Source of the DNA: Fibrobacter sp. UWB13
GTDB lineage: Bacteria > Fibrobacterota > Fibrobacteria > Fibrobacterales > Fibrobacteraceae
NCBI RefSeq assembly: GCF_900177805.1
Contig: NZ_FXAX01000002.1
Span: 62,001 to 126,000, forward strand
Reading direction: 5' to 3'
Length of the DNA: 64,000 nt
Below, piece by piece: positions 1 through 64,000 of the stretch (position 1 is its first letter; each line of letters opens with the position of its first letter). The position numbers and the translations under genes were made by a program. The notes below the pieces were generated by a model. That model saw nothing but the letters and a program-made list of their open reading frames with translations. It did no database searches and was not told where the DNA came from.

Positions 1-2270
1 AATTCTTCTTCGTATTCCTGGATAACCTTGGAATCACGGCTAGCAGCCCAAGACTTGAGGCAAGAACCGGTTCTGCTGAATCCGTCACCGCAAGAGTTCT
101 TGTACCACTTCTGATCCTGCTTGAACTTTTCAAGGTCGCGGGTCATTTCGTTGTTGTCAATCGTTGCCACCATGGCATCGACAACCTTTTCCACATTCTT
201 GCCGTTCGTGTAGCTAGTGAACATCACAGCAGAACGGTTGATGAACATACGCTTAAATTCCGGGTTCTTGATAAGCTGGTTATAAAGGTTAGCAAAGCAG
301 CCTTCGTCCTTGCACGGCTTGTTTCCGCCACCCTTCTTGATCCATGCAAACATGTTGTTGCCCTGGTCAAATTCACCATTGTTCACGCCCCACATCCAGT
401 CAAAGCCATGGTCAAGGTCATAGACCATGAACTTCCACGGATAACCCGGAGCAGACCATGCGCGAACGTTGTTGTTCGGCCAGTCACCGTTGTGCATATA
501 AATTTCAGCAGCCATGTATTCGGCGAGGTTGCCCACATCGAGCATCGTCTTCACCGTAGCGTAATTGGCATTGTTTTCGCCAGAGAAATCGTTCTGTGCA
601 ACAAAGCTGAGCATCTGCATGTAAGCATCCGTCGTTCCGTTGCTAGCTTCGACTTCCTTGCCCAAGTGCTTGATGAAGTTCACCGTGTTGGCGTCAATCT
701 TGTAGTTCGTTTCGACATAATGCTTGTTGAAGCGTTCACGCATGTCATGGATGCCGTAGTACTTGCCGTTATAGAACACCACTACCTGGCGGCTTCTCTG
801 GTAGTCCACGCTCGTGCCTTCAAGGATTGCACCGCCCATAGCGTCTTCAATGTAGTCGCTCACGTAGCGGTTACCGTTATTGCGGAGGTTGAAGGACTTG
901 TACTTGTCATTCACGCCCTTGCGAGTTTCGAACAACGGATAATTGATGCTACCTTCTTCGTAAATTTCACGGAGGCGAATCGAAACAGACTTCTTGTCGT
1001 TCAAGCGGCTATAGCCACCCATCAAAGAAATACCTGCATCCTTTTCCCAGGTTGCGCCATCCTTTGTAGAAGAACCCTTTTCAAAGTATTCCACGTGAAT
1101 CGGGAGTTCCACATCGGCATAGAGGCCCGCACTGTCCTTGCAGTTCTTCGGGGCTTCGCAACTCGTCTTGATGTAATGTTCACGGAAGAAGCTAGAATCC
1201 ACGCTAATGGCAACAATCGGCATCTTCACTACATCTTCATCGATGAAGAACGTACGCGTCGTTACCTTGCTCGAAAGAGCGCCAGACTTGAACGTTGCGC
1301 AACGGAAGGCTACGCTATGGTCAATCGACTTCGGGGAATTGAATTCCGGAGAATTTTCGTTCGGCACAGAACCATCGGTCGTACAGCGGAGCTTGACACC
1401 TTCAGGGAGTGCAGGCGGATTCAACTTAATGGCATCGCTATAGAACCCAGCCTTGAGACCGCTCATATCTGCCGGCGGAGTCGTTTCGTCATAAGACTTT
1501 ACGCCAGTATTCGGCTTTTCCGGGGTCGGCTTTTCAAAGTACTTCCAATAGCCGCCATCCGTAATGCCCCAGCTATAGCCGGCATTCAGTTCCGGATAAT
1601 CAACGGAATCGCGAATTCCATTATATCTGTCGATCAAGTAAAGCGTACCGCCGTTCTTGTCGAGTTTCCAGTCCGTATGCGGACGCGTGTGGCGGTCACC
1701 GTTATCTGCACTTACAACAGCAGAAATATTCTTCTTGTCGCAGAAGACGACCTTGAAGCCCTTCGGCTTGATGATATCGTCACCAAAAACAAACTTGCGA
1801 GGATTCTTGCGGCTTTCAACAAGCGTATAGCCGCTCAAGTTCACATCCTTGTCGCTTGCGTTGTAAAGTTCCACCCAAGACGGATCGTCGCCGTTTTCAT
1901 CCAAGAAATCCAAGTTAAGCGGAGTAATTTCAGTTATACGTAACGCAGACTGCCCAATCCAAATGAGAGACGTATCCTGCGGCAGGTAAACCGTATCAAT
2001 CTTAATAATCGTATCGTGCCCGACAACGACTCGCATTGTATCGTAACTCGGATTCAGCGGAGTAACGAGAGTGTCTTTAGTGCCATCCGGATTGGACTTA
2101 ATGATAGTATCATTGCAAGCACCCGGTGTTAAACATTGAGACCCTGGCTGAAAACCTGGATTATTGATTGTAGCATTTGCGGTATCATCAGCACAGCCAA
2201 CCATATAAGCTGTACCAAAGACTGCAGCCAGAGAAAAAATCTCTTTAAACCAATTTTTTGAGCGTATCAC
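1..2270 (-). CDS. CotH kinase-type lipoprotein with lamin-tail domain (3' end outside window)
   Basis: A leftward open frame runs from a GTG at 2270 past the window edge with no stop seen. AGGTGG lies just upstream at about 2277-2282, and an in-frame stop at 2280-2282 limits the start. The N terminus is a lipoprotein signal ending in MVGC, so the protein is probably lipid-anchored. Next comes a lamin-tail (LTD) fold containing DDPSWVELYN and LSGYTLVESR (about 1780-1960). The rest resembles the CotH family, with PWKFMVYDLDHGFDW encoded near 390-440, which matches the conserved CotH Trp and Asp-x-Asp region. CotH proteins are atypical protein kinases. In fibre-degrading bacteria LTD-CotH proteins are often surface lipoproteins of unknown substrate. 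The promoter may lie in the AT-rich stretch shared with the divergent tRNA-Phe gene. Confidence 0.82.
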   Translation of the reverse strand, partial: MIRSKNWFKEIFSLAAVFGTAYMVGCADDTANATINNPGFQPGSQCLTPGACNDTIIKSNPDGTKDTLVTPLNPSYDTMRVVVGHDTIIKIDTVYLPQDTSLIWIGQSALRITEITPLNLDFLDENGDDPSWVELYNASDKDVNLSGYTLVESRKNPRKFVFGDDIIKPKGFKVVFCDKKNISAVVSADNGDRHTRPHTDWKLDKNGGTLYLIDRYNGIRDSVDYPELNAGYSWGITDGGYWKYFEKPTPEKPNTGVKSYDETTPPADMSGLKAGFYSDAIKLNPPALPEGVKLRCTTDGSVPNENSPEFNSPKSIDHSVAFRCATFKSGALSSKVTTRTFFIDEDVVKMPIVAISVDSSFFREHYIKTSCEAPKNCKDSAGLYADVELPIHVEYFEKGSSTKDGATWEKDAGISLMGGYSRLNDKKSVSIRLREIYEEGSINYPLFETRKGVNDKYKSFNLRNNGNRYVSDYIEDAMGGAILEGTSVDYQRSRQVVVFYNGKYYGIHDMRERFNKHYVETNYKIDANTVNFIKHLGKEVEASNGTTDAYMQMLSFVAQNDFSGENNANYATVKTMLDVGNLAEYMAAEIYMHNGDWPNNNVRAWSAPGYPWKFMVYDLDHGFDWMWGVNNGEFDQGNNMFAWIKKGGGNKPCKDEGCFANLYNQLIKNPEFKRMFINRSAVMFTSYTNGKNVEKVVDAMVATIDNNEMTRDLEKFKQDQKWYKNSCGDGFSRTGSCLKSWAASRDSKVIQEYEEE

Positions 2271-2397
2271 GGCGACCACCTAAAAAATAAAAGACACATT
2301 TCCCACAGATTTTTCCATGGGACACCTCAATTGTCCATCCAACAACACTAAATTTAGTAGTTTTTTCAAAAAAATAACAGTAATATTCTCTTTACCC

Positions 2398-2426
2398 TTG
2401 ACAAGTCGAAAATAAATATGTATAAT
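2398..2426 (+). promoter_or_regulatory. Consensus sigma-70 type promoter of tRNA-Phe
   Basis: TTGACA at 2398-2403 and TATAAT at 2421-2426 are separated by exactly 17 bp. Both hexamers match the housekeeping consensus perfectly. The tRNA begins at 2441, which leaves a leader of only about 8 nt. Confidence 0.9.
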
Positions 2427-2440
2427 TGGTGCGTCGAAAT

Positions 2441-2513
2441 GGTTCTGTAGCTCAGTTGGTAGAGCAGTGGACTGAAAATCCGCGTGTCGTTGGTTCAATT
2501 CCAATCGGAACCA
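2441..2513 (+). tRNA. tRNA-Phe (GAA)
   Basis: A full cloverleaf can be drawn: acceptor arms GGTTCTG (2441-2447) and CGGAACC (2506-2512), anticodon loop CTGAAAA with GAA at 2474-2476, T arm GTTGG/CCAAT around TTCAATT, and discriminator A at 2513. The 3' CCA is not encoded. A perfect promoter precedes it and an intrinsic terminator follows. Confidence 0.97.
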
Positions 2514-2518
2514 CGAAG

Positions 2519-2546
2519 AAACCTCGGTGAAAACCGAGGTTTTTTC
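2519..2546 (+). terminator. Terminator of tRNA-Phe
   Basis: The 10-bp stem AAACCTCGGT/ACCGAGGTTT (2519-2528 and 2533-2542) has a GAAA loop and runs directly into a T tract. Confidence 0.92.
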
Positions 2547-2568
2547 TTTATTTTCAGCAATTTTTAAT

Positions 2569-2640
2569 TGTCATTCCCGCCTACCCGTCCTCGCGCCTGT
2601 CCTCGCTTGACGGGGATGACGGGGACGATCGGGAATCTCC
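2569..2640. repeat. Long palindromic intergenic repeat element
   Basis: The stretch begins TGTCATTCCCGCC and ends CGGGAATCTCC, the inverted ends of the element seen at 30218, 43191 and 43228. Its interior holds further G/C-rich inverted pieces (CCCGTCCTCGC, GCTTGACGGGGATGACGGGG). It lies between the tRNA-Phe terminator and the end of the HD-GYP gene. It looks like an enlarged or nested copy of that dispersed palindrome family and contains no plausible gene. Confidence 0.7.
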
Positions 2641-2701
2641 CTCCCCACACACAAAAAAAATCGCCCGCACAACGGCGGGCACTAAAAATTTTCAGTGTGA
2701 T

Positions 2702-3895
2702 TTATTTCACAGGCGGGAGCATCCCATTCTTGACGAATTCGCCATCAGGCTTATAGCAAGAGTAAAAATCGTCCCAATGCTCCATCAAGATATCGATGAG
2801 TTCCGGCTGGAAATGCGAACCACCAGAGCGTTTCATCTCTTCCTTGACACGTTCTTCCGGCCAAGCGGGCTTGTAGCAACGCGGGCTCGAAAGTGCATCC
2901 AGCACGTCCGCCACAGCACAAATGCGTGCCGCGAGCGGAATTTCTTCGCCCTTGAGCTTATCCGGGTAACCCGAACCGTCCCAACGTTCATGGTGAGCGC
3001 CGGCAATATCAAACGCCATGCAGAGCAAGTCCGTCTTGGAATCGCGCAACAATGTGCGTCCGATAACAGAATGGGACTTCATGATTTCGAATTCATCAGG
3101 CGTAAGCTTGCCCGCCTTGTTCAATATCATGTCCGCAATGCCGACCTTACCAAGGTCATGGAGCGGAGCCGCATAGTAAATCAGTTCCTGCTGGTCTGTC
3201 GGGAGTCCAAGATACCTGGCGAGCTTCACAGAAATCTCTGCCACACGGTGGATGTGGTCGCCCACTTCCTGGCTGCGGAATTCAGATACTTCGCCCAGAA
3301 TACGGATAAGTTCCATGTGCGCCGACTTGAGTTCATCAGCCTTGCGTTCCAGCTGCTTTGCATAGCGCTCCAGCTTCTGGGCGCGAATAGCCGACTCAAT
3401 CGTCTTTGCAGAATAAACAGAGATAAGCTTCAAGCGTTCAAGGTCTTTCTTGGAGAAGAACACATTCTCCCCGACCTTGTTAATTGCCTGGAACACACCC
3501 ATCACGCGACCATCGCTTTCGAGCGGCATCGTCATCACGGACGTCGTGTGGTAGCCGTTCTTGATGTCGCTTCGGCGGTCAAACCTAGCATCGCGGTACG
3601 CATCGTCGACAAGCACCGGTTCACCCGTCTTAAGCGAATACCCGACAAAGCCCGCCGAAAGAGGGATGCGCAGTTCGCTTACACCATGGGCGACCTTGGT
3701 CCACAGTTCGTTCCGTTCTTCATCGATTAGCCAGAGTGAGCAACGGTCAGCTTGAACAATCTGCCGTCCCAAATCCGCCATAAGCACCAAAAGGCTGTCG
3801 GTCTTATGTTCGGCAGCAATTTTGGGCATGTACTCGAACAGTAGAGCAGCGACTTCGCCGTCTCCAAGATCGGTAGCGTTTTCCAGGTAGCTCAT
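2702..3895 (-). CDS. GAF and HD-GYP domain protein, probable cyclic-di-GMP phosphodiesterase
   Basis: The 397-residue protein has no signal peptide. Residues about 30-170 form a GAF sensor domain. A short coiled linker (about 170-200) leads to an HD-GYP domain at about 205-385. Catalytic signatures are intact: HD at 246-247 in HDLGK, SHSVIGRTLL, HHERWDGSGYP with HHE at 301-303 and GYP at 309-311, and AVADVLDAL. The family hydrolyses cyclic di-GMP (some members cGAMP), so the protein probably couples an unknown GAF ligand to second-messenger breakdown in the cytoplasm. It appears to be a single-gene unit, divergent from tRNA-Ser. No clear Shine-Dalgarno is seen before the ATG at 3895. Confidence 0.92.
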   Translation of the reverse strand: MSYLENATDLGDGEVAALLFEYMPKIAAEHKTDSLLVLMADLGRQIVQADRCSLWLIDEERNELWTKVAHGVSELRIPLSAGFVGYSLKTGEPVLVDDAYRDARFDRRSDIKNGYHTTSVMTMPLESDGRVMGVFQAINKVGENVFFSKKDLERLKLISVYSAKTIESAIRAQKLERYAKQLERKADELKSAHMELIRILGEVSEFRSQEVGDHIHRVAEISVKLARYLGLPTDQQELIYYAAPLHDLGKVGIADMILNKAGKLTPDEFEIMKSHSVIGRTLLRDSKTDLLCMAFDIAGAHHERWDGSGYPDKLKGEEIPLAARICAVADVLDALSSPRCYKPAWPEERVKEEMKRSGGSHFQPELIDILMEHWDDFYSCYKPDGEFVKNGMLPPVK

Positions 3896-3940
3896 AACAT
3901 GTAAAAAAATAGTTAATTTCGCACAAAATGCAAAGTATCG

Positions 3941-3970
3941 TTGACGATATTCGGGATTTTTTTCTATTCT
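3941..3970 (+). promoter_or_regulatory. Promoter of tRNA-Ser
   Basis: TTGACG (3941-3946) and TATTCT (3965-3970) are 18 bp apart. The tRNA starts at 3984, 13 bp after the -10 hexamer. Confidence 0.7.
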
Positions 3971-3983
3971 TTGCGCACCAATT

Positions 3984-4064
3984 GGAGGAATAGGCTAATT
4001 GGTAAGTCAGCGGTCTTGAAAACCGCCGCCGTAAGGCTTGGGGGTTCGAGTCCCTCTTCCTCCG
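3984..4064 (+). tRNA. tRNA-Ser (TGA)
   Basis: Acceptor arms GGAGGAA (3984-3990) and TTCCTCC (4057-4063) pair. The anticodon stem GCGGT/ACCGC encloses CTTGAAA with anticodon TGA at 4017-4019. The extended variable arm (about 4027-4039) is the class II feature expected of tRNA-Ser. The discriminator is G at 4064 and CCA is not encoded. Confidence 0.95.
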
Positions 4065-4066
4065 TA

Positions 4067-4098
4067 AAAGCGTTTCCGAGCCCCGGAAACGCTTTTTA
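4067..4098 (+). terminator. Terminator of tRNA-Ser
   Basis: The 11-bp stem AAAGCGTTTCC/GGAAACGCTTT (4067-4077, 4085-4095) is followed by further T residues. Confidence 0.92.
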
Positions 4099-4108
4099 TT
4101 TATACTTC

Positions 4109-4819
4109 TTATTTGTAAAAAGCGCGGCAATCCGCCGCAAAGTCGGCCGCCGCCGAAGCTGGCTCATCGTAAATTAGCGTACACACCTTCAAAGGGAGCG
4201 GAAACTCCGCCCCGAACACCGCCATGCACGATGAAGTAGTCGCCCCCGTCGTAAAAACATCGTCCACCACGACCACAGTCCCCCGCGTAGGCATCTCCCG
4301 CGGGAAATTCGCCACAAAAGCCCCCGCCACGTTCAATTCGCGCTCCTCTTTCGAAAGTTTCGTCTGCGAAACCACGAACGTCTTGCGCTTTAGCCACCTG
4401 CAAACCTTGCCTCCCGTCGCCGTCGCAAGCGCAGCCGCCAAAAGCTCCGCCTGGTTGTACCCACGCTCGCGATACCTCGCCCTATGGAGCGGAACCGGCA
4501 CAAAGTAAAGCGGCTGCGCAAGCATCAACAGTTCCTGCGCCACCATCCCCTGCTTTACCGCCGACGAATGTCGCACCAAGTAAGAGGCAAGCCCCGGAAT
4601 ATTCCTGTACTTGAGCGCATGAACAAGCTTGCGCGTCAAAGACCGCATCGGGAAAAGGCAAAACGCATCCTCGTTCGGGAATTTAGGCGCACACGATTCC
4701 CGCACAAGTTCCGCCGCGCACGCAGGGCAAAGCCAAGGGTCCAGCCGCTCCGAAGAACTCCCGCACCCCAAGCATTCCATCCCGAAAACAAAATTTGCCA
4801 CCGTCCGTAAAACGCCCAT
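4109..4819 (-). CDS. comF: ComF family phosphoribosyltransferase-like protein
   Basis: The ATG at 4819 is chosen because AGGAGG lies 5 nt upstream; an in-frame start at 4855 has no such site. The protein (236 residues) opens with a Cys-rich zinc-ribbon-like segment (CLGCGSSSERLDPWLCPAC) and ends with a type I phosphoribosyltransferase fold. The PRPP loop reads VVVVDDVFTTGATTSSC and is preceded by RERGYNQAELLAAALA. ComF proteins are cytosolic and support DNA uptake or recombination in naturally transformable bacteria, though their exact chemistry is unclear. It lies downstream of rodA, separated by an array of 7-bp repeats, and probably has its own transcript. Confidence 0.92.
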   Translation of the reverse strand: MGVLRTVANFVFGMECLGCGSSSERLDPWLCPACAAELVRESCAPKFPNEDAFCLFPMRSLTRKLVHALKYRNIPGLASYLVRHSSAVKQGMVAQELLMLAQPLYFVPVPLHRARYRERGYNQAELLAAALATATGGKVCRWLKRKTFVVSQTKLSKEERELNVAGAFVANFPREMPTRGTVVVVDDVFTTGATTSSCMAVFGAEFPLPLKVCTLIYDEPASAAADFAADCRAFYK

Positions 4820-4924
4820 AAAGCCTCCTGTTATAAAGAGCGATACATAGCGCAAAACCGCGCCAATCTCTATAACACGCTTTTTTCAGGCAAATTGTGC
4901 AGTAAAAATTTATTTTACGAGCAA

Positions 4925-4980
4925 ACTAATGACTAATGACCAACAACCAATGACCAATAACTAATTACTAATTACTTATT
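4925..4980. repeat. Heptad repeat array at the rodA stop codon
   Basis: Eight perfect 7-bp units follow each other on the + strand: ACTAATG twice, ACCAACA, ACCAATG, ACCAATA, ACTAATT twice and ACTTATT. On the strand of rodA this is a run of TAGTnnn/TGGTnnn units. The last units encode the C-terminal Asn-Lys and stop codon of RodA, so the array reaches into the gene. Confidence 0.9.
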
Positions 4981-6219
4981 CCCCTGATAACGTAGGCACA
5001 TCAAGAGCCCCACGAGGAACATGCACACAAGCGCAAACGAGCCGCCATAAGAGAGGAACGGCAGCGGAAGCCCCGTCACCGGCATAAGCCCAATCGTCAT
5101 TGCGATATTCACTGTGATGTGGAACAAGAAAATCGTGCACGCACCCATCGTCACAAGCGTCACAAACGGGTCATCGTTCGTCTTGCAAATCGACGACGCC
5201 CGCCACAAGAACAACGTAAACAGCACAAGAACCGCCGCGCACCCGACAAAGCCAAACTGCTCCCCAAGCACGCTAAAGATAAAGTCCGTATGTTCTTCGG
5301 GCAAAAACGAGAGGTTCGTCTGCGAGCCGTTCCCAAAGCCCTTGCCGCCAATACCGCCGCTACCAATCGCCGTAAGCGACTGCAACACCTGATAGCCATC
5401 ACCCAGCGGGTCACTCATCGGATCCAAGAACGTATTGACGCGCTTCTGCTGGTGCGGTTCCAGCATGTTCCACACCATCGTACTGGCGTAACCCGCCAAG
5501 ATGTTCGTCGCGATAATCACGCCTGAGAACTTCTTGGACAAATGCCTACGCAACACGGAAAACACGACGAGGCAAATCAAAACACCCCACAAGACTTGCA
5601 TCACCATCGACTGCGAATGCGAAAACAGCACAGACAAGACAGGGCTCACAATCAAGAACAAATCCGTAAACGTGAGCCCCGCAAAAAAGAACCCGACAAG
5701 CGTCACCGCCGTAAACACAAGGGCCGTGCTCAAATCCGGCTGCTTTAGCACAAGCAAGAACGGAACAATAAACAGTCCTAACGGCACCAAAAAAGACTTC
5801 AATTTATGCAAACTCACCGGATGTTTCGAAAGCCAGTACGAAATCGTAATCAAGTACGCAATCTTAGCAAACTCCGAAGGCTGCAACTTGATGACCTTTA
5901 AATCAATCCAGCGCCCCGCCCCCTTCACGTCGCCCGCAAAAATGAGCACGAACAAAAGCATGACAAGCGCAATCACGTAAGACGGCACCGCCACGCGCTT
6001 GAGCCAGTCTATCTTCACAAAAACAAGGCCCACAGCAATCGCAATACCTGTCAAAAAGTATATGATTTGTCTAAACCAGTGCGTATCGTAAACGGCCAGT
6101 TCCTCGCCCACGGTCGCCGAATACACGAGGAACACGCCAAACGTCATGAGCGTAAGCGTCACGACAATAAAGAACCAGTCAAACTTTAACGACTTGTCTT
6201 GAATGCGGTCGGAACTCAT
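4972..6219 (-). CDS. rodA: RodA, SEDS-family peptidoglycan glycosyltransferase
   Basis: This 415-residue integral membrane protein has about ten hydrophobic segments. It carries family motifs such as KPDLSTALVF-like KQPDLSTALV, the region around GGKGFGNGSQTNLSFLPEEHTDFIFSVLGEQ and the C-terminal GLPLPFLSYGGS. RodA polymerises lipid II glycan strands in the rod-elongation complex. It works with the class B PBP encoded just upstream; its ATG overlaps the mrdA stop (ATGA, 6216-6219), which implies translational coupling. It is the last gene of the mreBCD-mrdA-rodA operon. Its final two residues are encoded within a heptad repeat array. Confidence 0.96.
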   Translation of the reverse strand: MSSDRIQDKSLKFDWFFIVVTLTLMTFGVFLVYSATVGEELAVYDTHWFRQIIYFLTGIAIAVGLVFVKIDWLKRVAVPSYVIALVMLLFVLIFAGDVKGAGRWIDLKVIKLQPSEFAKIAYLITISYWLSKHPVSLHKLKSFLVPLGLFIVPFLLVLKQPDLSTALVFTAVTLVGFFFAGLTFTDLFLIVSPVLSVLFSHSQSMVMQVLWGVLICLVVFSVLRRHLSKKFSGVIIATNILAGYASTMVWNMLEPHQQKRVNTFLDPMSDPLGDGYQVLQSLTAIGSGGIGGKGFGNGSQTNLSFLPEEHTDFIFSVLGEQFGFVGCAAVLVLFTLFLWRASSICKTNDDPFVTLVTMGACTIFLFHITVNIAMTIGLMPVTGLPLPFLSYGGSFALVCMFLVGLLMCLRYQGNK

Positions 6220-8069
6220 TGTTGCTCCTCTTCTTCTTTTCCAAAGAATGCCATCAGCACCTTACGCGCAATCGGGGCAGCCACAGAGCCACCGCCGCCG
6301 CCCGCTTCCATAATCACAGCTACCGCAATTTGCGGGTCTTCAAGCGGAGCGACCGCTGCAAACCAGGCATGCGTCTTCTGCCCTTTTTTCCATTCGCCAG
6401 AACCCGTCTTTCCGCCCACGCGAATTCCCGGCACAGCGCCTTTCTTCCCCGTGCCACCCGGATGGTTCACCACGGAATCCATCGCGTTCAAAAGCACCCG
6501 ATGTGTCTCGGGCTTCATCGTTCCAGGACGGATGATTTCAGGCTCATAGCGGCGCACCACATTGCCCTCGGCGTCTTGCAGTTCCTTCATAAAGTGCGGT
6601 CGGTACACGCCCTTGTTCGTCGCCAAAGATCCAATAAACACCGCCTGTTGCAAAGGCGTCACCATTTGTCCCTGCCCAATCGAGAGGTTCAAAATAAGCC
6701 CGCGAGCCCAGCGCCAACCCAGGCGCTTATTGCGCCGGTTGAACGACGCCGAATCCGGAAGCCAGCCCGCACGCTCGCCCGGGATATCCACGCCAAGCAA
6801 CTGTTCACCATAACCAAAGCGGCGAGCAAATTCATTGATACGCGCCATATCGATTTCAAGGCCCGCCTGATAGAAATACACGTCGCACGAAAGGCGCAGC
6901 GCATGCACCACGTTCAAGTTTCCATGCACGCCCCAGCATCTCTGGTAACGCGCCCCGTACTGGTAGCCGCCCGTACAAGCTTTCGGATAATACTTTGTCT
7001 CCGAAATAATCCCGCTTTCAAGCCCAGCGCCAGAAGTCACAAGCTTAAAAATCGAAGCAGGCGGGTAAACGCCCGAAATCGCACGGTTTGTGAGCGGTCG
7101 CATCGAATCCAGCGCCACATGCGCCCAGCCCTTGTTGCGTTCACGGCGCTTCAAGGAAAAGATGTTCGGGTCCAGTCGCGGCGAAGACACCATCGCCAAG
7201 ATTTCGCCATTGCGCGGATCGATCGCCACCAAGGCGCCTTTCGCCGAATCGGGAATCGCCGCTTCCGCCGCCTTCTGCAGTTTCAAGTCAATCGTCGAAA
7301 CCATGTGCAGGCCCGGCTCCGGTGCAATAAAGCCGCCCACATCCGTAAGCGTACGCACCTCGCGCCCCGAAGCATTCACTTCCACAAGCTTAAGCCCGTT
7401 CTTGCCGCGGAACTCCTTATCGTATTCCTGCTCCAAGCCTTTTTGCCCCACGCGGTCGCCCTGCGAGTACGATTCATATTCCGGGAGCTTCAGCTGTTCT
7501 TCCGAAATCTCACTCGTGTAACCGAGCACATGCGAGGCAAGCGTTCCGTACGGGTATTCACGGCGCGATTCAATAATCACCGAAACGCCCGGCAGTTCCG
7601 TCGAATGTTCTTCAATCACCGCGACCTGTTCCATCGTCGCATCTTCCAAGATGCGGACCGGGCGCGTACGCACCCAGCGGATCCTCTGGAATGCCGTATC
7701 GAGCGAAAGCGAATCAAAAAGACGCACACCCGCCGCATCGCGAATGTTCAAAAGCTTCTTGAAAATGGAATCCCTAGCCGCCTTCTTTCGAGGCATTTCA
7801 AGCGCCTGGAGTGCAATCTGGTACGAGGGTCTATTACGCACCAGCACATTCCCGTTGCGGTCATAAATGTAGCCTCGGTCGGCAATCAGCTCAATTCGAC
7901 GCAAGCGGTTATTTTCGGAGCGCTGGAAGTTCTCTTCGTAATGCAGGTACTGCAGCGAAAAAAGCTTGAGCAGAATCACCGTAAAGACAATGACCGTCCC
8001 CGCCAAAAATATCAGGACGTTCCAATTCCTACGGACTCGAGCCTCGTTCTCCGAAGTATCGTTATACAT
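6216..8069 (-). CDS. mrdA: Penicillin-binding protein 2 (class B transpeptidase)
   Basis: The ATG at 8069 is preferred over one at 8111. It overlaps the mreD stop by a few bases, has GGGGAAG upstream, and gives the normal short cytoplasmic tail before the single membrane anchor (NVLIFLAGTVIVFTVILLKL). The protein has 617 residues. The periplasmic part begins with the class B dimerisation module (LIADRGYIYDRNG) and ends in the transpeptidase domain with SIFK (SxxK), SCD (the PBP2-type variant of SxN) and KTGSG. It crosslinks peptidoglycan made by RodA during side-wall growth and is the usual target of mecillinam-type beta-lactams. Order and overlaps place it in the elongasome operon. Confidence 0.96.
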   Translation of the reverse strand: MYNDTSENEARVRRNWNVLIFLAGTVIVFTVILLKLFSLQYLHYEENFQRSENNRLRRIELIADRGYIYDRNGNVLVRNRPSYQIALQALEMPRKKAARDSIFKKLLNIRDAAGVRLFDSLSLDTAFQRIRWVRTRPVRILEDATMEQVAVIEEHSTELPGVSVIIESRREYPYGTLASHVLGYTSEISEEQLKLPEYESYSQGDRVGQKGLEQEYDKEFRGKNGLKLVEVNASGREVRTLTDVGGFIAPEPGLHMVSTIDLKLQKAAEAAIPDSAKGALVAIDPRNGEILAMVSSPRLDPNIFSLKRRERNKGWAHVALDSMRPLTNRAISGVYPPASIFKLVTSGAGLESGIISETKYYPKACTGGYQYGARYQRCWGVHGNLNVVHALRLSCDVYFYQAGLEIDMARINEFARRFGYGEQLLGVDIPGERAGWLPDSASFNRRNKRLGWRWARGLILNLSIGQGQMVTPLQQAVFIGSLATNKGVYRPHFMKELQDAEGNVVRRYEPEIIRPGTMKPETHRVLLNAMDSVVNHPGGTGKKGAVPGIRVGGKTGSGEWKKGQKTHAWFAAVAPLEDPQIAVAVIMEAGGGGGSVAAPIARKVLMAFFGKEEEEQQ

Positions 8070-8547
8070 CCGACTTCTTCCCCGAAGTGAGGTAGAACAA
8101 AATACCGCCAATAATCACCGTATAAATGCTCTCCGGCACCGTTTTCGTCAAGAACAAAGTCGTTACGACATCCTTTTCGAGACCCGTTATGAGGAAATAG
8201 AACATGTCGTTCACATAGAACGCAAGGCCAAGCACGCCCACTTTCGGAGGCAAGTTCAGCGTGAGGAAGTGCTCTTCGAGCTGCCCCACGGCAAACCCCA
8301 CAATCGTCATGGCAATGGTATTGGCACCCAGCCATTCCACCGGCGCATAGACATCCAGCGTGAACCCCGCCAAGAATCCCCAGAAGCAGCCCGCACCAGC
8401 TCCAAAACGCAAAGCCACGGATACAATGAAGATAAGGATAAAGTCAGGACCCACGCCCAAAATCTTAAGCCAGTCGCCAATCGTCGACTGCACCGCAAAA
8501 GCGATGACAAACATCAGGAGCGTCTTTAACCACCCGTAATTACTCAT
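8062..8547 (-). CDS. mreD: MreD, rod shape-determining membrane protein
   Basis: A very hydrophobic 161-residue protein with about five membrane segments. It contains the MreD-like stretch GFLAGFTLDVYAP and a C-terminal hydrophobic hairpin. It sits between mreC and mrdA and overlaps both (8540-8547 and 8062-8069). MreD is an inner-membrane component of the elongasome. The sequence itself is weakly conserved, so the name rests largely on operon position, size and topology. Confidence 0.93.
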   Translation of the reverse strand: MSNYGWLKTLLMFVIAFAVQSTIGDWLKILGVGPDFILIFIVSVALRFGAGAGCFWGFLAGFTLDVYAPVEWLGANTIAMTIVGFAVGQLEEHFLTLNLPPKVGVLGLAFYVNDMFYFLITGLEKDVVTTLFLTKTVPESIYTVIIGGILFYLTSGKKSDV

Positions 8548-9367
8548 CGAGCAACTCCTGGATAATCCAATCCGGTTCCTTCTGCATCACAAACACTTCT
8601 TCCAAGGTCGAAAATTCCTGGAACGGCTTCACGTCCATAAGGCTCATCACGTCCAAATCCGCCTTGCGAACCCTGTGCACCGTGCCCACCGGGATGCCCT
8701 TCGGGAAAATACCGCCAAGCCCCGATGTAATGAGCGTATCGCCCTCGGCAACACCCGCATGCGAGGGAATCATTGCCGAAAGCAAATGACCGTCCACAGA
8801 CTCCAAGAAGCCCACCACGCGCGTACGGCGTTCAAGCACAGAGAGTTTCAAGTTCGGGTCCACCAAGAGCTGCACGCGCGAATGTGTCAGCGAAGCCTTC
8901 GTAATCTTTCCGACAAGGCCGTTCATCGACATCACCGGCATGTTCTCTTTCACGCCATGATGCGTTCCACGGTTAATCACGAGAGTCGTGAGAAAACGCC
9001 CGGGGTTGTGCCCCACCACGCGAGACGTCACAATCGGGAAATCCCACTTGTCATCAAAGCGCACCAGCGTATGTAACCTCGCCAGTTCCTGCAAGCCCTC
9101 GCTCGCGTGGTAAGTCTCCTGACGGAGCCTTGCGTTTTCCGCCTTCAGATGGTCATTTTCCGCCTGCAAAGACTTGAAGTCGTTCACAGAGGCAAGCAAC
9201 AGTTGCACCGGATAAAACACCGTCGAAAGCGCCTTGTCGACAATGCTCTCGCGCACCGCCGTCGAAGACGCATGCATCAAAATCCCTAAAACGAGAAAAA
9301 AGGCAAAAGCGACAACGCCATGCCTTTGGGAAAACAGATCGACAATAAAGCGAAAAGCTCTAAGCAT
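8540..9367 (-). CDS. mreC: MreC, rod shape-determining periplasmic protein
   Basis: The 275-residue protein has an N-terminal membrane anchor (VVAFAFFLVLGILMHAS), a coiled-coil stretch near residues 60-95 (KSLQAENDHLKAENARLRQE), then the beta-rich MreC core with VGHNPGRFLTTLVINRG, GLVGKI and GDTLITSGLGGIFPKGIPVG. These are typical MreC landmarks. It forms periplasmic filaments that stimulate PBP2/RodA. The gene follows mreB with a 19-bp gap and overlaps mreD by 8 bp. Confidence 0.95.
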   Translation of the reverse strand: MLRAFRFIVDLFSQRHGVVAFAFFLVLGILMHASSTAVRESIVDKALSTVFYPVQLLLASVNDFKSLQAENDHLKAENARLRQETYHASEGLQELARLHTLVRFDDKWDFPIVTSRVVGHNPGRFLTTLVINRGTHHGVKENMPVMSMNGLVGKITKASLTHSRVQLLVDPNLKLSVLERRTRVVGFLESVDGHLLSAMIPSHAGVAEGDTLITSGLGGIFPKGIPVGTVHRVRKADLDVMSLMDVKPFQEFSTLEEVFVMQKEPDWIIQELLDE

Positions 9368-9386
9368 CGAAGTGCAATTTCAGAAT

Positions 9387-10409
9387 TTAGGTAGAAGAAG
9401 CCACCAAAACAGGACGGTACTTATCCAAGTCTTCGAGAATGCGGGCTGCACCCTTGCAAACGCAAGTCATCGGATCGTCAATCACGTTCACGGAGAGCCC
9501 CGTTTCCCTACGGATACGTTCGTCGAGACCACGCAACTGGGAACCACCACCCGTGAGGATAATGCCCTTGTCGTAAATATCAGCGGAAAGTTCCGGGAGA
9601 GTGATGCTCAAAGCCTGCTTCACGGCTTCGATAATGGTCGTCACCGGTTCATTGATGGCTTCGCGGATTTCGGCACTTCCGATAGGAATCGTGCGCGGCA
9701 TACCGGCGATAAAGTCAAGACCCTTGACTTCCATCGTCAATTCTTCTTCGAGCGGGCTTGCAGAACCGATCTGGATCTTGATCTGTTCAGCAGTGCTTTC
9801 ACCCACGCAAAGGTTGTACTGAGTACGGAGGTAACGCACAATGGCTTCGTCCATTTCGTCACCGCCAACGCGCACAGAGCCGTTGCAATCAGACTTGTTC
9901 AAGGCAATCACGGCGATGTCGGACGTACCGCCGCCAATATCCACAATCATGTTACCCACCGGTTCTTCAACCGGGATGCCCATACCGATAGCAGCAGCCA
10001 TCGGTTCATGGACCAAGTGGACTTCCTTAGCGCCCGTCATCTTGATAGCATCGATCACGGCACGCGTTTCCACTTCGGTAATTCCGTTCGGAACGCCAAC
10101 CGCCACACGCGGTTTTACCATCCACAACGGATAGCGCTGCACACGCGTAATAAAGGTGCGCAGAAGCGTTTCCACAAGTTCAAAATCAGCAATAACACCA
10201 TCACGCATCGGGCGAATAGCGCGGCTTTCGCCAGACGTACGGCCAAGCATCTTCTTAGCTTCGCCACCGATAGCAGTCACACGATTGCTCTTACGGTCAA
10301 CAGCAATCACAGTCGGTTCATTAATGACGATACCCTGTCCAGCCACATGGACGAGTGTATTGGCGGTACCCAGGTCAATACCGATATCACAAGAGAAAAG
10401 TCCGAACAA
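9387..10409 (-). CDS. mreB: MreB, bacterial actin homologue
   Basis: The 340-residue protein carries the actin-fold signatures: phosphate 1 loop DIGIDLGTANTLVHV, VHEPMAAAIG, phosphate 2 VDIGGGTSDIAVI and GIILTGGGSQLRGL. It polymerises under the inner membrane and organises the elongation machinery. The start codon is TTG at 10409, with AGAGGG 7 nt upstream; no in-frame ATG gives a normal N terminus, and MFGLFSCDIGIDLGT fits the family. It is the first gene of mreBCD-mrdA-rodA. The 64-bp upstream gap contains TATATT in an AT-rich context but no strong -35. Confidence 0.97.
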   Translation of the reverse strand: MFGLFSCDIGIDLGTANTLVHVAGQGIVINEPTVIAVDRKSNRVTAIGGEAKKMLGRTSGESRAIRPMRDGVIADFELVETLLRTFITRVQRYPLWMVKPRVAVGVPNGITEVETRAVIDAIKMTGAKEVHLVHEPMAAAIGMGIPVEEPVGNMIVDIGGGTSDIAVIALNKSDCNGSVRVGGDEMDEAIVRYLRTQYNLCVGESTAEQIKIQIGSASPLEEELTMEVKGLDFIAGMPRTIPIGSAEIREAINEPVTTIIEAVKQALSITLPELSADIYDKGIILTGGGSQLRGLDERIRRETGLSVNVIDDPMTCVCKGAARILEDLDKYRPVLVASST

Positions 10410-10473
10410 AATTTAGCCCTCTAAAAAAGAAATCCCACAAGACAAATATAACTAAATCAAGCTCGTTTATAAC

Positions 10474-10842
10474 CTACGGATTTTTGTCCTTGCCGAATTT
10501 TAGAACCTTGGAATAACGGTCCCAATGCCTGCCATGAACCTCGTAACGGTACTTGCGTTTCTCGTACATGGCAAGGTCTCGATAGATGTAAAAATCGACC
10601 TCGGCATAGGCTGCATAAATTTCCGCTTCGGCGCCTTCGAACAACCTAAAATCACGCACTTTGTAATACGGTTCATCGAGCAAGTCCGCCTTTGTCGCAT
10701 TGGCATTCAAAGTCTCAGCCACCATGAACTTCAAGTCTTCCTGCAAGTACGTGAGGAGTTTCTTTTCGATGCGCTCCGTCGGCTCCGAGCACGACGAAAG
10801 CAACACAAGAAATATGAGGGATAAAATTTTCTTCATGCTCAT
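10474..10842 (-). CDS. Small predicted lipoprotein, function unknown
   Basis: A 122-residue protein beginning MSMKKILSLIFLVLLSSC, a clear signal with lipobox LSSC. The mature part is charged, with a predicted helix (TERIEKKLLTYLQEDLKFMVAETL) followed by Tyr-rich beta segments (AAYAEVDFYIYRDL). I do not recognise the family. It lies upstream of mreB on the same strand with a 64-bp gap, so some read-through into the mre operon is possible. An internal ATG at 10836 is an equally good start. Confidence 0.75.
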   Translation of the reverse strand: MSMKKILSLIFLVLLSSCSEPTERIEKKLLTYLQEDLKFMVAETLNANATKADLLDEPYYKVRDFRLFEGAEAEIYAAYAEVDFYIYRDLAMYEKRKYRYEVHGRHWDRYSKVLKFGKDKNP

Positions 10843-10854
10843 AAAATAAAAAAA

Positions 10855-10882
10855 AGAAACGCACCCAGATGGAATGCGTTTC
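10855..10882 (-). terminator. Terminator downstream of the outer-membrane protein gene
   Basis: GAAACGCA and TGCGTTTC (10856-10863, 10875-10882) pair, and on the minus strand the hairpin runs into about eight T residues. It would end transcripts that read through 10993. Confidence 0.8.
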
Positions 10883-10887
10883 GTAAA

Positions 10888-10932
10888 TAGTTGCTAGTGT
10901 TTAGTAGGAAGTAGTCGGTAGGAAGTCGGAAG
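10888..10932. repeat. Heptad repeat array (TAGGAAG type)
   Basis: The + strand reads TAGTTGC, TAGTGTT, then TAG, TAGGAAG, TAGTCGG, TAGGAAG and TCGGAAG. A 33-bp part (10902-10934) matches 24656-24688 at 31 of 33 positions by eye. Confidence 0.85.
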
Positions 10933-10943
10933 TTTTTATAATC

Positions 10944-10994
10944 GCGGCTTCGCCGCCTAACCATTGACTAATGACCATTGACTAACGACCAGTT
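10944..10994. repeat. Composite element: GC hairpin plus heptad array at a stop codon
   Basis: GCGGCTTCGCCGC (10944-10956) is followed by ACCATTG, ACTAATG, ACCATTG, ACTAACG and ACCAGTT (10960-10994). The array abuts and includes part of the stop codon of the gene ending at 10993. The same hairpin-array pair occurs after rimO at 36421-36482 in the matching orientation relative to the gene. Confidence 0.85.
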
Positions 10995-12297
10995 AGAACG
11001 AATACGTTGCAGAGATTCTGGAGAAGAGTCTGCCTTCGCCCTGGAACGGGTTACGGAAGAGGAGGTCTTCAGCAACGGTCACGTCGATCTTCAACTTTTC
11101 TTCGATGTTGATACCGAAACCGAAGCCGACATGGTCCTTGGAGGTGCCATCAGCGAGCGGGTTCGTGCTGAAGAAGTTGCCGTCATCCTTGCAAATGCCA
11201 TACTGCTTGTCATTGTACTTGTCAACGTTCTTGTCATTGACATTGCACTTTGTATAAAGGATAGACTTCTGGCCGCCAACGCGGATCACGAACCAATCCC
11301 ACCAGATGTTACGTTCGATACCGAAGCTGATCATGCCGCCGATATCGGTGCGATCGTCCCAGTGCTTGTTGTCTTCGTTGCGGGAATCGTAGGTCCAAGT
11401 TTTGGTATTTGTATTGTAGAGCCAGTCATGAGCCTTTCTCTTGTTCCAAATGAAGTCCAAGCCCATCCAGAAGAAGCCACGGTCGAGAGCGACGTTAACG
11501 CCAACACCCACCTGAGCATGCTTTTCGTCCAGACCCGGAGCATCGATGAACTTGAGGTTCAAGGCCGGAACAAGTTCGCCGTTGATAGCATCCAAAGTAA
11601 AGAATGCACGGGACTTGATCAACCAGGAGAAGTTACCGTCATCAAAGAAGCTGTGGTGTTCCGGACCGTACTGGATACGAGCCAAAGCCAAAGAAAATTC
11701 CAAGTCAAAGTAGTTCGAGATCTGGTAGTTCAAACCACCGTCTGCCTGGACTACAGAAGCAAAAGCGTTCTTCTTGACCTGGTAGTTACCGTCTTCAGCC
11801 TTGTCGCCACCGTCCTGCTGGGCAATGTAAACATGCAAGCCCCAGGAGTTGCCGTCCGAGAGCGTACCACCCAAGAAGCCGTCAAAGTTCGTCACCGTTT
11901 CAGGAACATTAGTCGGAGCACCATTTTCGCCAATCACGACATCCGGCAAGTACTGCATGAGTTCGGTATTGATACGGCCAAAGAGACCACCGATAGAGAT
12001 ACGCGGATCCGGATTGTTGTCATCGCCAATCGAAATTGAGAAGATACCACCGAAGTTCGGGTGCTGCGGGTCAACGTTCTTACCCGATTCAACATCCTGC
12101 GTATAAGGACCGAATTCACCAATCAAATAGTTCGAATAGAGATTGATGTTAGCCGGGTTATCGAAGATGCTTACATCGTCCATGATGTAAGTCGTGTTCT
12201 TACCCATAGATTCAATTCGGGCAAACGTTGCAAAAGCAGACCCGACACCAAGAATCCCAAATGCGGCGCCTACGGCGGCTACAGTTTTTAAGTTCAT
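10993..12297 (-). CDS. Predicted outer-membrane beta-barrel protein
   Basis: 434 residues with a cleavable signal (AAVGAAFGILGVGSAFA). The mature protein is rich in aromatic alternating strands and ends ISATYSF; a terminal Phe is typical of BAM-inserted barrels. The N-terminal motif SIFDNPANINLYSN resembles the conserved start of small porin-like barrels in this phylum. Two Cys near residues 335-355 flank an Asp-rich loop. I cannot assign a substrate. It lies directly after the ExbB/ExbD/TonB-like cluster on the same strand, separated by a strong terminator, so it may be separately expressed. Confidence 0.8.
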   Translation of the reverse strand: MNLKTVAAVGAAFGILGVGSAFATFARIESMGKNTTYIMDDVSIFDNPANINLYSNYLIGEFGPYTQDVESGKNVDPQHPNFGGIFSISIGDDNNPDPRISIGGLFGRINTELMQYLPDVVIGENGAPTNVPETVTNFDGFLGGTLSDGNSWGLHVYIAQQDGGDKAEDGNYQVKKNAFASVVQADGGLNYQISNYFDLEFSLALARIQYGPEHHSFFDDGNFSWLIKSRAFFTLDAINGELVPALNLKFIDAPGLDEKHAQVGVGVNVALDRGFFWMGLDFIWNKRKAHDWLYNTNTKTWTYDSRNEDNKHWDDRTDIGGMISFGIERNIWWDWFVIRVGGQKSILYTKCNVNDKNVDKYNDKQYGICKDDGNFFSTNPLADGTSKDHVGFGFGINIEEKLKIDVTVAEDLLFRNPFQGEGRLFSRISATYSF

Positions 12298-12413
12298 GGA
12301 TTAACTCCTATTGAAAATTCTTTTATAAAGTTAGTTTTATAAAAGAAAAAACGCAAGAATATTTTAATAAAAGAACGATTTTTTTGGGGCTTTTTATCCC
12401 CAGCGAAAAAATA

Positions 12414-12443
12414 AAAAGACCAGACGCGAGTCTGGTCTTTTTT
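12414..12443 (-). terminator. Terminator of the motor gene cluster
   Basis: AAAAGACCAGAC/GTCTGGTCTTTT (12414-12425, 12430-12441) with a GCGA loop forms a 12-bp perfect stem flanked by T tracts on both sides. It lies about 20 bp past the stop of the TonB-like gene. Confidence 0.93.
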
Positions 12444-12461
12444 GCAAGCTTTGCTTGTGAA

Positions 12462-13388
12462 TTATTCGGTGAACGTGAACGGAATCGTAACCGTCGTGTT
12501 ACCGGACTTCACCTTGCTGAAGGTCCAGCGGCTAACTGCATTCTTGACTTCGGAGTCGAATTCTGCGAAACCGGTCGTCGAAGAAACAGTAGAGATGCTG
12601 ATGATTTCGCCACCCGGAGCGATCGTGAACTTCAAGGTAACCTTACCCTGGAATCCCGGCTTCTTCTTCAGGCACTTGTTATAGATGTGGCGAAGACCCG
12701 GAGTACGCTGGCGGACAACCTTCATGATGTCTGCAGCGGAACGAGAACCACCACCGGCACCCATGTCGATATCGCGCATAGACGGAGTCTTGATGGAACC
12801 CTTAGCCTTAGTAGCGATACCACCGCCACCACCGCCAAGGAGACCTGCAAGGCCGTCACCGATACCACCGGAACCACCTTCTGCGTAACCTTCATTGAAG
12901 CCACCATTAGCCTTACCGCGACGGCCACCGAGAACGGTCTTACCCGTAGTCTGGAGACCAGCGACGTCCTTGAGCACCTTATCGATGTCCTTGGTGAACT
13001 TCTGGTTCTTCATCAAGTCATAAGCAGCAGCAGAGGCATTCTTGGTCTGAGCAGTGAGGAGCTTGAGCACGCCGCGAGTCTGCGGAGCGTTCGGCTGACC
13101 CTTACCGCGCGGCTTACCACCGCCACCAGCTTTCTTACGAGGCTTCTTCGGTTCAGGCTTCTTCTTTTCTTCCTTCTTTTCTTCCTTCTGCTCAATCTGC
13201 ATGGAAGTAGTAAGGTCCACGGAATCAGCGTTGTCGAATACGACTTCAGCAACGACCTGTTCGTACATGGAAGCCCAAATACACATAGCCAAAGCGATCA
13301 CAAGAGAGACACCGGCGATTGCGCCCATCTTCTTGTCGGATTCCGGCATGAGCGACGCAATAAACGGATCTATGTTCTTCTTTGCCAT
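12462..13388 (-). CDS. TonB/AgmX-type periplasmic protein
   Basis: 308 residues. A single N-terminal membrane segment (GAIAGVSLVIALAMCIWA, about 22-40) is followed by a Lys/Glu/Pro-rich stretch (about 65-100), a Gly-rich middle and a C-terminal domain at about 215-305 with GFQGKVTLKFTIAPGGEI and VKNAVSRWTF. That C-terminal domain is of the TonB-like AgmX/PglI type. Members transmit force or signal across the periplasm from an ExbB/ExbD-like motor; AgmX (GltJ) belongs to the Myxococcus gliding apparatus. The gene is 3 bp downstream of the ExbD gene and closes the cluster. Confidence 0.87.
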   Translation of the reverse strand: MAKKNIDPFIASLMPESDKKMGAIAGVSLVIALAMCIWASMYEQVVAEVVFDNADSVDLTTSMQIEQKEEKKEEKKKPEPKKPRKKAGGGGKPRGKGQPNAPQTRGVLKLLTAQTKNASAAAYDLMKNQKFTKDIDKVLKDVAGLQTTGKTVLGGRRGKANGGFNEGYAEGGSGGIGDGLAGLLGGGGGGIATKAKGSIKTPSMRDIDMGAGGGSRSAADIMKVVRQRTPGLRHIYNKCLKKKPGFQGKVTLKFTIAPGGEIISISTVSSTTGFAEFDSEVKNAVSRWTFSKVKSGNTTVTIPFTFTE

Positions 13389-13391
13389 TGA

Positions 13392-13886
13392 TTATTCCTC
13401 CCCGCCGTTCTTTTCCATCACGGCGAATGCGATATTCGTGTATCCGGAGAAGCCGCAAGTGGCCATGACCTTATACATCGCATCATACGGGATGTTCTTG
13501 TCAATCTGGACAATGATGTGACCAGCTTCGTCAGCAGGAAGGCCCATCTTGAGAGCATGTTCCTGTTCGATAGCGCGACGGTCCTTCAGGATTTCGTCCA
13601 CCTTCGTAACGAGGAGGTCTTCCTGAGCGAGAACGTCAGCGGTCGGCACGACCTTTTCATTGTCAACGATAACGTAGTTAGCATCGACCACGACAGTCAA
13701 AGACACTTCCTTCGGCTGGACCTTGGAGGTCGAGATCGGAAGAATCAAGTTTTCTGCCTGAGTCAAGAGCTGACCTTCAGCGTCCATGTTCTTGATCATG
13801 AACACCAAGATGATGGTCATCATGTCCATCATGGACGTTAAGGAGAAAGGTACGTCTTCGCTATACTTACGAGATTTTCTAGCCAT
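13392..13886 (-). CDS. ExbD/TolR-family motor subunit with the proton-path Asp
   Basis: 164 residues. The single membrane helix begins LTSMMDMMTIILVFMI, placing Asp21 at the position of the essential protonated Asp of ExbD/TolR. The periplasmic part has the family fold, with PKEVSLTVVVDANYVIVDN and a C-terminal IPYDAMYKVMATCGFSGYTNIAFAV. It probably conducts protons with the ExbB-type subunit encoded upstream. It is separated by 2 bp from the larger ExbD-like gene and by 3 bp from the TonB-like gene, so the subunits should be co-translated. Confidence 0.9.
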   Translation of the reverse strand: MARKSRKYSEDVPFSLTSMMDMMTIILVFMIKNMDAEGQLLTQAENLILPISTSKVQPKEVSLTVVVDANYVIVDNEKVVPTADVLAQEDLLVTKVDEILKDRRAIEQEHALKMGLPADEAGHIIVQIDKNIPYDAMYKVMATCGFSGYTNIAFAVMEKNGGEE

Positions 13887-13888
13887 GA

Positions 13889-14779
13889 TTAACCTCCCAA
13901 CTTTGCAAGGTTGATCTTGCTGAAACCAGCTTCCTTAGCACGGTCCATGAGCTGGATGATCTTGTCGAACTGAGTGTCGTCGTTTGCAACGATGATGATG
14001 TTATCAACGTCGTCCAAGTCGATGAACTGAGTATGGATTGCGATCAAGTCCTTAGCAATGAGATCGTATGCGGAGAGCGGATAAACCATTGTCTTGTCGC
14101 CCGGCTTGAGAGTACGGGCAGAGTTCGGCTGAAGCGTTGCAACAGCCATGCCCGGAGTCGGAGCCTTGAGAGCGGCCGGCTTCTGCAAACCCATTGCGCC
14201 TTCACCCGGAAGGGACAAGAAGTTGTTGGCACCGTCTACATAAGCACTGTCGGCATGAGCTTCTTCAGCACTACCGTCGTTCTTGTAGGCAGCCCAGATG
14301 ACCTTACCCGGGTCTTCTTCAGATTCTTTCTGAATAGCCCAGAGTTCGATGGTTTCGATTTCGTAGAGATACTTCTCTTTGTCCATTTCGGAACCATCTT
14401 TGCACTTCGGTCCATGTCCACTTTCAACAGCCGTCTTCACGTCTTCCATCGGATACGTAACGAGCTGAGCATCAGACTTGCAACGGAACGTCCACATTTC
14501 CTTGAAATAGACGTTCGGCTGGAAACCACCGCGTGCACCGATAACAAGGTAGTTGTTAGCGATAGCGAGTGACAAGTTCAATGCCTGCTCATCAGGTGGA
14601 GGCGGCACGTCATTGTCCATGATCATCTGGCTGCGTTCAGGCAGGTTCACTTCGACAATGGCGAGTTTGGAGAAAGCAGTCATGGTCAAAAGCATAGGAA
14701 TCAAGATGGTGAACAAGCCCATCGCCGGAAGCAAATCCGGTTCTTCGACCTTTCCTGGTTTCTTGATATTTTTTGCCAT
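13889..14779 (-). CDS. Enlarged ExbD-like subunit lacking the membrane Asp
   Basis: 296 residues, about twice the usual ExbD size. The membrane segment LLPAMGLFTILIPMLLTM aligns with that of the neighbouring ExbD, but Gly21 stands where the other has Asp21, so the proton-carrying residue is missing. The periplasmic part starts like ExbD (LNLSLAIANNYLVIGARGG), contains an insertion of roughly 110 residues including two Cys (WTFRCKSDAQ and GPKCKDG), and ends with a normal ExbD C terminus (FDKIIQLMDRAKEAGFSKI). I infer that it forms a hetero-dimer with the 164-residue ExbD inside an ExbB pentamer. Confidence 0.82.
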   Translation of the reverse strand: MAKNIKKPGKVEEPDLLPAMGLFTILIPMLLTMTAFSKLAIVEVNLPERSQMIMDNDVPPPPDEQALNLSLAIANNYLVIGARGGFQPNVYFKEMWTFRCKSDAQLVTYPMEDVKTAVESGHGPKCKDGSEMDKEKYLYEIETIELWAIQKESEEDPGKVIWAAYKNDGSAEEAHADSAYVDGANNFLSLPGEGAMGLQKPAALKAPTPGMAVATLQPNSARTLKPGDKTMVYPLSAYDLIAKDLIAIHTQFIDLDDVDNIIIVANDDTQFDKIIQLMDRAKEAGFSKINLAKLGG

Positions 14780-14819
14780 GTTTATTTAAACTCCAGTTAA
14801 AATTAAACTCTCTGATTGA

Positions 14820-15458
14820 TTATGCGAGGGAGTTGATAATCTTGAGGCCCTTTTCTTCCATTTCCTGGATGAGGCGTTCGGAGTTCATGTTGAGAAGACC
14901 AACGATAACGAGGAGCGGAACTGCAGAGAGAAGTCCGAGGAGCGTCGTACCCATAGCGATAGCAATACCATCAGCAAGAGCCTTAGCACGTTCAGAAGCC
15001 GGCTTGTTAGCAACAGCGTCGAATGTGTAGATCAGACCGTAAATCGTACCCATAAGTCCGAGCAACGTGGAGATGGAAGCCATAACGGAGATGATGGAGA
15101 TGTAGCGAGTGAGGCGCGGAGCTTCAGTGAGGAACACAGCGTCAGAAGCAGCAGTCATCAAGTCACGAGCCTTGTCAGCATCCTTGCAGTTGAGCTTAGC
15201 AGCGACGATAGCGTCCATAACCTTAGCAATCGGGAGCTTGGAGCTCTTAGCGAACTGGAGAGCCTGTTCGAGCTGGTTCTGCATGACGAGCTTACCGAAA
15301 TCGGCCATGAACTTACCGCGGCCCTTGGAGCTCTTAATCATAATGTAGGTAACACGTTCCAGGGAGAAGCCAAGGCCGATGATGAACACGACCAAGATGA
15401 TCCACATGAACTGGTAACCATCAGATTCAGGGCTGAAGGATTGAAGCAATTTAGACAT
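14820..15458 (-). CDS. ExbB/TolQ/MotA-family proton channel protein
   Basis: The ATG at 15458 has AAAGGAG 7 nt upstream and is preferred over 15578. The 212-residue protein has three membrane segments: one at about 18-38 and a C-terminal pair with LLGLMGTIYGLIYTF and the Thr/Gly-rich IAIAMGTTLLGLLSAVPLLV. These are the diagnostic ExbB/TolQ segments that line the proton channel. It should form the pentameric stator in the inner membrane with the two ExbD-type proteins downstream. The short form (no N-terminal periplasmic domain) resembles TolQ and AglR. Confidence 0.92.
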   Translation of the reverse strand: MSKLLQSFSPESDGYQFMWIILVVFIIGLGFSLERVTYIMIKSSKGRGKFMADFGKLVMQNQLEQALQFAKSSKLPIAKVMDAIVAAKLNCKDADKARDLMTAASDAVFLTEAPRLTRYISIISVMASISTLLGLMGTIYGLIYTFDAVANKPASERAKALADGIAIAMGTTLLGLLSAVPLLVIVGLLNMNSERLIQEMEEKGLKIINSLA

Positions 15459-15601
15459 TAGAGACTCCTTTAATTGAGTTATTGTTTTTGTTGTTTTTGA
15501 TAATCTTCGTTCATATTTATTTTTTTTTAGAGCGTTGTGGGAGATTTTAGTAGTAAAACTTTCTTTACCGCTAGGCAATCGCCCTCAAGCCCAATAAAAT
15601 A

Positions 15602-15628
15602 GGGGAATCCCATGAACTAGGATTCCCC
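15602..15628 (-). terminator. Hairpin between the TPR gene and the motor genes
   Basis: GGGGAATCC/GGATTCCCC (15602-15610, 15620-15628) forms a 9-bp stem, followed on the minus strand by TATTTTATT. It lies about 20 bp past the stop of the 1292-residue TPR gene and could end or attenuate transcription before the exbB-like gene. Confidence 0.78.
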
Positions 15629-15646
15629 GTAAAATAGTTTTTACCG

Positions 15647-18600
15647 CTATTTCTTCTTGCCTTTTTTAGCCTTTTTCTTGGCTTTCTTGGCTTCAGACTT
15701 AGCCTTCTTGCCCTTCTTGGACTTCTTGGAGGAGGTCTGTTCGACTGCTTCATCATCAGAAGATTCAGAAACAGCTTCTACGCCTCTTTCGGAAGCCGGG
15801 ATAAGGCTCGGGTTAGCGGTCCATTCCTTGAGCTTGGCGAGTTCTTCTTCAAGCTTTGCACGATCGTCCTTAGTTTCCTTGACGATGTTGCGGAATGTAG
15901 CAACCTTTTCTTCCAAGGTCATAGCGTCAGACTGTTCAATCTGTTCGATACGGGCCTTCAACTTGAAGTAGGTCGGGTCAGCGAACAGCGTGGACGGGTC
16001 GAACTTTTCGATCTTGGTGTTGAGATCTTCGTTAGCTTCGTCGAGCTTTCTCAAGGTTTCGTAAAGCTTGGAGGTCCATTCGTTATCGATACCGTAGTGA
16101 GCAGATGCCTTGATACCGGTAGCGCACTGCGGGATAGCAAGCTGCTTAGCGGCGTCAGAACGGCTATTCAATTCTTCACGGTAGGCTTCCAAGTCTTCGT
16201 GGGCAGCCATGATAGCGTCATCCTTCACCATGCCCTGACCGACGTATTCACGGACGATCAAAGCACTATCCGGAAGCGGAGAATTAGCGAATGCATCAGC
16301 AACTTCGACGAACACTGCGCAGCCCTGGTAGTACATTTCGATGTAGCCCATTTCTGCAGCGATCACGTCCTTGTTGTAGAAGCCCTGGTCACGAGCGAGG
16401 TCGATGTTCTTCTGGAAGATCGGACGGGCCTGTTCGTAGTAAGACGGGAGCTGTTGCACAATGCCGATGCGTTCTGCAAACTTTTCTTCTTCCTTCTTAC
16501 CGTTGAGCTGCTGTTCACGAATCTTTGCAGCCATCGTCACGAAGAGCATACCCATCTTGTTGGTGGCACGGAAGGTCCACTTTTCAGATGCGTAGGCAGC
16601 AGACTTGGAGTAGTGACCCATAGCCTTCTGGAGGGTTTCAACCAAGCTCTTGATGATCTTGGCCTTTTCCTTTTCCTTGCCCTTCAAGACTACCGGAGTC
16701 ATCTTGTTGTATTCCTGTTCACCCATATAGAATGCAGCTTCAGCCGGGATAGCAGCATCTGCGTTCTTGATCTGCAAGCCGTACTTGTCGTAGGCTTCGA
16801 GAGTCTTCTTATAGTATTCGACAGAGCTTTCTTCATCCTTGACATTGCGGTAGGCACGGGCGATACCGATATAAGCGGCAATCAGCTTTTCCTTGTCTTC
16901 CTGATACATTCTGATGAAGTTCGTGTATTCCTGGATAGCCTGCTTCCAGTTTTTAGCATTGGCGTATGCCATCGGGATAGAGAAGGCAGCGTCAACAGCG
17001 TAAGAGCTCTTCGGATAGTCGCGGACGAGGTCCTTGTTACAACGGATAGCTTCGTTAGTCATCTTAGCTTCGTCATAGCTCAAGCATGCGCTATAGAGGA
17101 AGGACGGAGTTTCTTCGTTCTTCGGGTAACGCTTGTAAGCAAGTTCGAAGGTAACAGCAGCCTGCTTCTTATCCGGGATGGAATCGTAAGTCTGAGCGGC
17201 AAAACCAATTGCCTGGAATGCCATGGAATCCTGCGGGAAGTTGTCGGTAATGAACAAGAATGTCTTGGCGGCCTGAACCGGCTGCTTGTCCTTCTTGTAG
17301 TTACTTGCAGCACGCAAGATACCCTTAATCGTAAGCGGAGACTTGGCGTAGCTCTTCGGGAGGAGCATGAAGGTTTCAGCAGCCTTCTTGAACTGGTTGG
17401 TGGCTTCGTAAGCTGCAGCAGCTTCGAAGATAGCCTTGTCAGCAATGTCGATGTTCGGATAGCGCTTCACGAGGTCCAAGTAAGCCTTGGCACCAGCTTC
17501 GTTCTTGCCAGCCTTGACAGAGGATTCAGCCTTCTGGAAGAGGACGTAAGCGATAGCCTTTTCGATTTCAGCAGCCATGGAGTCGTTGCGAGTTTCCTTA
17601 GCCTTGTACTGCTTGAGGAGCCATTCAAATTCGGTGAGAGATTCATCGAGCTGATTGGATTCAAGGAGAGACTGAGCAAGCATACGGCTGATGAGCAAAA
17701 TGTACTGGTGCTTCGGGAAGTCCTTCTTGAGCTTGCGGAGGACGTTCACAGCAACACTGAACTGCTTTGCATCGTAATGAACGATAGCGGCGTTGTATGC
17801 AAGTTCTGCAGCTTCCTTGTTCTTGCCGAACTTAGCCATGTACTTATCGACCTGGTCGAAGTAAGCCTTGGTTTCGGGCAAGTTGTATGCCTGGACGGCA
17901 TCATCGTTAGCCTTGGTCTTACGAGCATTTTCGCGAGCCTGGTCCATCATGAGAACGGCGTTATAACCAGCTTCATCCTTCGTGAGGAGGTTGCCTGAGC
18001 CCATTTCGCGACGGCCGTAGCGAGTCGTATCGGTTTCAACGATCCAATTGAACATCTTGGCAGCGTTAGCATGCTGACCCATTTCCTGATAGACGAGAGC
18101 GAGGTTGATGTGAACCTTGTATTCGTCCCAGGTCGGTTCCTTGGCATAGCGCTTCAAGAATGCTTCATAAGCTTCGATAGCCTTGGCATACTGTCTCTTG
18201 CCGCCTTCGATATCACCTTCCTTGGTAAGCTTAGCAGCCTGAGCGTGGTGATACTGCGGAATGTCGAGCATAGCGCCACGGATAGCCTTTTCAGCGTTCT
18301 TCACAGATTCCGGATACTTCTGGTTCTTCTTGTACCAGGAAGAGTTACGGTCATAACGCTTCACGACGTCATAGCGGTGAGCCTGAGCATCGTCAAACTT
18401 CTGCTGAACGATCAAGATTTCGATCATGGCAATATCGGCGAGCGGAGCGTCGATATAGTCCGGGTTGATCTTCATCAAGCGCTTGAAGGACTGGACAGCT
18501 TCTTCGTTACGGTCATGGTCCTTGTTCTTCATACCGATACGGTAGTAGACAGAGTCCTTGAACGGAACCTTCTTGTCCTTCAAGAAAGCTTCAGCTTCCT

Positions 18601-19525
18601 GGACACCACCACCTTCCAAGTCAGAGAAGGAGGCTGCCATGAAGTCCATTGCTTCAGGACGCAAGTCCTTCGGATACTTACCGGCGTCAGCACCGACGAT
18701 GTAATCGTAGTACTGCTTAGCAGCGATTTCGTATTCGGCAGTGTTATAGTAAGATTCTGCCAAGTGGTACATGGCAAGAGCAGCTTCCTTACCCGTGAGG
18801 TTCTCGAAGCCAGTCACCTTCTTATAGGCGGAGATAGCGTCCTTGAACTTGCGGTTCATGAAGTGGTATTCAGCGATACGGAGCCATGCCTTCGGCACGA
18901 GACCGTTATCCGGGAAGTCCTTGACAAGCTGCATACGGAGCTTGTATGCCTTGTCATCTTCACCACTAGCTTCCTGCACAGCAGCAGCCTGGTAAAGCAC
19001 GACAGGAGCCTTGTTTTCCTTCGGATACAAGTCAATGTATTCAAGGAAGTAGCCCAAGGACTTCTTATGATCGGCCTTCGGGAACTGATTGATGTTAGCG
19101 CACTTTGCCGGCTTGTTATCGCGGTCAGCGCACCATGCAACATCTTCTTCGTACTGAGCCTGGATATCCAGGAACTGCTTTTCTTCGAGCAAGAACTGAT
19201 AGTGACCAAGCTGTTGCAAAGCAGATGCGCAACGGTTACTAATCTTGCCCTTGCAGCGTTCTACCTGACGTTCCCACTGGGCAATAGCATCGCGCATGCC
19301 AGCTTCATCGAGACCGCCAGAACGGCAAGCCTGTTCTGCCTGGTTCTTAGCAACTTTATAGGAACTGGCGCACTGTTCATAGCCAGAATTACCCTTACCA
19401 ATGGACTTGCACTTTGCAAGCAACTTCTTAGCTTCGGCCGTTTTTTCTTGACACGGATCCGATGCAGCAAATGATGTTCCGACCATGGAGCAAACAATTG
19501 CTGAGACGAGCAAAAGATTTTTCAT
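15647..19525 (-). CDS. Large periplasmic TPR-repeat protein (1292 aa)
   Basis: A signal peptide (MKNLLLVSAIVCSMVGTSFA) leads to a Cys-containing N-terminal region and then a long array of tetratricopeptide-like helical pairs covering most of the protein, for example FMNRKFKDAISAYKKVTG and YHLAESYYNTAEYEIAAKQY. The last ~30 residues are almost all Lys with Ala/Ser/Gly, after an acidic Ser stretch. TPR solenoids bind other proteins, and the basic tail could bind nucleic acid, peptidoglycan or acidic polymers. Its location between a barrel-TPR protein and ExbB/ExbD genes suggests a periplasmic scaffold linking motor and outer membrane. In Myxococcus, TPR proteins hold a similar place in the Glt complex; the role here is inferred. 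Confidence 0.85.
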   Translation of the reverse strand: MKNLLLVSAIVCSMVGTSFAASDPCQEKTAEAKKLLAKCKSIGKGNSGYEQCASSYKVAKNQAEQACRSGGLDEAGMRDAIAQWERQVERCKGKISNRCASALQQLGHYQFLLEEKQFLDIQAQYEEDVAWCADRDNKPAKCANINQFPKADHKKSLGYFLEYIDLYPKENKAPVVLYQAAAVQEASGEDDKAYKLRMQLVKDFPDNGLVPKAWLRIAEYHFMNRKFKDAISAYKKVTGFENLTGKEAALAMYHLAESYYNTAEYEIAAKQYYDYIVGADAGKYPKDLRPEAMDFMAASFSDLEGGGVQEAEAFLKDKKVPFKDSVYYRIGMKNKDHDRNEEAVQSFKRLMKINPDYIDAPLADIAMIEILIVQQKFDDAQAHRYDVVKRYDRNSSWYKKNQKYPESVKNAEKAIRGAMLDIPQYHHAQAAKLTKEGDIEGGKRQYAKAIEAYEAFLKRYAKEPTWDEYKVHINLALVYQEMGQHANAAKMFNWIVETDTTRYGRREMGSGNLLTKDEAGYNAVLMMDQARENARKTKANDDAVQAYNLPETKAYFDQVDKYMAKFGKNKEAAELAYNAAIVHYDAKQFSVAVNVLRKLKKDFPKHQYILLISRMLAQSLLESNQLDESLTEFEWLLKQYKAKETRNDSMAAEIEKAIAYVLFQKAESSVKAGKNEAGAKAYLDLVKRYPNIDIADKAIFEAAAAYEATNQFKKAAETFMLLPKSYAKSPLTIKGILRAASNYKKDKQPVQAAKTFLFITDNFPQDSMAFQAIGFAAQTYDSIPDKKQAAVTFELAYKRYPKNEETPSFLYSACLSYDEAKMTNEAIRCNKDLVRDYPKSSYAVDAAFSIPMAYANAKNWKQAIQEYTNFIRMYQEDKEKLIAAYIGIARAYRNVKDEESSVEYYKKTLEAYDKYGLQIKNADAAIPAEAAFYMGEQEYNKMTPVVLKGKEKEKAKIIKSLVETLQKAMGHYSKSAAYASEKWTFRATNKMGMLFVTMAAKIREQQLNGKKEEEKFAERIGIVQQLPSYYEQARPIFQKNIDLARDQGFYNKDVIAAEMGYIEMYYQGCAVFVEVADAFANSPLPDSALIVREYVGQGMVKDDAIMAAHEDLEAYREELNSRSDAAKQLAIPQCATGIKASAHYGIDNEWTSKLYETLRKLDEANEDLNTKIEKFDPSTLFADPTYFKLKARIEQIEQSDAMTLEEKVATFRNIVKETKDDRAKLEEELAKLKEWTANPSLIPASERGVEAVSESSDDEAVEQTSSKKSKKGKKAKSEAKKAKKKAKKGKKK

Positions 19526-19574
19526 CGTTCTCTATCCACCTATGATATCATAAAAATAAAGGGAAAAACCCGGA

Positions 19575-21818
19575 TTACTCCAGGTCTTCCAAATCTCCAG
19601 CAGGAGAAGATGTGCTTCCACCAGCACTTCCACCGCCCATGCCGCCGCTAGCCTTGGTCTTGACAGTTGCCAAGGTAAAGCCTGCGTCTTCCAAGATACG
19701 CTTACGGTTGGATTCGAAGCGGTCACTCTGGATAGATCTCTGCATGAAGGATGCGTAATCTTCAATAGCTTGGTTAGCCTTGTCGAATGTCGGACGCAAA
19801 GCTTCGCGCTTGCTTTCCACACGCGGAGTCGGCAGCTGACGAGCAAGATCCAAGGCAAGAACCTGGACAGAGTCGAATTCGCTCTGCATTGCATCGTAAG
19901 CCTGACGAGCGCTATCGCGAGCAGCGACAGAAACAATCGGCTGTTCCGTGCGCTTTTCAGCCTGAGTCAAAGCTTCAATTGCACCCTGATAATCTTTCTT
20001 CATGAAGTGGCAGTAACCAATCACGAGGTAAGCTTCAGACACGAGGAAGGATTCCGGAAGGTTGGAAATGATCCACTTTGCCGGCTTCATAGCTTCATCC
20101 GGCTTGTTGACCTTGAGGAAGGACCATGCTATACCGAGCATAGCTTCGTCGAACACCGGAGATTCCTTCTGGACCTGACCATACATCTGAGCGGCAGCTG
20201 CGATGTCCGGCTTTTCACCAGAGAAGAAGAGGTGGCCGAGCTTAACTCTTGCAGCGTCCTGGAGGTCGCGTTCAGACTGGTTGGAAACCGGCTGTTCCGT
20301 AATATCGCGGAAGCAGTTTTCAGCTTCGTCGAACTTGCCCATACGGCTGTTAGCAATACCCATGGTATAGCGAGCGTAGAAGTAGTTGGCGTTACCCGGG
20401 AGGATGGAGGCGAGCAAGTCGACGCATTCCTGATAGAGGCCCTGTTCGAACTTGATCTGACCTGCAACGTAGTCAGCGTCAGCCTTCACGTCGCTTTCAC
20501 CAAACTTCTGAGCAATGTTCTGATACTTGGTCATAGCTTCCGTGTACTTGCCTTCCTTATAGTCGATGTTCATCAACTGGAAGTGGTACTTAGCACGCTG
20601 GTCACTCTGCGGATAGCGCTTGATAGCGTCTTCGTAGACAGACTTTGCAGCCTTGTGCATACGGAGGTTTTCGAAAGACTTAGCCTTGTAGAAAGCAGCC
20701 TGGTCGACAAGGTGGAATGCCGGGTACTTGGTCTGAACCTTACCGAAGGCATAAGCAGCTTCGAGGAACTGACGGTTCAAGTACAGACGCATTGCAGCGC
20801 GGTAGTCGTTTTCAGGTTCGATCTTCAAGCGGCGATAACGTTCTTCACCAATCTTCTCTTCACGGGTATCACCGAAGCGAGAAGTCAGCTTGACATTCCA
20901 CACGAAGCCACGGTTCTTCTTAGCCCAGAGGTCATCGTGAGAAATTTCGAGGTCAAGAGCGAGGTAACGGAAGATGCTGACATCCTTAACGTTGACCGTT
21001 GCGCCAATGGCCGGGTAGCCTTCCTTAGTGAAGCGAGCGCGGACACCAAGGTGAGAAGAAAGATAGTAGGTCAAGGTGAAGCTCATTTCGAGGTTAGCAC
21101 CCTTACCACCTTCATCAGCATCGTGAATGATGTCGATGAAAGAGAATTCAGCCTTCATTTCGAGGAGACGGTTGAATCCGCGATAGAACAAGGACAAGTT
21201 CAAGTTCGTCGGGATCTTGTAAGCATCAGCTGCGCCCATGAACACAAACTTGAAGCTACCATCGCCATCAGCTTCGCTGACAGCCGGAGCAAGGAGGTTC
21301 TGCACGCTTGCGCCAATGAGCAAGTAACCGTACTTCGAAGAAGCAAGCGGGTTCCAGCTCAAGCCCACGTCAGCACCGACAGTGAGCTGCTTGAGTTCGT
21401 CGAACTGGTTGATGTAAAGCACATCGAGGTTGACGCCAAGGGAGAGCAAGTGGAAGAGTCTATAAGCATAGCCGAACTGAACGGCAATTTCGCTATAGGA
21501 TTCGCCACCTTCGATGGAAGCACCGTTTTCGAAAAGAGAAATGCCCCAAGTGTGCTTGTAGTCAATCGGGTATGTCAAGCTGACATATTCCTGGCTGGCT
21601 TCGCCACTAATGGTGCTAAAGAAAGCAACGCTAAGTTCGAGCTGATCAGTTTCTGAAATACCAGCGGGGTTCACATACATCGCGGTGTTGCCACCATATT
21701 CAGCAAACCAGTCATTCTGCTGATACTTATTCGGCGTGTAGGTGGCCTCTGCAAACAAAGAAGAGCTGGCTACGGCAAGTCCGAGAACGGACGTCTTGAT
21801 GAAACTAGTACGCATCAT
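19575..21818 (-). CDS. Fusion of an outer-membrane beta-barrel with TPR repeats
   Basis: The ATG at 21818 follows AAAGGAG with 6 nt spacing. The 747-residue protein starts with a signal (TSVLGLAVASSSLFA). About residues 25-310 look like a PorV/FadL-like barrel, including GGNTAMYVNPAGISETDQLEL and a series of aromatic strands. From about 330 to 630 there are TPR-like helices (KTKYPAFHLVDQAAFYKAKS-like, YKEGKYTEAMTKYQNIAQ). A Gly/Ser-rich acidic tail ends the protein (GGMGGGSAGGSTSS). The TPR part would face the periplasm, ready to meet the 1292-residue TPR protein encoded 49 bp downstream. Confidence 0.82.
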   Translation of the reverse strand: MMRTSFIKTSVLGLAVASSSLFAEATYTPNKYQQNDWFAEYGGNTAMYVNPAGISETDQLELSVAFFSTISGEASQEYVSLTYPIDYKHTWGISLFENGASIEGGESYSEIAVQFGYAYRLFHLLSLGVNLDVLYINQFDELKQLTVGADVGLSWNPLASSKYGYLLIGASVQNLLAPAVSEADGDGSFKFVFMGAADAYKIPTNLNLSLFYRGFNRLLEMKAEFSFIDIIHDADEGGKGANLEMSFTLTYYLSSHLGVRARFTKEGYPAIGATVNVKDVSIFRYLALDLEISHDDLWAKKNRGFVWNVKLTSRFGDTREEKIGEERYRRLKIEPENDYRAAMRLYLNRQFLEAAYAFGKVQTKYPAFHLVDQAAFYKAKSFENLRMHKAAKSVYEDAIKRYPQSDQRAKYHFQLMNIDYKEGKYTEAMTKYQNIAQKFGESDVKADADYVAGQIKFEQGLYQECVDLLASILPGNANYFYARYTMGIANSRMGKFDEAENCFRDITEQPVSNQSERDLQDAARVKLGHLFFSGEKPDIAAAAQMYGQVQKESPVFDEAMLGIAWSFLKVNKPDEAMKPAKWIISNLPESFLVSEAYLVIGYCHFMKKDYQGAIEALTQAEKRTEQPIVSVAARDSARQAYDAMQSEFDSVQVLALDLARQLPTPRVESKREALRPTFDKANQAIEDYASFMQRSIQSDRFESNRKRILEDAGFTLATVKTKASGGMGGGSAGGSTSSPAGDLEDLE

Positions 21819-21829
21819 CACCTACTCCT

Positions 21830-23347
21830 TTACTTAATATCCGTGCGGATGAACTCAATACGACGGTTCTGCGCACGTCCTTCAGGTGTTTTGTTAGAAG
21901 CAACAGGCTTAGTGTCGCCCAAGCCCTGGGTAGTCATACGGCTTTCGGCAATGCCCTTTTCAACAAGGAAGTTCTTCACAGCGTTTGCACGGTCTGCAGA
22001 GAGCGTCATGTTCTTGTCCTTGTTACCGATGTTATCGGTATGACCAATGATTTCGAAAGTAGCTTCGGGGAAGGTTTCCATGATATCGACAACCTTCATC
22101 AAGGAGATGTAGGAGTCCTGAGTAATCGTGGACTTACCAGATTCGAAGTTCACACCTTCAAGAACGAAGACCTTCTTCGGCGGCTGCGGAACTTCGTCCG
22201 GGCATCCATCGTCGTCCTTGTAGTTGTTGAGAGATTCAGGCTGTTCCGGGCAGAGGTCCACACCCTTACAGATGTGAGCGTACTGGGAAAGCATACCCTT
22301 AGCTTCAACCCACGGGTCGCAGAGACCGTCGCGGTCGTTGTCGGCATCCGGGCAGCCATCGTCGTCCTGGAAGCCATCGAAGTCTTCAGCTTCTTCAGGG
22401 CAGTTGTCAAAGCCAGAGCAAACGCCGGCGTACTTTTCGGAGAGACCTTCTTCAGAAACCCACGGATCGCAAAGACCATCGCCATCAGTATCCGGGTTAC
22501 GTGTTTCTTCGACAGCTTCTTCTTCCTTAACGACGTCAGTTGCAGTAAGACCAATATCCAGCTTGCCCTTGCCGCGCTTGATCATCGGCGAGGTGGACTG
22601 GCAGAAGAAGTTCGAGTTGCCGAGAGACGGGTTGATGAACTTCGGGTCCAAGGACACGTTCGTGCGGTTCACCTTGATGAACTGGTTGAACGGGTAGTAG
22701 TTCTTGTAGATGTTGTTGTATTCCACCTTCGTCTGACCGGCAGCCGGGTCAGCAAACACACCGTAGTAGTGGTTTTCCATGAAGATGTTGTTACGGGCGA
22801 CCAGGTTGGTCGGTCCCTTGAGGGTCAAGCCAGAGTAGCCATTGCGGAGCACGACGTTCTGTTCGATGTAAGCATCGAGAGACTTAGCACCCCAGGCGAG
22901 AATGCCGGACCAGCGGTTGCCGTACACCACGTTGTTGCGGAGCCACGGCAGAGAAATGAAAGCACCGATACCCGTTGCGTGGTTATCGATCACATAGCAA
23001 TGATGAATGTAGGGGGCAGCGTTTTCGCAAAGGATACCTTCGAGACCGTTCCTCACTGTGAAGTGCGACATTTCGGCGCCCGAAGTACCCATGACGGTCG
23101 GACCGCGACGGCCACCATCGATGATGGTAGACAATGGGTCCTCGCCCTTGAGAACAACACCCATGATCAAGGTGATGTTTTCGTTATAAACACCGCGTTT
23201 GACAAGGATTGTATCCCCGGCATCCGCATTTCCGAGAGCATCAGCAATCTTAGCGAAATCGCCAGGCACGTTGATATTCTTTGCCATGGCGGTTCCTGAA
23301 AGAAGCATCGCCCCGGCCGTAATTAAGACCAGTTTCTTTAGGGTCAT
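21830..23347 (-). CDS. Parallel beta-helix, thrombospondin type-3 repeat and OmpA-domain protein
   Basis: The ATG at 23347 has GGAGAAA upstream; an earlier TTG is in frame but lacks a site. A signal peptide (ITAGAMLLSGTAMA) precedes a right-handed beta-helix (about residues 30-240, NosD-like, with repeated NNxxYxN turns such as RNNVVYGNRWSG). Two Ca-binding TSP3-like stretches follow, with DTDGDGLCDPW and DNDRDGLCDPW and spaced Cys. The C-terminal ~110 residues form an OmpA domain (VNFESGKSTIT, IIGHTDNIG, LSADRANAV, NRRIEF) that binds peptidoglycan. It is the first gene of the leftward envelope-machine cluster. F. succinogenes OmpA-type proteins have been linked to cellulose adhesion, which fits but is not shown here. 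Confidence 0.88.
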   Translation of the reverse strand: MTLKKLVLITAGAMLLSGTAMAKNINVPGDFAKIADALGNADAGDTILVKRGVYNENITLIMGVVLKGEDPLSTIIDGGRRGPTVMGTSGAEMSHFTVRNGLEGILCENAAPYIHHCYVIDNHATGIGAFISLPWLRNNVVYGNRWSGILAWGAKSLDAYIEQNVVLRNGYSGLTLKGPTNLVARNNIFMENHYYGVFADPAAGQTKVEYNNIYKNYYPFNQFIKVNRTNVSLDPKFINPSLGNSNFFCQSTSPMIKRGKGKLDIGLTATDVVKEEEAVEETRNPDTDGDGLCDPWVSEEGLSEKYAGVCSGFDNCPEEAEDFDGFQDDDGCPDADNDRDGLCDPWVEAKGMLSQYAHICKGVDLCPEQPESLNNYKDDDGCPDEVPQPPKKVFVLEGVNFESGKSTITQDSYISLMKVVDIMETFPEATFEIIGHTDNIGNKDKNMTLSADRANAVKNFLVEKGIAESRMTTQGLGDTKPVASNKTPEGRAQNRRIEFIRTDIK

Positions 23348-23533
23348 ACTGCTACGTTTCTCCAATCATAGAACACTTAAAATTCGTTTAACATACGCTT
23401 GCCAGTTTGGCAAACACAAAACCCATGTGGGAATATACCTTCAAAAATGACTTTAGTCAAATACTTTTCGTCAAAAACGCCATTTTTCGTGTAAAAATTA
23501 CACAGGTATAGCCTCTGGGGAATAACTTATCTG

Positions 23534-23734
23534 TCAATCCTCGCTCGGAAGATCGTCCTTTTCCTCCTCCTTCTTTGCACCTTGAATTGAAACGCGAATC
23601 TCTTGGCAGGTCTTCTTGATGTTCTGCAAGACCTTGCGAGCGCGCGTGCCAGCTGACTTGTTGCCGCGTTCGAATTTCTCGTATTCGCGTTTGAAATTTT
23701 CAATTTCTAGTTCGAGATCGTTTACTAAACTCAT
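23534..23734 (-). CDS. Histone H1-like (Hc1-type) small DNA-binding protein
   Basis: The ATG at 23734 has GGAG 8 nt upstream. The 66-residue protein contains EKFERGNKSAGTRARKVLQ followed by NIKKTCQEIRVSIQ, which matches the short histone H1-like proteins of Bacteroidetes and Chlamydia (KGNKAAGTRARKxLQELKxLAQEIR pattern). A coiled N-terminal half is followed by a basic core and an acidic end (EEEKDDLPSED). Such proteins are thought to bind and compact DNA. It appears monocistronic, between two AT-rich gaps. Confidence 0.85.
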   Translation of the reverse strand: MSLVNDLELEIENFKREYEKFERGNKSAGTRARKVLQNIKKTCQEIRVSIQGAKKEEEKDDLPSED

Positions 23735-23860
23735 AAGCAAACTCCAAAAAAAGATGCTTTTTGGAAAATAAATAAAGTTTTTGCTAAAAATTCGCTATTT
23801 TGCAAAATTACGTTTACGTTTACAAACTATTACATAGATATAGAGTCATTCAACAACTTA

Positions 23861-24652
23861 TTAACAGTGTGATAACCGCCACAGGTTCTCCAAAGCTTTC
23901 CAACCCGCCTCTCCGACATTTTCTGAAAAATCATTCACGAACATCGCAATGTGGGATTTGATGACTTCGTTGTCATCGATTTGTGCTTTTTCGACGATAA
24001 ACGGGGTCACCGGATCAAGTCTTTGACGGGCAATTCGGAGACTACGACGGATTTCATTTTCAACCGATTCGATAGTCGCAGCCCCCAGTTCCTTTTTAGC
24101 GACCGCAATTCCAAGCGGAATCGGAGAACCCGTTTCTTGTTCCCAGTAGGCGCCCAAATCCTGCAAAAGGTGTAGACCGTCGCGTTTCCACGTAAAACGG
24201 TGCTCATGGATGGTTACCCCCTGAGGAACATTCTTGCTCAGGAGTCCCTGGTAAACCTCGTTAAAGAGGGCGTATTCGAGTTTTGGAGCGTTTTTGAACT
24301 GATGGGCGTACCAGAACTTGAAAAGGAGCGCAGCGGTCGTATTTGCGCCCGGAAGGGTCGTTGGGAGTTCCGGATTAAACGCATTGGACTCCGAAGAGAG
24401 CAAAAGCGGACCACAGCCGTACCCGATGGCTCCCCCACAACCGAGACAACGGTACGTACCTTCAATTTGGGGATAGACCTGAGCGCTAATCTTTGCGACA
24501 TCAAGTTCGCCGCGCAGGACCATCTCGTTGAGCGTCTGCACGTCGGCAAACGTGACTTTCCATTCGAACGGGGAGTTTTCGAGCCCCTGGAGCAAGGCTT
24601 CGTAAATGAACGTATCGTTAGGACAGGTGGAAATACCGAGTTTTAGTTGCAT
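23861..24652 (-). CDS. mqnD: 1,4-dihydroxy-6-naphthoate synthase (MqnD), menaquinone futalosine pathway
   Basis: The ATG at 24652 gives MQLKLGISTCPNDTFIYEAL, the normal family start; a longer in-frame start would only translate the repeat array. The 263-residue protein has a periplasmic-binding-protein-like fold with ELDVAKISAQVYPQI, GCGGAIGYGCGPLL and VTIHEHRFTW, as in MqnD. The enzyme converts cyclic de-hypoxanthinyl futalosine to 1,4-dihydroxy-6-naphthoate in the cytoplasm. It follows mqnB with only a repeat array between them. No Shine-Dalgarno is visible because that array fills the leader. Confidence 0.92.
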   Translation of the reverse strand: MQLKLGISTCPNDTFIYEALLQGLENSPFEWKVTFADVQTLNEMVLRGELDVAKISAQVYPQIEGTYRCLGCGGAIGYGCGPLLLSSESNAFNPELPTTLPGANTTAALLFKFWYAHQFKNAPKLEYALFNEVYQGLLSKNVPQGVTIHEHRFTWKRDGLHLLQDLGAYWEQETGSPIPLGIAVAKKELGAATIESVENEIRRSLRIARQRLDPVTPFIVEKAQIDDNEVIKSHIAMFVNDFSENVGEAGWKALENLWRLSHC

Positions 24653-24686
24653 AAGTAGTAGGAAGTAGACGGTAGGAAGTAGGAAG
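24653..24686. repeat. Heptad repeat array filling the mqnB-mqnD gap
   Basis: TAGGAAG, TAGACGG, TAGGAAG and TAGGAAG occupy 24659-24686, preceded by TAAGTAG. The array spans exactly from the start codon of mqnD (24650-24652) to the stop codon of mqnB (24687-24689). Confidence 0.88.
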
Positions 24687-25400
24687 TTAGATGCAGGAAG
24701 TAAAAGCAGCACGAAGAGCGGAGAGAGCATCCTTAATGCGCCAGGTGGATTTATCGCGGGTGGTGGCAAAGTTGCTTACCGCACGGATTTCGTAGCAAGG
24801 GACGCCAAAGGCGTGGCAAATCGAGAAGCAGGCAGCCCCTTCCATCGATTCGACATCGACATTGAAGTTTTCGACACGTTCTTTCGCCATGGACGCAGTT
24901 CCCGTGCAGCAATTGACGCTGAGACCGGCAACAGGCTTTAGATTCGAAAGCCAGGCGGGAACGCCCCGTAACGACGAAGATTCGTAGACCTGCGCAGACG
25001 TTTGAGGAACAGAGCCATTCGCAGAGGTTGCACAAACTTTGTGCCACGGCGTAAACGAGCCATCACTTTCGACAACGCCAAGGTCCCCTACAACTTCGGA
25101 ATCGACACGGACAACGTCACCCACGTTCAATCCGCGACCGGGATAGGCGCCACAGATGCCCACCAGCACCACATGCGTAAAAGGGCCCTCGGCAGCAAAC
25201 CGAGAGAGCAAAACGGATAAATTTGTTGCAAATTCAAGCAAGCCCATGCCAAGGACAACGGCAAAGCCGCGCCCTTCGGGCAGTTCGACTATTTCGCCTA
25301 AACGAATGTTATTTTGAACAAAGGACTTGCATTCAGGAAAGACTCCAAAAAATTCCAAGTTTGACGCAAACGCAAACAAAGGAACAAAGTTGTCTTCCAT
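24687..25400 (-). CDS. mqnB: Futalosine hydrolase (MqnB)
   Basis: The ATG at 25400 starts MEDNFVPLFAFASNLEFF and lies 10 bp after the pfkB stop. The 237-residue protein belongs to the nucleoside phosphorylase/MTA-SAH nucleosidase fold, with VLVGICGAYPGRGLNVGDVV and the active-site VDVESMEGAACFSICHAFG, where Glu recognises the nucleoside ribose. RAVSNFATTRD near the end fits futalosine nucleosidase rather than MTA/SAH nucleosidase. Its neighbour mqnD supports this. It releases hypoxanthine from futalosine. Confidence 0.9.
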   Translation of the reverse strand: MEDNFVPLFAFASNLEFFGVFPECKSFVQNNIRLGEIVELPEGRGFAVVLGMGLLEFATNLSVLLSRFAAEGPFTHVVLVGICGAYPGRGLNVGDVVRVDSEVVGDLGVVESDGSFTPWHKVCATSANGSVPQTSAQVYESSSLRGVPAWLSNLKPVAGLSVNCCTGTASMAKERVENFNVDVESMEGAACFSICHAFGVPCYEIRAVSNFATTRDKSTWRIKDALSALRAAFTSCI

Positions 25401-25410
25401 CGTAAAGTCC

Positions 25411-26367
25411 TTATTCGAGGCGTTCGACCTTTGTCGAGAGCTCGTTTTCAAGTTCCATGACTCGGTCTAAGCTCAAGTTCCACGGGCGTTCGACTTCACA
25501 GCGGGCACTTGCCACAGCAGTAGCCTTAGCCAAGCAGCTTTCAAAGCTCAGATTTTGTTCGAAAGCATAGAGCCAGCCCGCAAAGAACGAGTCTCCGGCG
25601 CCGATATCATTTTTGACCGTAATCGTAGGCGGCTGCAACTGGATGCCCTGGAATTTCTTTTCCATAAGGCGGAAGGCACGCACAGGAGCGTCCTCTTCAG
25701 TCACAACGAGATTCTTGATCGGGAGGCGTTCAAGGACAGCGGTTGCAGTCATCTTCCAGAACTGCGGACTCGACTTGACCTGTGGAATGCCCATGCGTTC
25801 CAAGAGCTTGCAATACTCCAGCATGTTGATTTTCAGGAGATCCACGCCCTTTTCAAGAAGCTCATCAATGCTATCAATGGCATCGACAAAGATGTGCTTA
25901 TCGCTAAAGTCTAGCTCATTGAACATCTTCGCGTTAAAGCCTTGCGGGAACGTTCCACACAAAGCGATATACTGCGTCGAATCCCAGTAATCATTCAGCG
26001 TTTGTGCAAAATCGTCGTTCTCGGAATCCGCAAGAGTCGGAGACGGCTCCACGAGCTCCGTCGTGTCGCCGTTACAAGCAATCGTCGTGCAGATGCGCGT
26101 ATTTTCGCGAATCCAGATCGGCACCTGCTGGATGCCACAAGCAGAAAGCTCATCAAAGATTTTTTCTCCGTTCCCGGCACCGAGGAAATGCATCAAGCGG
26201 GGCGTGCCGCCCAAGAGCTGCAACACACGGCAGCAGTTGATGCCTTTACCCGACGCGTATTCCTTGACCTTGGAGATGCGGTGCACTTCACCTGGAGTAA
26301 ACTTATCCAGAAAGAACACCCTCTGCCAAGCAGGATTCAAACCGAGAACTAAGATTTCCCTTGACAT
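25411..26367 (-). CDS. PfkB-family sugar kinase (1-phosphofructokinase-like)
   Basis: 318 residues. The N terminus ILVLGLNPAWQRVFFLDKF and the stretch YASGKGINCCRVLQLLGG (N-terminal PfkB signature) resemble the FruK/LacC subgroup. The catalytic motif TVKNDIGAGDSFFAGWLYAF contains the GAGD anion hole and base Asp. The likely substrate is a phosphorylated hexose such as fructose 1-phosphate or tagatose 6-phosphate, but no sugar transport gene lies nearby to confirm it. It is 8 bp downstream of tyrS and 10 bp upstream of mqnB, hence probably in that operon. Confidence 0.85.
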   Translation of the reverse strand: MSREILVLGLNPAWQRVFFLDKFTPGEVHRISKVKEYASGKGINCCRVLQLLGGTPRLMHFLGAGNGEKIFDELSACGIQQVPIWIRENTRICTTIACNGDTTELVEPSPTLADSENDDFAQTLNDYWDSTQYIALCGTFPQGFNAKMFNELDFSDKHIFVDAIDSIDELLEKGVDLLKINMLEYCKLLERMGIPQVKSSPQFWKMTATAVLERLPIKNLVVTEEDAPVRAFRLMEKKFQGIQLQPPTITVKNDIGAGDSFFAGWLYAFEQNLSFESCLAKATAVASARCEVERPWNLSLDRVMELENELSTKVERLE

Positions 26368-26375
26368 CGCTTACC

Positions 26376-27593
26376 TTAGAAGTTCACCTTGAAGAACTTG
26401 CGCTTGCCCACCTGGACAACGAGTTGGTCGCCACCCTTGATTTCAATCTGGGCTTGCGGATCAGCGAGCTTTTCGCCACCAATCTTCACACCGCCGTTCT
26501 GCACCATGCGGCGGGCTTCGCCCTTGGAAGCAAACGCCTTGATGTTCACGAGCAAGTCGAGAGCGCCATAAGTACCAGCATCGACAGAGCATTCGAGAGC
26601 ATCACTCGGGATAGCGTTACCGCTGTGGATTTCGCGTTCCTTGGCGGCAGCGGCTTCGGCAGCTTCGGCACCATAGTACTGCGTCACGATGTCGATAGCG
26701 AGGCGGTGCTTAGCATCGTTCGGGTTCATCTTGCCAGCGGCAATGTCAGCCATCATCTGCTTGACTTCTTCGAGCGGGATGTTCGTCAAAAGTTCGAACC
26801 AGTTCTCGACAATATTGTCGGAGAGGCTGTAAATCTTGTGGTACATCACGTCAGCCGGTTCGTTAAGACCAACGTAGTTGCCGATGGACTTGGACATCTT
26901 GACCTTGCCATCTGTACCGAGCAAAATCGGCATGAAGAGACCAATCTGCGGTTCCATGCCTTCAAAAATCTGAAGGTCGCGACCACGGAGCACGTTGAAC
27001 TTCTGGTCGGTGCCGCCGAGTTCCACGTCACTCTGGATAGCAACGGAATCGTAGCCCTGCATCATCGGATACATGAATTCGTGGAGGCTGATCGGCGTGT
27101 TTGCCGTATAGCGGTTGTGGAAGTCTTCACGTTCGAGCATCTGGGCGACTGTGAACTGGCCCATGAGTTCCGTGACCTTGCTGAACGGGAGCTTGGAGAA
27201 CCATTCGCCGTTGTAGTGGATTTCGACCTGTTCGCGACGGACAACCTTGAAAAACTGTTCCTGATATTCCTTGGCGTTTTCGAGAACCTGTTCGTGCGTA
27301 AGGCGCGGACGAGCCTTGTTGCGGCCGCTCGGGTCACCAATCTGCGCGGTGTAGTCACCCACGATGAGGACGACCGTATGACCGAGGTCCTGGAACTGGC
27401 GGAGCTTGCGCATCACGACCGTATGACCGAAGTGAACGTCCGGAGCCGTCGGGTCCACACCCATCTTGATACGGAGGGGCTTACCCGTTTCGTAGGACTT
27501 CTGGAGTTTCTTTTCGAGTTCATCTTGCGGCACGATGTCGGTCACGCCGCGCATCAAAATTTCAAGCTGTTCTTTAACAGGACGGAATTGCAT
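26376..27593 (-). CDS. tyrS: Tyrosyl-tRNA synthetase
   Basis: 405 residues, class I synthetase. The HIGH-like motif is HFGH in PTAPDVHFGHTVVMRKL, and the second signature is KMSKS in GKVKMSKSIGNYVGL. The C-terminal ~60 residues form an S4 RNA-binding domain (VQNGGVKIGGEKLADPQAQI). It charges tRNA-Tyr in the cytoplasm. The KMSKS form and length fit the TyrZ-like clade. It heads the run tyrS-pfkB-mqnB-mqnD. No Shine-Dalgarno is present; a heptad array starts 3 nt upstream of the ATG. Confidence 0.95.
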   Translation of the reverse strand: MQFRPVKEQLEILMRGVTDIVPQDELEKKLQKSYETGKPLRIKMGVDPTAPDVHFGHTVVMRKLRQFQDLGHTVVLIVGDYTAQIGDPSGRNKARPRLTHEQVLENAKEYQEQFFKVVRREQVEIHYNGEWFSKLPFSKVTELMGQFTVAQMLEREDFHNRYTANTPISLHEFMYPMMQGYDSVAIQSDVELGGTDQKFNVLRGRDLQIFEGMEPQIGLFMPILLGTDGKVKMSKSIGNYVGLNEPADVMYHKIYSLSDNIVENWFELLTNIPLEEVKQMMADIAAGKMNPNDAKHRLAIDIVTQYYGAEAAEAAAAKEREIHSGNAIPSDALECSVDAGTYGALDLLVNIKAFASKGEARRMVQNGGVKIGGEKLADPQAQIEIKGGDQLVVQVGKRKFFKVNF

Positions 27594-27595
27594 TT

Positions 27596-27687
27596 TAGTT
27601 ACTAGTTAATAGTTGATAGTTGTTAGTTAATTTACGGGGTAAAGATAGCAATTAGTAGTTATTGGTTATTGGTCATTAGTCATTAGA
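27596..27687. repeat. Two heptad repeat arrays upstream of tyrS
   Basis: Array one (27596-27630) is TAGTTAC, TAGTTAA, TAGTTGA, TAGTTGT, TAGTTAA. Array two (27656-27687) is TAGTTAT, TGGTTAT, TGGTCAT, TAGTCAT, TAGA. They flank a 25-bp unique spacer. Array one begins 3 nt from the tyrS start codon. Confidence 0.9.
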
Positions 27688-27747
27688 GATGTCGCATAAC
27701 GCAAGACTATGCTTCAAAATCATCATTTTCAGCAATAAGCAGCTATA

Positions 27748-28638
27748 TTATTTTCGCTTTTTAGATTGGCGCTGGAGAATGTACTTCGTCAAAAAATTGT
27801 AGAATTGTTCCGTTTTAGAATTGTCCTGCTTATTGCGACGGAGCGAAACCACGATATCGCGCTTGAAATCCGTATCGGTAATTTCAAGGAGCCGAACGCG
27901 CTTGTGGTCCATTTTTCCCCATGAAAGTTCCGGCCAAAAACCCACGCCAATGCCTGCAGCAACAGCTTCCTTGACTACCGCAGCGTTATCACTTTCGAAT
28001 GTAACGTTTGTATGGAATCCGATACTATCGCAAAGTTCGTTGCAAATTTGTCTATACTGTTTGGAACCGTAAAGACGGATGAACTTTTCGTCTTTCAAAT
28101 CAAAGAGCGAAATGGAATCGAGCTTTTTGTACTGAGCGGTATTTGGAACTGCTAAATAAATTTTTTCGGAATGGACAAACGTTTCGTCACTTTCGGTGTT
28201 ATCAAGTTCCGGTCTGTAGTTTGCGTAAGTACGAACACAAATATCAAAGACGCTCGTTTCTTCGTTCTGCACAATGTCCACGTCAATGTCGGAATTACTG
28301 CGTTTGTACTCAATCACGGCACTAGTAATAAGCGTAGAAGCCGCAAGGACGTTCAGTTTGACGTTGTTGTTCTGCTTATCAGACATTTCCTTAAGGAGCG
28401 CAGGGAGCGCCATCATATTTTCGTAAAGCGGTTGAAGCTTTTCGTAAAAGAACTTTCCACTATCCGTGAGCTTGATGTTACGCCCAGAATTTTTGAACAG
28501 AGAAACACCCAGTTCATCTTCGAGCTTGTGGATAGCTTGTGTGAGCGCAGGTTGGACGATGCAGAGGTTCTTTGCACTTTGCGTGACATGTTCCGTGCGA
28601 GCCACCTCCAAGAAGTATTTTAGCTGAGTCAGTTCCAT
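27748..28638 (-). CDS. LysR-family transcriptional regulator
   Basis: The ATG at 28638 gives MELTQLKYFLEVARTEHVTQ, the normal LysR N terminus; the longer frame overlaps the upstream gene. The 296-residue protein has a winged helix-turn-helix (about 15-60, SAKNLCIVQPALTQAIHKLE) and a substrate-binding domain with GIGVGFWPELSWG. The C terminus is basic (YILQRQSKKRK). It starts 13 bp after the NifA-like gene and may be co-transcribed with it. The regulated genes are unknown. Confidence 0.9.
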   Translation of the reverse strand: MELTQLKYFLEVARTEHVTQSAKNLCIVQPALTQAIHKLEDELGVSLFKNSGRNIKLTDSGKFFYEKLQPLYENMMALPALLKEMSDKQNNNVKLNVLAASTLITSAVIEYKRSNSDIDVDIVQNEETSVFDICVRTYANYRPELDNTESDETFVHSEKIYLAVPNTAQYKKLDSISLFDLKDEKFIRLYGSKQYRQICNELCDSIGFHTNVTFESDNAAVVKEAVAAGIGVGFWPELSWGKMDHKRVRLLEITDTDFKRDIVVSLRRNKQDNSKTEQFYNFLTKYILQRQSKKRK

Positions 28639-28651
28639 AAAGGGAAATATA

Positions 28652-30181
28652 CTATTTACTAAAGGCGGTGAGGTCGATGCCGAGCTGTTTGATTTTGTAA
28701 GTGAGGATGCGCGGGGTGGTCGAAAGACTGCGAGCAGCGGCGGCCATTTTGCCCTTGCTACTCTTGAGAGCATCGCAAATGATGTCGCGTTCGTACGCTT
28801 CGACCATGAGCTTGAGGTTTCCGCTCACAGGTGTTCCGCTCGTTTCGTCGGTCTGAATCGTCGGCGGGAAGTGATGCGGGTAAATGACATCTTCTTCGGT
28901 CAAGAGCACCGCACGTTCAATCGCATTTTCGAGTTCGCGCACATTGCCCGGCCACGGGTAGCTCATGAGCATTTCAATCGTACCGCGAGCAAGGCGACGC
29001 ACGTTTTTACCCACCAATCGGCAGTAATGGTCAACAAAGTAATCCGCCAAGAGCACAATGTCGGTACGGCGTTTGCGCAGAGGCGGCACGTAAATCGGAA
29101 CGATGTGAAGCTGGTAGTACAAGTCTTCGCGGAAAGTTCCATCCGAGACCATCTGCTGCAAGTTTTTGGTGGTCGCGCAAATCACGCGCACGTTCACTTT
29201 TTTCGGGAAGCGAGCGCCTACGCGCTCCATTTCGCCCTGTTGCAAAAGGCGAAGCAACTTTATCTGCAAATTCGGCGTGAGTTCCGCAACTTCATCGAGG
29301 AAAAGTGTTCCGCCTTCAGCCTGCTCTACGCGGCCCGGCGCCTCGTTGACGACGCCAACCAAGGCGCCCTTTTCGCTACCGAAAAGTTCCCGGTCCAGAA
29401 CGGACTCCGGGAGAGCCGCACAATGCACTCGCACAAACGGCCCTAAATTGCGGTCTGAACGGAAATGAATAGCTTCTGCAACAAGACCTTTACCAGTCCC
29501 CACCTCCCCCACAATGAGCGCTGGAAGCGGGCTTCGAGCCACCTGGTCAATTTGCGTATAAACCTGTTGCATCTCGGGCGTTTTACCGATGATATTGTCC
29601 GGCTGGAAACGCGCCTTGAGTTCCATTGCCATGCGTTCGTTTTCGGCCTTGAGGATTTCGTTTTCTTCTCGTGCCTGGCGGCGGAGTTTCACAGCAGTCG
29701 CAAGCATCTGCGCGATAATTTCGAGCAAATGAATCTGATCGTTGAGGTTTGCCTCATCGGGATTATGTTCGTCGGCACTCAAGGCACCAACGACTTCCTG
29801 TTCCATGATAATCGGAACACAAAGGAACGCCTTGTCCTCAGTCTTACCACGGCCCGTGCGGTCCAAGAAATCCGGATCTTTCGCAACGGACGGGATGATA
29901 ATCGGTTTACCCGTTTCGACGACGCGGCCGGTGATACCTTCACCAACCTTGTAACGGCCCTTGCTCGCCTGGCGGCTGCTCAAGCCTTCTGCAATTTCGA
30001 TGGAAATTTCGCCCGTGTGACGATTGTACAAAGTGAGAGTGGCATGTTCAACGCCCATCACCGATTCGACGGTCTGCAATACAGGATGCGCCACCGTTTC
30101 AAAATCAAGACTCTGGTTCAAAATGGAGCTGATCTTGTAGAGCAGCTCTAGTTCTTGAATCTTGGCGTGAGTCGTAGACAT
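28652..30181 (-). CDS. NifA-like GAF/AAA+/Fis regulator with altered GAFTGA loop
   Basis: 509 residues. An N-terminal GAF domain (about 20-165) is followed by an AAA+ sigma-54 activator core (about 195-420) and a Fis-type helix-turn-helix at the C terminus (KMAAAARSLSTTPRILTYKI). Walker A reads GEVGTGKG (225-232) and Walker B GTLFLDEV (291-298). The sigma-54 contact loop, normally GAFTGA, is GALVGV at 272-277, so the Phe and Thr needed in classical activators are absent. The architecture is that of NifA. It either contacts sigma-54 in an unusual way or acts without it. Confidence 0.9.
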   Translation of the reverse strand: MSTTHAKIQELELLYKISSILNQSLDFETVAHPVLQTVESVMGVEHATLTLYNRHTGEISIEIAEGLSSRQASKGRYKVGEGITGRVVETGKPIIIPSVAKDPDFLDRTGRGKTEDKAFLCVPIIMEQEVVGALSADEHNPDEANLNDQIHLLEIIAQMLATAVKLRRQAREENEILKAENERMAMELKARFQPDNIIGKTPEMQQVYTQIDQVARSPLPALIVGEVGTGKGLVAEAIHFRSDRNLGPFVRVHCAALPESVLDRELFGSEKGALVGVVNEAPGRVEQAEGGTLFLDEVAELTPNLQIKLLRLLQQGEMERVGARFPKKVNVRVICATTKNLQQMVSDGTFREDLYYQLHIVPIYVPPLRKRRTDIVLLADYFVDHYCRLVGKNVRRLARGTIEMLMSYPWPGNVRELENAIERAVLLTEEDVIYPHHFPPTIQTDETSGTPVSGNLKLMVEAYERDIICDALKSSKGKMAAAARSLSTTPRILTYKIKQLGIDLTAFSK

Positions 30182-30217
30182 AGACTAAGAATATAAATTT
30201 TTTAAGCCGTATAAAAA

Positions 30218-30247
30218 GGAGATGCCCGCTCGGAGGCGGGCATGACA
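30218..30247. repeat. Palindromic intergenic repeat element
   Basis: GGAGATGCCCGCTCGGAGGC is followed by GGGCATGACA; arms ATGCCCG (30222-30228) and CGGGCAT (30237-30243). It matches the element at 43228-43257. On the minus strand the hairpin is followed by CTCCTTTTT, so this copy could also act as a terminator for yqeY. Confidence 0.85.
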
Positions 30248-30269
30248 AAGCGTGGCTGGAAGCGTAGCG

Positions 30270-30740
30270 TTACTTCAACGCTTCTTGAACGAGGGCGGAT
30301 GCGCGCTTGGCGTCAAAACGACCCTTGACCTTCGGGGAAAGTTCCTTCATGATCTTTCCCATGTCCTTCGGAGAAGAGGCGCCCGTTGCAGCCTTGATTT
30401 CGGCGATGAGAGCCTTGACTTCGTCTTCAGTCATTTCAGCCGGCATGTACTTGCGGTAAATGGCGATGACAGCTTCTTCCGCCGGGATCTTGTCCAGGAA
30501 ACCGCCCTTCTTGAGGATTTCGATGGATTCCTGTTTCTGCTTCACGCTCTTGGCGAGAACGTCGATGCACATGGCATCGGTAATGCTTTCGGTAATCTGT
30601 GCCGGAGTGGCACCAGACTTCATAGCTTCGTTCTTGATGTCAGAATGGAGCGTACGAAGAGTTCCGAGAGTTTCGGCATCGTGAGCCTTCATGGCAGTCT
30701 TGATGTCGTCGAGAATCTGGGTAAGCAAAGCACAACTCAT
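30270..30740 (-). CDS. yqeY: GatB/YqeY domain protein
   Basis: 156 residues beginning MSCALLTQILDDIKTAMKAHD, with GAGG 6 nt upstream of the ATG. The all-helical YqeY fold is recognised from LRTLHSDIKNEAMKSG, IYRKYMPAEMTEDEV and SPKDMGKIMKELSPKVKGR. The domain resembles the tRNA-binding tail of the GatB amidotransferase subunit. Its role is not settled. rpsU-yqeY neighbourhood is widely conserved in bacteria, and the order is the same here with a 125-bp gap. Confidence 0.93.
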   Translation of the reverse strand: MSCALLTQILDDIKTAMKAHDAETLGTLRTLHSDIKNEAMKSGATPAQITESITDAMCIDVLAKSVKQKQESIEILKKGGFLDKIPAEEAVIAIYRKYMPAEMTEDEVKALIAEIKAATGASSPKDMGKIMKELSPKVKGRFDAKRASALVQEALK

Positions 30741-30801
30741 ATTGACCTCGAGCGATTATAACGCTTCGCTCCAAGCGATGAAGATTTGTTATAAAACACC
30801 T

Positions 30802-30834
30802 AATGAGTCATCAGCGCAAGCTGACAACTCATTA
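30802..30834. other. Imperfect hairpin between rpsU and yqeY
   Basis: AATGAGT and ACTCATT pair as outer arms, with an inner TCAGC/GCTGA stem and GCAA loop. No immediate T tract follows on the minus strand, so it is at best a weak terminator or RNA processing site. Confidence 0.4.
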
Positions 30835-30865
30835 AAGCTTAACAAAGTCCGATTAAGGAATCGAA

Positions 30866-31075
30866 TTAGTAGAGACGCTTGCGGTTCTGGTCAGCAATCT
30901 CTTTGAGACGCTTGCGACGAGCAGCCGTTTCAATACGCTTCTTTTCTTCGGAGGGCTTTTCGAAACGCTGACGTTTCTTGACGTCGGAAATGATACCATT
31001 CTTTTCGCAAGACTTGGTGAAACGCTTGAGAGCGCGTTCGAAAGGTTCGTTGGACTTAACAATAACGCCGATCAC
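30866..31075 (-). CDS. rpsU: 30S ribosomal protein S21
   Basis: 69 residues starting at a GTG (31075) with AAAGGA 7 nt upstream. NEPFERALKRFTKSCEKNGI and RQRFEKPSEEKKR are the S21 signature. The C terminus is strongly basic. S21 sits near the anti-Shine-Dalgarno end of 16S rRNA and helps select initiation sites. It has its own near-consensus promoter. Confidence 0.96.
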   Translation of the reverse strand: MIGVIVKSNEPFERALKRFTKSCEKNGIISDVKKRQRFEKPSEEKKRIETAARRKRLKEIADQNRKRLY

Positions 31076-31114
31076 GATAATCCTTTGGTTAAAATTTCAT
31101 TTTTTTGATAGCCA

Positions 31115-31143
31115 AATATACCTAAATATTTGGTTTCTGTCAA
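31115..31143 (-). promoter_or_regulatory. Promoter of rpsU
   Basis: On the minus strand TTGACA (31143-31138) and TATATT (31120-31115) are separated by 17 bp. The start codon lies 39 bp further on. Confidence 0.88.
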
Positions 31144-31182
31144 GGGTAACATTTTGTAAGCACATTCCCGAGTGCTTTCCGG

Positions 31183-33117
31183 TTAAATACCATTACCCCC
31201 TTTATATTCCATTGCAAGCATGGTAATGTCGTCAAACTGCGACGCTTTCCTTGTAAACGCATCAATTTGGCGTTTGACAAAGCGGCACATTTCCTTGGTG
31301 CCTTTTCCACCGCCATGCGTAAGTGCATCGAGCAACCTATCGTTGCCGAACAGCTCATTATGCTCGTTGGTCGCTTCCGTCACTCCATCCGTGTAGAGGA
31401 ACAACGTATCGCCCGGAGCTAGTTCGAGCGTCTGCATCTTGTAGTGAGAGTTCTCCATTGCCGCCATGACGACTCCAGCCTTGCTCTTCGCAAATTCAGC
31501 AGAGCCATCCTTGTGGCGGATGACCGGCGGGTTATGCCCAGCCGAAGCAAACTCCACATGTCCGGTCTTCAAATCGACAATGCCCATCCAGACCGTCACG
31601 AACATGTTCGCGCGATTGCGCTTGGCAAGCTCATAGTTTGCCCTTTCAAAGGTCTCAACAACAGACTTCAAGTTCTGCGCCATCGTTCGCAGTACAATGC
31701 GCGAAACCATCATGAACAACGCGGCAGGAACGCCCTTGCCCGAGACGTCACCCACGACCACGCATAGACGTCCGTCGTCCAATTTGAAGAAATCGTAGAA
31801 ATCACCGCCGACTTCCTTCGCCGGCAAAAGGAACGGAGTCAGCTCGTGGTACGGATCCTCAGAGCCTTCTTCCTTTTCATCCATCGACAGGAACCCAATC
31901 TGGATATCCTTTGCAAAGTCTAGTTCGCTTTCGATGCGGTCCAGGTCCTTCTGCTTTTCCATGTGCTCTTTGAGCGAGGTGCGCATGTTCAAGAACGCCC
32001 AACCGAACTGGGCAATCTCGTCGCGCCCAGAGAGGTGCGGAATTGCCACATCAAAGTCGCCCTGTCCCATCTTGTTCGCCGCCACGGCAAGTTCCTTAAG
32101 CGGACGGGACACCCTAGTCGAAATCACGAATATTAGGAGCAGCATCACGACATAGCCGGCAACACTCATCCATGCAAACATTTTTTCTAGAGAGCGCTGG
32201 CTTTCCATGAACTCGTGCGCAGGCCACACAATCATGAACGTCCAACCATTCGACTCCATCGCCTTGAAATAAATAACCGCTTCCTTCCCTTCAGCAGTAG
32301 TCCCCATAAAGAGGCCCTTCTTCATGCTCTGTACAGTCTTTTCGAATTCCGTAACCGTCTGCGAACCCATTTCTACAGACAGATCCGACAAGTTTTCCTT
32401 GAAAACAATCTCGTTCTTGGGGTGCGCGATAATGGTATTGTTCGCGGACAGCACAACGACGTAGCCTGAGTTCGACACAGGAATCGAAGCCACCGTTTCC
32501 TTGAGAAATGCAATCGACATATCGACGCAAAGAACGCCAGCAAAAACAGTATTCCCATAGGCATCCTTTTGGTAAATAGGGGCGGTGTAAATCGCAATCG
32601 GTTCCTTGATAAAGTCTCCGACGAACGGTTCCTGCCAAAGGCCCTTCTGCAAGTTCTTGGTGCTCTTGTACCAAGTTTTTTCGAAGTAGTCCTTGCCCTT
32701 CATGAGCTTGATTTCGTTACCCGAATACTGGGCAAGGCGCATGACCTCCTGATGCCATTTAGCCTTGGGAGCCATTCCCGGCTCGTAAGCGACAACCACG
32801 GCAAGCACCTGCGGAAGCGTCTGGCGGGCATCAAAGACTGCCTGGGTCAAGAAATCGTCGAGATCCTTACCCGACAACATTTCCTTACCGAGCACTTCGG
32901 CATATTCATCGCCGAGCTTTTTACCTTTTTCGAAAAGATTTTCAATGATGGCGACATTCGCAAGACTAATCTCTTCGCCTTTTTCCGTGAGCACCGTCGA
33001 AAGCTCGCTTTGCACCTTAAAACTGAGAACCCCAAACAGCGTCGCGAACACGATGCTGAAACCGACTAGGGTCATCATGGACTGTTTGAATGCCAGTCCG
33101 TGCATATTGAAGCCCAT
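31183..33117 (-). CDS. Membrane SpoIIE-type serine phosphatase with Cache sensor and HAMP
   Basis: 644 residues. A first membrane segment (MMTLVGFSIVFATLFGVLSF) is followed by a large periplasmic double-Cache-like domain (about 40-300, with FVGDFIKEPIAIYTAPIY and AGVLCVDMSIAF), a second membrane segment (MSVAGYVVMLLLIFVIS), a HAMP domain with SRPLKELAVAANKMGQGDFD, and a C-terminal PP2C/SpoIIE phosphatase (VGGDFYDFFKLDDGRLCVVV, GDVSGKGVPAALFM, LFLYTDGVTEATN, FDDITMLAMEY). It should sense an extracellular ligand and dephosphorylate an anti-anti-sigma type partner. No such partner is encoded next to it. Confidence 0.93.
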   Translation of the reverse strand: MGFNMHGLAFKQSMMTLVGFSIVFATLFGVLSFKVQSELSTVLTEKGEEISLANVAIIENLFEKGKKLGDEYAEVLGKEMLSGKDLDDFLTQAVFDARQTLPQVLAVVVAYEPGMAPKAKWHQEVMRLAQYSGNEIKLMKGKDYFEKTWYKSTKNLQKGLWQEPFVGDFIKEPIAIYTAPIYQKDAYGNTVFAGVLCVDMSIAFLKETVASIPVSNSGYVVVLSANNTIIAHPKNEIVFKENLSDLSVEMGSQTVTEFEKTVQSMKKGLFMGTTAEGKEAVIYFKAMESNGWTFMIVWPAHEFMESQRSLEKMFAWMSVAGYVVMLLLIFVISTRVSRPLKELAVAANKMGQGDFDVAIPHLSGRDEIAQFGWAFLNMRTSLKEHMEKQKDLDRIESELDFAKDIQIGFLSMDEKEEGSEDPYHELTPFLLPAKEVGGDFYDFFKLDDGRLCVVVGDVSGKGVPAALFMMVSRIVLRTMAQNLKSVVETFERANYELAKRNRANMFVTVWMGIVDLKTGHVEFASAGHNPPVIRHKDGSAEFAKSKAGVVMAAMENSHYKMQTLELAPGDTLFLYTDGVTEATNEHNELFGNDRLLDALTHGGGKGTKEMCRFVKRQIDAFTRKASQFDDITMLAMEYKGGNGI

Positions 33118-33455
33118 AAGGAAAACCTTTTCTTTTTGCTATAACAAAAATTGTTTTTTATTACATGCAAAAATATATGTAACTTAACGAAACTTGTGTA
33201 GGAGCTCAAATAAATTTTTGTCGAATAAAGACACCACCAAAGCAAGCAAAATCGACAAGTCCAAAACCATTAAACATTTGAGCACCAAATCATAAGTAAA
33301 AACTTGCTTTTTTCGCGTAATTTTATGTAAAATTTCATTAATTTTCGTCAAAACAAATCTTCGTAACTTGCGAAGTATCAAAGACTTATGTATATTCTTT
33401 GTAAGAATATTCCAAACAGCCAAAGCCATTAAAATTTTCAAATCGGAGTACACCA
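33118..33455. other. AT-rich divergent promoter region, no convincing gene
   Basis: This 338-bp gap separates the divergent phosphatase and SPOR lipoprotein genes. It is AT-rich. A good + strand promoter lies at 33368-33396. A 90-codon minus-strand frame beginning with TTG fills much of it but overlaps that promoter and has no ribosome site, so it is not called as a gene. Confidence 0.6.
33368..33396 (+). promoter_or_regulatory. Candidate promoter of the SPOR lipoprotein gene
   Basis: TTGCGA (33368-33373) and TATATT (33391-33396) have a 17-bp spacer; the start codon is 60 bp further on. Confidence 0.65.
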
Positions 33456-33998
33456 ATGAAGCTGCAATCGGTATCGTTTATCGGGGCAATAACCCTTTCA
33501 TGCGCCTTACTTTCCGCCTGCGGTAGCAAGGAAGAAAAAACTACTCCTCAAGCCGAAGTAAAACCAGCCGTCGAAGAAACAGCTCCCGTACAGGAAGCCG
33601 CACCGGAACCGGCCCAGGAAGAACCGGCACTCGTTCCGATCCAATCTCTTAGCGAAGAAAAGGCTGTTCCAGCAGAAAAAGCTTCACCGGTCTCTAGCGT
33701 TGAACAGGAATCCTCCGGTCCGTTCGTCATCCAGGTAAGCATCCAGGCTTCCAAGAGAGCCGCCAACAGCGTCGTGAGCAAGCTCTCTGACCAGGGCATC
33801 AAGGCATACGTCGCCGAAGTCGAAAATCCGGGTGAACTCGAAGGCACGTTCTACCGTGTACGTGTCGGATACTTCTCCACGATTGCAAACGCTCAGCAGT
33901 TTGGCAAGGAAGTCCTCGCACCGCAGGGTTATGCCGGCTGGGTGGACAACCGCAAGAACGACCGCATTGGCCAGCCTGGCGCAAGCGAAGACATGTAA
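33456..33998 (+). CDS. SPOR-domain lipoprotein
   Basis: 180 residues. A lipoprotein signal ends LLSACGS. A Pro/Glu/Ala-rich linker (about 30-85) leads to a SPOR domain at about 88-165 (PFVIQVSIQASKRAANSVV, YRVRVGYFSTIANAQQFG). SPOR domains bind denuded septal glycan, so the protein is probably anchored in the outer membrane and drawn to the division site. GGAG lies 8 nt before the ATG. It is monocistronic with its own promoter and terminator. Confidence 0.92.
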   Translation: MKLQSVSFIGAITLSCALLSACGSKEEKTTPQAEVKPAVEETAPVQEAAPEPAQEEPALVPIQSLSEEKAVPAEKASPVSSVEQESSGPFVIQVSIQASKRAANSVVSKLSDQGIKAYVAEVENPGELEGTFYRVRVGYFSTIANAQQFGKEVLAPQGYAGWVDNRKNDRIGQPGASEDM

Positions 33999-34021
33999 TT
34001 TTACAAAAGCAACGAACTGTT

Positions 34022-34052
34022 AAAGGCCCCGCAACTTGCGGAGCCTTTTTAA
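34022..34052 (+). terminator. Terminator of the SPOR lipoprotein gene
   Basis: AAAGGC...GCCTTT and CCGCA/TGCGG pair with one bulge and a short loop, followed by TTTTT. Confidence 0.85.
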
Positions 34053-34075
34053 CATTATTCTTTTTTTCGGTTTAC

Positions 34076-34921
34076 CTAGATGTACATGTCAATTTCGCCG
34101 TTTTTCAATCGACGTTCCTGATCCTTACACCAGGCATTATAATACTCGATATAGCCACTCAAGCCAAAATAATCTTCGTCTTTAACTCGCTTGGTAATGA
34201 TAACCGCATTGCTACTGCATTCCACGTTATACAAGCTGTTTGTGGAATATGCAGCTTCTTCCTTTTCTTCTTCGCATTCTTCGGCAGCAACAACCGGATC
34301 TGCAAACGTAATCGTGCGCACGCCTATAGGATCTTCATTGGGATAGAATGTCGTCGTCTCTTCAAAGCCCTCGCCTTTATAAGACTGAACGATAGTAACA
34401 GAATTGTCCGTATGGGTTACCTTGCACATAAATTCTGAGCTCGTAGTGCTTGTAGACGTAGAAGTGGCACTACTTTGATACCTTCTCAGGAAATTATCGC
34501 AATTTTCCCTGAAATCGGCCTCATAATCATCCAAATCACCTTCATCGACCTCATCGACATAAATTGTATTGCCTGAACAACGGACTTTCATCGAGCCGTC
34601 CTTCCATTCAGAGGCATCATCTTGCATGCGGGCGCATTCCGACGCAGCATCAACATCATTAAAATACACGTATTCAGACTTGATGCTCGAATAACGCGAA
34701 TCGTACTTTGTGGCAGTCGAAGTATAGGATCCCGTACCAGGCATGACCTGTACAACTGTCACCGAATTGCCGGTTGTAGACACTGTGCAACTCGCCTGTC
34801 CCTGAGCACCCTGAGTTCCCTGTGTTCCTTGATATCCGTTTGAAGAAGTCGGGCTGCTGCTATCGTCACCGCAAGCAGCAAGCGCAAGCGTAATTGCAGA
34901 TGCAAGAATAAGCTTTTTCAT
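34076..34921 (-). CDS. Lipoprotein with an internally duplicated domain, function unknown
   Basis: 281 residues. The signal MKKLILASAITLALAACGDD has a clear lipobox. A short collagen-like GYQGTQGTQGAQGQ stretch follows. Two related domains come next: one starts SCTVSTTGNSVTVVQVMPGTG and ends in a CDNFLRRYQ helix, the other starts MCKVTHTDNSVTIVQSYKGEG and ends CKDQERRLKN. Each has paired Cys and an acidic middle. A Ser/Thr linker separates them. I do not recognise the family. The gene is convergent with the SPOR lipoprotein gene, and an AT-rich 188-bp gap separates it from the divergent rimO gene. Confidence 0.8.
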   Translation of the reverse strand: MKKLILASAITLALAACGDDSSSPTSSNGYQGTQGTQGAQGQASCTVSTTGNSVTVVQVMPGTGSYTSTATKYDSRYSSIKSEYVYFNDVDAASECARMQDDASEWKDGSMKVRCSGNTIYVDEVDEGDLDDYEADFRENCDNFLRRYQSSATSTSTSTTSSEFMCKVTHTDNSVTIVQSYKGEGFEETTTFYPNEDPIGVRTITFADPVVAAEECEEEKEEAAYSTNSLYNVECSSNAVIITKRVKDEDYFGLSGYIEYYNAWCKDQERRLKNGEIDMYI

Positions 34922-35109
34922 AAAAAATCCTCATTTTAAAATCCTAAGATTAATGTAGTAAAGTTTTTAATAAATTTAACAAACTATCTCATTTAAAGTA
35001 CAAATAAAGGATATAGCCCAAAACTATTGATTCAAAGAAGTTCAAAAATCCATCCTCTTATTGATTTTGAGGGATTTTAAGGGCTTGCCCCAAATTCTAT
35101 ATTTGGGAT

Positions 35110-36423
35110 ATGCCTACAAAAAAGCCAAAAGTCTTTGTCGTGCATCTCGGATGCGCTAAAAATCAGGTCGATGCAGAAAATCTCGTCGGCGAAATGCTCC
35201 ATGCAGGTTTTGCGACCTGTGATACCGCCGGGAAGGCGGACTACATCCTCGTGAACACGTGCGGGTTCATCGAAGCCGCCAAGGAAGAATCCATCAATGC
35301 GATCCTTGCGCAAGCTAAGGCAAAGAAGGCAAAGCAGAAACTGATTGTTTCGGGCTGCCTGAGTGGCCGCTATGGCGAAGAGCTGATGAAGGAACTGCCC
35401 GAGGTGGACTACTGGGTCGGCACGTACAAGCCGGGCGAACTTCTGAAGAAGATGGGCATAGTCGCTCCGCAGAGCTGTGACGCCGAGAACCTCCCCCGCA
35501 TGAACTTGGGAGGATTTAGCCACCACGCTTATCTGAAAATTGCGGAAGGCTGCAACCGCCGCTGCGCCTACTGCGCCATCCCGCTGATTCGCGGCAAGCA
35601 GGATTCCCGTTCCATCGATGATATCGTAGCAGAAGCGAAGGACCTCGAAGCCCAGGGCGTCAAGGAAATTACTTTGATTGCACAAGACACGACTTACTTT
35701 GGACGTGAAAAGGGCAAAAAAGGCGGCACGCTTGTTGAACTTTTGCGTGCACTGCTTGACAACACGAGCATCCCGTGGATCCGCATGCTTTATTGGTACC
35801 CGATGTTCGTAGACGATGAACTTCTGGACTTGATGGCTAAGGAACCGCGCCTCGTGAAGTACGTGGACATGCCTATCCAGCATGCAAGCGACAAAATGCT
35901 CAAGAACATGAAGCGCAACTACCGCAAAAAGGAACTTGTTGACCTTTTGCACAAGATTCGCGAACGCATCCCGGGCGTGACACTCCGCAGCACAGTGCTC
36001 GTCGGATTCCCCGGCGAAACGCACGAAGATTTTGAAGAGCTGATGGAACTTTTGCAGGACGTGCAATTCGACCATTTGGGCGGCTTTGTGTTCAGCCCCG
36101 AAGAAGGCACTCCGGTGATGGAAATGGACCTTCCCGCTGTGGACGAAAGCGACGCCCGCGCAAGGCTCGAAGCGGTCACGGACTATCAGGAAGAACTTGC
36201 CGCCGAATACGCCGAGAACATGATCGGAAAGACGGTTCGTATCATCATCGACCAGGTTGCTGAAGAAAGCGAATACCACTTCTATGGCCGCACGGAAGGC
36301 AACTCGATGGAAAACGACGATATCGTGAAGGTCATCGAAGGCGATGGCGACGTGGGAGAATTCCACAACGCACTCGTCGTAGATGCCGAGCCGCATGAAC
36401 TTGTGGTGAAGATTATAGACTAG
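35110..36423 (+). CDS. rimO: Ribosomal protein S12 methylthiotransferase RimO
   Basis: 437 residues with the three-part MTTase layout. The N-terminal UPF0004 domain has VVHLGCAKNQVDAENLVG and ILVNTCGFIEAAKEES, with Cys ligands for the auxiliary cluster. The radical SAM domain has CNRRCAYCAIP (CxxxCxxC). A C-terminal TRAM domain follows (MIGKTVRIIIDQV). LGCAKNxVD and RIxYxYP-like RMLYWYP favour RimO over MiaB. It adds a methylthio group to Asp of protein S12. The stop codon TAG is the first unit of a heptad array. Confidence 0.95.
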   Translation: MPTKKPKVFVVHLGCAKNQVDAENLVGEMLHAGFATCDTAGKADYILVNTCGFIEAAKEESINAILAQAKAKKAKQKLIVSGCLSGRYGEELMKELPEVDYWVGTYKPGELLKKMGIVAPQSCDAENLPRMNLGGFSHHAYLKIAEGCNRRCAYCAIPLIRGKQDSRSIDDIVAEAKDLEAQGVKEITLIAQDTTYFGREKGKKGGTLVELLRALLDNTSIPWIRMLYWYPMFVDDELLDLMAKEPRLVKYVDMPIQHASDKMLKNMKRNYRKKELVDLLHKIRERIPGVTLRSTVLVGFPGETHEDFEELMELLQDVQFDHLGGFVFSPEEGTPVMEMDLPAVDESDARARLEAVTDYQEELAAEYAENMIGKTVRIIIDQVAEESEYHFYGRTEGNSMENDDIVKVIEGDGDVGEFHNALVVDAEPHELVVKIID

Positions 36424-36482
36424 TCATTAGTCATTAGTCATTAGTCATTAGTTATTAGGTTAAAGTAAGGCGGCAAAGCCGC
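36421..36482. repeat. Heptad array plus GC hairpin after rimO
   Basis: TAGTCAT occurs four times in perfect tandem (36421-36448), then TAGTTAT and TAGGTTA. GGCGGC AAA GCCGC follows at 36469-36482. The first TAG is the rimO stop codon. The same array-hairpin order is found at 10994-10944 on the other strand. Confidence 0.92.
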
Positions 36483-36517
36483 AACTTTACTATATTATAC
36501 CCGCCTTAGAGGCTCAC

Positions 36518-36589
36518 GCCCGTGTATCACAATGGATAGTGTCCTTCCCTCCGAAGGAAGGTATTCCGGTTCGATTCCGGACATGGGTA
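36518..36589 (+). tRNA. tRNA-Arg (CCG)
   Basis: Acceptor GCCCGTG (36518-36524) pairs with CATGGGT (36582-36588), the first pair being G-U. The anticodon stem CTTCC/GGAAG encloses CTCCGAA with CCG at 36551-36553. The T arm TCCGG/CCGGA holds TTCGATT. The discriminator is A and CCA is not encoded. Confidence 0.94.
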
Positions 36590-36601
36590 TTAAAAGCAAA
36601 C

Positions 36602-36637
36602 AAAAAGCCCGCCGTTCGATGAACTGGCGGGCTTTTT
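36602..36637 (+). terminator. Terminator of tRNA-Arg (bidirectional)
   Basis: AAAAAGCCCGCC and GGCGGGCTTTTT (36602-36613, 36626-36637) pair perfectly over 12 bp. The A/T flanks allow it to work also for the convergent gene ending at 36659. Confidence 0.93.
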
Positions 36638-36658
36638 AGCATTTAAGCTAAGCGCAAA

Positions 36659-37642
36659 TTACTTGGCGTTCTTGCGTTCCTTTTCACGCTGACGGCGACG
36701 CTTTTCGGTATCATCCGGGAAGAATTCCGGCAAAGCAAAACCAATCGTCACACCAAACACGATGCCAGTCTTATCCATGCCATCAGGCTTGTTCACGACG
36801 CGAGAGGCATAAGTATCTTCAACTTCGGTTCTGGAATCCTTGGTCTTCTTGAAGCTCGGGTTCTTTTCAGGAGACTTGCCCAAATCCGGAGCATAGTACA
36901 TACCGAAAGCAAACTGCAAATAATACCATTCGTTCGAGAGGTAAGATATCAAGATATCGAACTGGTAACCCTTTACAGAAATCAAGCTACGGAGACCATT
37001 TTCATCCGGTTCCATATCGTGGTCGAAATAGACCGTACCATAAGAAGCGGACAAGCCCAAATGGATAGGAATCTTCGGGAAGAAGTAGTAGCTAATACCA
37101 ATCTTATAGCCCGTACCACCTTCAAGTTCCATGTAGTCAAATTCGCTATCCTTGACTTTCGGCAAGAAACCAAAAGAAGCAAAGGCGGCAATATGCCAGC
37201 GGGTAATGTATTCAATGCCAGCGCCCAAGCCCATGCCCATGCCAGATTCACCCATGAACGGCATACGGGAACCAAGGCCCAATTCGAAAATAAGACGGTC
37301 TTTCAACCAGTCACGACGGCGTTCGGAGTTTGCATATTCATCCAGACGCTGTTCTTCTTCGAACTTTTTACGAGCGAGATAGTCTTGTCTCTGAGCGGCA
37401 TTCATGCCAGCCATAGAGGCTTCGACATTTTCCTCTTCGTCATCATCAGCGACCTTTGTAGAAGAGGAACTTTCGGCAACAGACATAAATCCGTCATCAG
37501 ATTCTGCCGGTGCAGCAGGGGCTTCAACAGTCTGTTCGGCCACCGGAGTAGCCTTTTTGGATTTAGCTTTACGTGCTTTTGCAGGGGCAGCCCAAGCAAC
37601 CAAACTCGATAGACACAACAGCAACAACAATTTTTTGAGCAT
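36659..37642 (-). CDS. Predicted envelope protein with low-complexity N-terminal region
   Basis: The ATG at 37642 has GAGG 8 nt upstream and gives a signal peptide LLLLLCLSSLVAWA. The 327-residue protein has a Lys/Ala-rich then acidic Ser-rich segment (about 20-75), a helical linker (AAQRQDYLARKKFEEEQRLDEY) and then a C-terminal half of alternating aromatic strands that looks like an outer-membrane barrel (GTGYKIGISYYFFPKIPIHL). The end is basic (EKRRRQREKERKNAK). I do not recognise the family. It is convergent with tRNA-Arg. Confidence 0.75.
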   Translation of the reverse strand: MLKKLLLLLCLSSLVAWAAPAKARKAKSKKATPVAEQTVEAPAAPAESDDGFMSVAESSSSTKVADDDEEENVEASMAGMNAAQRQDYLARKKFEEEQRLDEYANSERRRDWLKDRLIFELGLGSRMPFMGESGMGMGLGAGIEYITRWHIAAFASFGFLPKVKDSEFDYMELEGGTGYKIGISYYFFPKIPIHLGLSASYGTVYFDHDMEPDENGLRSLISVKGYQFDILISYLSNEWYYLQFAFGMYYAPDLGKSPEKNPSFKKTKDSRTEVEDTYASRVVNKPDGMDKTGIVFGVTIGFALPEFFPDDTEKRRRQREKERKNAK

Positions 37643-37765
37643 TAAAAACGCCTCGGATAAATAACCACGCTTGGAATATAACTTTTTATCCAAGATTTTT
37701 ACAAAAACTTCATGTAAAAGTTGTTTTTTCGTTTGATTTTACAATTTCGTAAGATTCTAGTACGA

Positions 37766-38662
37766 CTATTTGAGCTTAGTCAGCGTCGCTTTAATACTTC
37801 CGAGCTTAATTTCGCATTGCATGAGCACCGGAAGACGCCTTTCGTCATCGGTAAACCAGATAAAAATGCGACCGCTGGATTTGAAAATGCCATCGCCATC
37901 CAAAACAGGCTCAACCTTGACCGTATTGAACTCGCCAAGATCCGTTTTAATCTTTTCGCGCTTGTGGATGACAACTTTGAGTTCGTAGCGTTTTTCCCCA
38001 CTCACAGCCGAAAAGCGAGAAGTCGAACCCTCTTTGAGAGGAAGGGTACGCACAAGGTAGAACGCCGACATAATGCTGTGTTCGAGCCCTTCGATGGTCA
38101 CAGAAGTATCGGCCGAGCGCTTTACATAATGATTGACAGGGTCCTTAAAGACTGTATCGGAAAGGACCGCCTTTTTACCATCGCGATTGAAACGGATAAA
38201 CGACTTGTTGTGGAATGTTCCCTCATGAAGGGACTTGCGGAAAACATCCGTCATGAGTCCCTTGTTGCGGACAAGCGTATAGACGGTATCGTGTACCGGG
38301 TAGAATTTATTGACCGTCTTGTTGGCTGTTGCAAAAGTCAGGAATTCGGTCTTGCCGTCTTTGCGAGGTTTGACCTCCAGCGTAGCATAGCCAGCCGTGA
38401 TAAAGCCCCAGCTGAGTTCATATTCAAGGCGTTCGCCCTTCATCCACGGAGCTTTCACTTCCGGAAGGGTTTGCCACTTGGAGAGAGTTTTTTCAGGGGC
38501 ACTAGCACTTGAGGATGACTGGACGCTTGGAGATGTCGATTCGAGAGTCGCCGCGCTTTTGGACTGCGCGGACGAGGACGAAGCCAGAGACTCCGCCGCC
38601 ATAGACGAAATCGACAAAGTAAGCGCAAACAGCAAAACACTTTTCAAAGCACGATAAAACAT
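37766..38662 (-). CDS. DUF3108 family exported protein
   Basis: The ATG at 38662 has GGGG just upstream. A signal peptide (VLLFALTLSISSMA) and a Ser-rich linker (about 22-60) precede a DUF3108 domain that begins MKGERLEYELSWGFITAGYATLEV and contains VFRKSLHEGTFHNKSFIRF and the end RRLPVLMQCEIKLGSIKATL. The total is 298 residues. DUF3108 proteins are periplasmic or outer-membrane beta-sheet proteins of unknown function, sometimes near polysaccharide genes. Only weak context exists here. Confidence 0.87.
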   Translation of the reverse strand: MFYRALKSVLLFALTLSISSMAAESLASSSSAQSKSAATLESTSPSVQSSSSASAPEKTLSKWQTLPEVKAPWMKGERLEYELSWGFITAGYATLEVKPRKDGKTEFLTFATANKTVNKFYPVHDTVYTLVRNKGLMTDVFRKSLHEGTFHNKSFIRFNRDGKKAVLSDTVFKDPVNHYVKRSADTSVTIEGLEHSIMSAFYLVRTLPLKEGSTSRFSAVSGEKRYELKVVIHKREKIKTDLGEFNTVKVEPVLDGDGIFKSSGRIFIWFTDDERRLPVLMQCEIKLGSIKATLTKLK

Positions 38663-38718
38663 AAGCCCCAATACTCTTTAAATGGATAAAATTTAAGATA
38701 AGGACAATATATAAAAGA

Positions 38719-38744
38719 ACGCCCGCGGAAACCGCACAGGCGCT
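38719..38744 (-). terminator. Probable terminator of purD-purE
   Basis: On the minus strand AGCGCC-TG-TGCGG and CCGCG-GGCGTT form an imperfect stem, followed by CTTTTATAT. It lies about 30 bp past the purE stop. Confidence 0.6.
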
Positions 38745-38775
38745 CTGTTTTTTATTCTAGATAGGAATAAATGGC

Positions 38776-39255
38776 TTAGCCTTCGATGTCACCGAGGCCC
38801 TTGCGGTAAGCGACGAGCTTTTCGCGCACGCTTGCGTCAGAGAGGGCGACGATGTGGACGGCGAGGAAACCGGCATTCTTGCCGTTGCCGATGCCGACCG
38901 TGGCCACCGGGATTCCCGGGGGCATTTGCACGATGGAGTGCAATGCATCGACGCCGTTGAGCGGGCCGCCGGCGCAGGGAAGACCGATCACCGGAAGAAT
39001 CGTGTGCCCTGCGAGCACGCCCGGAAGGGCTGCAGCGAGGCCAGCAACACCGATGAGGACCTGAAGGCCTCGCCCGGCGGCTTCGCGAGCATACTTCGCG
39101 GTTGCATTCGGGGTGCGGTGTGCGGAGAGGATGTTGTATTCCCACGTGATGCCGAACTGGTCGAGCACCGCAGTGATCTTGTCTACAGTTTCCTGGTCGG
39201 ACTTGCTACCCGCAACGATACCGACCTTTGCATTCGGAACTTCATTAATCTGCAT
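38776..39255 (-). CDS. purE: N5-carboxyaminoimidazole ribonucleotide mutase (PurE)
   Basis: The ATG at 39255 follows AAGGA with suitable spacing. The 159-residue protein has the class I PurE fold: VGIVAGSKSDQE (phosphate loop), SAHRTPNATAKYAREAAGRG with the catalytic His, GVAGLAAALPGVLAGHT and PVIGLPCAGGPLNGVDALHS. It moves the carboxyl group from N5-CAIR to form CAIR in purine synthesis. It lies 14 bp after purD, so the two form an operon. Confidence 0.95.
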   Translation of the reverse strand: MQINEVPNAKVGIVAGSKSDQETVDKITAVLDQFGITWEYNILSAHRTPNATAKYAREAAGRGLQVLIGVAGLAAALPGVLAGHTILPVIGLPCAGGPLNGVDALHSIVQMPPGIPVATVGIGNGKNAGFLAVHIVALSDASVREKLVAYRKGLGDIEG

Positions 39256-39269
39256 TTTCAAATCCTTTT

Positions 39270-40562
39270 TTATTTGCCCATTTTCGCAAGACGGGCGAGT
39301 CCCTTCTTGCCGATATCCTTGCGGTAGAACTTGCCTTCGAACTGAACCTTTTCGGCGGCTTCGTAAGCGATGTTCAAGGCTTCCTGGAGCGTTGCACCGT
39401 GACCGACCACGCCGAACACGCGGCCACCGTTGGTGACCAGTTTGCCATCGACCATCTTGGTACCGGCATGGAGCACCTGGGCGCCGTTCTTTTCGGCATC
39501 TTCGATACCCGTGACGACCTTGCCCTTTTCGTAGGAGCCCGGATAACCGGCACTTGCAAGCACCACGATTGCGGAACTGCCCTTCGGAGCCTTCGGGGCA
39601 CCGAGCTTCGCGAGTTCACCCTTTTCGGCAGCGTCGAACAACGCGAGCACATCGCCGTCGTAGAGCGGGAGCACAATCTGGCATTCGGGGTCGCCGAGGC
39701 GGCAGTTGTATTCCACGACCTTCGGGCCCTTCGCAGTCACCATGATGCCCACGTAGAGCACGCCCGTGTAGGGCTTGCCTTCGGCGGCCATGCCCTTAAG
39801 AGTCGGTTCGATAATCGTCTTCTTCACTTCGTCGAGGAGAGCGTCCGTTACCACCGGAGCCGGGCTGTAAGCGCCCATTCCGCCTGTGTTCGGGCCCTTG
39901 TCGTCGTCAAAGACGCGCTTGTGGTCCTGGGCAGAAGAGAGAATCACGTAGTCCTTGCCGTCGCAAACCACGAAGATGGAGGCTTCTTCGCCGTCCATGA
40001 ATTCTTCAATCACGACCGTCTTGCCGGATTCGCCAAACACAGCCTTGTCGCCGAGCATTTCTTCGACAGCGTCGTTTGCTTCCTTGTCGGTCATGCAGAC
40101 GATAGCGCCCTTGCCCGCAGCGAGACCCGACGCCTTCACCACGATCGGAGCCGGGTGTTCGGCAAGGAACTTCTTGGCGGAGGCGAGATCGGTGAAGGTC
40201 TCGAAGGCTGCCGTCGGCACGTTGTACTTCTTCATGATATCCTTGCTGAAGGCCTTGGAGCCTTCGAGCGCGGCAGCAGCCGCAGTCGGGCCGAAAGCGC
40301 GCAGCCCGCGACGGCGGAATTCATCCACCACGCCAGCGACCAGCGGAATTTCGGGGCCGATAATTGCGAGGTCAATATGCTCTGCTACGGCGAGGTCGGC
40401 AATAGCCTTCGGGTCGGCCACATCAACCGGCACGCACTTGCCGAGGTTAGCCATACCCGGGTTGCCCGGAGCGCACACGAGAGTGTCGCACATCGGCGAC
40501 TTCTTGACAGCAAGAGCGATGGCATGTTCACGACCACCGCTACCAACGACGAGAATATTCAT
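39270..40562 (-). CDS. purD: Phosphoribosylamine-glycine ligase (PurD)
   Basis: 430 residues, ATP-grasp. MNILVVGSGGREHAIALAV is the typical start. ATP-grasp features include VVKASGLAAGKGAIV, VVIEEFMDGEEASIFVV and the PurD signature NCRLGDPECQIVLP (within EYNCRLGDPECQ). The enzyme makes GAR from phosphoribosylamine, glycine and ATP. It is the first gene of purD-purE. Confidence 0.97.
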   Translation of the reverse strand: MNILVVGSGGREHAIALAVKKSPMCDTLVCAPGNPGMANLGKCVPVDVADPKAIADLAVAEHIDLAIIGPEIPLVAGVVDEFRRRGLRAFGPTAAAAALEGSKAFSKDIMKKYNVPTAAFETFTDLASAKKFLAEHPAPIVVKASGLAAGKGAIVCMTDKEANDAVEEMLGDKAVFGESGKTVVIEEFMDGEEASIFVVCDGKDYVILSSAQDHKRVFDDDKGPNTGGMGAYSPAPVVTDALLDEVKKTIIEPTLKGMAAEGKPYTGVLYVGIMVTAKGPKVVEYNCRLGDPECQIVLPLYDGDVLALFDAAEKGELAKLGAPKAPKGSSAIVVLASAGYPGSYEKGKVVTGIEDAEKNGAQVLHAGTKMVDGKLVTNGGRVFGVVGHGATLQEALNIAYEAAEKVQFEGKFYRKDIGKKGLARLAKMGK

Positions 40563-40634
40563 AAGCGAGTCCTTTTGCTTTTTTACGGAGGATAATTTAG
40601 CAAAATTATGCAGTTGGGATTTCTGGGGAAATGC

Positions 40635-41447
40635 CTAAAGAGCGTGTCCGCCGGAGACTTTTATGACTTGGCCCGTGAGCATTCTGGCCTGTTCGCTGGC
40701 GAGGAACAATATGGTTTCGGCAATGTCTTCGGGCTGAATCAGTTTTCCCATGGGGATTAACGGAACGACCGACTTTTCCAAATCCTCGTCGATCCAGCCC
40801 GTTTGCGTCGGGCCGGGAGCCACGCAGTTCACCGTGATTCCGTACTTTGCGACTTCAAGGGCTATACTACGGGTAAGTGCTTCCAATGTCGCCTTGCTCG
40901 CGCCGTAGGTGATTTGCCCTGCAAAAACTTGAGCCGCATCCGTCGAGATATTGACAATCCGACCGTAATCTTTGCGATGGTTCACAAATTCCCTTGTCAT
41001 CAAGACGCTTCCGCGGACATTGACCGCAAAGGTGTCGTCAATTACCTTCTGGGTGATTTTCTCGATAGTATCAATGCCGTCCATATCGCCATCGGCAGCG
41101 TTGTTCACCAGGATATCGACACGTCCAAATCGTTCAATGGTTGCCGCATAGATCATCTTGACATCATCTTCATTGGAAATGTCGGCTTCCAGGACAACAA
41201 AATCAGCACCCATTTCTTTGAGTTTATTCTCTACGGTCTCGGCATTTCCTGCATTCGCCGCAAAATACCGGTCCGCCCCGTTTTTGTCAGTCTTGTTCTT
41301 GTCAAACGCTCTCGGAATTTTCTTATAGACCAAGACAAGCTTTGCGCCTTCGCGTGCAAAGGCAAACGCCGTCGTCGCGCCAATCCCCTGCGGATTGTTC
41401 ATCCCCGTAATCAGGGCCACTCTATCTTTCAAGCCGTAATCGAGCAT
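40635..41447 (-). CDS. SDR-family oxidoreductase (FabG/enoyl-reductase-like)
   Basis: 270 residues, Rossmann fold. The cofactor loop reads ITGMNNPQGIGATTAFAFA, an unusual form reminiscent of FabI/FabL-type reductases. NNAADGDMDG and the catalytic Ser plus YGASK (Tyr-x-x-x-Lys) are present, followed by VNCVAPGPTQTGWI. The substrate is unknown. It starts immediately after the stop of the acetyltransferase gene (TAAATG at 41445-41450), so the two are translationally coupled. Confidence 0.87.
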   Translation of the reverse strand: MLDYGLKDRVALITGMNNPQGIGATTAFAFAREGAKLVLVYKKIPRAFDKNKTDKNGADRYFAANAGNAETVENKLKEMGADFVVLEADISNEDDVKMIYAATIERFGRVDILVNNAADGDMDGIDTIEKITQKVIDDTFAVNVRGSVLMTREFVNHRKDYGRIVNISTDAAQVFAGQITYGASKATLEALTRSIALEVAKYGITVNCVAPGPTQTGWIDEDLEKSVVPLIPMGKLIQPEDIAETILFLASEQARMLTGQVIKVSGGHAL

Positions 41448-41897
41448 TTACTTCTTTTCCATGGAAATCCACGTGTGGCCATTTTCAAAGCGTTCCGTAT
41501 TGAATGTGCGAAAACCTTCGCGTTCGTAGAACGAAACGATACGCTGGACTTCGCCACAGGTGAACAGCCATGCACGATCGTGAGGCATCCTCTTCTGGAT
41601 CTCGCGAAACAGGATTTTGCCGAATCCCCGTCCTTGGCATTCCGGCAGCACCATCAGGCGGCCGATATACAGTGAGCCTTCTTCAACGCGTCCGCGAACG
41701 GAGCCGACAATTTTGCCCTCATCGGAGAGCATCTTTAGCGTCATGTATTTCGGAAAATCTTCGCAAGCCTGTTCCAAAGATTCCTTCAAGCCGGGGGCAT
41801 CAAGCCAATTAACTTCTGCAGCAATAGCAAAAAACGCCCTATCATGCAGTTCCATGAGTTCGGGAATATCATTGGTTGTCGCGATTTCAATTTTCAT
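41448..41897 (-). CDS. GNAT-family N-acetyltransferase
   Basis: 149 residues. The GNAT fold is evident from IGRLMVLPECQGRGFGKILFREI, with the acetyl-CoA loop QGRGFG, and from the later FYEREGFRTFNTERF. The N terminus IEIATTNDIPELMELHDRAFF is typical. The acceptor substrate cannot be told. It is divergent from the second acetyltransferase gene at 41958. Confidence 0.88.
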   Translation of the reverse strand: MKIEIATTNDIPELMELHDRAFFAIAAEVNWLDAPGLKESLEQACEDFPKYMTLKMLSDEGKIVGSVRGRVEEGSLYIGRLMVLPECQGRGFGKILFREIQKRMPHDRAWLFTCGEVQRIVSFYEREGFRTFNTERFENGHTWISMEKK

Positions 41898-41957
41898 TTG
41901 ATTTTCAAGATAAAATTACATAGTCGCTCTGTCAACATGTTATATTTAAATGCAATT

Positions 41958-42362
41958 ATGTCTATTACGTATCAAACAATTCATGATTTTTCGGAGCAAG
42001 ATTTAAAGGATTTGTTTCTTTCGGTGGAATGGTCCTCGGGACATTTCCCTGACAAACTTGTTATCGCCATGAAGAATTTCAAGACGGTCGTTTCGGCTTG
42101 GGACGGCGACAAACTTGTCGGCATGATATGCGCGATGGATGATGGCATCATGAATGCGTATGTCCATTATTTGCTTGTGCGCCCAGAATACCAAGGGAAA
42201 GGCATCGGCAAAGCTCTCGTCGAAAAGGTCAAGGACGTGTACAAGGATTACTTGCGCATTGTCGTCGTGGCATACGACAAGGAAATGGACTTTTACGAAT
42301 ACTGCGGATTCAAGAAAGCAACCGACGCAAGCCCAATGTTCATCACGAGCTTGTGGACGTAA
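41958..42362 (+). CDS. GNAT-family N-acetyltransferase
   Basis: The start MSITYQTIHDFSEQDLKDLF at 41958 is chosen because it gives the standard GNAT N terminus; upstream ATGs only add unrelated residues. The 134-residue protein has VHYLLVRPEYQGKGIGKALV as acetyl-CoA binding segment and DFYEYCGFKKATDASPMFI at the end, with a YCGF turn as in small GNATs of the YdfB/aaT type. Substrate unknown. It ends 3 bp before the convergent methyltransferase-like gene. Confidence 0.87.
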   Translation: MSITYQTIHDFSEQDLKDLFLSVEWSSGHFPDKLVIAMKNFKTVVSAWDGDKLVGMICAMDDGIMNAYVHYLLVRPEYQGKGIGKALVEKVKDVYKDYLRIVVVAYDKEMDFYEYCGFKKATDASPMFITSLWT

Positions 42363-42365
42363 TCT

Positions 42366-42845
42366 TTAGAACCTTCTCGAGTGTTTGCAATACTCTTCGT
42401 ATTCTTCGCCGAAGTCACGGCGAAGACGTTTTTCTTCGCTTAGCACCTGCACCATCATGATGGCAAAGAAGGCGACGAATACAGCGCAAGATTGCCAAGT
42501 CCATAGCCATACAGCGGCACCCACGAGATAAATAAGAGTTCCAGTAAGCATCGGATTGCGATTGATTTTGTACGGGCCATCAACCATCAGGTGTTGCGTA
42601 CGCGGGGCCACTTCGTGGCCGAAAGCATCCATCGGATTCCCTTTGCCACGACTGCGCATATAGACGATTGTCCAAACGCTCAGCACAAGGCCCACAAGCA
42701 TCACGACAGGCGCCACAATGCAGCGCCAAGTATCAACCGGCCAAAGCGCGGGCATTCCGGACGCAAGCCACATGATTGTCGGGATGAGCATTACAAAAAG
42801 AATCCCGCCCAACAAGTAGCCGATAAAATCACGAAAGCGTTTCAT
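42366..42845 (-). CDS. Isoprenylcysteine/phospholipid methyltransferase-type membrane protein
   Basis: 159 residues with about four membrane segments. The conserved C-terminal half has HLMVDGPYKINRNPMLTGTLIYLVG and the final EEKRLRRDFGEEYEEYCKHSRRF, both hallmarks of the ICMT/PEMT methyltransferase family, which binds S-adenosylmethionine at the membrane face. The bacterial members have mostly unknown lipid or small-molecule substrates. A polypurine site (GGAGGG) lies just upstream of the ATG. Confidence 0.87.
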   Translation of the reverse strand: MKRFRDFIGYLLGGILFVMLIPTIMWLASGMPALWPVDTWRCIVAPVVMLVGLVLSVWTIVYMRSRGKGNPMDAFGHEVAPRTQHLMVDGPYKINRNPMLTGTLIYLVGAAVWLWTWQSCAVFVAFFAIMMVQVLSEEKRLRRDFGEEYEEYCKHSRRF

Positions 42846-42865
42846 TTTTCCCTCCTCAATTATTA

Positions 42866-43069
42866 TTAAAGACTTTGTCCTAACTCAAAAGCTTTCTGAG
42901 AAGTTAAGGCAAAGCACGAATTGCAACCGATGCAAGGATTGATTTTATAATCGTGAACCGAAACGACTTCAACTTGATGCTTTTGCGAAGCTCCCTTCAC
43001 GAACGATTCTACCAGCAAATCCGTATTGCCGCCCTTGCGTGGGCTACCCGAAAGAACAAGAATATTCAT
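42866..43069 (-). pseudogene. Internally deleted copy of the flavodoxin-family gene at 46319-46852
   Basis: The frame reads 67 residues: the first 55 match the full paralogue (one change, Lys43 to Ile) up to NPCIGCNSCFA, then it jumps to QKAFELGQSL, the normal C terminus. About 330 nt (110 codons) are missing, including most of the FMN-binding fold. Frame is preserved. The nucleotide junctions fit two deletions; one is between GCAAAGC repeats (positions 46439 and 46692 in the intact copy). It keeps the CIGCNSC pair of Cys. It is called a pseudogene, although a short product could still be made. Confidence 0.85.
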
Positions 43070-43190
43070 GTTTAAACCATTGCCATATAGTTTGTTGCTA
43101 TAATCTATAAAAATAAACTCAAAATTGCTAAAGAGCCATGCCACGCGGTAAGACATTCTATATTTAATGTAAAAAAGCAAATCCTTTCAA

Positions 43191-43220
43191 GGAGATTCCG
43201 GTTCGAAGGCTGGAATGACA
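43191..43220. repeat. Palindromic repeat element, copy A
   Basis: GGAGATTCCG...TGGAATGACA with arms ATTCCGG/CTGGAAT (one G-U pair). It is followed 7 bp later by copy B. Confidence 0.82.
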
Positions 43221-43227
43221 ATGTAAA

Positions 43228-43257
43228 GGAGATGCCCGTTCAGTGGCGGGCATGACA
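43228..43257. repeat. Palindromic repeat element, copy B
   Basis: GGAGATGCCCG...CGGGCATGACA with arms ATGCCCG (43232-43238) and CGGGCAT (43247-43253). It is nearly identical to 30218-30247. Confidence 0.87.
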
Positions 43258-43281
43258 TACAAAACAAACAACGGGTTTACT

Positions 43282-43527
43282 ATGGAAGAGACATTCAAGA
43301 CAAAAGGCACATGCGCAACGACGATTCAGTTCACGCGTGACGGAGACATTATCCGCAACATCCGCTTTACGGGCGGATGCAACGGCAACCTCAAGGCGAT
43401 TGCAAAACTTTGTGAAGGTATGAAGGCTGAAGACATTGCAGCCAAGCTGCTCGGGAACACCTGTGGCGGAAAGCCGACCTCTTGCGCCGACCAGCTCGCC
43501 CGTGCGGTACTCGGGAAAGAAGCGTAA
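43282..43527 (+). CDS. TSCPD-domain protein (TIGR03905-like), copy 1
   Basis: 81 residues starting MEETFKTKGTCATTIQF. The small TSCPD domain has four conserved Cys in GTCATT, GGCNGN, GNTCGG and TSCADQ. The domain is also found at the C terminus of some ribonucleotide reductases, and stand-alone members are uncharacterised; a metal site is plausible. It differs from copy 2 (47036-47281) at three residues. It is divergent from the truncated flavodoxin gene, as copy 2 is from the intact one. An upstream in-frame ATG at 43243 would only translate the repeat element. Confidence 0.9.
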   Translation: MEETFKTKGTCATTIQFTRDGDIIRNIRFTGGCNGNLKAIAKLCEGMKAEDIAAKLLGNTCGGKPTSCADQLARAVLGKEA

Positions 43528-43541
43528 TAAAGAGACGACTC

Positions 43542-46256
43542 CTAATCGAGCGTCATTAAGAGCGAATCAACACGGTGCGTCATCTGTGTTGCACCAACAG
43601 GGCAAAGGTGCTGCTGATCATCTGCCATACTATCTGGATAATCATGATCACCCATCTTGTTTTCGTCCATCACAATAAAATGAGGGTATTTCTCATGCAT
43701 GGCGGTCAAGACCTTCGTCAAAGAATCGGCTACACTTCGGCGCGTGCCATAACAGGCGAAACGACCTGTTTTCTTATAATTCGGACTCACAGGGAAAACT
43801 ATCCCTATGACGTATATATCCCGCTTATCCGCCGTTTCAATGAGATTAACAAGAGTATCCATCGCCATTTTAATACCACGCGGAGTAAGCGAAGTCGAAT
43901 CCCAGCCACAAACACTAGTTCCCCATCCATTGCAACTTCCTACCGACCAATAGCCCATGTTTTCCCTCAAGGCCACCCCATTCTGGTCGCTATACCCGTC
44001 TTCGGTCAGTTCAGCAAGCCCTTCTGGAATCCCTGACGCCCAGTATCCATGATTTTTGTCATAGATATAGCCCGGGAAACTCTTGTAGTTCGAATAGAAG
44101 AAATTATGGTCCGATTCCGGCCCATAGCGCCACAAATCATAATCCAGCGACAAAATAATATAGCGCAAATTCTTGACATGCGGGTAAACATAATGGTCTA
44201 GGTAGAACTTAGACTCATAAATACCGCTCGGCGTCTGCGCCAAATTCAGGACAAAGAATTTTTCATTAAACTGCTTAGGAACAATGCCATCTAGGGGCCT
44301 AGAAGATCCAAGCACAATGACATTCGCCTGGTCGTGGAAATTCCACAGGAGTTCCATATTGTTACGCATCAGGCCGTTGCCCACAGCCCCGTATTTGGAA
44401 TTCAGGTACATTCCAGCGCTATCAGGATCTAGAACAAACAAAATTTCAGCCGACGTCGAAGATTCAACGGTTTTACTCGAAGAAGAACTTTCTTGCGTTA
44501 CAATTTTCTTCTGCTTTACCCACAGGCAGGGGTGCCAGAGTTCAGAGCCTTCCGCAAGTTCCATAACCTTATTAGAGGCAACATCCACCAGTGCAATTTT
44601 CTGGTGTACACCGTTTGCATTGACAAGCGTAGCAACCGCGAAATTTTTTTCGGCCACCCATTCCGCATGATCAAACGTATAGCCCTTCGGCGACTCTATC
44701 GACTGCACCAGCTTCCCTGTACTGTCCGCAATCAGCAACATTTCATGTACGGAATATTTCTTACCCACAAACGCAGCACCCGTTTTTCCCGCAAAGTCAA
44801 GGAACATCGTTCTATCACGGCCATCCCTTGAAAGCGAAACATTACAGGCCTGCTCTCCATTATACCACAGCTCATTATTTTGCGATTTATCCGTAAACCG
44901 TGTTGCACGCAACAAGGACGCCCCTGTCACGGCAAAACCTTTTTCAAAGGAAAGACCGCCATGAAAACTTCCCTGGAGCACTTTTTTCGGCGTTCCAAAT
45001 TTTCCATCTTTAAATGGAACATACCATGTACTATATTCGTTCCAAGTCGATTCAGACTTATTCGTTCCCGGATTTGTAACAAAAACAATCACGGTATCGC
45101 CATTATCCAAGATTCGCCATCGCGGAATTGCCGCCCCCTCAACATTCAACTTGACAAGCCCCGAGCCAGACTCGTCTAATTTGCGAACATACACCGACGA
45201 CTCGCCCGCGACACCTTCAAGCCCCGTACAGAACGCAACATACTTGCCATCGGGAGAAACATCGGGATGGTACGAATCGATATCGTCCTGTATCTCCACA
45301 ACGGAATTTGCCGCATTCGCGTAATTAATGTAGGCTATATTACCGGTTTCGTCATTTCGGAAAACAAGCTTAGCCTGATAGGTTCCGAACAAATTGCGAA
45401 TATTTTCCGCCAAGGCTAACGGAGTAACAACCGACGTTACCGCACCAATCGGAGGATTGAACCAAACCGCATTTTCAATCTTTCCCAAAACCAGACGAAA
45501 GCCAACATATTCCGCCTTCGAAAGGGGCGTCACCGTATAGAAATCTCCGCGAGCATATAGTGGGACATTTTCCTTTACAAACGAGCTTCCCTTGAGGATT
45601 TTTTCGTCCATTCCGTTGGCATTCGCTGCGCCAACAAAGTTTTCAATAGTCGTATCGGCAAAAAAGCCCTTCCAGTCGTTCACCCATTCCTTGAGTTTTC
45701 CACTAATGTCGTCAGAACGAGTATTGGCGACAAACATCCATTCGGCCTCGGTCGGCAAGCGAAAGCCCCAAACATCATAATTCGTCTTCAAACCAACGAG
45801 ATTTTCGCACGACTTATCTTCAGCAAATTGAGCTTTGCTATAGGTATAAACCGTATCCATCTTATATTTTTTGCTCAAAGCATTCGCGTACAGGACCGCA
45901 TCATAAAATGTCACATTTGCTTGCGGATAATCAAAAGAATCCTTCTTGAAGGAACGATTCATCAGTTGGCCAAATTCGCCTTGAGTCACCTCGTGGACCC
46001 CGACACAGAAATCGTAGTCGAAATAAACCTTCATGGCAGGTTGTTCATCGGCTTTCGCTGTTTTCGACATTGTCCCAAGAACAGTTGTCTTTCCTTTTGA
46101 GTGAATATAAGCAAAGCCTTCTACAGGAACTTCTTCTTCGGAAGAGGCCTCTTTTTTTGAAATACCTTCGCTATCGCTGCATCCCCAAAGAAACATTACC
46201 AGAATTGGCAATGTTATTCTGCACAGCATTTTATGAATTGACGTAAATACAATCAT
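43542..46256 (-). CDS. Fibrobacter paralogous family TIGR02171-type lipoprotein
   Basis: 904 residues. A GGGAGGGG site precedes the ATG at 46256. The signal ends FLWGCSD, a lipobox. Residues about 45-260 form an FGE-sulfatase-like domain (CVGVHEVTQGEFGQLM, GFRLPTEAEWMFVA, GFRLVLG). The middle (about 270-600) looks like a WD40/PD40 beta-propeller (YHPDVSPDGKYVAFCTGLEG). A Ser-rich linker (about 610-625) leads to a C-terminal SGNH-like domain with NVIVLGSSRPLDGI and a late DENKMGDHDYPDSM. This order and size match the TIGR02171 family, known from Fibrobacter, function unknown. It is flanked by a duplicated gene pair. Confidence 0.87.
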   Translation of the reverse strand: MIVFTSIHKMLCRITLPILVMFLWGCSDSEGISKKEASSEEEVPVEGFAYIHSKGKTTVLGTMSKTAKADEQPAMKVYFDYDFCVGVHEVTQGEFGQLMNRSFKKDSFDYPQANVTFYDAVLYANALSKKYKMDTVYTYSKAQFAEDKSCENLVGLKTNYDVWGFRLPTEAEWMFVANTRSDDISGKLKEWVNDWKGFFADTTIENFVGAANANGMDEKILKGSSFVKENVPLYARGDFYTVTPLSKAEYVGFRLVLGKIENAVWFNPPIGAVTSVVTPLALAENIRNLFGTYQAKLVFRNDETGNIAYINYANAANSVVEIQDDIDSYHPDVSPDGKYVAFCTGLEGVAGESSVYVRKLDESGSGLVKLNVEGAAIPRWRILDNGDTVIVFVTNPGTNKSESTWNEYSTWYVPFKDGKFGTPKKVLQGSFHGGLSFEKGFAVTGASLLRATRFTDKSQNNELWYNGEQACNVSLSRDGRDRTMFLDFAGKTGAAFVGKKYSVHEMLLIADSTGKLVQSIESPKGYTFDHAEWVAEKNFAVATLVNANGVHQKIALVDVASNKVMELAEGSELWHPCLWVKQKKIVTQESSSSSKTVESSTSAEILFVLDPDSAGMYLNSKYGAVGNGLMRNNMELLWNFHDQANVIVLGSSRPLDGIVPKQFNEKFFVLNLAQTPSGIYESKFYLDHYVYPHVKNLRYIILSLDYDLWRYGPESDHNFFYSNYKSFPGYIYDKNHGYWASGIPEGLAELTEDGYSDQNGVALRENMGYWSVGSCNGWGTSVCGWDSTSLTPRGIKMAMDTLVNLIETADKRDIYVIGIVFPVSPNYKKTGRFACYGTRRSVADSLTKVLTAMHEKYPHFIVMDENKMGDHDYPDSMADDQQHLCPVGATQMTHRVDSLLMTLD

Positions 46257-46318
46257 ACACCCCCCTCCCTAAATTAACATTTTTAGGAAGAGGCGTATAT
46301 TCGTATTTTCCGAAACAA

Positions 46319-46852
46319 TTAAAGATTTTGTCCTAACTCAAAAGCTTTCTGGAGCGCATCGCCGTTCTTGACATCGCCTTTGTCCTTTGCACCACGCACA
46401 AGCACCTGACCCATATCCTGCAGCTTGAAGAAATTGAGGCAAAGCCTGTACTGCGTGAGGATGCCATCGAACAGTTCCGGGAGCGAAGCTGCACCGACCA
46501 AGAGGAGCGCCATCTTGTGGATGTGAAAAGTATCGCGAATTGGATTGTGGAAACGGTCGATGACCGCTTTCAGCTGGGCGCTCAACCCATAGAAATACAC
46601 CGGCGATGCAATCACGAGCATTTCGGCATTCGCCATTTTGTCGTAGACGATTTGCATATCATCTTTCTGGCAGCACTTGTGGTCTTCGCGTGCAAAGCAC
46701 GAATTGCAACCAATGCAAGGATTGACTTTGTAATCGTGAACCGAAACGACCTCAACTTGGTGCTTTTGCGAAGCACCCTTCACGAACGATTCCACCAGCA
46801 AATCTGTATTGCCGCCCTTGCGCGGGCTCCCAGAAAGAACAAGAATATTCAT
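46319..46852 (-). CDS. Flavodoxin-family NAD(P)H-dependent oxidoreductase
   Basis: 177 residues. MNILVLSGSPRKGGNTDLLV is the FMN-binding phosphate loop of the NADPH-dependent FMN reductase family, followed by CIGCNSCFAREDHKCCQKDD (a Cys-rich segment typical of the iron-sulfur flavoprotein-like subgroup) and ASPVYFYGLSAQLKAVIDRF. It probably reduces quinones or similar substrates with FMN. It is divergent from the TSCPD gene copy 2. A shortened copy exists at 42866-43069. Confidence 0.92.
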   Translation of the reverse strand: MNILVLSGSPRKGGNTDLLVESFVKGASQKHQVEVVSVHDYKVNPCIGCNSCFAREDHKCCQKDDMQIVYDKMANAEMLVIASPVYFYGLSAQLKAVIDRFHNPIRDTFHIHKMALLLVGAASLPELFDGILTQYRLCLNFFKLQDMGQVLVRGAKDKGDVKNGDALQKAFELGQNL

Positions 46853-46968
46853 ACTTAAACCATTGCCATATAGTTTGTTGCTATAATCTATAAAAAATAA
46901 CTAGCGATCGCTACGGTGCCACACTCATTGACAAGACATTCTATATTTAATGCAAATCAAGACTTCAC

Positions 46969-46995
46969 TGGATCCTTCGCGTTGCTCAGGATGAC
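46969..46995. repeat. Short inverted element in the leader of TSCPD copy 2
   Basis: GGATCCTTCGCGTTGCTCAG followed by GATGAC gives an imperfect hairpin (GATCCT/AGGATG-type arms). It occupies the same place relative to the gene as the two palindromes at 43191-43257 in copy 1. Confidence 0.6.
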
Positions 46996-47035
46996 GAGAC
47001 GCGCAGACATTACAAATTACAACAACGAGTTTTCT

Positions 47036-47281
47036 ATGGAAGAAACATTTAAGACAAAAGGTACATGCGCAACGACAATTCAGTTCACGCGTGACGGAGA
47101 CACAATCCGCAACATCCGCTTTACGGGTGGATGCAATGGAAACCTCAAGGCAATTGCTAAACTTTGCGACGGCATGAAGGCAGAAGACATTGCAGCCAAG
47201 TTACTCGGAAACACCTGCGGCGGAAAGCCAACCTCTTGCGCAGACCAGCTCGCCCGTGCCGTTCTCGGGATGGAAGCCTAA
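47036..47281 (+). CDS. TSCPD-domain protein (TIGR03905-like), copy 2
   Basis: 81 residues, identical to copy 1 except Ile/Thr, Glu/Asp and Lys/Met changes. About two dozen nucleotides differ, mostly at third codon positions, so both copies look selected for function. All four Cys are kept. The start is set at the ATG beginning MEETFKTKGTC because homology between the copies resumes there. Confidence 0.9.
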   Translation: MEETFKTKGTCATTIQFTRDGDTIRNIRFTGGCNGNLKAIAKLCDGMKAEDIAAKLLGNTCGGKPTSCADQLARAVLGMEA

Positions 47282-47355
47282 AACCTGCAAAATACGCAAG
47301 AATAGCACAGCTTTGTGCCATCGGCGCACAATAAAGAACTATCTTTGCATATGAA

Positions 47356-47721
47356 ATGGAACTGATTAAAAAGTACGACATAACGGTTTTGTGCAACCCT
47401 GGAGTGGAGTCTGCACAGTTGCTCACGCCCGAGAATAGCAGGTCAGAAAAGGTTTCGGTCACGAAAGTTTCTGTCATGCCGGGTGCAGAACAGCCGCGTC
47501 ATAAGCATTATACGTCGGAACAAGTGTGGGTCGCGGTCCAGGGCCGTGGCGTTCTCTTGCTCGCCGACGATAAGGAAGTTCCGTTTGAAGCAGGCGATGT
47601 CGTGCGTTTTGCAGAAAAGGAAATCCACGGGCTACGCAATATGGGGCCCGAGATTTTCGAATACATTTGCATCAGCACACCACCGATGAATTTCGCGTAC
47701 GCGTACATGCAGGCTAGATAA
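47356..47721 (+). CDS. Cupin-domain protein
   Basis: 121 residues, single-domain cupin. Motif 1 is MPGAEQPRHKHYTSEQVWVAVQGRG with His residues and Glu as metal ligands, and motif 2 is FEAGDVVRFAEKEIHGLRNMG with the later His. These proteins bind a divalent metal and range from isomerases to sensors; no substrate can be inferred. It follows TSCPD copy 2 with a 74-bp gap and shares a bidirectional terminator with rseP. Confidence 0.9.
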   Translation: MELIKKYDITVLCNPGVESAQLLTPENSRSEKVSVTKVSVMPGAEQPRHKHYTSEQVWVAVQGRGVLLLADDKEVPFEAGDVVRFAEKEIHGLRNMGPEIFEYICISTPPMNFAYAYMQAR

Positions 47722-47727
47722 AAGAAA

Positions 47728-47750
47728 GGCGGCCGAAGCCGCCATTTTTT
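47728..47750. terminator. Bidirectional terminator between the cupin gene and rseP
   Basis: GGCGGC CGAA GCCGCC (47728-47743) is followed by ATTTTTT on the + strand and TTTCTTTT on the minus strand. Confidence 0.88.
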
Positions 47751-49131
47751 ATTTCAAGAAGAGCGAGATTTTCCCGAAATCGAGAATCGTGATGAACACG
47801 AAGAAGCTGATGAAGAAAGCCGCCGCGACGTTCTGGATCACGGATTGCGTCTTGAGGCTCAGAGGCTTGCCGCGCACTTTTTCAATGCCGAGGAACAAGA
47901 GGAGACCGCCATCGGTAATGGCAAGCGGAAGCAAGTTCATCACGCCGAGGTTAATGCTGATAAGCGCAAGAAGCATGAGGAAATCCTGGAATCCGCTCAT
48001 CCACACATTTCCCATCACGGCGACAATCGAAACCGGACCGGAGAATGCATCGACTTTCACCTGGCCTTGGAACAAGCGCTTGAAATAGCGGAAGATGCTC
48101 GTCGTCATTTTCCAGCTCGTAGCGCAAGTCTTTTCGAACGCTTCAATCGGGCCGCGGCGCACGAGATGCGTTTCACTAAACATCACATAGCCCATCTGGA
48201 TGCCGACGATATAACGCTTGAATTCTTCGCTATAGGCAGGCGTCATCTTCACGTCAACTTTCTTGCCATCGCGCAAAAGCGTCACGTTGACTTCGGCACC
48301 TTTGGAACCATCAATCAAACGAACAACTTCTTCGTAGCGCGAAATATGTTCGCCATTGATTTCGAAAATAGTGTCGCCCTGCGCAATTCCAGCCATTTGC
48401 GCGGCTGAGCCTTCCTTCGGCGGCAGGCGGACAATCACGCGATTGCGCGGATAAATACCGATATCGCCGATGCCCATCTTGATGGGTTCAGAAGTCGAAT
48501 CGGCCGCCGGAATCACGAGTTCTTGCGGAACGACCTTAATGGCAAGCGGTTCGCCCCCACGATGCACTTCAAGCATCACATCGGCACCAAGGCTCACGCC
48601 AATCTGTTCGCGGAAATCGTCCCAGCCTTGCGTTTCCTTGCCATTGATAGCGGTAATCGTATCGCCCGGCTGGATGCCTGCAATTTCGGCAGAAGAATTT
48701 TTCGCCACAAAACCGATAATAAGGTTCTTGTTATCCGGTTCCTGGACGCCGACCATGTAAAGGAAAATCAAAAGAATAAATGCAAATGCGATATTCACAA
48801 ATGGACCCGCAAACGCAATCGCTGCGCGAGCGCCAACAGACTTTCCCAGAAAATCATCTTGCGAAGGACCTTTACCTTCTTCAATGCTATCTGGATTTTC
48901 ACCCGCCATGGCAACATAGCCGCCAAAGGGAATCGCCGAAATGCAGTATTCCGTCTCGCCTTTCTTGAATCGGAAAAGCTTTTTGCCAAAACCTACCGAG
49001 AACGTATTTACGCGGACCTTGTTCCACTTGGCGACAATAAAATGACCCAATTCGTGAATGGTCACGAGGAAGCTCAATGCCAAAAGCCCCAAAACAAACA
49101 TCAACAAATTATTTAATATACTCGACATCAT
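47749..49131 (-). CDS. rseP: RseP-type site-2 zinc metalloprotease with two PDZ domains
   Basis: 460 residues. The zinc motif HELGH lies in the first membrane segment (FLVTIHELGHFIVAKW). Two PDZ domains follow (about 125-210 around GFVAKNSSAEIAGIQPGDTI, and about 225-305 around GSAAQMAGIAQGDTIFEI). The C-terminal membrane part has NLLPLAITDGG, the second catalytic motif with Asp. RseP cleaves membrane-bound anti-sigma factors and leftover signal peptides. In many bacteria it lies next to dxr; here two cellulase genes intervene. No Shine-Dalgarno is clear at the start. Confidence 0.95.
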   Translation of the reverse strand: MMSSILNNLLMFVLGLLALSFLVTIHELGHFIVAKWNKVRVNTFSVGFGKKLFRFKKGETEYCISAIPFGGYVAMAGENPDSIEEGKGPSQDDFLGKSVGARAAIAFAGPFVNIAFAFILLIFLYMVGVQEPDNKNLIIGFVAKNSSAEIAGIQPGDTITAINGKETQGWDDFREQIGVSLGADVMLEVHRGGEPLAIKVVPQELVIPAADSTSEPIKMGIGDIGIYPRNRVIVRLPPKEGSAAQMAGIAQGDTIFEINGEHISRYEEVVRLIDGSKGAEVNVTLLRDGKKVDVKMTPAYSEEFKRYIVGIQMGYVMFSETHLVRRGPIEAFEKTCATSWKMTTSIFRYFKRLFQGQVKVDAFSGPVSIVAVMGNVWMSGFQDFLMLLALISINLGVMNLLPLAITDGGLLLFLGIEKVRGKPLSLKTQSVIQNVAAAFFISFFVFITILDFGKISLFLK

Positions 49132-49148
49132 ACGGTCAATTTAGAAAA

Positions 49149-49176
49149 AAACGGCGCCCCGAATGGAGCACCGTTT
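49149..49176 (-). terminator. Terminator of the first GH9 gene
   Basis: AAACGG/CCGTTT outer arms with inner GC/GC and CC/GG pairs and two mismatches; a T run follows on the minus strand. It is a diverged copy of 51321-51348. Confidence 0.75.
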
Positions 49177-49204
49177 TGCATTCTATGAATATGAGAGAAT
49201 CGAT

Positions 49205-51193
49205 TTACTTGATGCGATGACCCTTGAGGTCAAAGCGCTTGCCGTTCTTTTCGATGAAGAGTTTCTGGTCATCGAAGCGGAGACGCGGCTGTGCCGAGCG
49301 CATCATTCTAGATTCGACCGGAGCGTGAATTGCAATCGTCCCCTGCGAACTGGAGGATTCCACGTTTGCAGAAGAGCTGGAGGAAACGCCCGGAACAGAA
49401 GAACTACTTGCAACTTCGGAGGAAGAACTCTGCGGAACACTCGAAGAAGAGCTTGCGGGAGCTTCGGAAGAGCTCGATGCAGGTACATCCTGTTTTGCAA
49501 CGCCTGCGGCGGCAAATTCTGGTGCATAGCCCGCGTTGATGGCTTCAATAGCGCCAGCGAGATAAGCGAGCGGAGCGTTCCAGTTGATAGCGACTTCGTT
49601 CGTAGCATAGCTGCAACGCTGATCGGTGTAAGCGGTTGCCGCCTGGCCCTTGCGATAATCAGCGCACTTCCATTCTGCGGCAGAACCAACGTCTTCGCCG
49701 CCAGGCTGCGGGCCACCCACGAGCATACCCGGGATCGGTTCTTCTACGTTATCCGAAGTACTCGGACGGTGGTGCGGCATTTTCGGAGACTTCGTACCGT
49801 AACCCGTTACGAAAGACATGTCGAGCGGGTTCTTGCCGAGCAAGTAATCAAGAACCTTGACGGCAGCCTTGTAATACTTCTGTTCACCCGTGAGGTAGTA
49901 GGCATGCAAGAGCCAAACACCCTGATTGGAGGCAACCGCATTGGAACCCCATACAAAGTCATCCTTTGCCATCACGACGCCAAAGCCTTTTTCGGCGCGG
50001 TTAGCAAAGTTGTCTGCAGTACCCAAAATCTTTTGCTTGGCTTCGTTTGCATCGCCACCAAATTGCGCCTGATGTGTAGCCTTTTCGTACGTGGCAAGGC
50101 CCATGACATCGCCCCAGTAAGAGACGTATTCCGATGAGCCGGACTGCTTGTAAGAAGCATCACCCGTCGTGATGAAGAGTTCTGTCCCGGCAAGAACCTT
50201 TTCGTCGTTCGGATTGTCGTTTTCGTAGGCACCCGTCGAGACATCCGACGGATTAGCGAGATAGTTGCGGCTCGGGTTCTGCTGGCCCCAAGCGTAAGCT
50301 TTTTTAGCGGCTTCGAGGCACTTGGAAGCGTAAGTCGCGTCGAACGGCTTGTAAATGCGGGAAGCCATTGCCATCACGGCAGCAAAGTCAAACGTACCCG
50401 CCGTGCTCTTGCCGATAGCATAGAGCTTGGAATTGTCCTGCGCCGGCATCACATCGCCCGGGAAACCGAGAGAGGTAAGCTTGTGGTAGACGCCGCCATC
50501 GGACGCCTGCATGGTGAGCATCCAGTCAAGATTGTACTTGATTTCGGCAAGCAAATCCGGGAGGGAGCCTTCGGCCGGGATGTTCCACTTGAGCGTCTTG
50601 AAATACTGCGGGAAGTGTTCGTAAAGAGAGAGGAGCGTGTAGGTCGTGATGCCCGAGTTCACAATGTAACGGCCGTAGTCGCCAGCATCGTACCAGCCCT
50701 TGGTCGAATTGATTGTACCCGAAGCACCCGTAGAATTGTGAAGTTCGGCAGTCGGATTCGTGTGGCCGGCTGCGCGGGCCCACTTGCCTGCATACTGGCT
50801 TTCGAGAGCCATGGAAGCGCGCTGGTAGTAGAACCACTTGATGGAAGCCTTGACGATTTCTTCGTACGTCTGGGATTTCACGACGAGATCAGAACGGAGC
50901 ACGTTGCCGTTTACCTTGATGCTGTACTTGCCCGCTTCGGCAAGCTTGGAGAAATCGACGAGCTGGACATTCTGACCGCTCGCATCCCAGTAAGATGCGG
51001 CCTTAGGCGTCACGGAGAGAACGACCTCACCGGCGGCATTTACGAAATCCACGCTGCCGTTAGCATCGACAAGAGCGAGTTCCTTGAAGTCGCCCGGACG
51101 ATAGCCAATCTGGTTGATGTAGGCAGTCGCTGCGAAAGCTGGGGCTGCGACGAGCGCGGCAAGCGCTACGGACTTTAACGCATGATTATTCAC
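49205..51193 (-). CDS. GH9 endoglucanase with Ser-rich linker and basic C-terminal tail
   Basis: A GTG at 51193 is chosen since GAGG lies 6 nt before it; an ATG at 51199 directly touches that site. The product has about 662 residues. A signal peptide (VALAALVAAPAFA) precedes an Ig-like CelD N-terminal domain (YINQIGYRPGDFKELALVD) and a GH9 (alpha/alpha)6 domain with the catalytic DAGDYG, HHRPS and NEVAINWNAP (acid Glu). A Ser/Pro-rich linker (about 580-625) leads to FIEKNGKRFDLKGHRIK, a tail shared with the next gene. It should cut internal beta-1,4 bonds of cellulose outside the cell. The two genes are tandem paralogues. Confidence 0.94.
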   Translation of the reverse strand: MNNHALKSVALAALVAAPAFAATAYINQIGYRPGDFKELALVDANGSVDFVNAAGEVVLSVTPKAASYWDASGQNVQLVDFSKLAEAGKYSIKVNGNVLRSDLVVKSQTYEEIVKASIKWFYYQRASMALESQYAGKWARAAGHTNPTAELHNSTGASGTINSTKGWYDAGDYGRYIVNSGITTYTLLSLYEHFPQYFKTLKWNIPAEGSLPDLLAEIKYNLDWMLTMQASDGGVYHKLTSLGFPGDVMPAQDNSKLYAIGKSTAGTFDFAAVMAMASRIYKPFDATYASKCLEAAKKAYAWGQQNPSRNYLANPSDVSTGAYENDNPNDEKVLAGTELFITTGDASYKQSGSSEYVSYWGDVMGLATYEKATHQAQFGGDANEAKQKILGTADNFANRAEKGFGVVMAKDDFVWGSNAVASNQGVWLLHAYYLTGEQKYYKAAVKVLDYLLGKNPLDMSFVTGYGTKSPKMPHHRPSTSDNVEEPIPGMLVGGPQPGGEDVGSAAEWKCADYRKGQAATAYTDQRCSYATNEVAINWNAPLAYLAGAIEAINAGYAPEFAAAGVAKQDVPASSSSEAPASSSSSVPQSSSSEVASSSSVPGVSSSSSANVESSSSQGTIAIHAPVESRMMRSAQPRLRFDDQKLFIEKNGKRFDLKGHRIK

Positions 51194-51320
51194 AAACATC
51201 CTCGTAAAAAAGTGCAAGTTTTAGCCCATATAATATAGAGCCGTTCAAGCATCTTTTCCACCCGTCCGAACATCATTTTAAAGAAAAGTGTTGCAAGTGT
51301 TTTGTAAAAAAACACATGAA

Positions 51321-51348
51321 AAACGGCGTCCCGGGAGAGGCGCCGTTT
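51321..51348 (-). terminator. Terminator of the second GH9 gene
   Basis: AAACGGCG/CGCCGTTT (51321-51328, 51341-51348) forms an 8-bp stem followed by T residues on the minus strand. The adjoining GCATTCTATGAATATG is shared with the 3' region of the other GH9 gene. Confidence 0.85.
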
Positions 51349-51390
51349 CTGCATTCTATGAATATGGATTTTTGAGGTTAGGTAGGAGAA

Positions 51391-53253
51391 TTACTTGATG
51401 AGATGACCCTTGAGGTCAAAGCGCTTGCCATTCTTTTCGATGAACACCTTCTGATCAGCAATACGAAGGCGCGGTGCAGTTTCAACCTTTCCGCGGTTTC
51501 TCAAAATCGAAGGCTTGAGAGCAGAAGTTCCACCCTTTGCAACACCTTCAACAGCGAAGGACGGGGCATAGCCAGCGTTCAAAGCTTCCATGGCACCCAC
51601 GAGGTATGCAAACGGAGCGTTCCAGTTAATAGCGACTTCGTTCGTGGCATAGCTGCAGCGATTATCCGTATAGGATGTTGCAGCCACACCCGTTCTATAA
51701 TCCTTGCATTCCCAGGACTTCGTTCCTATATCTTCACCACCCGGCTGCGGACCACCCACAACCATGCCCGGAACAGGATCCGTCACCTTATCGGCTGTAC
51801 TCGGACGATGGTGCGGCAGTTTCGGAGACTTTGTACCAAATCCAGTCACAAAGGACATATCAAGCGGGTTCTTGCCAAGCAAATAGTCCACCACCTTCTT
51901 GGCTGCCTCATAATACTTCTGTTCACCGGTCACGTAGTAAGCGTAAAGGAGGAACACGCCCTGGTTACCAGCAACAGCATTCGAGCCCCAAACGAAATCT
52001 TCCTGAGACATGACAACGCCAAAGCCCTTCGTTGCGGCATAGGCAAATTCGTTGGCATAGTCTGTCAACATCGTTTTTGCAGTTGCAGCATCAGCAGCCA
52101 CTTCCGTCGGATGGCTAGCTGCGCCATAAACCGCAAGTCCATAGACTTCAGGCCAGGCAGGAACAATACTGGATTCGTTCGGATCCAGCGTCGGCTTGTA
52201 CGAGACATCGCCTGTAGAAATAAACATTTCCATACCAGCGAAGACCTTTTCATCGGTCAATTTGCCATCGCCATATGAACCAGTAGCAACATCCATCGGA
52301 TTGTCGAATGCCACCTTCGGATTCTGGACGCCCCAAGCATAAGCCTTCTTTGCTGCTTCAAGGCACGTTGTGGCATAAGCGGCATCAAACGGTTTATACA
52401 CACGATATGCAGCAGCCATAACCGCAGCAAAATTGAACGCAGCCGCAGTACCCTTTCCAATCACATAAAGCGGTTCCGTATCCTTGGCAGGCATCACATC
52501 GCCCGGGAACTGGAGCGTCGAAAGCTTGTGGTAAACGCCGCCATCTGCAGCCTGCATGGTAAGCATCCAGTCGAGATTGTACTTGATTTCGGCAAGCAAA
52601 TCCGGCAAAGTTCCTTCAGCAGGGATGTTCCACTTGAACGTCTTGAAGTAATCCGGGAAGTGTTCATAAAGCGAAAGGAGCGTGTAAGTCGTAATGCCCG
52701 AGTTCACGATATAGCGACCGTAGTCACCGGCATCGTACCAGCCCTTGCTCGATTCAATCGTGCCCGAAGCACCCGTAGAGCTGTGAAGCTTAGCCGTCGG
52801 ATTCGTGTGCCCCGCATCACGCTTCCACTGACCTGCATACGTTTCTTCCAAAGCCATGGAAGCACGCTGATAATAGTACCACTTGAGGGCGGCCTTAGCA
52901 ATATTTTCAAACGGCTTTTCGGCAATCACCAAATCGGAACGGAGTACCTGCCCACCCTGCGTGATGGAATAAGTCCCAGGTGCAGTCAAATCAGAGAAAT
53001 CAACGAGCTGTACATCCTGACCGCTCGGATTCCAGCGAGAAGCAGCCTTCGGAGTGACCTTGAGCACAACCTGACCCGCGGCATCCTTAATTTCGATATC
53101 ACCAGAACCTTCAAAGAGCGTAAATTCCTTGGGATCCGTAGTGCGGTAACCAACCTGGTTGATGTAAGCCGTCGCAGCAAATGCTGTAGACGCAAGCGTC
53201 AAAGCGACTGCCGCAGCAGAAATATACTGTTTCAAGCCGAACGAGAACTTCAT
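51391..53253 (-). CDS. GH9 endoglucanase with basic C-terminal tail
   Basis: The ATG at 53253 has AAGGAG 7 nt upstream. About 620 residues: signal (ISAAAVALTLASTAFA), CelD-type Ig-like domain (YINQVGYRTTDPKEFTLFEG), GH9 catalytic domain with DAGDYG, HHRPS and NEVAINWNAP. There is no Ser-rich linker; a short basic stretch leads to VFIEKNGKRFDLKGHLIK. Apart from the linker it aligns along its length with the GH9 at 49205. Cellulose is the expected substrate; the tail may attach or sort the enzyme to the surface, which is inference. Confidence 0.94.
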   Translation of the reverse strand: MKFSFGLKQYISAAAVALTLASTAFAATAYINQVGYRTTDPKEFTLFEGSGDIEIKDAAGQVVLKVTPKAASRWNPSGQDVQLVDFSDLTAPGTYSITQGGQVLRSDLVIAEKPFENIAKAALKWYYYQRASMALEETYAGQWKRDAGHTNPTAKLHSSTGASGTIESSKGWYDAGDYGRYIVNSGITTYTLLSLYEHFPDYFKTFKWNIPAEGTLPDLLAEIKYNLDWMLTMQAADGGVYHKLSTLQFPGDVMPAKDTEPLYVIGKGTAAAFNFAAVMAAAYRVYKPFDAAYATTCLEAAKKAYAWGVQNPKVAFDNPMDVATGSYGDGKLTDEKVFAGMEMFISTGDVSYKPTLDPNESSIVPAWPEVYGLAVYGAASHPTEVAADAATAKTMLTDYANEFAYAATKGFGVVMSQEDFVWGSNAVAGNQGVFLLYAYYVTGEQKYYEAAKKVVDYLLGKNPLDMSFVTGFGTKSPKLPHHRPSTADKVTDPVPGMVVGGPQPGGEDIGTKSWECKDYRTGVAATSYTDNRCSYATNEVAINWNAPFAYLVGAMEALNAGYAPSFAVEGVAKGGTSALKPSILRNRGKVETAPRLRIADQKVFIEKNGKRFDLKGHLIK

Positions 53254-53302
53254 AAGACACTCCTTTCCATTTTTCACAATATAAATCTACCCTAAAAAAA
53301 AG

Positions 53303-53330
53303 AGATTGCCCAACTTTTATTGGACAATCT
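53303..53330 (-). terminator. Terminator of dxr
   Basis: AGATTG-CCAA/TTGG-CAATCT pair with one mismatch around CTTTTA, and about eight T residues follow on the minus strand. Confidence 0.82.
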
Positions 53331-53393
53331 GGTTACAACTGTACCCAATGTGCGAAACAGCAATTTTCCTGTTTACAGCCTACAATCGGCTCT

Positions 53394-54542
53394 TTACTTC
53401 AAGAAGCCTTCTGTCATGAGGCGGGCTTCCTTGTCGGCTTCGAGCACTTGTTCAAGAGAAAGATGACCGGTGACATTCGGGGCCTTTTCCATCACCATTT
53501 CCACGTACTTCGGGATATCGGTGAACTTGAGGTTACCCTTGAGGAAACGGTCCACGAGGACTTCGTTTGCGGCGTTCATCATCGACGGCACGATACCGCC
53601 ACGGCGGCCAGCTTCAAAGGCAAGAGCGAGGCAACGGAACTTGTTGAAGTCCGGTTCGAAGAACGTGAGCTTTGCAAGCGTCGGCAAGTCGAGGCGCTTG
53701 GTTTCGAGCTTGAGACGGTCAGGCCACGTGAGAGCCACCTGAATCGGGATGCGCATGTCAGGAGCGCCGAGCTGGGCCATCAAGGAACCATCGCGGAACT
53801 GCACCAAGGAATGTACCATGGACTGCGGGTGAACCACAACCTTGATCTGGTCATACGGAATGTGGAACAAGAAGTGAGCTTCGAGCACTTCGAGGCCCTT
53901 GTTCATCATGGAAGCAGAGTCAATCGTAATCTTCTTGCCCATGCTCCACACCGGATGATTCAAGGCGTCGGCGACAGTGATTTTTTCAAACTTTTCAATC
54001 GGCCATTCGCGGAACGGACCACCCGAAGCCGTGATTTCGAGGAATTCGACTTCGGATTCGCGCTTGCCGCCTTCAAGGCACTGGAAAATGGCACTGTGTT
54101 CAGAGTCGATCGGCGTGATGAAGGACTTCGGATTTTCAGCAAGCTTGTCCCAAATGACCGGGCCTGCCATCACCATCGTTTCCTTGTTCGCAAGAGCCAC
54201 ATGCTTGCCATGTTCAATCGCCGTAATCGTCGGGAGGCAGCCCACAGCGCCCATCAAGGCGTTGATGATGATGTCCGCCTTCGGGTCGGCAGCGAGTTCA
54301 CAGAGGCCTTCCATGCCGACAAGGACCTTTCGGCCAAGCACGATTTCGAGTTCTTTTGCAGCGACTTCGTTGAACATGCACACGCGTTCGACATTGTACT
54401 TGCGCACGATTTCTGCAACCTTGTTCACACTGCTATTTGCAGCTACGGCATAAAGGTGGAACAAATCGGAATGCTGTTGAATGACGTCAACACTAGAGGT
54501 TCCGATAGAACCGGTGGCACCCAGGAGAACTACATTTTTCAT
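53394..54542 (-). CDS. dxr: 1-deoxy-D-xylulose 5-phosphate reductoisomerase
   Basis: 382 residues. The NADPH-binding start MKNVVLLGATGSIGTSSVDV is followed by ALANKETMVMAG, the metal/substrate motif PIDSEHSAIFQCLEG, ITASGGPFREW and the region ALNHPVWSMGKKITIDSASMM. These are diagnostic of DXR (IspC), the second enzyme of the MEP isoprenoid pathway. Its product feeds undecaprenyl phosphate made by UppS, encoded 5 kb upstream. It has its own terminator. Confidence 0.97.
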   Translation of the reverse strand: MKNVVLLGATGSIGTSSVDVIQQHSDLFHLYAVAANSSVNKVAEIVRKYNVERVCMFNEVAAKELEIVLGRKVLVGMEGLCELAADPKADIIINALMGAVGCLPTITAIEHGKHVALANKETMVMAGPVIWDKLAENPKSFITPIDSEHSAIFQCLEGGKRESEVEFLEITASGGPFREWPIEKFEKITVADALNHPVWSMGKKITIDSASMMNKGLEVLEAHFLFHIPYDQIKVVVHPQSMVHSLVQFRDGSLMAQLGAPDMRIPIQVALTWPDRLKLETKRLDLPTLAKLTFFEPDFNKFRCLALAFEAGRRGGIVPSMMNAANEVLVDRFLKGNLKFTDIPKYVEMVMEKAPNVTGHLSLEQVLEADKEARLMTEGFLK

Positions 54543-54697
54543 TTAAAAACCTCGATAATTGCAAGCTTTTTTATAAAGATAGAATAATAATTTTCATTTA
54601 CAGCTCCGCTCCAAAAAACGCTTACAATAATTTACATTCCAAAGAAAATTTTTAGGGTATATTTTTATTGGGTTAGGTTTGCTCGAAGGAGGTGCAT

Positions 54698-56683
54698 ATG
54701 CGCATACTTTCCTCGGGTGTATATGCTGCGTGTTGTTGCGCAGTGGGGATGTTCATAGGGTGCTCGGATTCTTCGGACAACGGAGTCTCCGGAGAAAACA
54801 GTAATCTTTCTTCCGTTACAGATGATTTTGGAATTTCGTCCAGTTCCAGTTTTACAGGGAACGCAGGCGGTTCTTCGCCATCCGGGGATTTGATTTCTTC
54901 AGAAGCGGAGTCTTCAGTGGGGAATTCGGCAACGTCTTCCAGAATGCAAGGGAGTTCCTCGGGCTCAGTCAAAAGCTCTTCAAGCGGGCATCCGCACAGA
55001 AGTTCTTCTTCGGGAATCGAGCAAGGGAACTCCTCTAGTGCACATGCAAATTCCAGTTCTAGCGAGAGTTCCTTTGTTTATACTTCACCCGCAAATTTTG
55101 CAGACACGGTAAACGGAGTCGCCTTCAACATGGTCTATGTGGCTGGCGGCACTTACACGCGCGGCTGCGACAACTGTGCCGAGCCTGATAAAATTTACGA
55201 AACACCTTCGCATAAAGTAACAGTTGACGAATACCATATTGCACCGACCGAAGTAACGATAGCCCAATGGAACGCCGTCATGGGCGGGAAAAAGAATGCA
55301 TGGGAATCGGACAAAGCTCCCAAAATCGGCGTAAGCTGGTTTGACGCCAACAATTACGCCTGCAAGCTTGGGCAAAAAACAGGGAGACAGTACCGACTGT
55401 TGACCGATGCCGAATGGGAATTTGCGGCCCGCGGTGGCAAAGACGGAATTGCAGACAAGTTTAAATTTTCAGGTAGTAACAACGTCGATGATGTGGCATG
55501 GTATTCCGAAAACAGCGGCGGAAAATCACACGATGTTGCCACTAAGAAACCAAACAAGCTTGGACTTTACGACATGAGTGGCAACTCATGGGAATGGGTC
55601 TATGACTGGCTCGTAGCCTACACGGACGCAGACAAGGTAAATCCGGTACAGCTCACAGGAAGTGGCAACAAGACGCGAAGAGGCGGGAGTTACGGCGAGC
55701 CCGCGGATTTTGCGCGAGTGAGCCGTCGCGCCATCCGCAGCCGCGATGGCGCTGCAGACATGGGCTTTAGACTAGGCATGTCTACGAAACTCCCGCCGGG
55801 AATGGTAAGCCCCTGCGAAGCGGCAAATCCGTCTGCAGCCACCTGCCAAGGCGACAAGAATCGCGACTGCCGCTTGATTACCACCGCAGACGAAGCCTGG
55901 ATCAGCGACGACTACACTGTCGTTATCGGAGAAAATGGTGTTGCGGCAGTTTCTGGCTTCCCGAATGTTTCAGGGCAGTGGTACACGCTCAACAACCGCA
56001 GTTTTAACGTTGTCACCAAGAGTGGCACAAAGACTTACGCTTACTACGTGTTCAGCGAAGATGAACTCACAATGATTAGCGATGACGGCATTCCATACCG
56101 TCTGTACAGGCGAGCCGCAAGCGAAGCCAAGAATAAAGTAAGTCTCCCGACCGTAAGCAATCCCAAGACTTTAGCACAGCTTATCGCCGCTGTAGAACCC
56201 GAGCGCATCGTCACAGACGAGCAACTCGCCCACCCCGACACAAGCGTTCGCGATCCGCGCATTGCAGCCGCAAGCGGATACACGTGGTTTTTCGACGGGC
56301 GTTGCTGTGGCGGAAACCATAAGTACCGCTTCCACTTAGACAAGAGCGGCGATGCAGAATTTGTCGTCATGGACTACGACGACACCCACCACGAAAACAT
56401 TCTCGCCAAAGGGCGCTGGTTCACCGTCGGAAATATCGGTCTCCACATCGTTTTAAACGGCAAGTATTTCAACTACCTTTACACGGCGGGCGAACGCACC
56501 ATGAGCTTCAGCGAATACATGCCGGCGGGCCCCATTTTCTGTCACATTTCATTCCAGAGCTATGAACGCGGCGACTTCCGCATTTTCAATAAGACTTTAT
56601 TCGATGATAAAATCAAGCGCCCACGCGGCTTCAACGGAGAAAATCCAGTCTATGAAGCCGGCGATTACCAGTGGGGTTCGTAA
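54698..56683 (+). CDS. FGE-sulfatase-type lipoprotein with Ser-rich linker
   Basis: The ATG at 54698 has AAGGAGG 5 nt upstream. About 661 residues. The signal ends GMFIGCSDSS, a lipobox. A long Ser-rich linker (about 25-125) leads to an FGE/SUMF1-like domain (about 135-375) with FNMVYVAGGTYTRGCDNC, TEVTIAQWNAVMGG, RLLTDAEWEFAARGG, LYDMSGNSWEWVYDW and GFRLGMS. A C-terminal region (about 380-660) of unknown fold has beta-rich motifs (FFDGRCCGGNHKYRFHL). FGE-fold proteins include sulfatase activators and ergothioneine or surface-adhesion forms. It runs directly into the next gene. Confidence 0.85.
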   Translation: MRILSSGVYAACCCAVGMFIGCSDSSDNGVSGENSNLSSVTDDFGISSSSSFTGNAGGSSPSGDLISSEAESSVGNSATSSRMQGSSSGSVKSSSSGHPHRSSSSGIEQGNSSSAHANSSSSESSFVYTSPANFADTVNGVAFNMVYVAGGTYTRGCDNCAEPDKIYETPSHKVTVDEYHIAPTEVTIAQWNAVMGGKKNAWESDKAPKIGVSWFDANNYACKLGQKTGRQYRLLTDAEWEFAARGGKDGIADKFKFSGSNNVDDVAWYSENSGGKSHDVATKKPNKLGLYDMSGNSWEWVYDWLVAYTDADKVNPVQLTGSGNKTRRGGSYGEPADFARVSRRAIRSRDGAADMGFRLGMSTKLPPGMVSPCEAANPSAATCQGDKNRDCRLITTADEAWISDDYTVVIGENGVAAVSGFPNVSGQWYTLNNRSFNVVTKSGTKTYAYYVFSEDELTMISDDGIPYRLYRRAASEAKNKVSLPTVSNPKTLAQLIAAVEPERIVTDEQLAHPDTSVRDPRIAAASGYTWFFDGRCCGGNHKYRFHLDKSGDAEFVVMDYDDTHHENILAKGRWFTVGNIGLHIVLNGKYFNYLYTAGERTMSFSEYMPAGPIFCHISFQSYERGDFRIFNKTLFDDKIKRPRGFNGENPVYEAGDYQWGS

Positions 56684-57811
56684 ATGAATAAACCTACACA
56701 AAGCGCGCTCTGCGCGATTGCGGCTTATCCCTTGTTCGCCGCAATCGCATACACGGCGATGCTTTCAGCCTGTGACAATGCCACATCCACAACAGCTCCT
56801 GAAAGCACCGCTTCATCCTCTTCCACAACTACAACAATTGAGGAGCCATCAAGTTCAGCCATTCAACAAAGCTCATCGTCAAGCGTGCAAAAACAATTTT
56901 CCAGTTCATCACGAAGCAGTCATCGGCGGTCTTCGTCTTCTGCAGTTCAAACAAGTTCATCCGCAATTTCATCATCGCAAGAGACGCCAGTTTCTTCGTC
57001 TTCAGATGTAGCAAAATCTTCCAGTTCCTCGCAAACATCGCTACCAGCAAAAGAGATTTCGCTTGACGAGAACGGTTTTGCAACTGTCGCCGACGTCTAC
57101 AAGAGTCTTACCGCAGACGAAAAAGCAGTCTTCATCATTCGACATTCCGAGCGCGAAGACAATGTCGCCATAGAAACGGAACTCACCGCTAACGGCGTAA
57201 AAATGGCCCAAAATTTAGGTACCACGCTCAAGAGCGACGAAGAATTTAGTTACATCACTTCGGGATTCGTGCGCACCAACGAGACTGCAAACAACATTTC
57301 AAAAGGCCGTGGAGAAGCAAGCCTTCCAAAGCTCATCACGAACTACGATATTACCGGAAACTGGTTCTTGAAAATTTCTGCCGATTCCCTCGCACAATAC
57401 GGTACATCACTCGGAATGAAGGGTGGCTCCGTTGAACTCATGGCCCACTGGGCTTACGAAGGCGGCTACACAGACGCGCTTTACGAACTCACCCCACGCG
57501 CCGAAGAATTCATACAGAAAGTCATCCTCAAGAATTTACCCAAGTGGAAACGCGTAAGCATCATGGTCTCGCACGACATTTTCGTCATGCCGCTCGCCGT
57601 GTTCGGCTCCAAAGGCAAAGTCGCCTTGAAGTACCATGAAGATTACCACTGGATTAATTACATCGCCGGGCTTGCCATCATCATCGGGGCAGACAACAGC
57701 TTGCGCTATGTTCCGGTCAAAGGCGCAGATTCAGGCGTTATTGACTACCTCGCCATTTACATGGAGGAGCACGGCATGGGAGGCAAGAAGCCGTTAACCC
57801 CCAAAAGATAA
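56684..57811 (+). CDS. Histidine-phosphatase-family lipoprotein
   Basis: 375 residues. The start codon follows the upstream stop with no gap (TAAATG) and no separate ribosome site, which implies coupling. The signal ends AMLSACDNA. A Ser-rich linker (about 35-120) leads to a histidine phosphatase domain starting FIIRHSERED, the RHG-type motif with the catalytic His (RHS here). VSIMVSHDIFVMPLAVFG supplies the second catalytic His. The target could be a phospho-sugar or phosphate ester in the periplasm or on the surface; there is no direct evidence. Confidence 0.85.
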   Translation: MNKPTQSALCAIAAYPLFAAIAYTAMLSACDNATSTTAPESTASSSSTTTTIEEPSSSAIQQSSSSSVQKQFSSSSRSSHRRSSSSAVQTSSSAISSSQETPVSSSSDVAKSSSSSQTSLPAKEISLDENGFATVADVYKSLTADEKAVFIIRHSEREDNVAIETELTANGVKMAQNLGTTLKSDEEFSYITSGFVRTNETANNISKGRGEASLPKLITNYDITGNWFLKISADSLAQYGTSLGMKGGSVELMAHWAYEGGYTDALYELTPRAEEFIQKVILKNLPKWKRVSIMVSHDIFVMPLAVFGSKGKVALKYHEDYHWINYIAGLAIIIGADNSLRYVPVKGADSGVIDYLAIYMEEHGMGGKKPLTPKR

Positions 57812-57839
57812 TCAAGAACTTAAACCTTGCAAAAAAAAC

Positions 57840-57875
57840 AAGACCGTAACTGAGAGAATCAGTTACGGTCTTTTC
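57840..57875. terminator. Bidirectional terminator between the lipoprotein pair and cdsA
   Basis: AAGACCGTAACTGA/TCAGTTACGGTCTT (57840-57853, 57859-57872) pair perfectly over 14 bp with a GAGAA loop. A and T tracts on the two flanks serve both strands. Confidence 0.95.
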
Positions 57876-57901
57876 AATGCTTTTGCGTAGCGCTTTTGTT
57901 T

Positions 57902-58783
57902 TTACACAACGCTCTTCAAGAAATCCATGAAGATGTATAGAGCAGGTGCTGCGAGAAGGAACGAGTCGCAACGGTCAAGCACGCCACCGTGCCCGACAAA
58001 CAAGTTCCCGGAATCCTTCGTGCCGCTCCAGCGCTTGAGTGCAGACATCAAGAGGTCGCCCACCTGGCCAGCCACCGTGATGAGGAGGCCAATGACGACT
58101 GCCGATGTCCAAGTGAAATTCATTTCGAACGAGCTGAGCGAAGCGCTGCACTTAACCCAGTAGGCAACCCACGCAATTGTTGCGACGGAACCTGCAATCG
58201 AGCCTTCCCAAGTCTTCTTCGGGCTGATGCTCGGCGCAAACAAATGACGACCAAACGGTCCCTTGCCTGCAGCAAACTTGCCAAAGAAATACGCGACCGT
58301 ATCACAGAGCCACACCGCAGTCATCACGAGGATGAACGGATAGCAATGTTCAAAGCCCCGGCCATTGCCCATCATGAGCACGTTCATGCCGCCCCAGAGC
58401 CCTACGTACAGCGGAGCGCCGAGCTGCATCACGAGCCACGGGAACAAGTGGTCGATTTCGACCTTCGCGTAGGCAACGCCAATGTAAATGGCGAAAATGG
58501 CGAGGAAAGTCATGCCGACAACGTAAGGCACAGCCGGGAGTCCAAAATAACCACCCTTCGAAAGAGCCCACGCCAGCGTCAATGCCAAGGACGATGCAAA
58601 CGAGAGGTAACGCATGTCCGGACCCTTGTACATCTTCGATGCCATGCGAGCCCATTCCCAGGCGCCCACAGCGCCCAAAAAGCACATCAGTCCAATGCGG
58701 CTAAAGTCGTTGAACCAAAGTAAAACAAAAACGATTGGAATAGCGATAAATGCAGTAATCAATCGCTGAGTCAAATTACTCAT
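57902..58783 (-). CDS. cdsA: Phosphatidate cytidylyltransferase
   Basis: The ATG at 58783 overlaps the uppS stop by a few bases and has GGGAAGG upstream. The 293-residue protein is hydrophobic with about eight membrane segments. The C-terminal signature SPKKTWEGSIAG...DLLMSALKRWSGTKDSGNLFVGHGGVLDRCDS contains the conserved Lys-Arg-Lys-Asp and GGxLDRxDS motif of CdsA (quoted in parts). It makes CDP-diacylglycerol from CTP and phosphatidate. Confidence 0.95.
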   Translation of the reverse strand: MSNLTQRLITAFIAIPIVFVLLWFNDFSRIGLMCFLGAVGAWEWARMASKMYKGPDMRYLSFASSLALTLAWALSKGGYFGLPAVPYVVGMTFLAIFAIYIGVAYAKVEIDHLFPWLVMQLGAPLYVGLWGGMNVLMMGNGRGFEHCYPFILVMTAVWLCDTVAYFFGKFAAGKGPFGRHLFAPSISPKKTWEGSIAGSVATIAWVAYWVKCSASLSSFEMNFTWTSAVVIGLLITVAGQVGDLLMSALKRWSGTKDSGNLFVGHGGVLDRCDSFLLAAPALYIFMDFLKSVV

Positions 58784-59486
58784 GAAGAACCTTCCCAAAA
58801 CGGCGTTCGCGAGTATTAAAGAACTCGACCGCCTTCATGAACTCTTCCTTCGTGAAATCAGGCCAGAGCGTGTTCGTCACATAGAACTCGCTATAGGCGG
58901 CCTGCCACAAAAGATAGTTGGAAAGCCTGAATTCGCCACCCGTGCGGATAATCAGGTCCGGATCGGGAGCGCCTTTCAGGTACAAATGTTTGGCAAAAAC
59001 TTCGTCATTGATTTCATCGAGGGAGAGTTTGCCTGCAGCCACTTCGGCAGCAATGCTCTTTGTCGCTTCGACGATTTCTTGACGACCGCCATAGGAGATG
59101 GCGAGGTTCAGCTGCATGCCCGTGTTGTTTGCCGTCTTATCAATTGCGGACTGGAGACTTGCACGCGGCTTTTCGGGAATACGGTTCATATTACCGATGA
59201 CCGTGAGCTTCACGTTCTTTTCCATCAAGTCGGGGATTTCCTTAACCACCATCTCAATGAGAAGGTTCATCAGGTAATCCACTTCCTTTGACGGCCTGCC
59301 CCAGTTTTCGGAACTGAAAACGTACAAGGTCATGTGTTCGAGCTTGAGGTTCACTCCCACCTCGACCGCATCGATTGTCGATTCAGTTCCCTTGCGGTGG
59401 CCTAAAAAACGTTCCAAGCCACGGCTACGAGCCCAGCGCCCGTTGCCGTCCATAATGATTGCGACATGTCTAAGCTGATTTGCCAC
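58776..59486 (-). CDS. uppS: Undecaprenyl diphosphate synthase (isoprenyl transferase)
   Basis: 236 residues. HVAIIMDGNGRWARSRGLER contains the catalytic Asp and phosphate loop. TLYVFSSENWGRPSKEV, NLAISYGGRQEIVEAT and DLIIRTGGEFRLSNYLLWQA with SEFYVT are the remaining UppS motifs. It builds C55 undecaprenyl diphosphate for the peptidoglycan lipid carrier. It is 12 bp after frr and overlaps cdsA. Confidence 0.97.
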   Translation of the reverse strand: MANQLRHVAIIMDGNGRWARSRGLERFLGHRKGTESTIDAVEVGVNLKLEHMTLYVFSSENWGRPSKEVDYLMNLLIEMVVKEIPDLMEKNVKLTVIGNMNRIPEKPRASLQSAIDKTANNTGMQLNLAISYGGRQEIVEATKSIAAEVAAGKLSLDEINDEVFAKHLYLKGAPDPDLIIRTGGEFRLSNYLLWQAAYSEFYVTNTLWPDFTKEEFMKAVEFFNTRERRFGKVLHE

Positions 59487-59498
59487 GCAAACCCCGGA

Positions 59499-60032
59499 CT
59501 ACACCTTGAGGATGTCTGCTTCCTTTTCGGCAAGCAAACGATCGATTTCAGCAATGGCCTTGTCGGTAGCCTTCTGGATTTCGTCCTGCTGTTTCTTGAC
59601 TTCGTCCTCGGAGATTTCCTTGTTCTTCTTGAGGGCGTCGTTAGCATCGCGGCGGATGTTGCGGATAGCCACACGGCCGTCTTCGGCATGCTTGCGGGCG
59701 ATCTTGGCGAGTTCCTTACGGCGCTCGGTCGTGAGGATCGGGAGCGTCACGCGGATGCAGTTGCCGTCCTTCATCGGGGTAAGGCCGATGTTTGCAGCGA
59801 GGATAGCCTTGTCAATTGTATCGACGAGCTGCTTTTCCCACGGAGTCACGAGCAACATACGCGGTTCAGGCACAGAAATCTTTGCGACCTGAGAAATCGG
59901 GGTCGGAGTGCCATAGTAGTCAATACGTACGCCGTTGAGGATAGCCGGGCTTGCCTGGCCAGCGCGGATCTTGGAAAATTCACGTTCGGTGGCCTCGATG
60001 GCCTTGTCCATCTTTTCAGAATATTCAGACAT
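59499..60032 (-). CDS. frr: Ribosome recycling factor
   Basis: 177 residues. The two-domain RRF is recognised from MDKAIEATEREFSKIRAGQA, the loop with YGTPTPISQVAKISVPEPRM and the C terminal RREANDxLKK-like RRDANDALKKNKEISEDEVK. It splits post-termination ribosomes with EF-G. It heads frr-uppS-cdsA. A heptad array begins 3 nt upstream of the start; an AGGA within that array may serve as ribosome site. Confidence 0.97.
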   Translation of the reverse strand: MSEYSEKMDKAIEATEREFSKIRAGQASPAILNGVRIDYYGTPTPISQVAKISVPEPRMLLVTPWEKQLVDTIDKAILAANIGLTPMKDGNCIRVTLPILTTERRKELAKIARKHAEDGRVAIRNIRRDANDALKKNKEISEDEVKKQQDEIQKATDKAIAEIDRLLAEKEADILKV

Positions 60033-60035
60033 TTT

Positions 60036-60056
60036 TAGTTCCTAGTTGCTAGTTAT
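60036..60056. repeat. Heptad repeat array upstream of frr
   Basis: TAGTTCC, TAGTTGC and TAGTTAT in tandem, starting 3 nt from the frr start codon. Confidence 0.8.
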
Positions 60057-60096
60057 TCACGGGAAATATAGGTAAAAATTTTAAAAGGGGGATACC

Positions 60097-61050
60097 CTAG
60101 AACCTGCGGACCACCAAAATCCCGCCCTTCACGATGAGTTTCTGTTCCCAATACGATTTGTACGAGAAAGCGTTGTACTCAGCCTCCACCACTATATTCC
60201 ATGACCATTTTTTCCCGACATACCCCCAAGCCGTCTTGAAATCGGGTTGCGGCATCACGGTATATTCGTCTTCGTTGTTTATTCCATAGACGAGCCCGAT
60301 ATCCAGCCAAATGTTTCCAAAAAATCCGTTTTCAAGTACCCAAGTATACGTGTATCCGACATTCCCCCATATGGACGACAGAACACGTTCACCCTCATAA
60401 AAAGTCAATAGGCTATCGGGATCTTCGACTATATTGCCCTGAAAACGCCCACCAAAGACCCAGCTACCCGCCGAATGCTTTTGCCGCCGATCCAAAAAGT
60501 ACGCGCTACGAGGCGAGAACTTGTCCTTCGAAGTCAACATCCAAAGTGCCGAAACGTACATTTCGAAGAAATTAAGATCACTAAACCGACGGACCTTTTT
60601 CCCCTCTTGCTCCGTCTTTACCGAAAAACCGGAATAATAAGAAAGCCAAATTTCAATCCAGAATTTTCCAGGGAATAAATCCAGTCCCGTTTCAAAGGCG
60701 TCAATTTTCGAACTTTCTTCATCGGACCCCAAGAAGAGACTCATCGTGAAATCCCACGAGATATCCCACGAAACTCCAAACAACGTAAAAAGGTCATCGT
60801 AGGCAAATCCAAGTCCCAAAGATACCGGTGAATTGGACACAAGAGCTTCATTGCCATAAGCCGTATTCCAGACGCTCCAAAGAGTGTAGTCGCACAAAAA
60901 GCGCAGCGAAAATTTTTCATCAAACTTCTGCACCCATACAGAATCGTTTTTCGCAACAGTCCCATCCCCAATTTTCACAGTCATTTCCGAAGCCAATACG
61001 TGGCCAACAAAAAAAAGTACGAGCAAAAATATCTTAGGACAACGAGCCAT
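60097..61050 (-). CDS. Predicted outer-membrane protein (possibly DUF4421-like)
   Basis: The ATG at 61050 follows AAGGA with 8 nt spacing. The 317-residue protein has a signal (IFLLVLFFVGHVLA) and a beta-barrel look: VSLGLGFAYDDLFTLFGVSW, NIWLDIGLVYGI and the basic-aromatic end GILVVRRF. The strand order and length recall DUF4421 proteins of Bacteroidetes, but I am unsure. It sits between frr and the lipoprotein gene at 61146, inside the otherwise conserved pyrH-frr interval. Confidence 0.75.
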   Translation of the reverse strand: MARCPKIFLLVLFFVGHVLASEMTVKIGDGTVAKNDSVWVQKFDEKFSLRFLCDYTLWSVWNTAYGNEALVSNSPVSLGLGFAYDDLFTLFGVSWDISWDFTMSLFLGSDEESSKIDAFETGLDLFPGKFWIEIWLSYYSGFSVKTEQEGKKVRRFSDLNFFEMYVSALWMLTSKDKFSPRSAYFLDRRQKHSAGSWVFGGRFQGNIVEDPDSLLTFYEGERVLSSIWGNVGYTYTWVLENGFFGNIWLDIGLVYGINNEDEYTVMPQPDFKTAWGYVGKKWSWNIVVEAEYNAFSYKSYWEQKLIVKGGILVVRRF

Positions 61051-61094
61051 CTTACAATCCTTCTTATCCGGCAAAGATAGCATATTCAAAATGC

Positions 61095-61123
61095 AAAAAA
61101 GCGCCCCGCAATCGCAAGGGCGC
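61095..61123 (-). terminator. Terminator of the lipoprotein gene ending at 61146
   Basis: GCGCCC/GGGCGC (61101-61106, 61118-61123) with a CG-rich loop is followed on the minus strand by six T residues (61100-61095). Confidence 0.85.
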
Positions 61124-61145
61124 CAGATTGTAAGTTATTTATAAT

Positions 61146-62606
61146 TTAGTTACTGGCCTTAGTCTTTTCCTCTATAATCTCATTGAGATCGTAGGTTCCC
61201 ATGAGGAGATTGAAGTACTGCAACAACTGACGGACAACGACAATCGTTTCGGCCATCGGGTCTGCAGCATGATCAATGATGTTGATACCGTAGACGAGGG
61301 TTTCCTGGTCAAGCACTTCCGTCAGCGGGACATAGCCTTCGTCCTCGTTGAACATCATGCTCGGCATAGCCAAGAAGTCAACACCGAACTGCACCGTTTC
61401 GAACTTCATCGGGACTTCCTTTTCCAAGCCCTTGGCGGTAAAGGATGCCGTCACGTATTCGTTCATCTTCTTGGTGTAGGTATCAATGGTGCTCTTGTCC
61501 GCATAGTTACGACGAGCTTCGTTCATCGCACGCTGAGCAGCAAGGAGTTCATCCCTATCCGAGACCTTCACAGAGATTTCGAGGTTATCCATCAACGTAA
61601 TCGACAAGCTTTCGATACTCTGACCTTCGATCAAAGCAGCAAACAAGTCGATAATGCTATTGCTGTTGGGGAGCATCGAGAGGTCAACAGGCTCGCTGCC
61701 ATCTCTCTTGTTTTCGGCGGCAACAGCAACGACCTTCTTGTCGTTGTGCACAAAGCTGAACTTCAACGTAGACTTATGCGTCGAAGGGTCCTGGCCGACA
61801 GCGAAGTCGATAGTGGCATTGTCTGCAGCCATTTTCTTACCGTCCTTTTCAAGAGCCGGCAACGAAGCATTGACCTTACCAGAGACGTTGAACACAGACG
61901 TCATCTTGTCAAAGTATTCCGTTCCGTCCTTCAGCTTGGCTTCGTTCTTGAATTCACCCGTAAAGAGGTCGTTCCACTTGTCGTTTTCCTTCACAGAGAT
62001 TGCGAAAGAAACATCAGCAGGAACAACCATCACGAGCGCCAACGTTTCAAGGGCTTTAATGTTATGGAGAACCTTGAAGGAGCTTCCTCCCATCTTCAAA
62101 GACACCTTGAACTTATCGGCTTCAAGTTTTTCCGTTTCCGGGTTCCAGGCTGCGAAAACCATTTCAAAATTATCGGATTCTGCAACCTTGAACTTAGCAT
62201 CCGTGCCCAAAGTGAAGCGGTAGTTGAACTTGGCCAAATCGACGGTGGCCATGTATTCCTTACCCTCTTTACCGAGGTCACTATCCTTGTCCACTGGGGT
62301 CATGGTTTTAAGGACATCGATCAAAAGAGCACCGGTAACCGCATTTTCGATTTCTGGGTTATTGAGCACGTATTCATTGAGACCCTGGTTGAGCGAGTTT
62401 GCCAACTTCCAGGAATTGAAGTTAAGGTTAGAAGCAATTTCCTTGAGGTCTTCACGAGTTTTCTCGACGAAAGCCGCCTGTTCCTTGCTAACCTGAGCCT
62501 GCGGAGCCTGAGGGCTATTACTACTCGAACTATCGTCCGAACATGAAGAGAGCAATGCTCCACCGCAAATTAGAGACATTGCGAGCATTTTCTGCATGGT
62601 TTTCAT
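61146..62606 (-). CDS. Lipoprotein of unknown function (486 aa)
   Basis: The signal MKTMQKMLAMSLICGGALLSSCSDD has a clear lipobox. A short Ser/Pro/Gln linker is followed by a helical region (KEQAAFVEKTREDLKEIASN) and several beta-rich repeats (FNYRFTLGTDAKFKVAESDN; DNATIDFAVGQDPSTHKSTL) with charged loops. A second helical stretch lies near residues 355-395. I do not recognise the family. A promoter cannot be placed with confidence. It has its own terminator. Confidence 0.8.
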   Translation of the reverse strand: MKTMQKMLAMSLICGGALLSSCSDDSSSSNSPQAPQAQVSKEQAAFVEKTREDLKEIASNLNFNSWKLANSLNQGLNEYVLNNPEIENAVTGALLIDVLKTMTPVDKDSDLGKEGKEYMATVDLAKFNYRFTLGTDAKFKVAESDNFEMVFAAWNPETEKLEADKFKVSLKMGGSSFKVLHNIKALETLALVMVVPADVSFAISVKENDKWNDLFTGEFKNEAKLKDGTEYFDKMTSVFNVSGKVNASLPALEKDGKKMAADNATIDFAVGQDPSTHKSTLKFSFVHNDKKVVAVAAENKRDGSEPVDLSMLPNSNSIIDLFAALIEGQSIESLSITLMDNLEISVKVSDRDELLAAQRAMNEARRNYADKSTIDTYTKKMNEYVTASFTAKGLEKEVPMKFETVQFGVDFLAMPSMMFNEDEGYVPLTEVLDQETLVYGINIIDHAADPMAETIVVVRQLLQYFNLLMGTYDLNEIIEEKTKASN

Positions 62607-62765
62607 AATTTCCTCCTTCTTACAGGGAAATGATGTTGTGATATAAATGTAAACAATTTTTAAGATTATCGAACGACGTGTAAATTTTTATTAACACAAA
62701 ATAGGCGATTCGGCGCTCCAATAAAAAATGCTCCGAATTAGAATAGCGGGCCAAAATAACAAAAG

Positions 62766-62787
62766 AAGCCCAGCCGAAGCCGGGCTT
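62766..62787 (-). terminator. Terminator of pyrH
   Basis: AAGCCC-GC/GC-GGGCTT with a CGAA loop; TCTTTTG follows on the minus strand, about 30 bp past the pyrH stop. Confidence 0.85.
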
Positions 62788-62818
62788 GAAAAGCGTTTTC
62801 GCTTAGAATAGCAAGCGA

Positions 62819-63523
62819 TTAGCAGTGGACGAGCGTGCCGAGGTCGCCGTTGATAGCAGCGCGGGTCAGGTTGCCCTTTTCCATCTTGAACACAAAGATG
62901 GGCATGTTATTTTCCATACAAAGTGCAACGGCTGCGGTGTCCATGACCTTGAGGCCGCGGGAAATGACTTCCTTGTAGCTGATGTCGTCGAAGCGGGTAG
63001 CCGTCGGATCCTTGACCGGGTCGGCCGTGTAGATGCCGTCGACCTTGGTGGCCTTCATGATGACATCGCATTCGCTTTCGATAGCGCGGAGAGCAGCGCA
63101 GCTGTCCGTCGTGAAGAACGGGTTACCCGTACCGGCAGAGAAGATGACCACGGAGCCAGCGGACAAGAGCTTGAGGGCCTTGCGACGGTCAAAGAATTCG
63201 CAAACCGGTTCCATGCGGATGGCAGACATCACGACGGAGTCAATACCCTGCTTGTCCAAAGCATCTTGCATGGCGAGGCCGTTCATCACGGTGCCGAGCA
63301 TGCCCATGGCATCGCCCTGGGCGCGGTTCATGCCGCCTGCAGATGCAGAAATGCCGCGAACGAGGTTGCCACCGCCAATCACGAGAGCGACTTGAACGCC
63401 CTGCTTGACGATGGATGCAATTTCGGAGGCCATGTCAGAAAGGATCTGGTTATCGATGCCGTGGCCCTTTTCGCCTGCGAGGGCTTCGCCACTGAGCTTG
63501 AGAAGAATGCGTTTGAATTTCAT
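62819..63523 (-). CDS. pyrH: UMP kinase
   Basis: 234 residues of the amino-acid kinase fold. [74 protein letters not shown] and [20 protein letters not shown] are PyrH signatures. It phosphorylates UMP to UDP. In many bacteria it directly precedes frr; here two envelope protein genes intervene. A heptad array starts 4 nt upstream of the ATG and no Shine-Dalgarno is seen. Confidence 0.97.
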
Positions 63524-63527
63524 AATC

Positions 63528-63562
63528 TAGTCACTAGTTATTAGTCATTAGTTATTAGTGTT
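63528..63562. repeat. Heptad repeat array upstream of pyrH
   Basis: TAGTCAC, TAGTTAT, TAGTCAT, TAGTTAT and TAGTGTT in perfect tandem, beginning 4 nt from the pyrH start codon. Confidence 0.9.
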
Positions 63563-63686
63563 TCGGAGGAAATGTAATAAAAATAGGCTATGGGTAAAAT
63601 GAATAGTCCTTGCTTTTTTCATACGAAACGCCTTCTTGCCGCAAATTAATGTATTTATAAAAGAGTTAAAGGGAAAGGGATGTTTT

Positions 63687-64000
63687 ATGAAAACCAAAAT
63701 TATATTCGGCCTATTATCGAGCATATTATTGCTCCCGACGATGCTTTTTGCAGACATCGTGTATCAAGGGAAACGCGTCCAGGAATGGCCCGAAGAGGCT
63801 CGACCGACATTCAACAACCAAAGCGCAGGCAAGCCAAGTTTTCTCTTGGCACGAACGCCTGTCACACAAAACAAGAGCCATTATGCAGCCCCAAAGGGCA
63901 AAATTTACAGCCTCACGCTCCTCGTCGATTTTTCAGACCAGAAGGCGCCCGTCTCGGTAGCCGACGTTGAAGAATGGCTGAACAAGGAAGGGTTCAACAG
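63687..64000 (+). CDS. Secreted M6-type metalloprotease-like protein (5' part only)
   Basis: The ATG at 63687 follows AAAGGGATG. About 104 residues are visible, with a signal peptide MKTKIIFGLLSSILLLPTMLFA. The sequence KGKIYSLTLLVDFSDQKAP followed by VSVADVEEWLNKEGFN resembles the N-terminal start of M6 family (immune-inhibitor-A-like) metalloprotease domains. The zinc motif would lie outside the window, so the call rests on the strand LTLLVDFSD only. The frame is open to the edge. Confidence 0.72.
   Translation, partial: MKTKIIFGLLSSILLLPTMLFADIVYQGKRVQEWPEEARPTFNNQSAGKPSFLLARTPVTQNKSHYAAPKGKIYSLTLLVDFSDQKAPVSVADVEEWLNKEGFN

Follow-up and report, generated by a model that had tools for sequence, protein, structure and literature searches.

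The closest described counterpart of the locus analysed here is the celE-celD (Cel9B-Cel9C) gene pair of Fibrobacter succinogenes S85, said to have been described by Malburg et al. in 1996. The pair is named in passages of PMC3079729, PMC6851124 and PMC6204037. PMC6851124 places a basic terminal domain (BTD) on the orthologues FSU_2361 and FSU_2362, at residues 578-620 and 620-665, lists both without a type IX secretion system (T9SS) signal, and reports that they increase in the cell envelope on cellulose. PMC3079729 states BTD to be on none of the cellulases. In another phylum, the short CTDs of Prevotella intermedia, as given in PMC11969387, are of a size similar to the tail described below and form one three-stranded sheet, with a conserved Ile at the cut.

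Here we compare with these systems a pair of GH9 genes of Fibrobacter sp. UWB13, located in a 64-kb window (the whole stretch of DNA that was analysed). The two genes share a protein tail and a 16-nucleotide (nt) box beyond their stop codons.

Overall organization of the gene pair

The genes, and a linker that distinguishes them, are located as follows.

49205..51217, minus strand: downstream GH9 cellulase, CelD_N + GH9 + Ser linker (ORF call, profile search, alignment, published orthologue)
49337..49489, minus strand: Ser-rich linker, in the downstream copy only (alignment gap)
51391..53253, minus strand: upstream GH9 cellulase, CelD_N + GH9, 620 aa (ORF call, profile search)

The upstream gene has its start codon at position 53253, and the downstream box and hairpin (49145-49193) lie just outside 49205-53253. 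The downstream ORF encodes 670 residues from a TTG codon, or 664 from an in-frame ATG six codons later. Both proteins consist of CelD_N and Glyco_hydro_9 in the profile search (GH9 E about 1e-89), and both pass the curated Glyco_hydro_9 cut-off of 27.7 at 301 bits. The motifs DAGD and NEVAINW are invariant among 36 aligned GH9 proteins, and we take the Asp of the first and the Glu of the second to be the catalytic residues of GH9. The two proteins have 63% identity across 660 aligned columns, with the Ser-rich linker as the large gap. The original prediction of two GH9 genes that align along their catalytic parts, with nearly the same tails and similar 3′ sequence, is confirmed by the alignment and the 3′ comparison.

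Judged from the sequences, the upstream gene appears to be the published Cel9B/CelE (endoglucanase E; FSU_2361, Fisuc_1859), an assignment made from length and BTD position (PMC6851124) and from naming (PMC6204037). The downstream gene would likewise be Cel9C/CelD (FSU_2362, Fisuc_1860), Ser linker included. As in S85, the genes form a tandem GH9 pair of equal order and lengths with basic C-terminal regions; the published passages, however, mention no 3′ box. The region has no near match in the plasmid collection.

The linker is found by a count rule in 32 of the 33 downstream-clade genes (the 33rd has a shorter one), as against 1 of 44 other genes. This distribution favours a gain that happened early in the downstream lineage. 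The linker had been proposed as either a gain or a loss in one copy; the gain is retained, and the loss is not favoured.

A conserved C-terminal tail

Both proteins end in a tail, with the sequences FIEKNGKRFDLKGHRIK and FIEKNGKRFDLKGHLIK.

49208..49342, minus strand: tail of the downstream copy, last 45 aa, with an (A/G)I motif, a basic spacer and a three-stranded sheet of about 26 aa, PRLRFDDQKLFIEKNGKRFDLKGHRIK
51394..51528, minus strand: same tail, upstream copy (alignments, structure prediction)

A search of the proteome had been suggested for the tail motif on other secreted proteins. Occurrence on these two paralogues alone, which was named as the refuting outcome, is not what the search shows. 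A GH5+CBM6 protein of this genome also carries the tail, as the third carrier, and in relatives it is also found on GH27, a GDSL esterase-like protein and GLUG/YDG proteins. Among the aligned carriers it is always at the very C-terminus. The tail is present in 74 of 150 Fibrobacterota genomes, at 1–5 copies per genome, and is almost confined to one family (73 genomes in Fibrobacteraceae, 63 of them in Fibrobacter). The tail alignment holds 65 tails, distinct by their last 60 residues, and 70 of 73 distinct tails have an [AGS][ILM] pair close to where they begin. The GH27+CBM6 enzymes of relatives bear the short tail, and those of S85 bear the long kind (table of PMC6851124). Natural variants also exist, one GH9 protein with a long CTD-like end (L189) and one without the tail (L195).

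By its position, the tail appears to be the published BTD. The positions 578-620 and 620-665 fit both proteins, in a comparison by position without an S85 alignment. PMC6851124 treats BTD and FPm-1 together as one T9SS signal, mostly of 65-90 residues, whereas the present tail forms a family of its own, with about 30 conserved residues and no TIGR04183 match. Tails of the same genome are only slightly more alike in their codons than tails of different genomes (identity 0.64 versus 0.60), and recent copying of the tail, for instance by gene conversion, is therefore unsupported.

The tail is predicted to fold into one three-stranded β-sheet (pLDDT block means of 91-92 for the last 25 residues), and a stretch with pLDDT under 50 lies between it and the catalytic domain. 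In fold searches, this model had no match at an E value of 0.001 or below, and two matches had Z 2.2. As we picture it, the tail would be a unit of 40-45 residues in which the (A/G)I motif is followed by a flexible basic spacer and then by one sheet of three strands, with a basic residue at the end.

Possible relation to type IX secretion

The genome contains the SprA translocon, with a model match over cut-off at 1362 bits. For comparison with the tail, long CTDs were chosen by pattern from 30 of the 85 genome matches to TIGR04183 at E up to 1, giving 18 for hhalign and 24 for the motif count. A related motif is present in 13 of these 24 proteins, compared to 141 of 1150 background stretches. 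None of the 85 matches falls at the three tails of this genome, none of 30 tails matches an NCBIfam model, and hhalign of the tail against the 18 long CTDs gave a probability of 2%, so that homology is not supported. The tail had been considered as the N-terminal half of a long CTD, with FDLxGH recognized by eye, and hhalign did not bear this out. Motif B before the hairpin and the GxY motif D are absent from the tails in the alignments, by eye.

The short CTDs of P. intermedia, taken together with TIGR04183 domains, share with the tail a C-terminal position, about 40-55 residues, one three-stranded sheet, a conserved Ile after a small residue and a basic C-terminus. In contrast, the tail has no motif B, GxY motif or profile match, and it occurs in another phylum.

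Instead of a secretion signal, the tail could be a patch for surface retention or binding. In that case the small basic β-sheet would remain part of the enzyme and tether it either to an anionic component of the outer membrane or slime or to the multi-protein cellulase complex. It is indeed basic, compact, C-terminal and apart from the catalytic domain, the sorting-domain models fail to match it, and the FSU_2362 orthologue is placed in a multi-protein complex of outer-membrane vesicles (PMC6851124, citing others). However, the same paper reports no mature-protein peptides overlapping the BTD/FPm-1 regions, and removal of the tail is therefore favoured. Moreover, the (A/G)I motif is common to the tail and to the long CTDs of this genome. 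Overall, a patch that stays on the enzyme seems rather unlikely. We read the tail as a short-form type IX sorting signal, with a profile comparison that gives no homology; it would be used by type IX secretion, would contain a cleavage site, and probably directs both cellulases to the cell surface. The earlier proposal of a conserved sorting or attachment signal is in this respect supported in kind, by the other secreted carriers, and BTD itself was already published.

A 16-nt box before the terminators

At both 3′ ends the same box is followed by a G+C-rich hairpin and a T-run.

49178..49193, minus strand: 16-nt box CATATTCATAGAATGC, downstream copy, 11 nt past the stop codon
49145..49177, minus strand: terminator hairpin and T-run, downstream copy (fold, covarying pairs)
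51351..51366, minus strand: 16-nt box CATATTCATAGAATGC, upstream copy, 24 nt past the stop codon
51319..51350, minus strand: terminator hairpin and T-run, upstream copy (fold, covarying pairs)

The box is identical at 16 of 16 positions. A search of the window with 3 mismatches finds it at these two places only, the whole genome has 2 exact copies, and only 87 of 212 4-fold sites match between the two genes; the shared box is therefore beyond chance. Five matches with 2 mismatches were found in this genome (flanks read for all five, ORFs for three), and the near-matches CATATTCATAGAATCC, considered as a third site, are coding DNA of an ExbB-like gene.

The box is exact in 21 of 81 3′ flanks of tail-bearing GH9 genes (distinct by their first 90 bases) and within 3 mismatches in 27. 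Across 80 Fibrobacter genomes there are 25 exact copies, 24 of them at GH9 3′ ends, and this distribution, with two exact copies in the genome studied here, does not fit a dispersed repeat. The bounds are sharp, with pairwise identities of 0.84-1.00 in the box columns versus 0.22-0.58 just upstream. Identity at 4-fold sites is 0.44 between the paralogues, and 0.48 and 0.56 within the orthologues. In one Fibrobacter clade, the box is nearly invariant at the 3′ ends of both genes, while identity is about one half at synonymous sites and in the flanks.

The two hairpins are about 77% alike. The hairpin varies between loci with its pairs kept, and 4 of the 10 pairs have changes on both sides. A G+C-rich hairpin, followed by a T-run and with pairs retained through changes, marks both as intrinsic terminators. 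A generic terminator scan missed both, though the folds are plain, and Rfam covariance models have no match in the region. The box might simply be part of a better terminator, as it lies directly before the A-tract and stem and is gone where the terminator has been replaced. A general enhancer, however, would be expected at many genes, and the exact copies are limited to two in this genome and lie almost entirely at GH9 3′ ends in the 80 genomes. We regard this explanation as improbable.

Origin of the box

The original prediction held that the duplication had included the terminator. This does not agree with the species that have no box. Both paralogues occur in them, with terminators that are unrelated, and the original duplication therefore fails to explain the box. 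A quick tree of the GH9 genes (105 genes, 79 distinct by their last 400 residues; L189 excluded) also puts the duplication before the box clade. The downstream clade of 33 rows (support 100) divides into groups of 17 and 16 rows. In the first, the box or a near copy is present in 12 rows and absent from the basal one; in the second it is found in none, and upstream genes of several other lineages are also without it.

Inheritance of box and terminator from the original duplication, with loss in other clades, agrees with the box-then-hairpin order at near-same spacing in both copies, and with rseP still adjoining the downstream copy in species without the box. On the other hand, the absences in the 16-row group, the basal row and the upstream-gene lineages would need several independent losses from both copies, which makes such inheritance quite unlikely. 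A later gain copied between the paralogues fits better. The box would have arisen after the gene duplication, in one Fibrobacter clade, and would have reached the second paralogue probably when the 3′ end of the first was copied onto it.

Possible function of the box

The box could be a DNA site between genes, an operator or a recombination site, in which a dimeric protein would recognize an 11-bp near-palindrome (ATTC-TAT-GAAT). The box does contain this partial inverted repeat, and it precedes the downstream GH9 gene and often rseP as well. However, the box is always between stop codon and terminator, at both genes, and variant boxes disrupt the palindrome without compensation. It is kept at one locus (L147) where the neighbour has changed and rseP no longer adjoins, and it is lost with a replaced 3′ flank at another (L145), with rseP still about 1 kb away; an operator of rseP is rejected on these two loci. 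We consider a DNA site unlikely.

The box probably acts in the mRNA. Its sequence would be maintained by strong selection, and in the RNA it may be a docking site for a regulator shared by both mRNAs; alternatively, it may be the seed of a small RNA derived from the 3′-UTR. Such small RNAs are known in enterobacteria. In these, too, a conserved unpaired sequence stands immediately ahead of an intrinsic terminator whose hairpin varies, but here Hfq was looked for and not found, and the target search described below gave no conserved target. Among 36 regions, pairing of the box with the 5′ regions of the pair itself did not exceed that of shuffles. The search for base-paired targets used one 12-mer in 4 genomes. 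The 12-mer complement of the box lies on 3 start codons of this genome versus 0.15 expected (373 sampled starts; Poisson 5e-4). Of four candidates, the one followed, at a Cthe_2159-type lipoprotein, is intact only in G000, G001, G045 and G068 and absent from the other box-clade orthologues read, and conservation at this site lends the hint no support.

Biological implications

The distribution, conservation, boundaries, tree order and predicted fold described above lead us to a joint reading, which we put slightly short of even: two old secreted GH9 paralogues carry two separate 3′-end signals, a tail in the protein and a box in the RNA. A more specific version, fairly unlikely as a whole, is that the short tails make up a second class of type IX signal in Fibrobacteraceae (a handful per genome, beside dozens of long ones), and that one clade gained, after the duplication, a 16-nt RNA element on both mRNAs.

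The tail was already published as BTD, and the box is the newest part of the finding. Literature searches, with subscription papers outside their scope, found neither a small RNA nor a 3′ element described for these Fibrobacter genes, and no such regulation for the phylum. As a gene-specific 3′-UTR element the box is directly testable; if the reading is true, a single post-transcriptional regulator would act on two cellulases that are induced differently, or both mRNAs would give rise to the same small RNA. Rumen biology still asks how Fibrobacter attaches its cellulases to its surface, and a small, well-bounded tail that few proteins carry, and that can be told apart from the many long CTDs, would be a clean test object.

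The tandem GH9 cellulases

The window (G000:C2:62001-126000) comes from a Fibrobacter genome of 3.8 Mb and carries two adjacent GH9 cellulase genes, located by ORF and domain searches between the genes for DXP reductoisomerase (dxr) and an M50/PDZ protease of the rseP kind:

47749-49131, M50/PDZ protease (rseP kind)
49205-51217, minus strand, downstream GH9 cellulase (CelD_N + GH9)
51391-53253, minus strand, upstream GH9 cellulase (CelD_N + GH9)
53394-54542, dxr

The two proteins share 63% identity in a pairwise alignment. The original observation of paired GH9 genes with a common tail and common 3′ sequence is confirmed. The tandem pair was reportedly described in 1996, in a paper cited by PMC3079729.

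Judging by their length and order and by where the basic terminal domain (BTD) lies, as described in PMC6851124 and PMC6204037, the upstream copy is the orthologue of FSU_2361/Fisuc_1859 (Cel9B, endoglucanase E) of F. succinogenes S85, and the downstream copy that of FSU_2362/Fisuc_1860 (Cel9C, CelD). The two genes are reported to respond differently, the downstream gene on cellulose and cellobiose and the upstream gene on cellulose only (PMC6204037).

FGE-sulfatase-like domains are found in two large, probably secreted proteins on either side of the region (43542-46256 and 54692-56683). A Ser-rich histidine-phosphatase-like protein (56684-57811) comes after the second of these.

A quick tree built from 78 GH9 rows groups the downstream copies in a single clade (33 rows, support 100). 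By a count rule, 32 of these 33 have a Ser-rich linker and the last has a shorter one, compared to 1 of the 44 other rows. This distribution points to an old gain in the downstream lineage, and not to the loss that had been considered as its alternative.

The C-terminal tail

Three places in the genome match the last 34 residues of the tail, namely both GH9 genes and a GH5+CBM6 protein, and these are the sole significant matches with 3-row and 32-row profiles. The tail is found in 59 of 61 genomes of the genus, and in 74 of 150 Fibrobacterota genomes, of which 63 belong to the genus, a further 10 to its family and 1 to a different family. Its position is C-terminal in all 65 tails collected from fetched stretches (distinct by the last 60 residues; two further, more diverged tails, in stretches L110 and L112, scored with the fuller profile). 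Ten carriers chosen for Pfam assignment have GH9 (3), GH27+CBM6 (2), GH5+CBM6 (1), GLUG/YDG (3) and GDSL lipase-like (1, below the cut-off) domains. With the GH5+CBM6 protein and the further carriers in relatives, the tail is not confined to the two paralogues. Its reading as a sorting or attachment signal is supported in kind, though it had already been published as BTD.

In PMC6851124, BTD is placed at residues 578-620 and 620-665 of the orthologues, without an annotated T9SS signal, and BTD/FPm-1 is proposed as the T9SS signal in general. An earlier statement, in PMC3079729, is that the domain is absent from the cellulases.

Searched with the model of the long type IX sorting domain (TIGR04183), the genome yields 85 matches with E values of at most 1, and none at the three tails; the model also matches weakly in control genomes (13 of 14), with one match exceeding the cut-off. 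No NCBIfam model matches any of 30 tails, and hhalign gives a probability of 2% between the tail and 18 long CTDs of the genome. By sequence, therefore, the tail is not the long CTD. The 85 places include dozens of long sorting domains, many with the ending FDxxGxxV...GxYxV...K, and together they amount to a large surface proteome. The genome also encodes the SprA translocon.

AlphaFold2 predicts one three-stranded sheet for the last 45 residues (30 rows; pLDDT block means of 91-92 over residues 21-45). In the model of the full upstream protein (36 rows, mean pLDDT of 74) this sheet comes after a disordered segment (573-591), with sheet block means of 70-81. Fold searches with the tail model found nothing useful.

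The short T9SS signals of Prevotella intermedia, called the sole species in its phylum for which short signals have been reported alongside long ones, have 40-55 residues and one three-stranded sheet, and are cut at a PT/GI motif in which Ile is most conserved (PMC11969387). The Fibrobacter tail shares with them its size, sheet and basic C-terminus, along with an [AGS][ILM] pair near the start of the tail (70 of 73 distinct sequences). Among 24 long-CTD proteins, 13 have a related motif where it would be expected, compared to 141 of 1150 background stretches taken from these proteins. The tail lacks motif B ahead of the hairpin as well as the GxY motif. It thus probably works like a short CTD, with no membership of that class claimed.

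Two GH9 relatives differ at this end. A 1920-aa protein of RUG10152 (stretch L189, 4001-6181) has a long CTD-like end in place of the short tail, a natural variant suited to tail-exchange testing. A protein of Fibrobacteraceae MAG72 (stretch L195, 4001-5743) has no tail and ends right after the catalytic domain.

A conserved box ahead of the terminator

The sequence CATATTCATAGAATGC lies directly ahead of the terminator hairpin in both GH9 genes, its only exact copies in the genome. Five matches with two mismatches look unrelated from the flanks of all five and the ORFs of three. A survey of 80 genomes of the genus found the box with at most one mismatch in 24 and in exact form in 17. Of the 25 exact copies, 24 are just 3′ of a tail-bearing GH9 gene (the other is in genome G049, stretch L130). 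A reversed control pattern gave 1 match in all. For tail-bearing GH9 genes, 81 distinct 3′ flanks were compared: 21 carry the exact box, 6 carry it with 1-3 mismatches and 54 lack it.

Box columns were measured in 14 genomes of the box-carrying clade, in the 24 flanks out of 28 that have the box (up to 4 mismatches). Pairwise identity is 0.84-1.00 over the 16 columns, eight of them at 1.00, versus 0.22-0.58 for the preceding 20, and the conserved run continues into AAA on the 3′ side. Agreement at 4-fold sites in these genomes is 0.476 for upstream orthologues, 0.563 for downstream orthologues and 0.438 between paralogues. In the terminator hairpin, loop and letters vary while the pairs are kept, 4 of 10 having changed on both sides. 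The box is unpaired in the consensus fold, and variant copies disrupt a weak 5-bp stem that individual folds show. The pattern is one of selection on the linear letters of the box.

Sister lineages have both GH9 copies without the box and with other terminators, which indicates that the duplication came before the box. The original reading, that the duplication took the terminator along, is not supported. The simplest account would be a single gain of the box and later copying of the 3′ end from one paralogue to the other; the order of events rests on the quick tree. Codon identity in the tail is a weak sign of copying, and the box, on both copies in its clade, is missing in 5 of 17 downstream genes there.

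The rseP-side neighbour also follows the downstream copy in species lacking the box. In one stretch (L147) the box is kept with one mismatch where no rseP follows, and in another (L145) it is gone although rseP is about 1 kb on. These single cases lean, short of proof, toward the box belonging to the GH9 transcript.

The box may be the seed of a 3′-UTR small RNA. The exact 12-mer complement was searched in four box-clade genomes. In the present genome 3 of 6 matches fall on start codons, versus 0.15 expected (373 sampled starts); the remaining three lie at the two boxes and in an ExbB-like gene. One start-codon candidate is a Cthe_2159-type carbohydrate-binding lipoprotein, an apt partner for a cellulase. 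Orthologues were sought in 24 genomes, and the start region was readable at 17 of 24 loci. G000, G001, G045 and G068 preserve the site, and no other box-clade member read does, so this hint failed its first test. Hfq was sought and not found. A docking site for a regulator shared by both GH9 mRNAs is an equally likely role. The leader TGAATGGGAGATAT before the start codon of a Cthe_2159-type Ser-rich lipoprotein (stretch L229, around 1506; G000:C1:754750) is strongly conserved among Fibrobacter orthologues.

Among the features of this cellulase pair, it is the conserved 16-nt box that deserves work.
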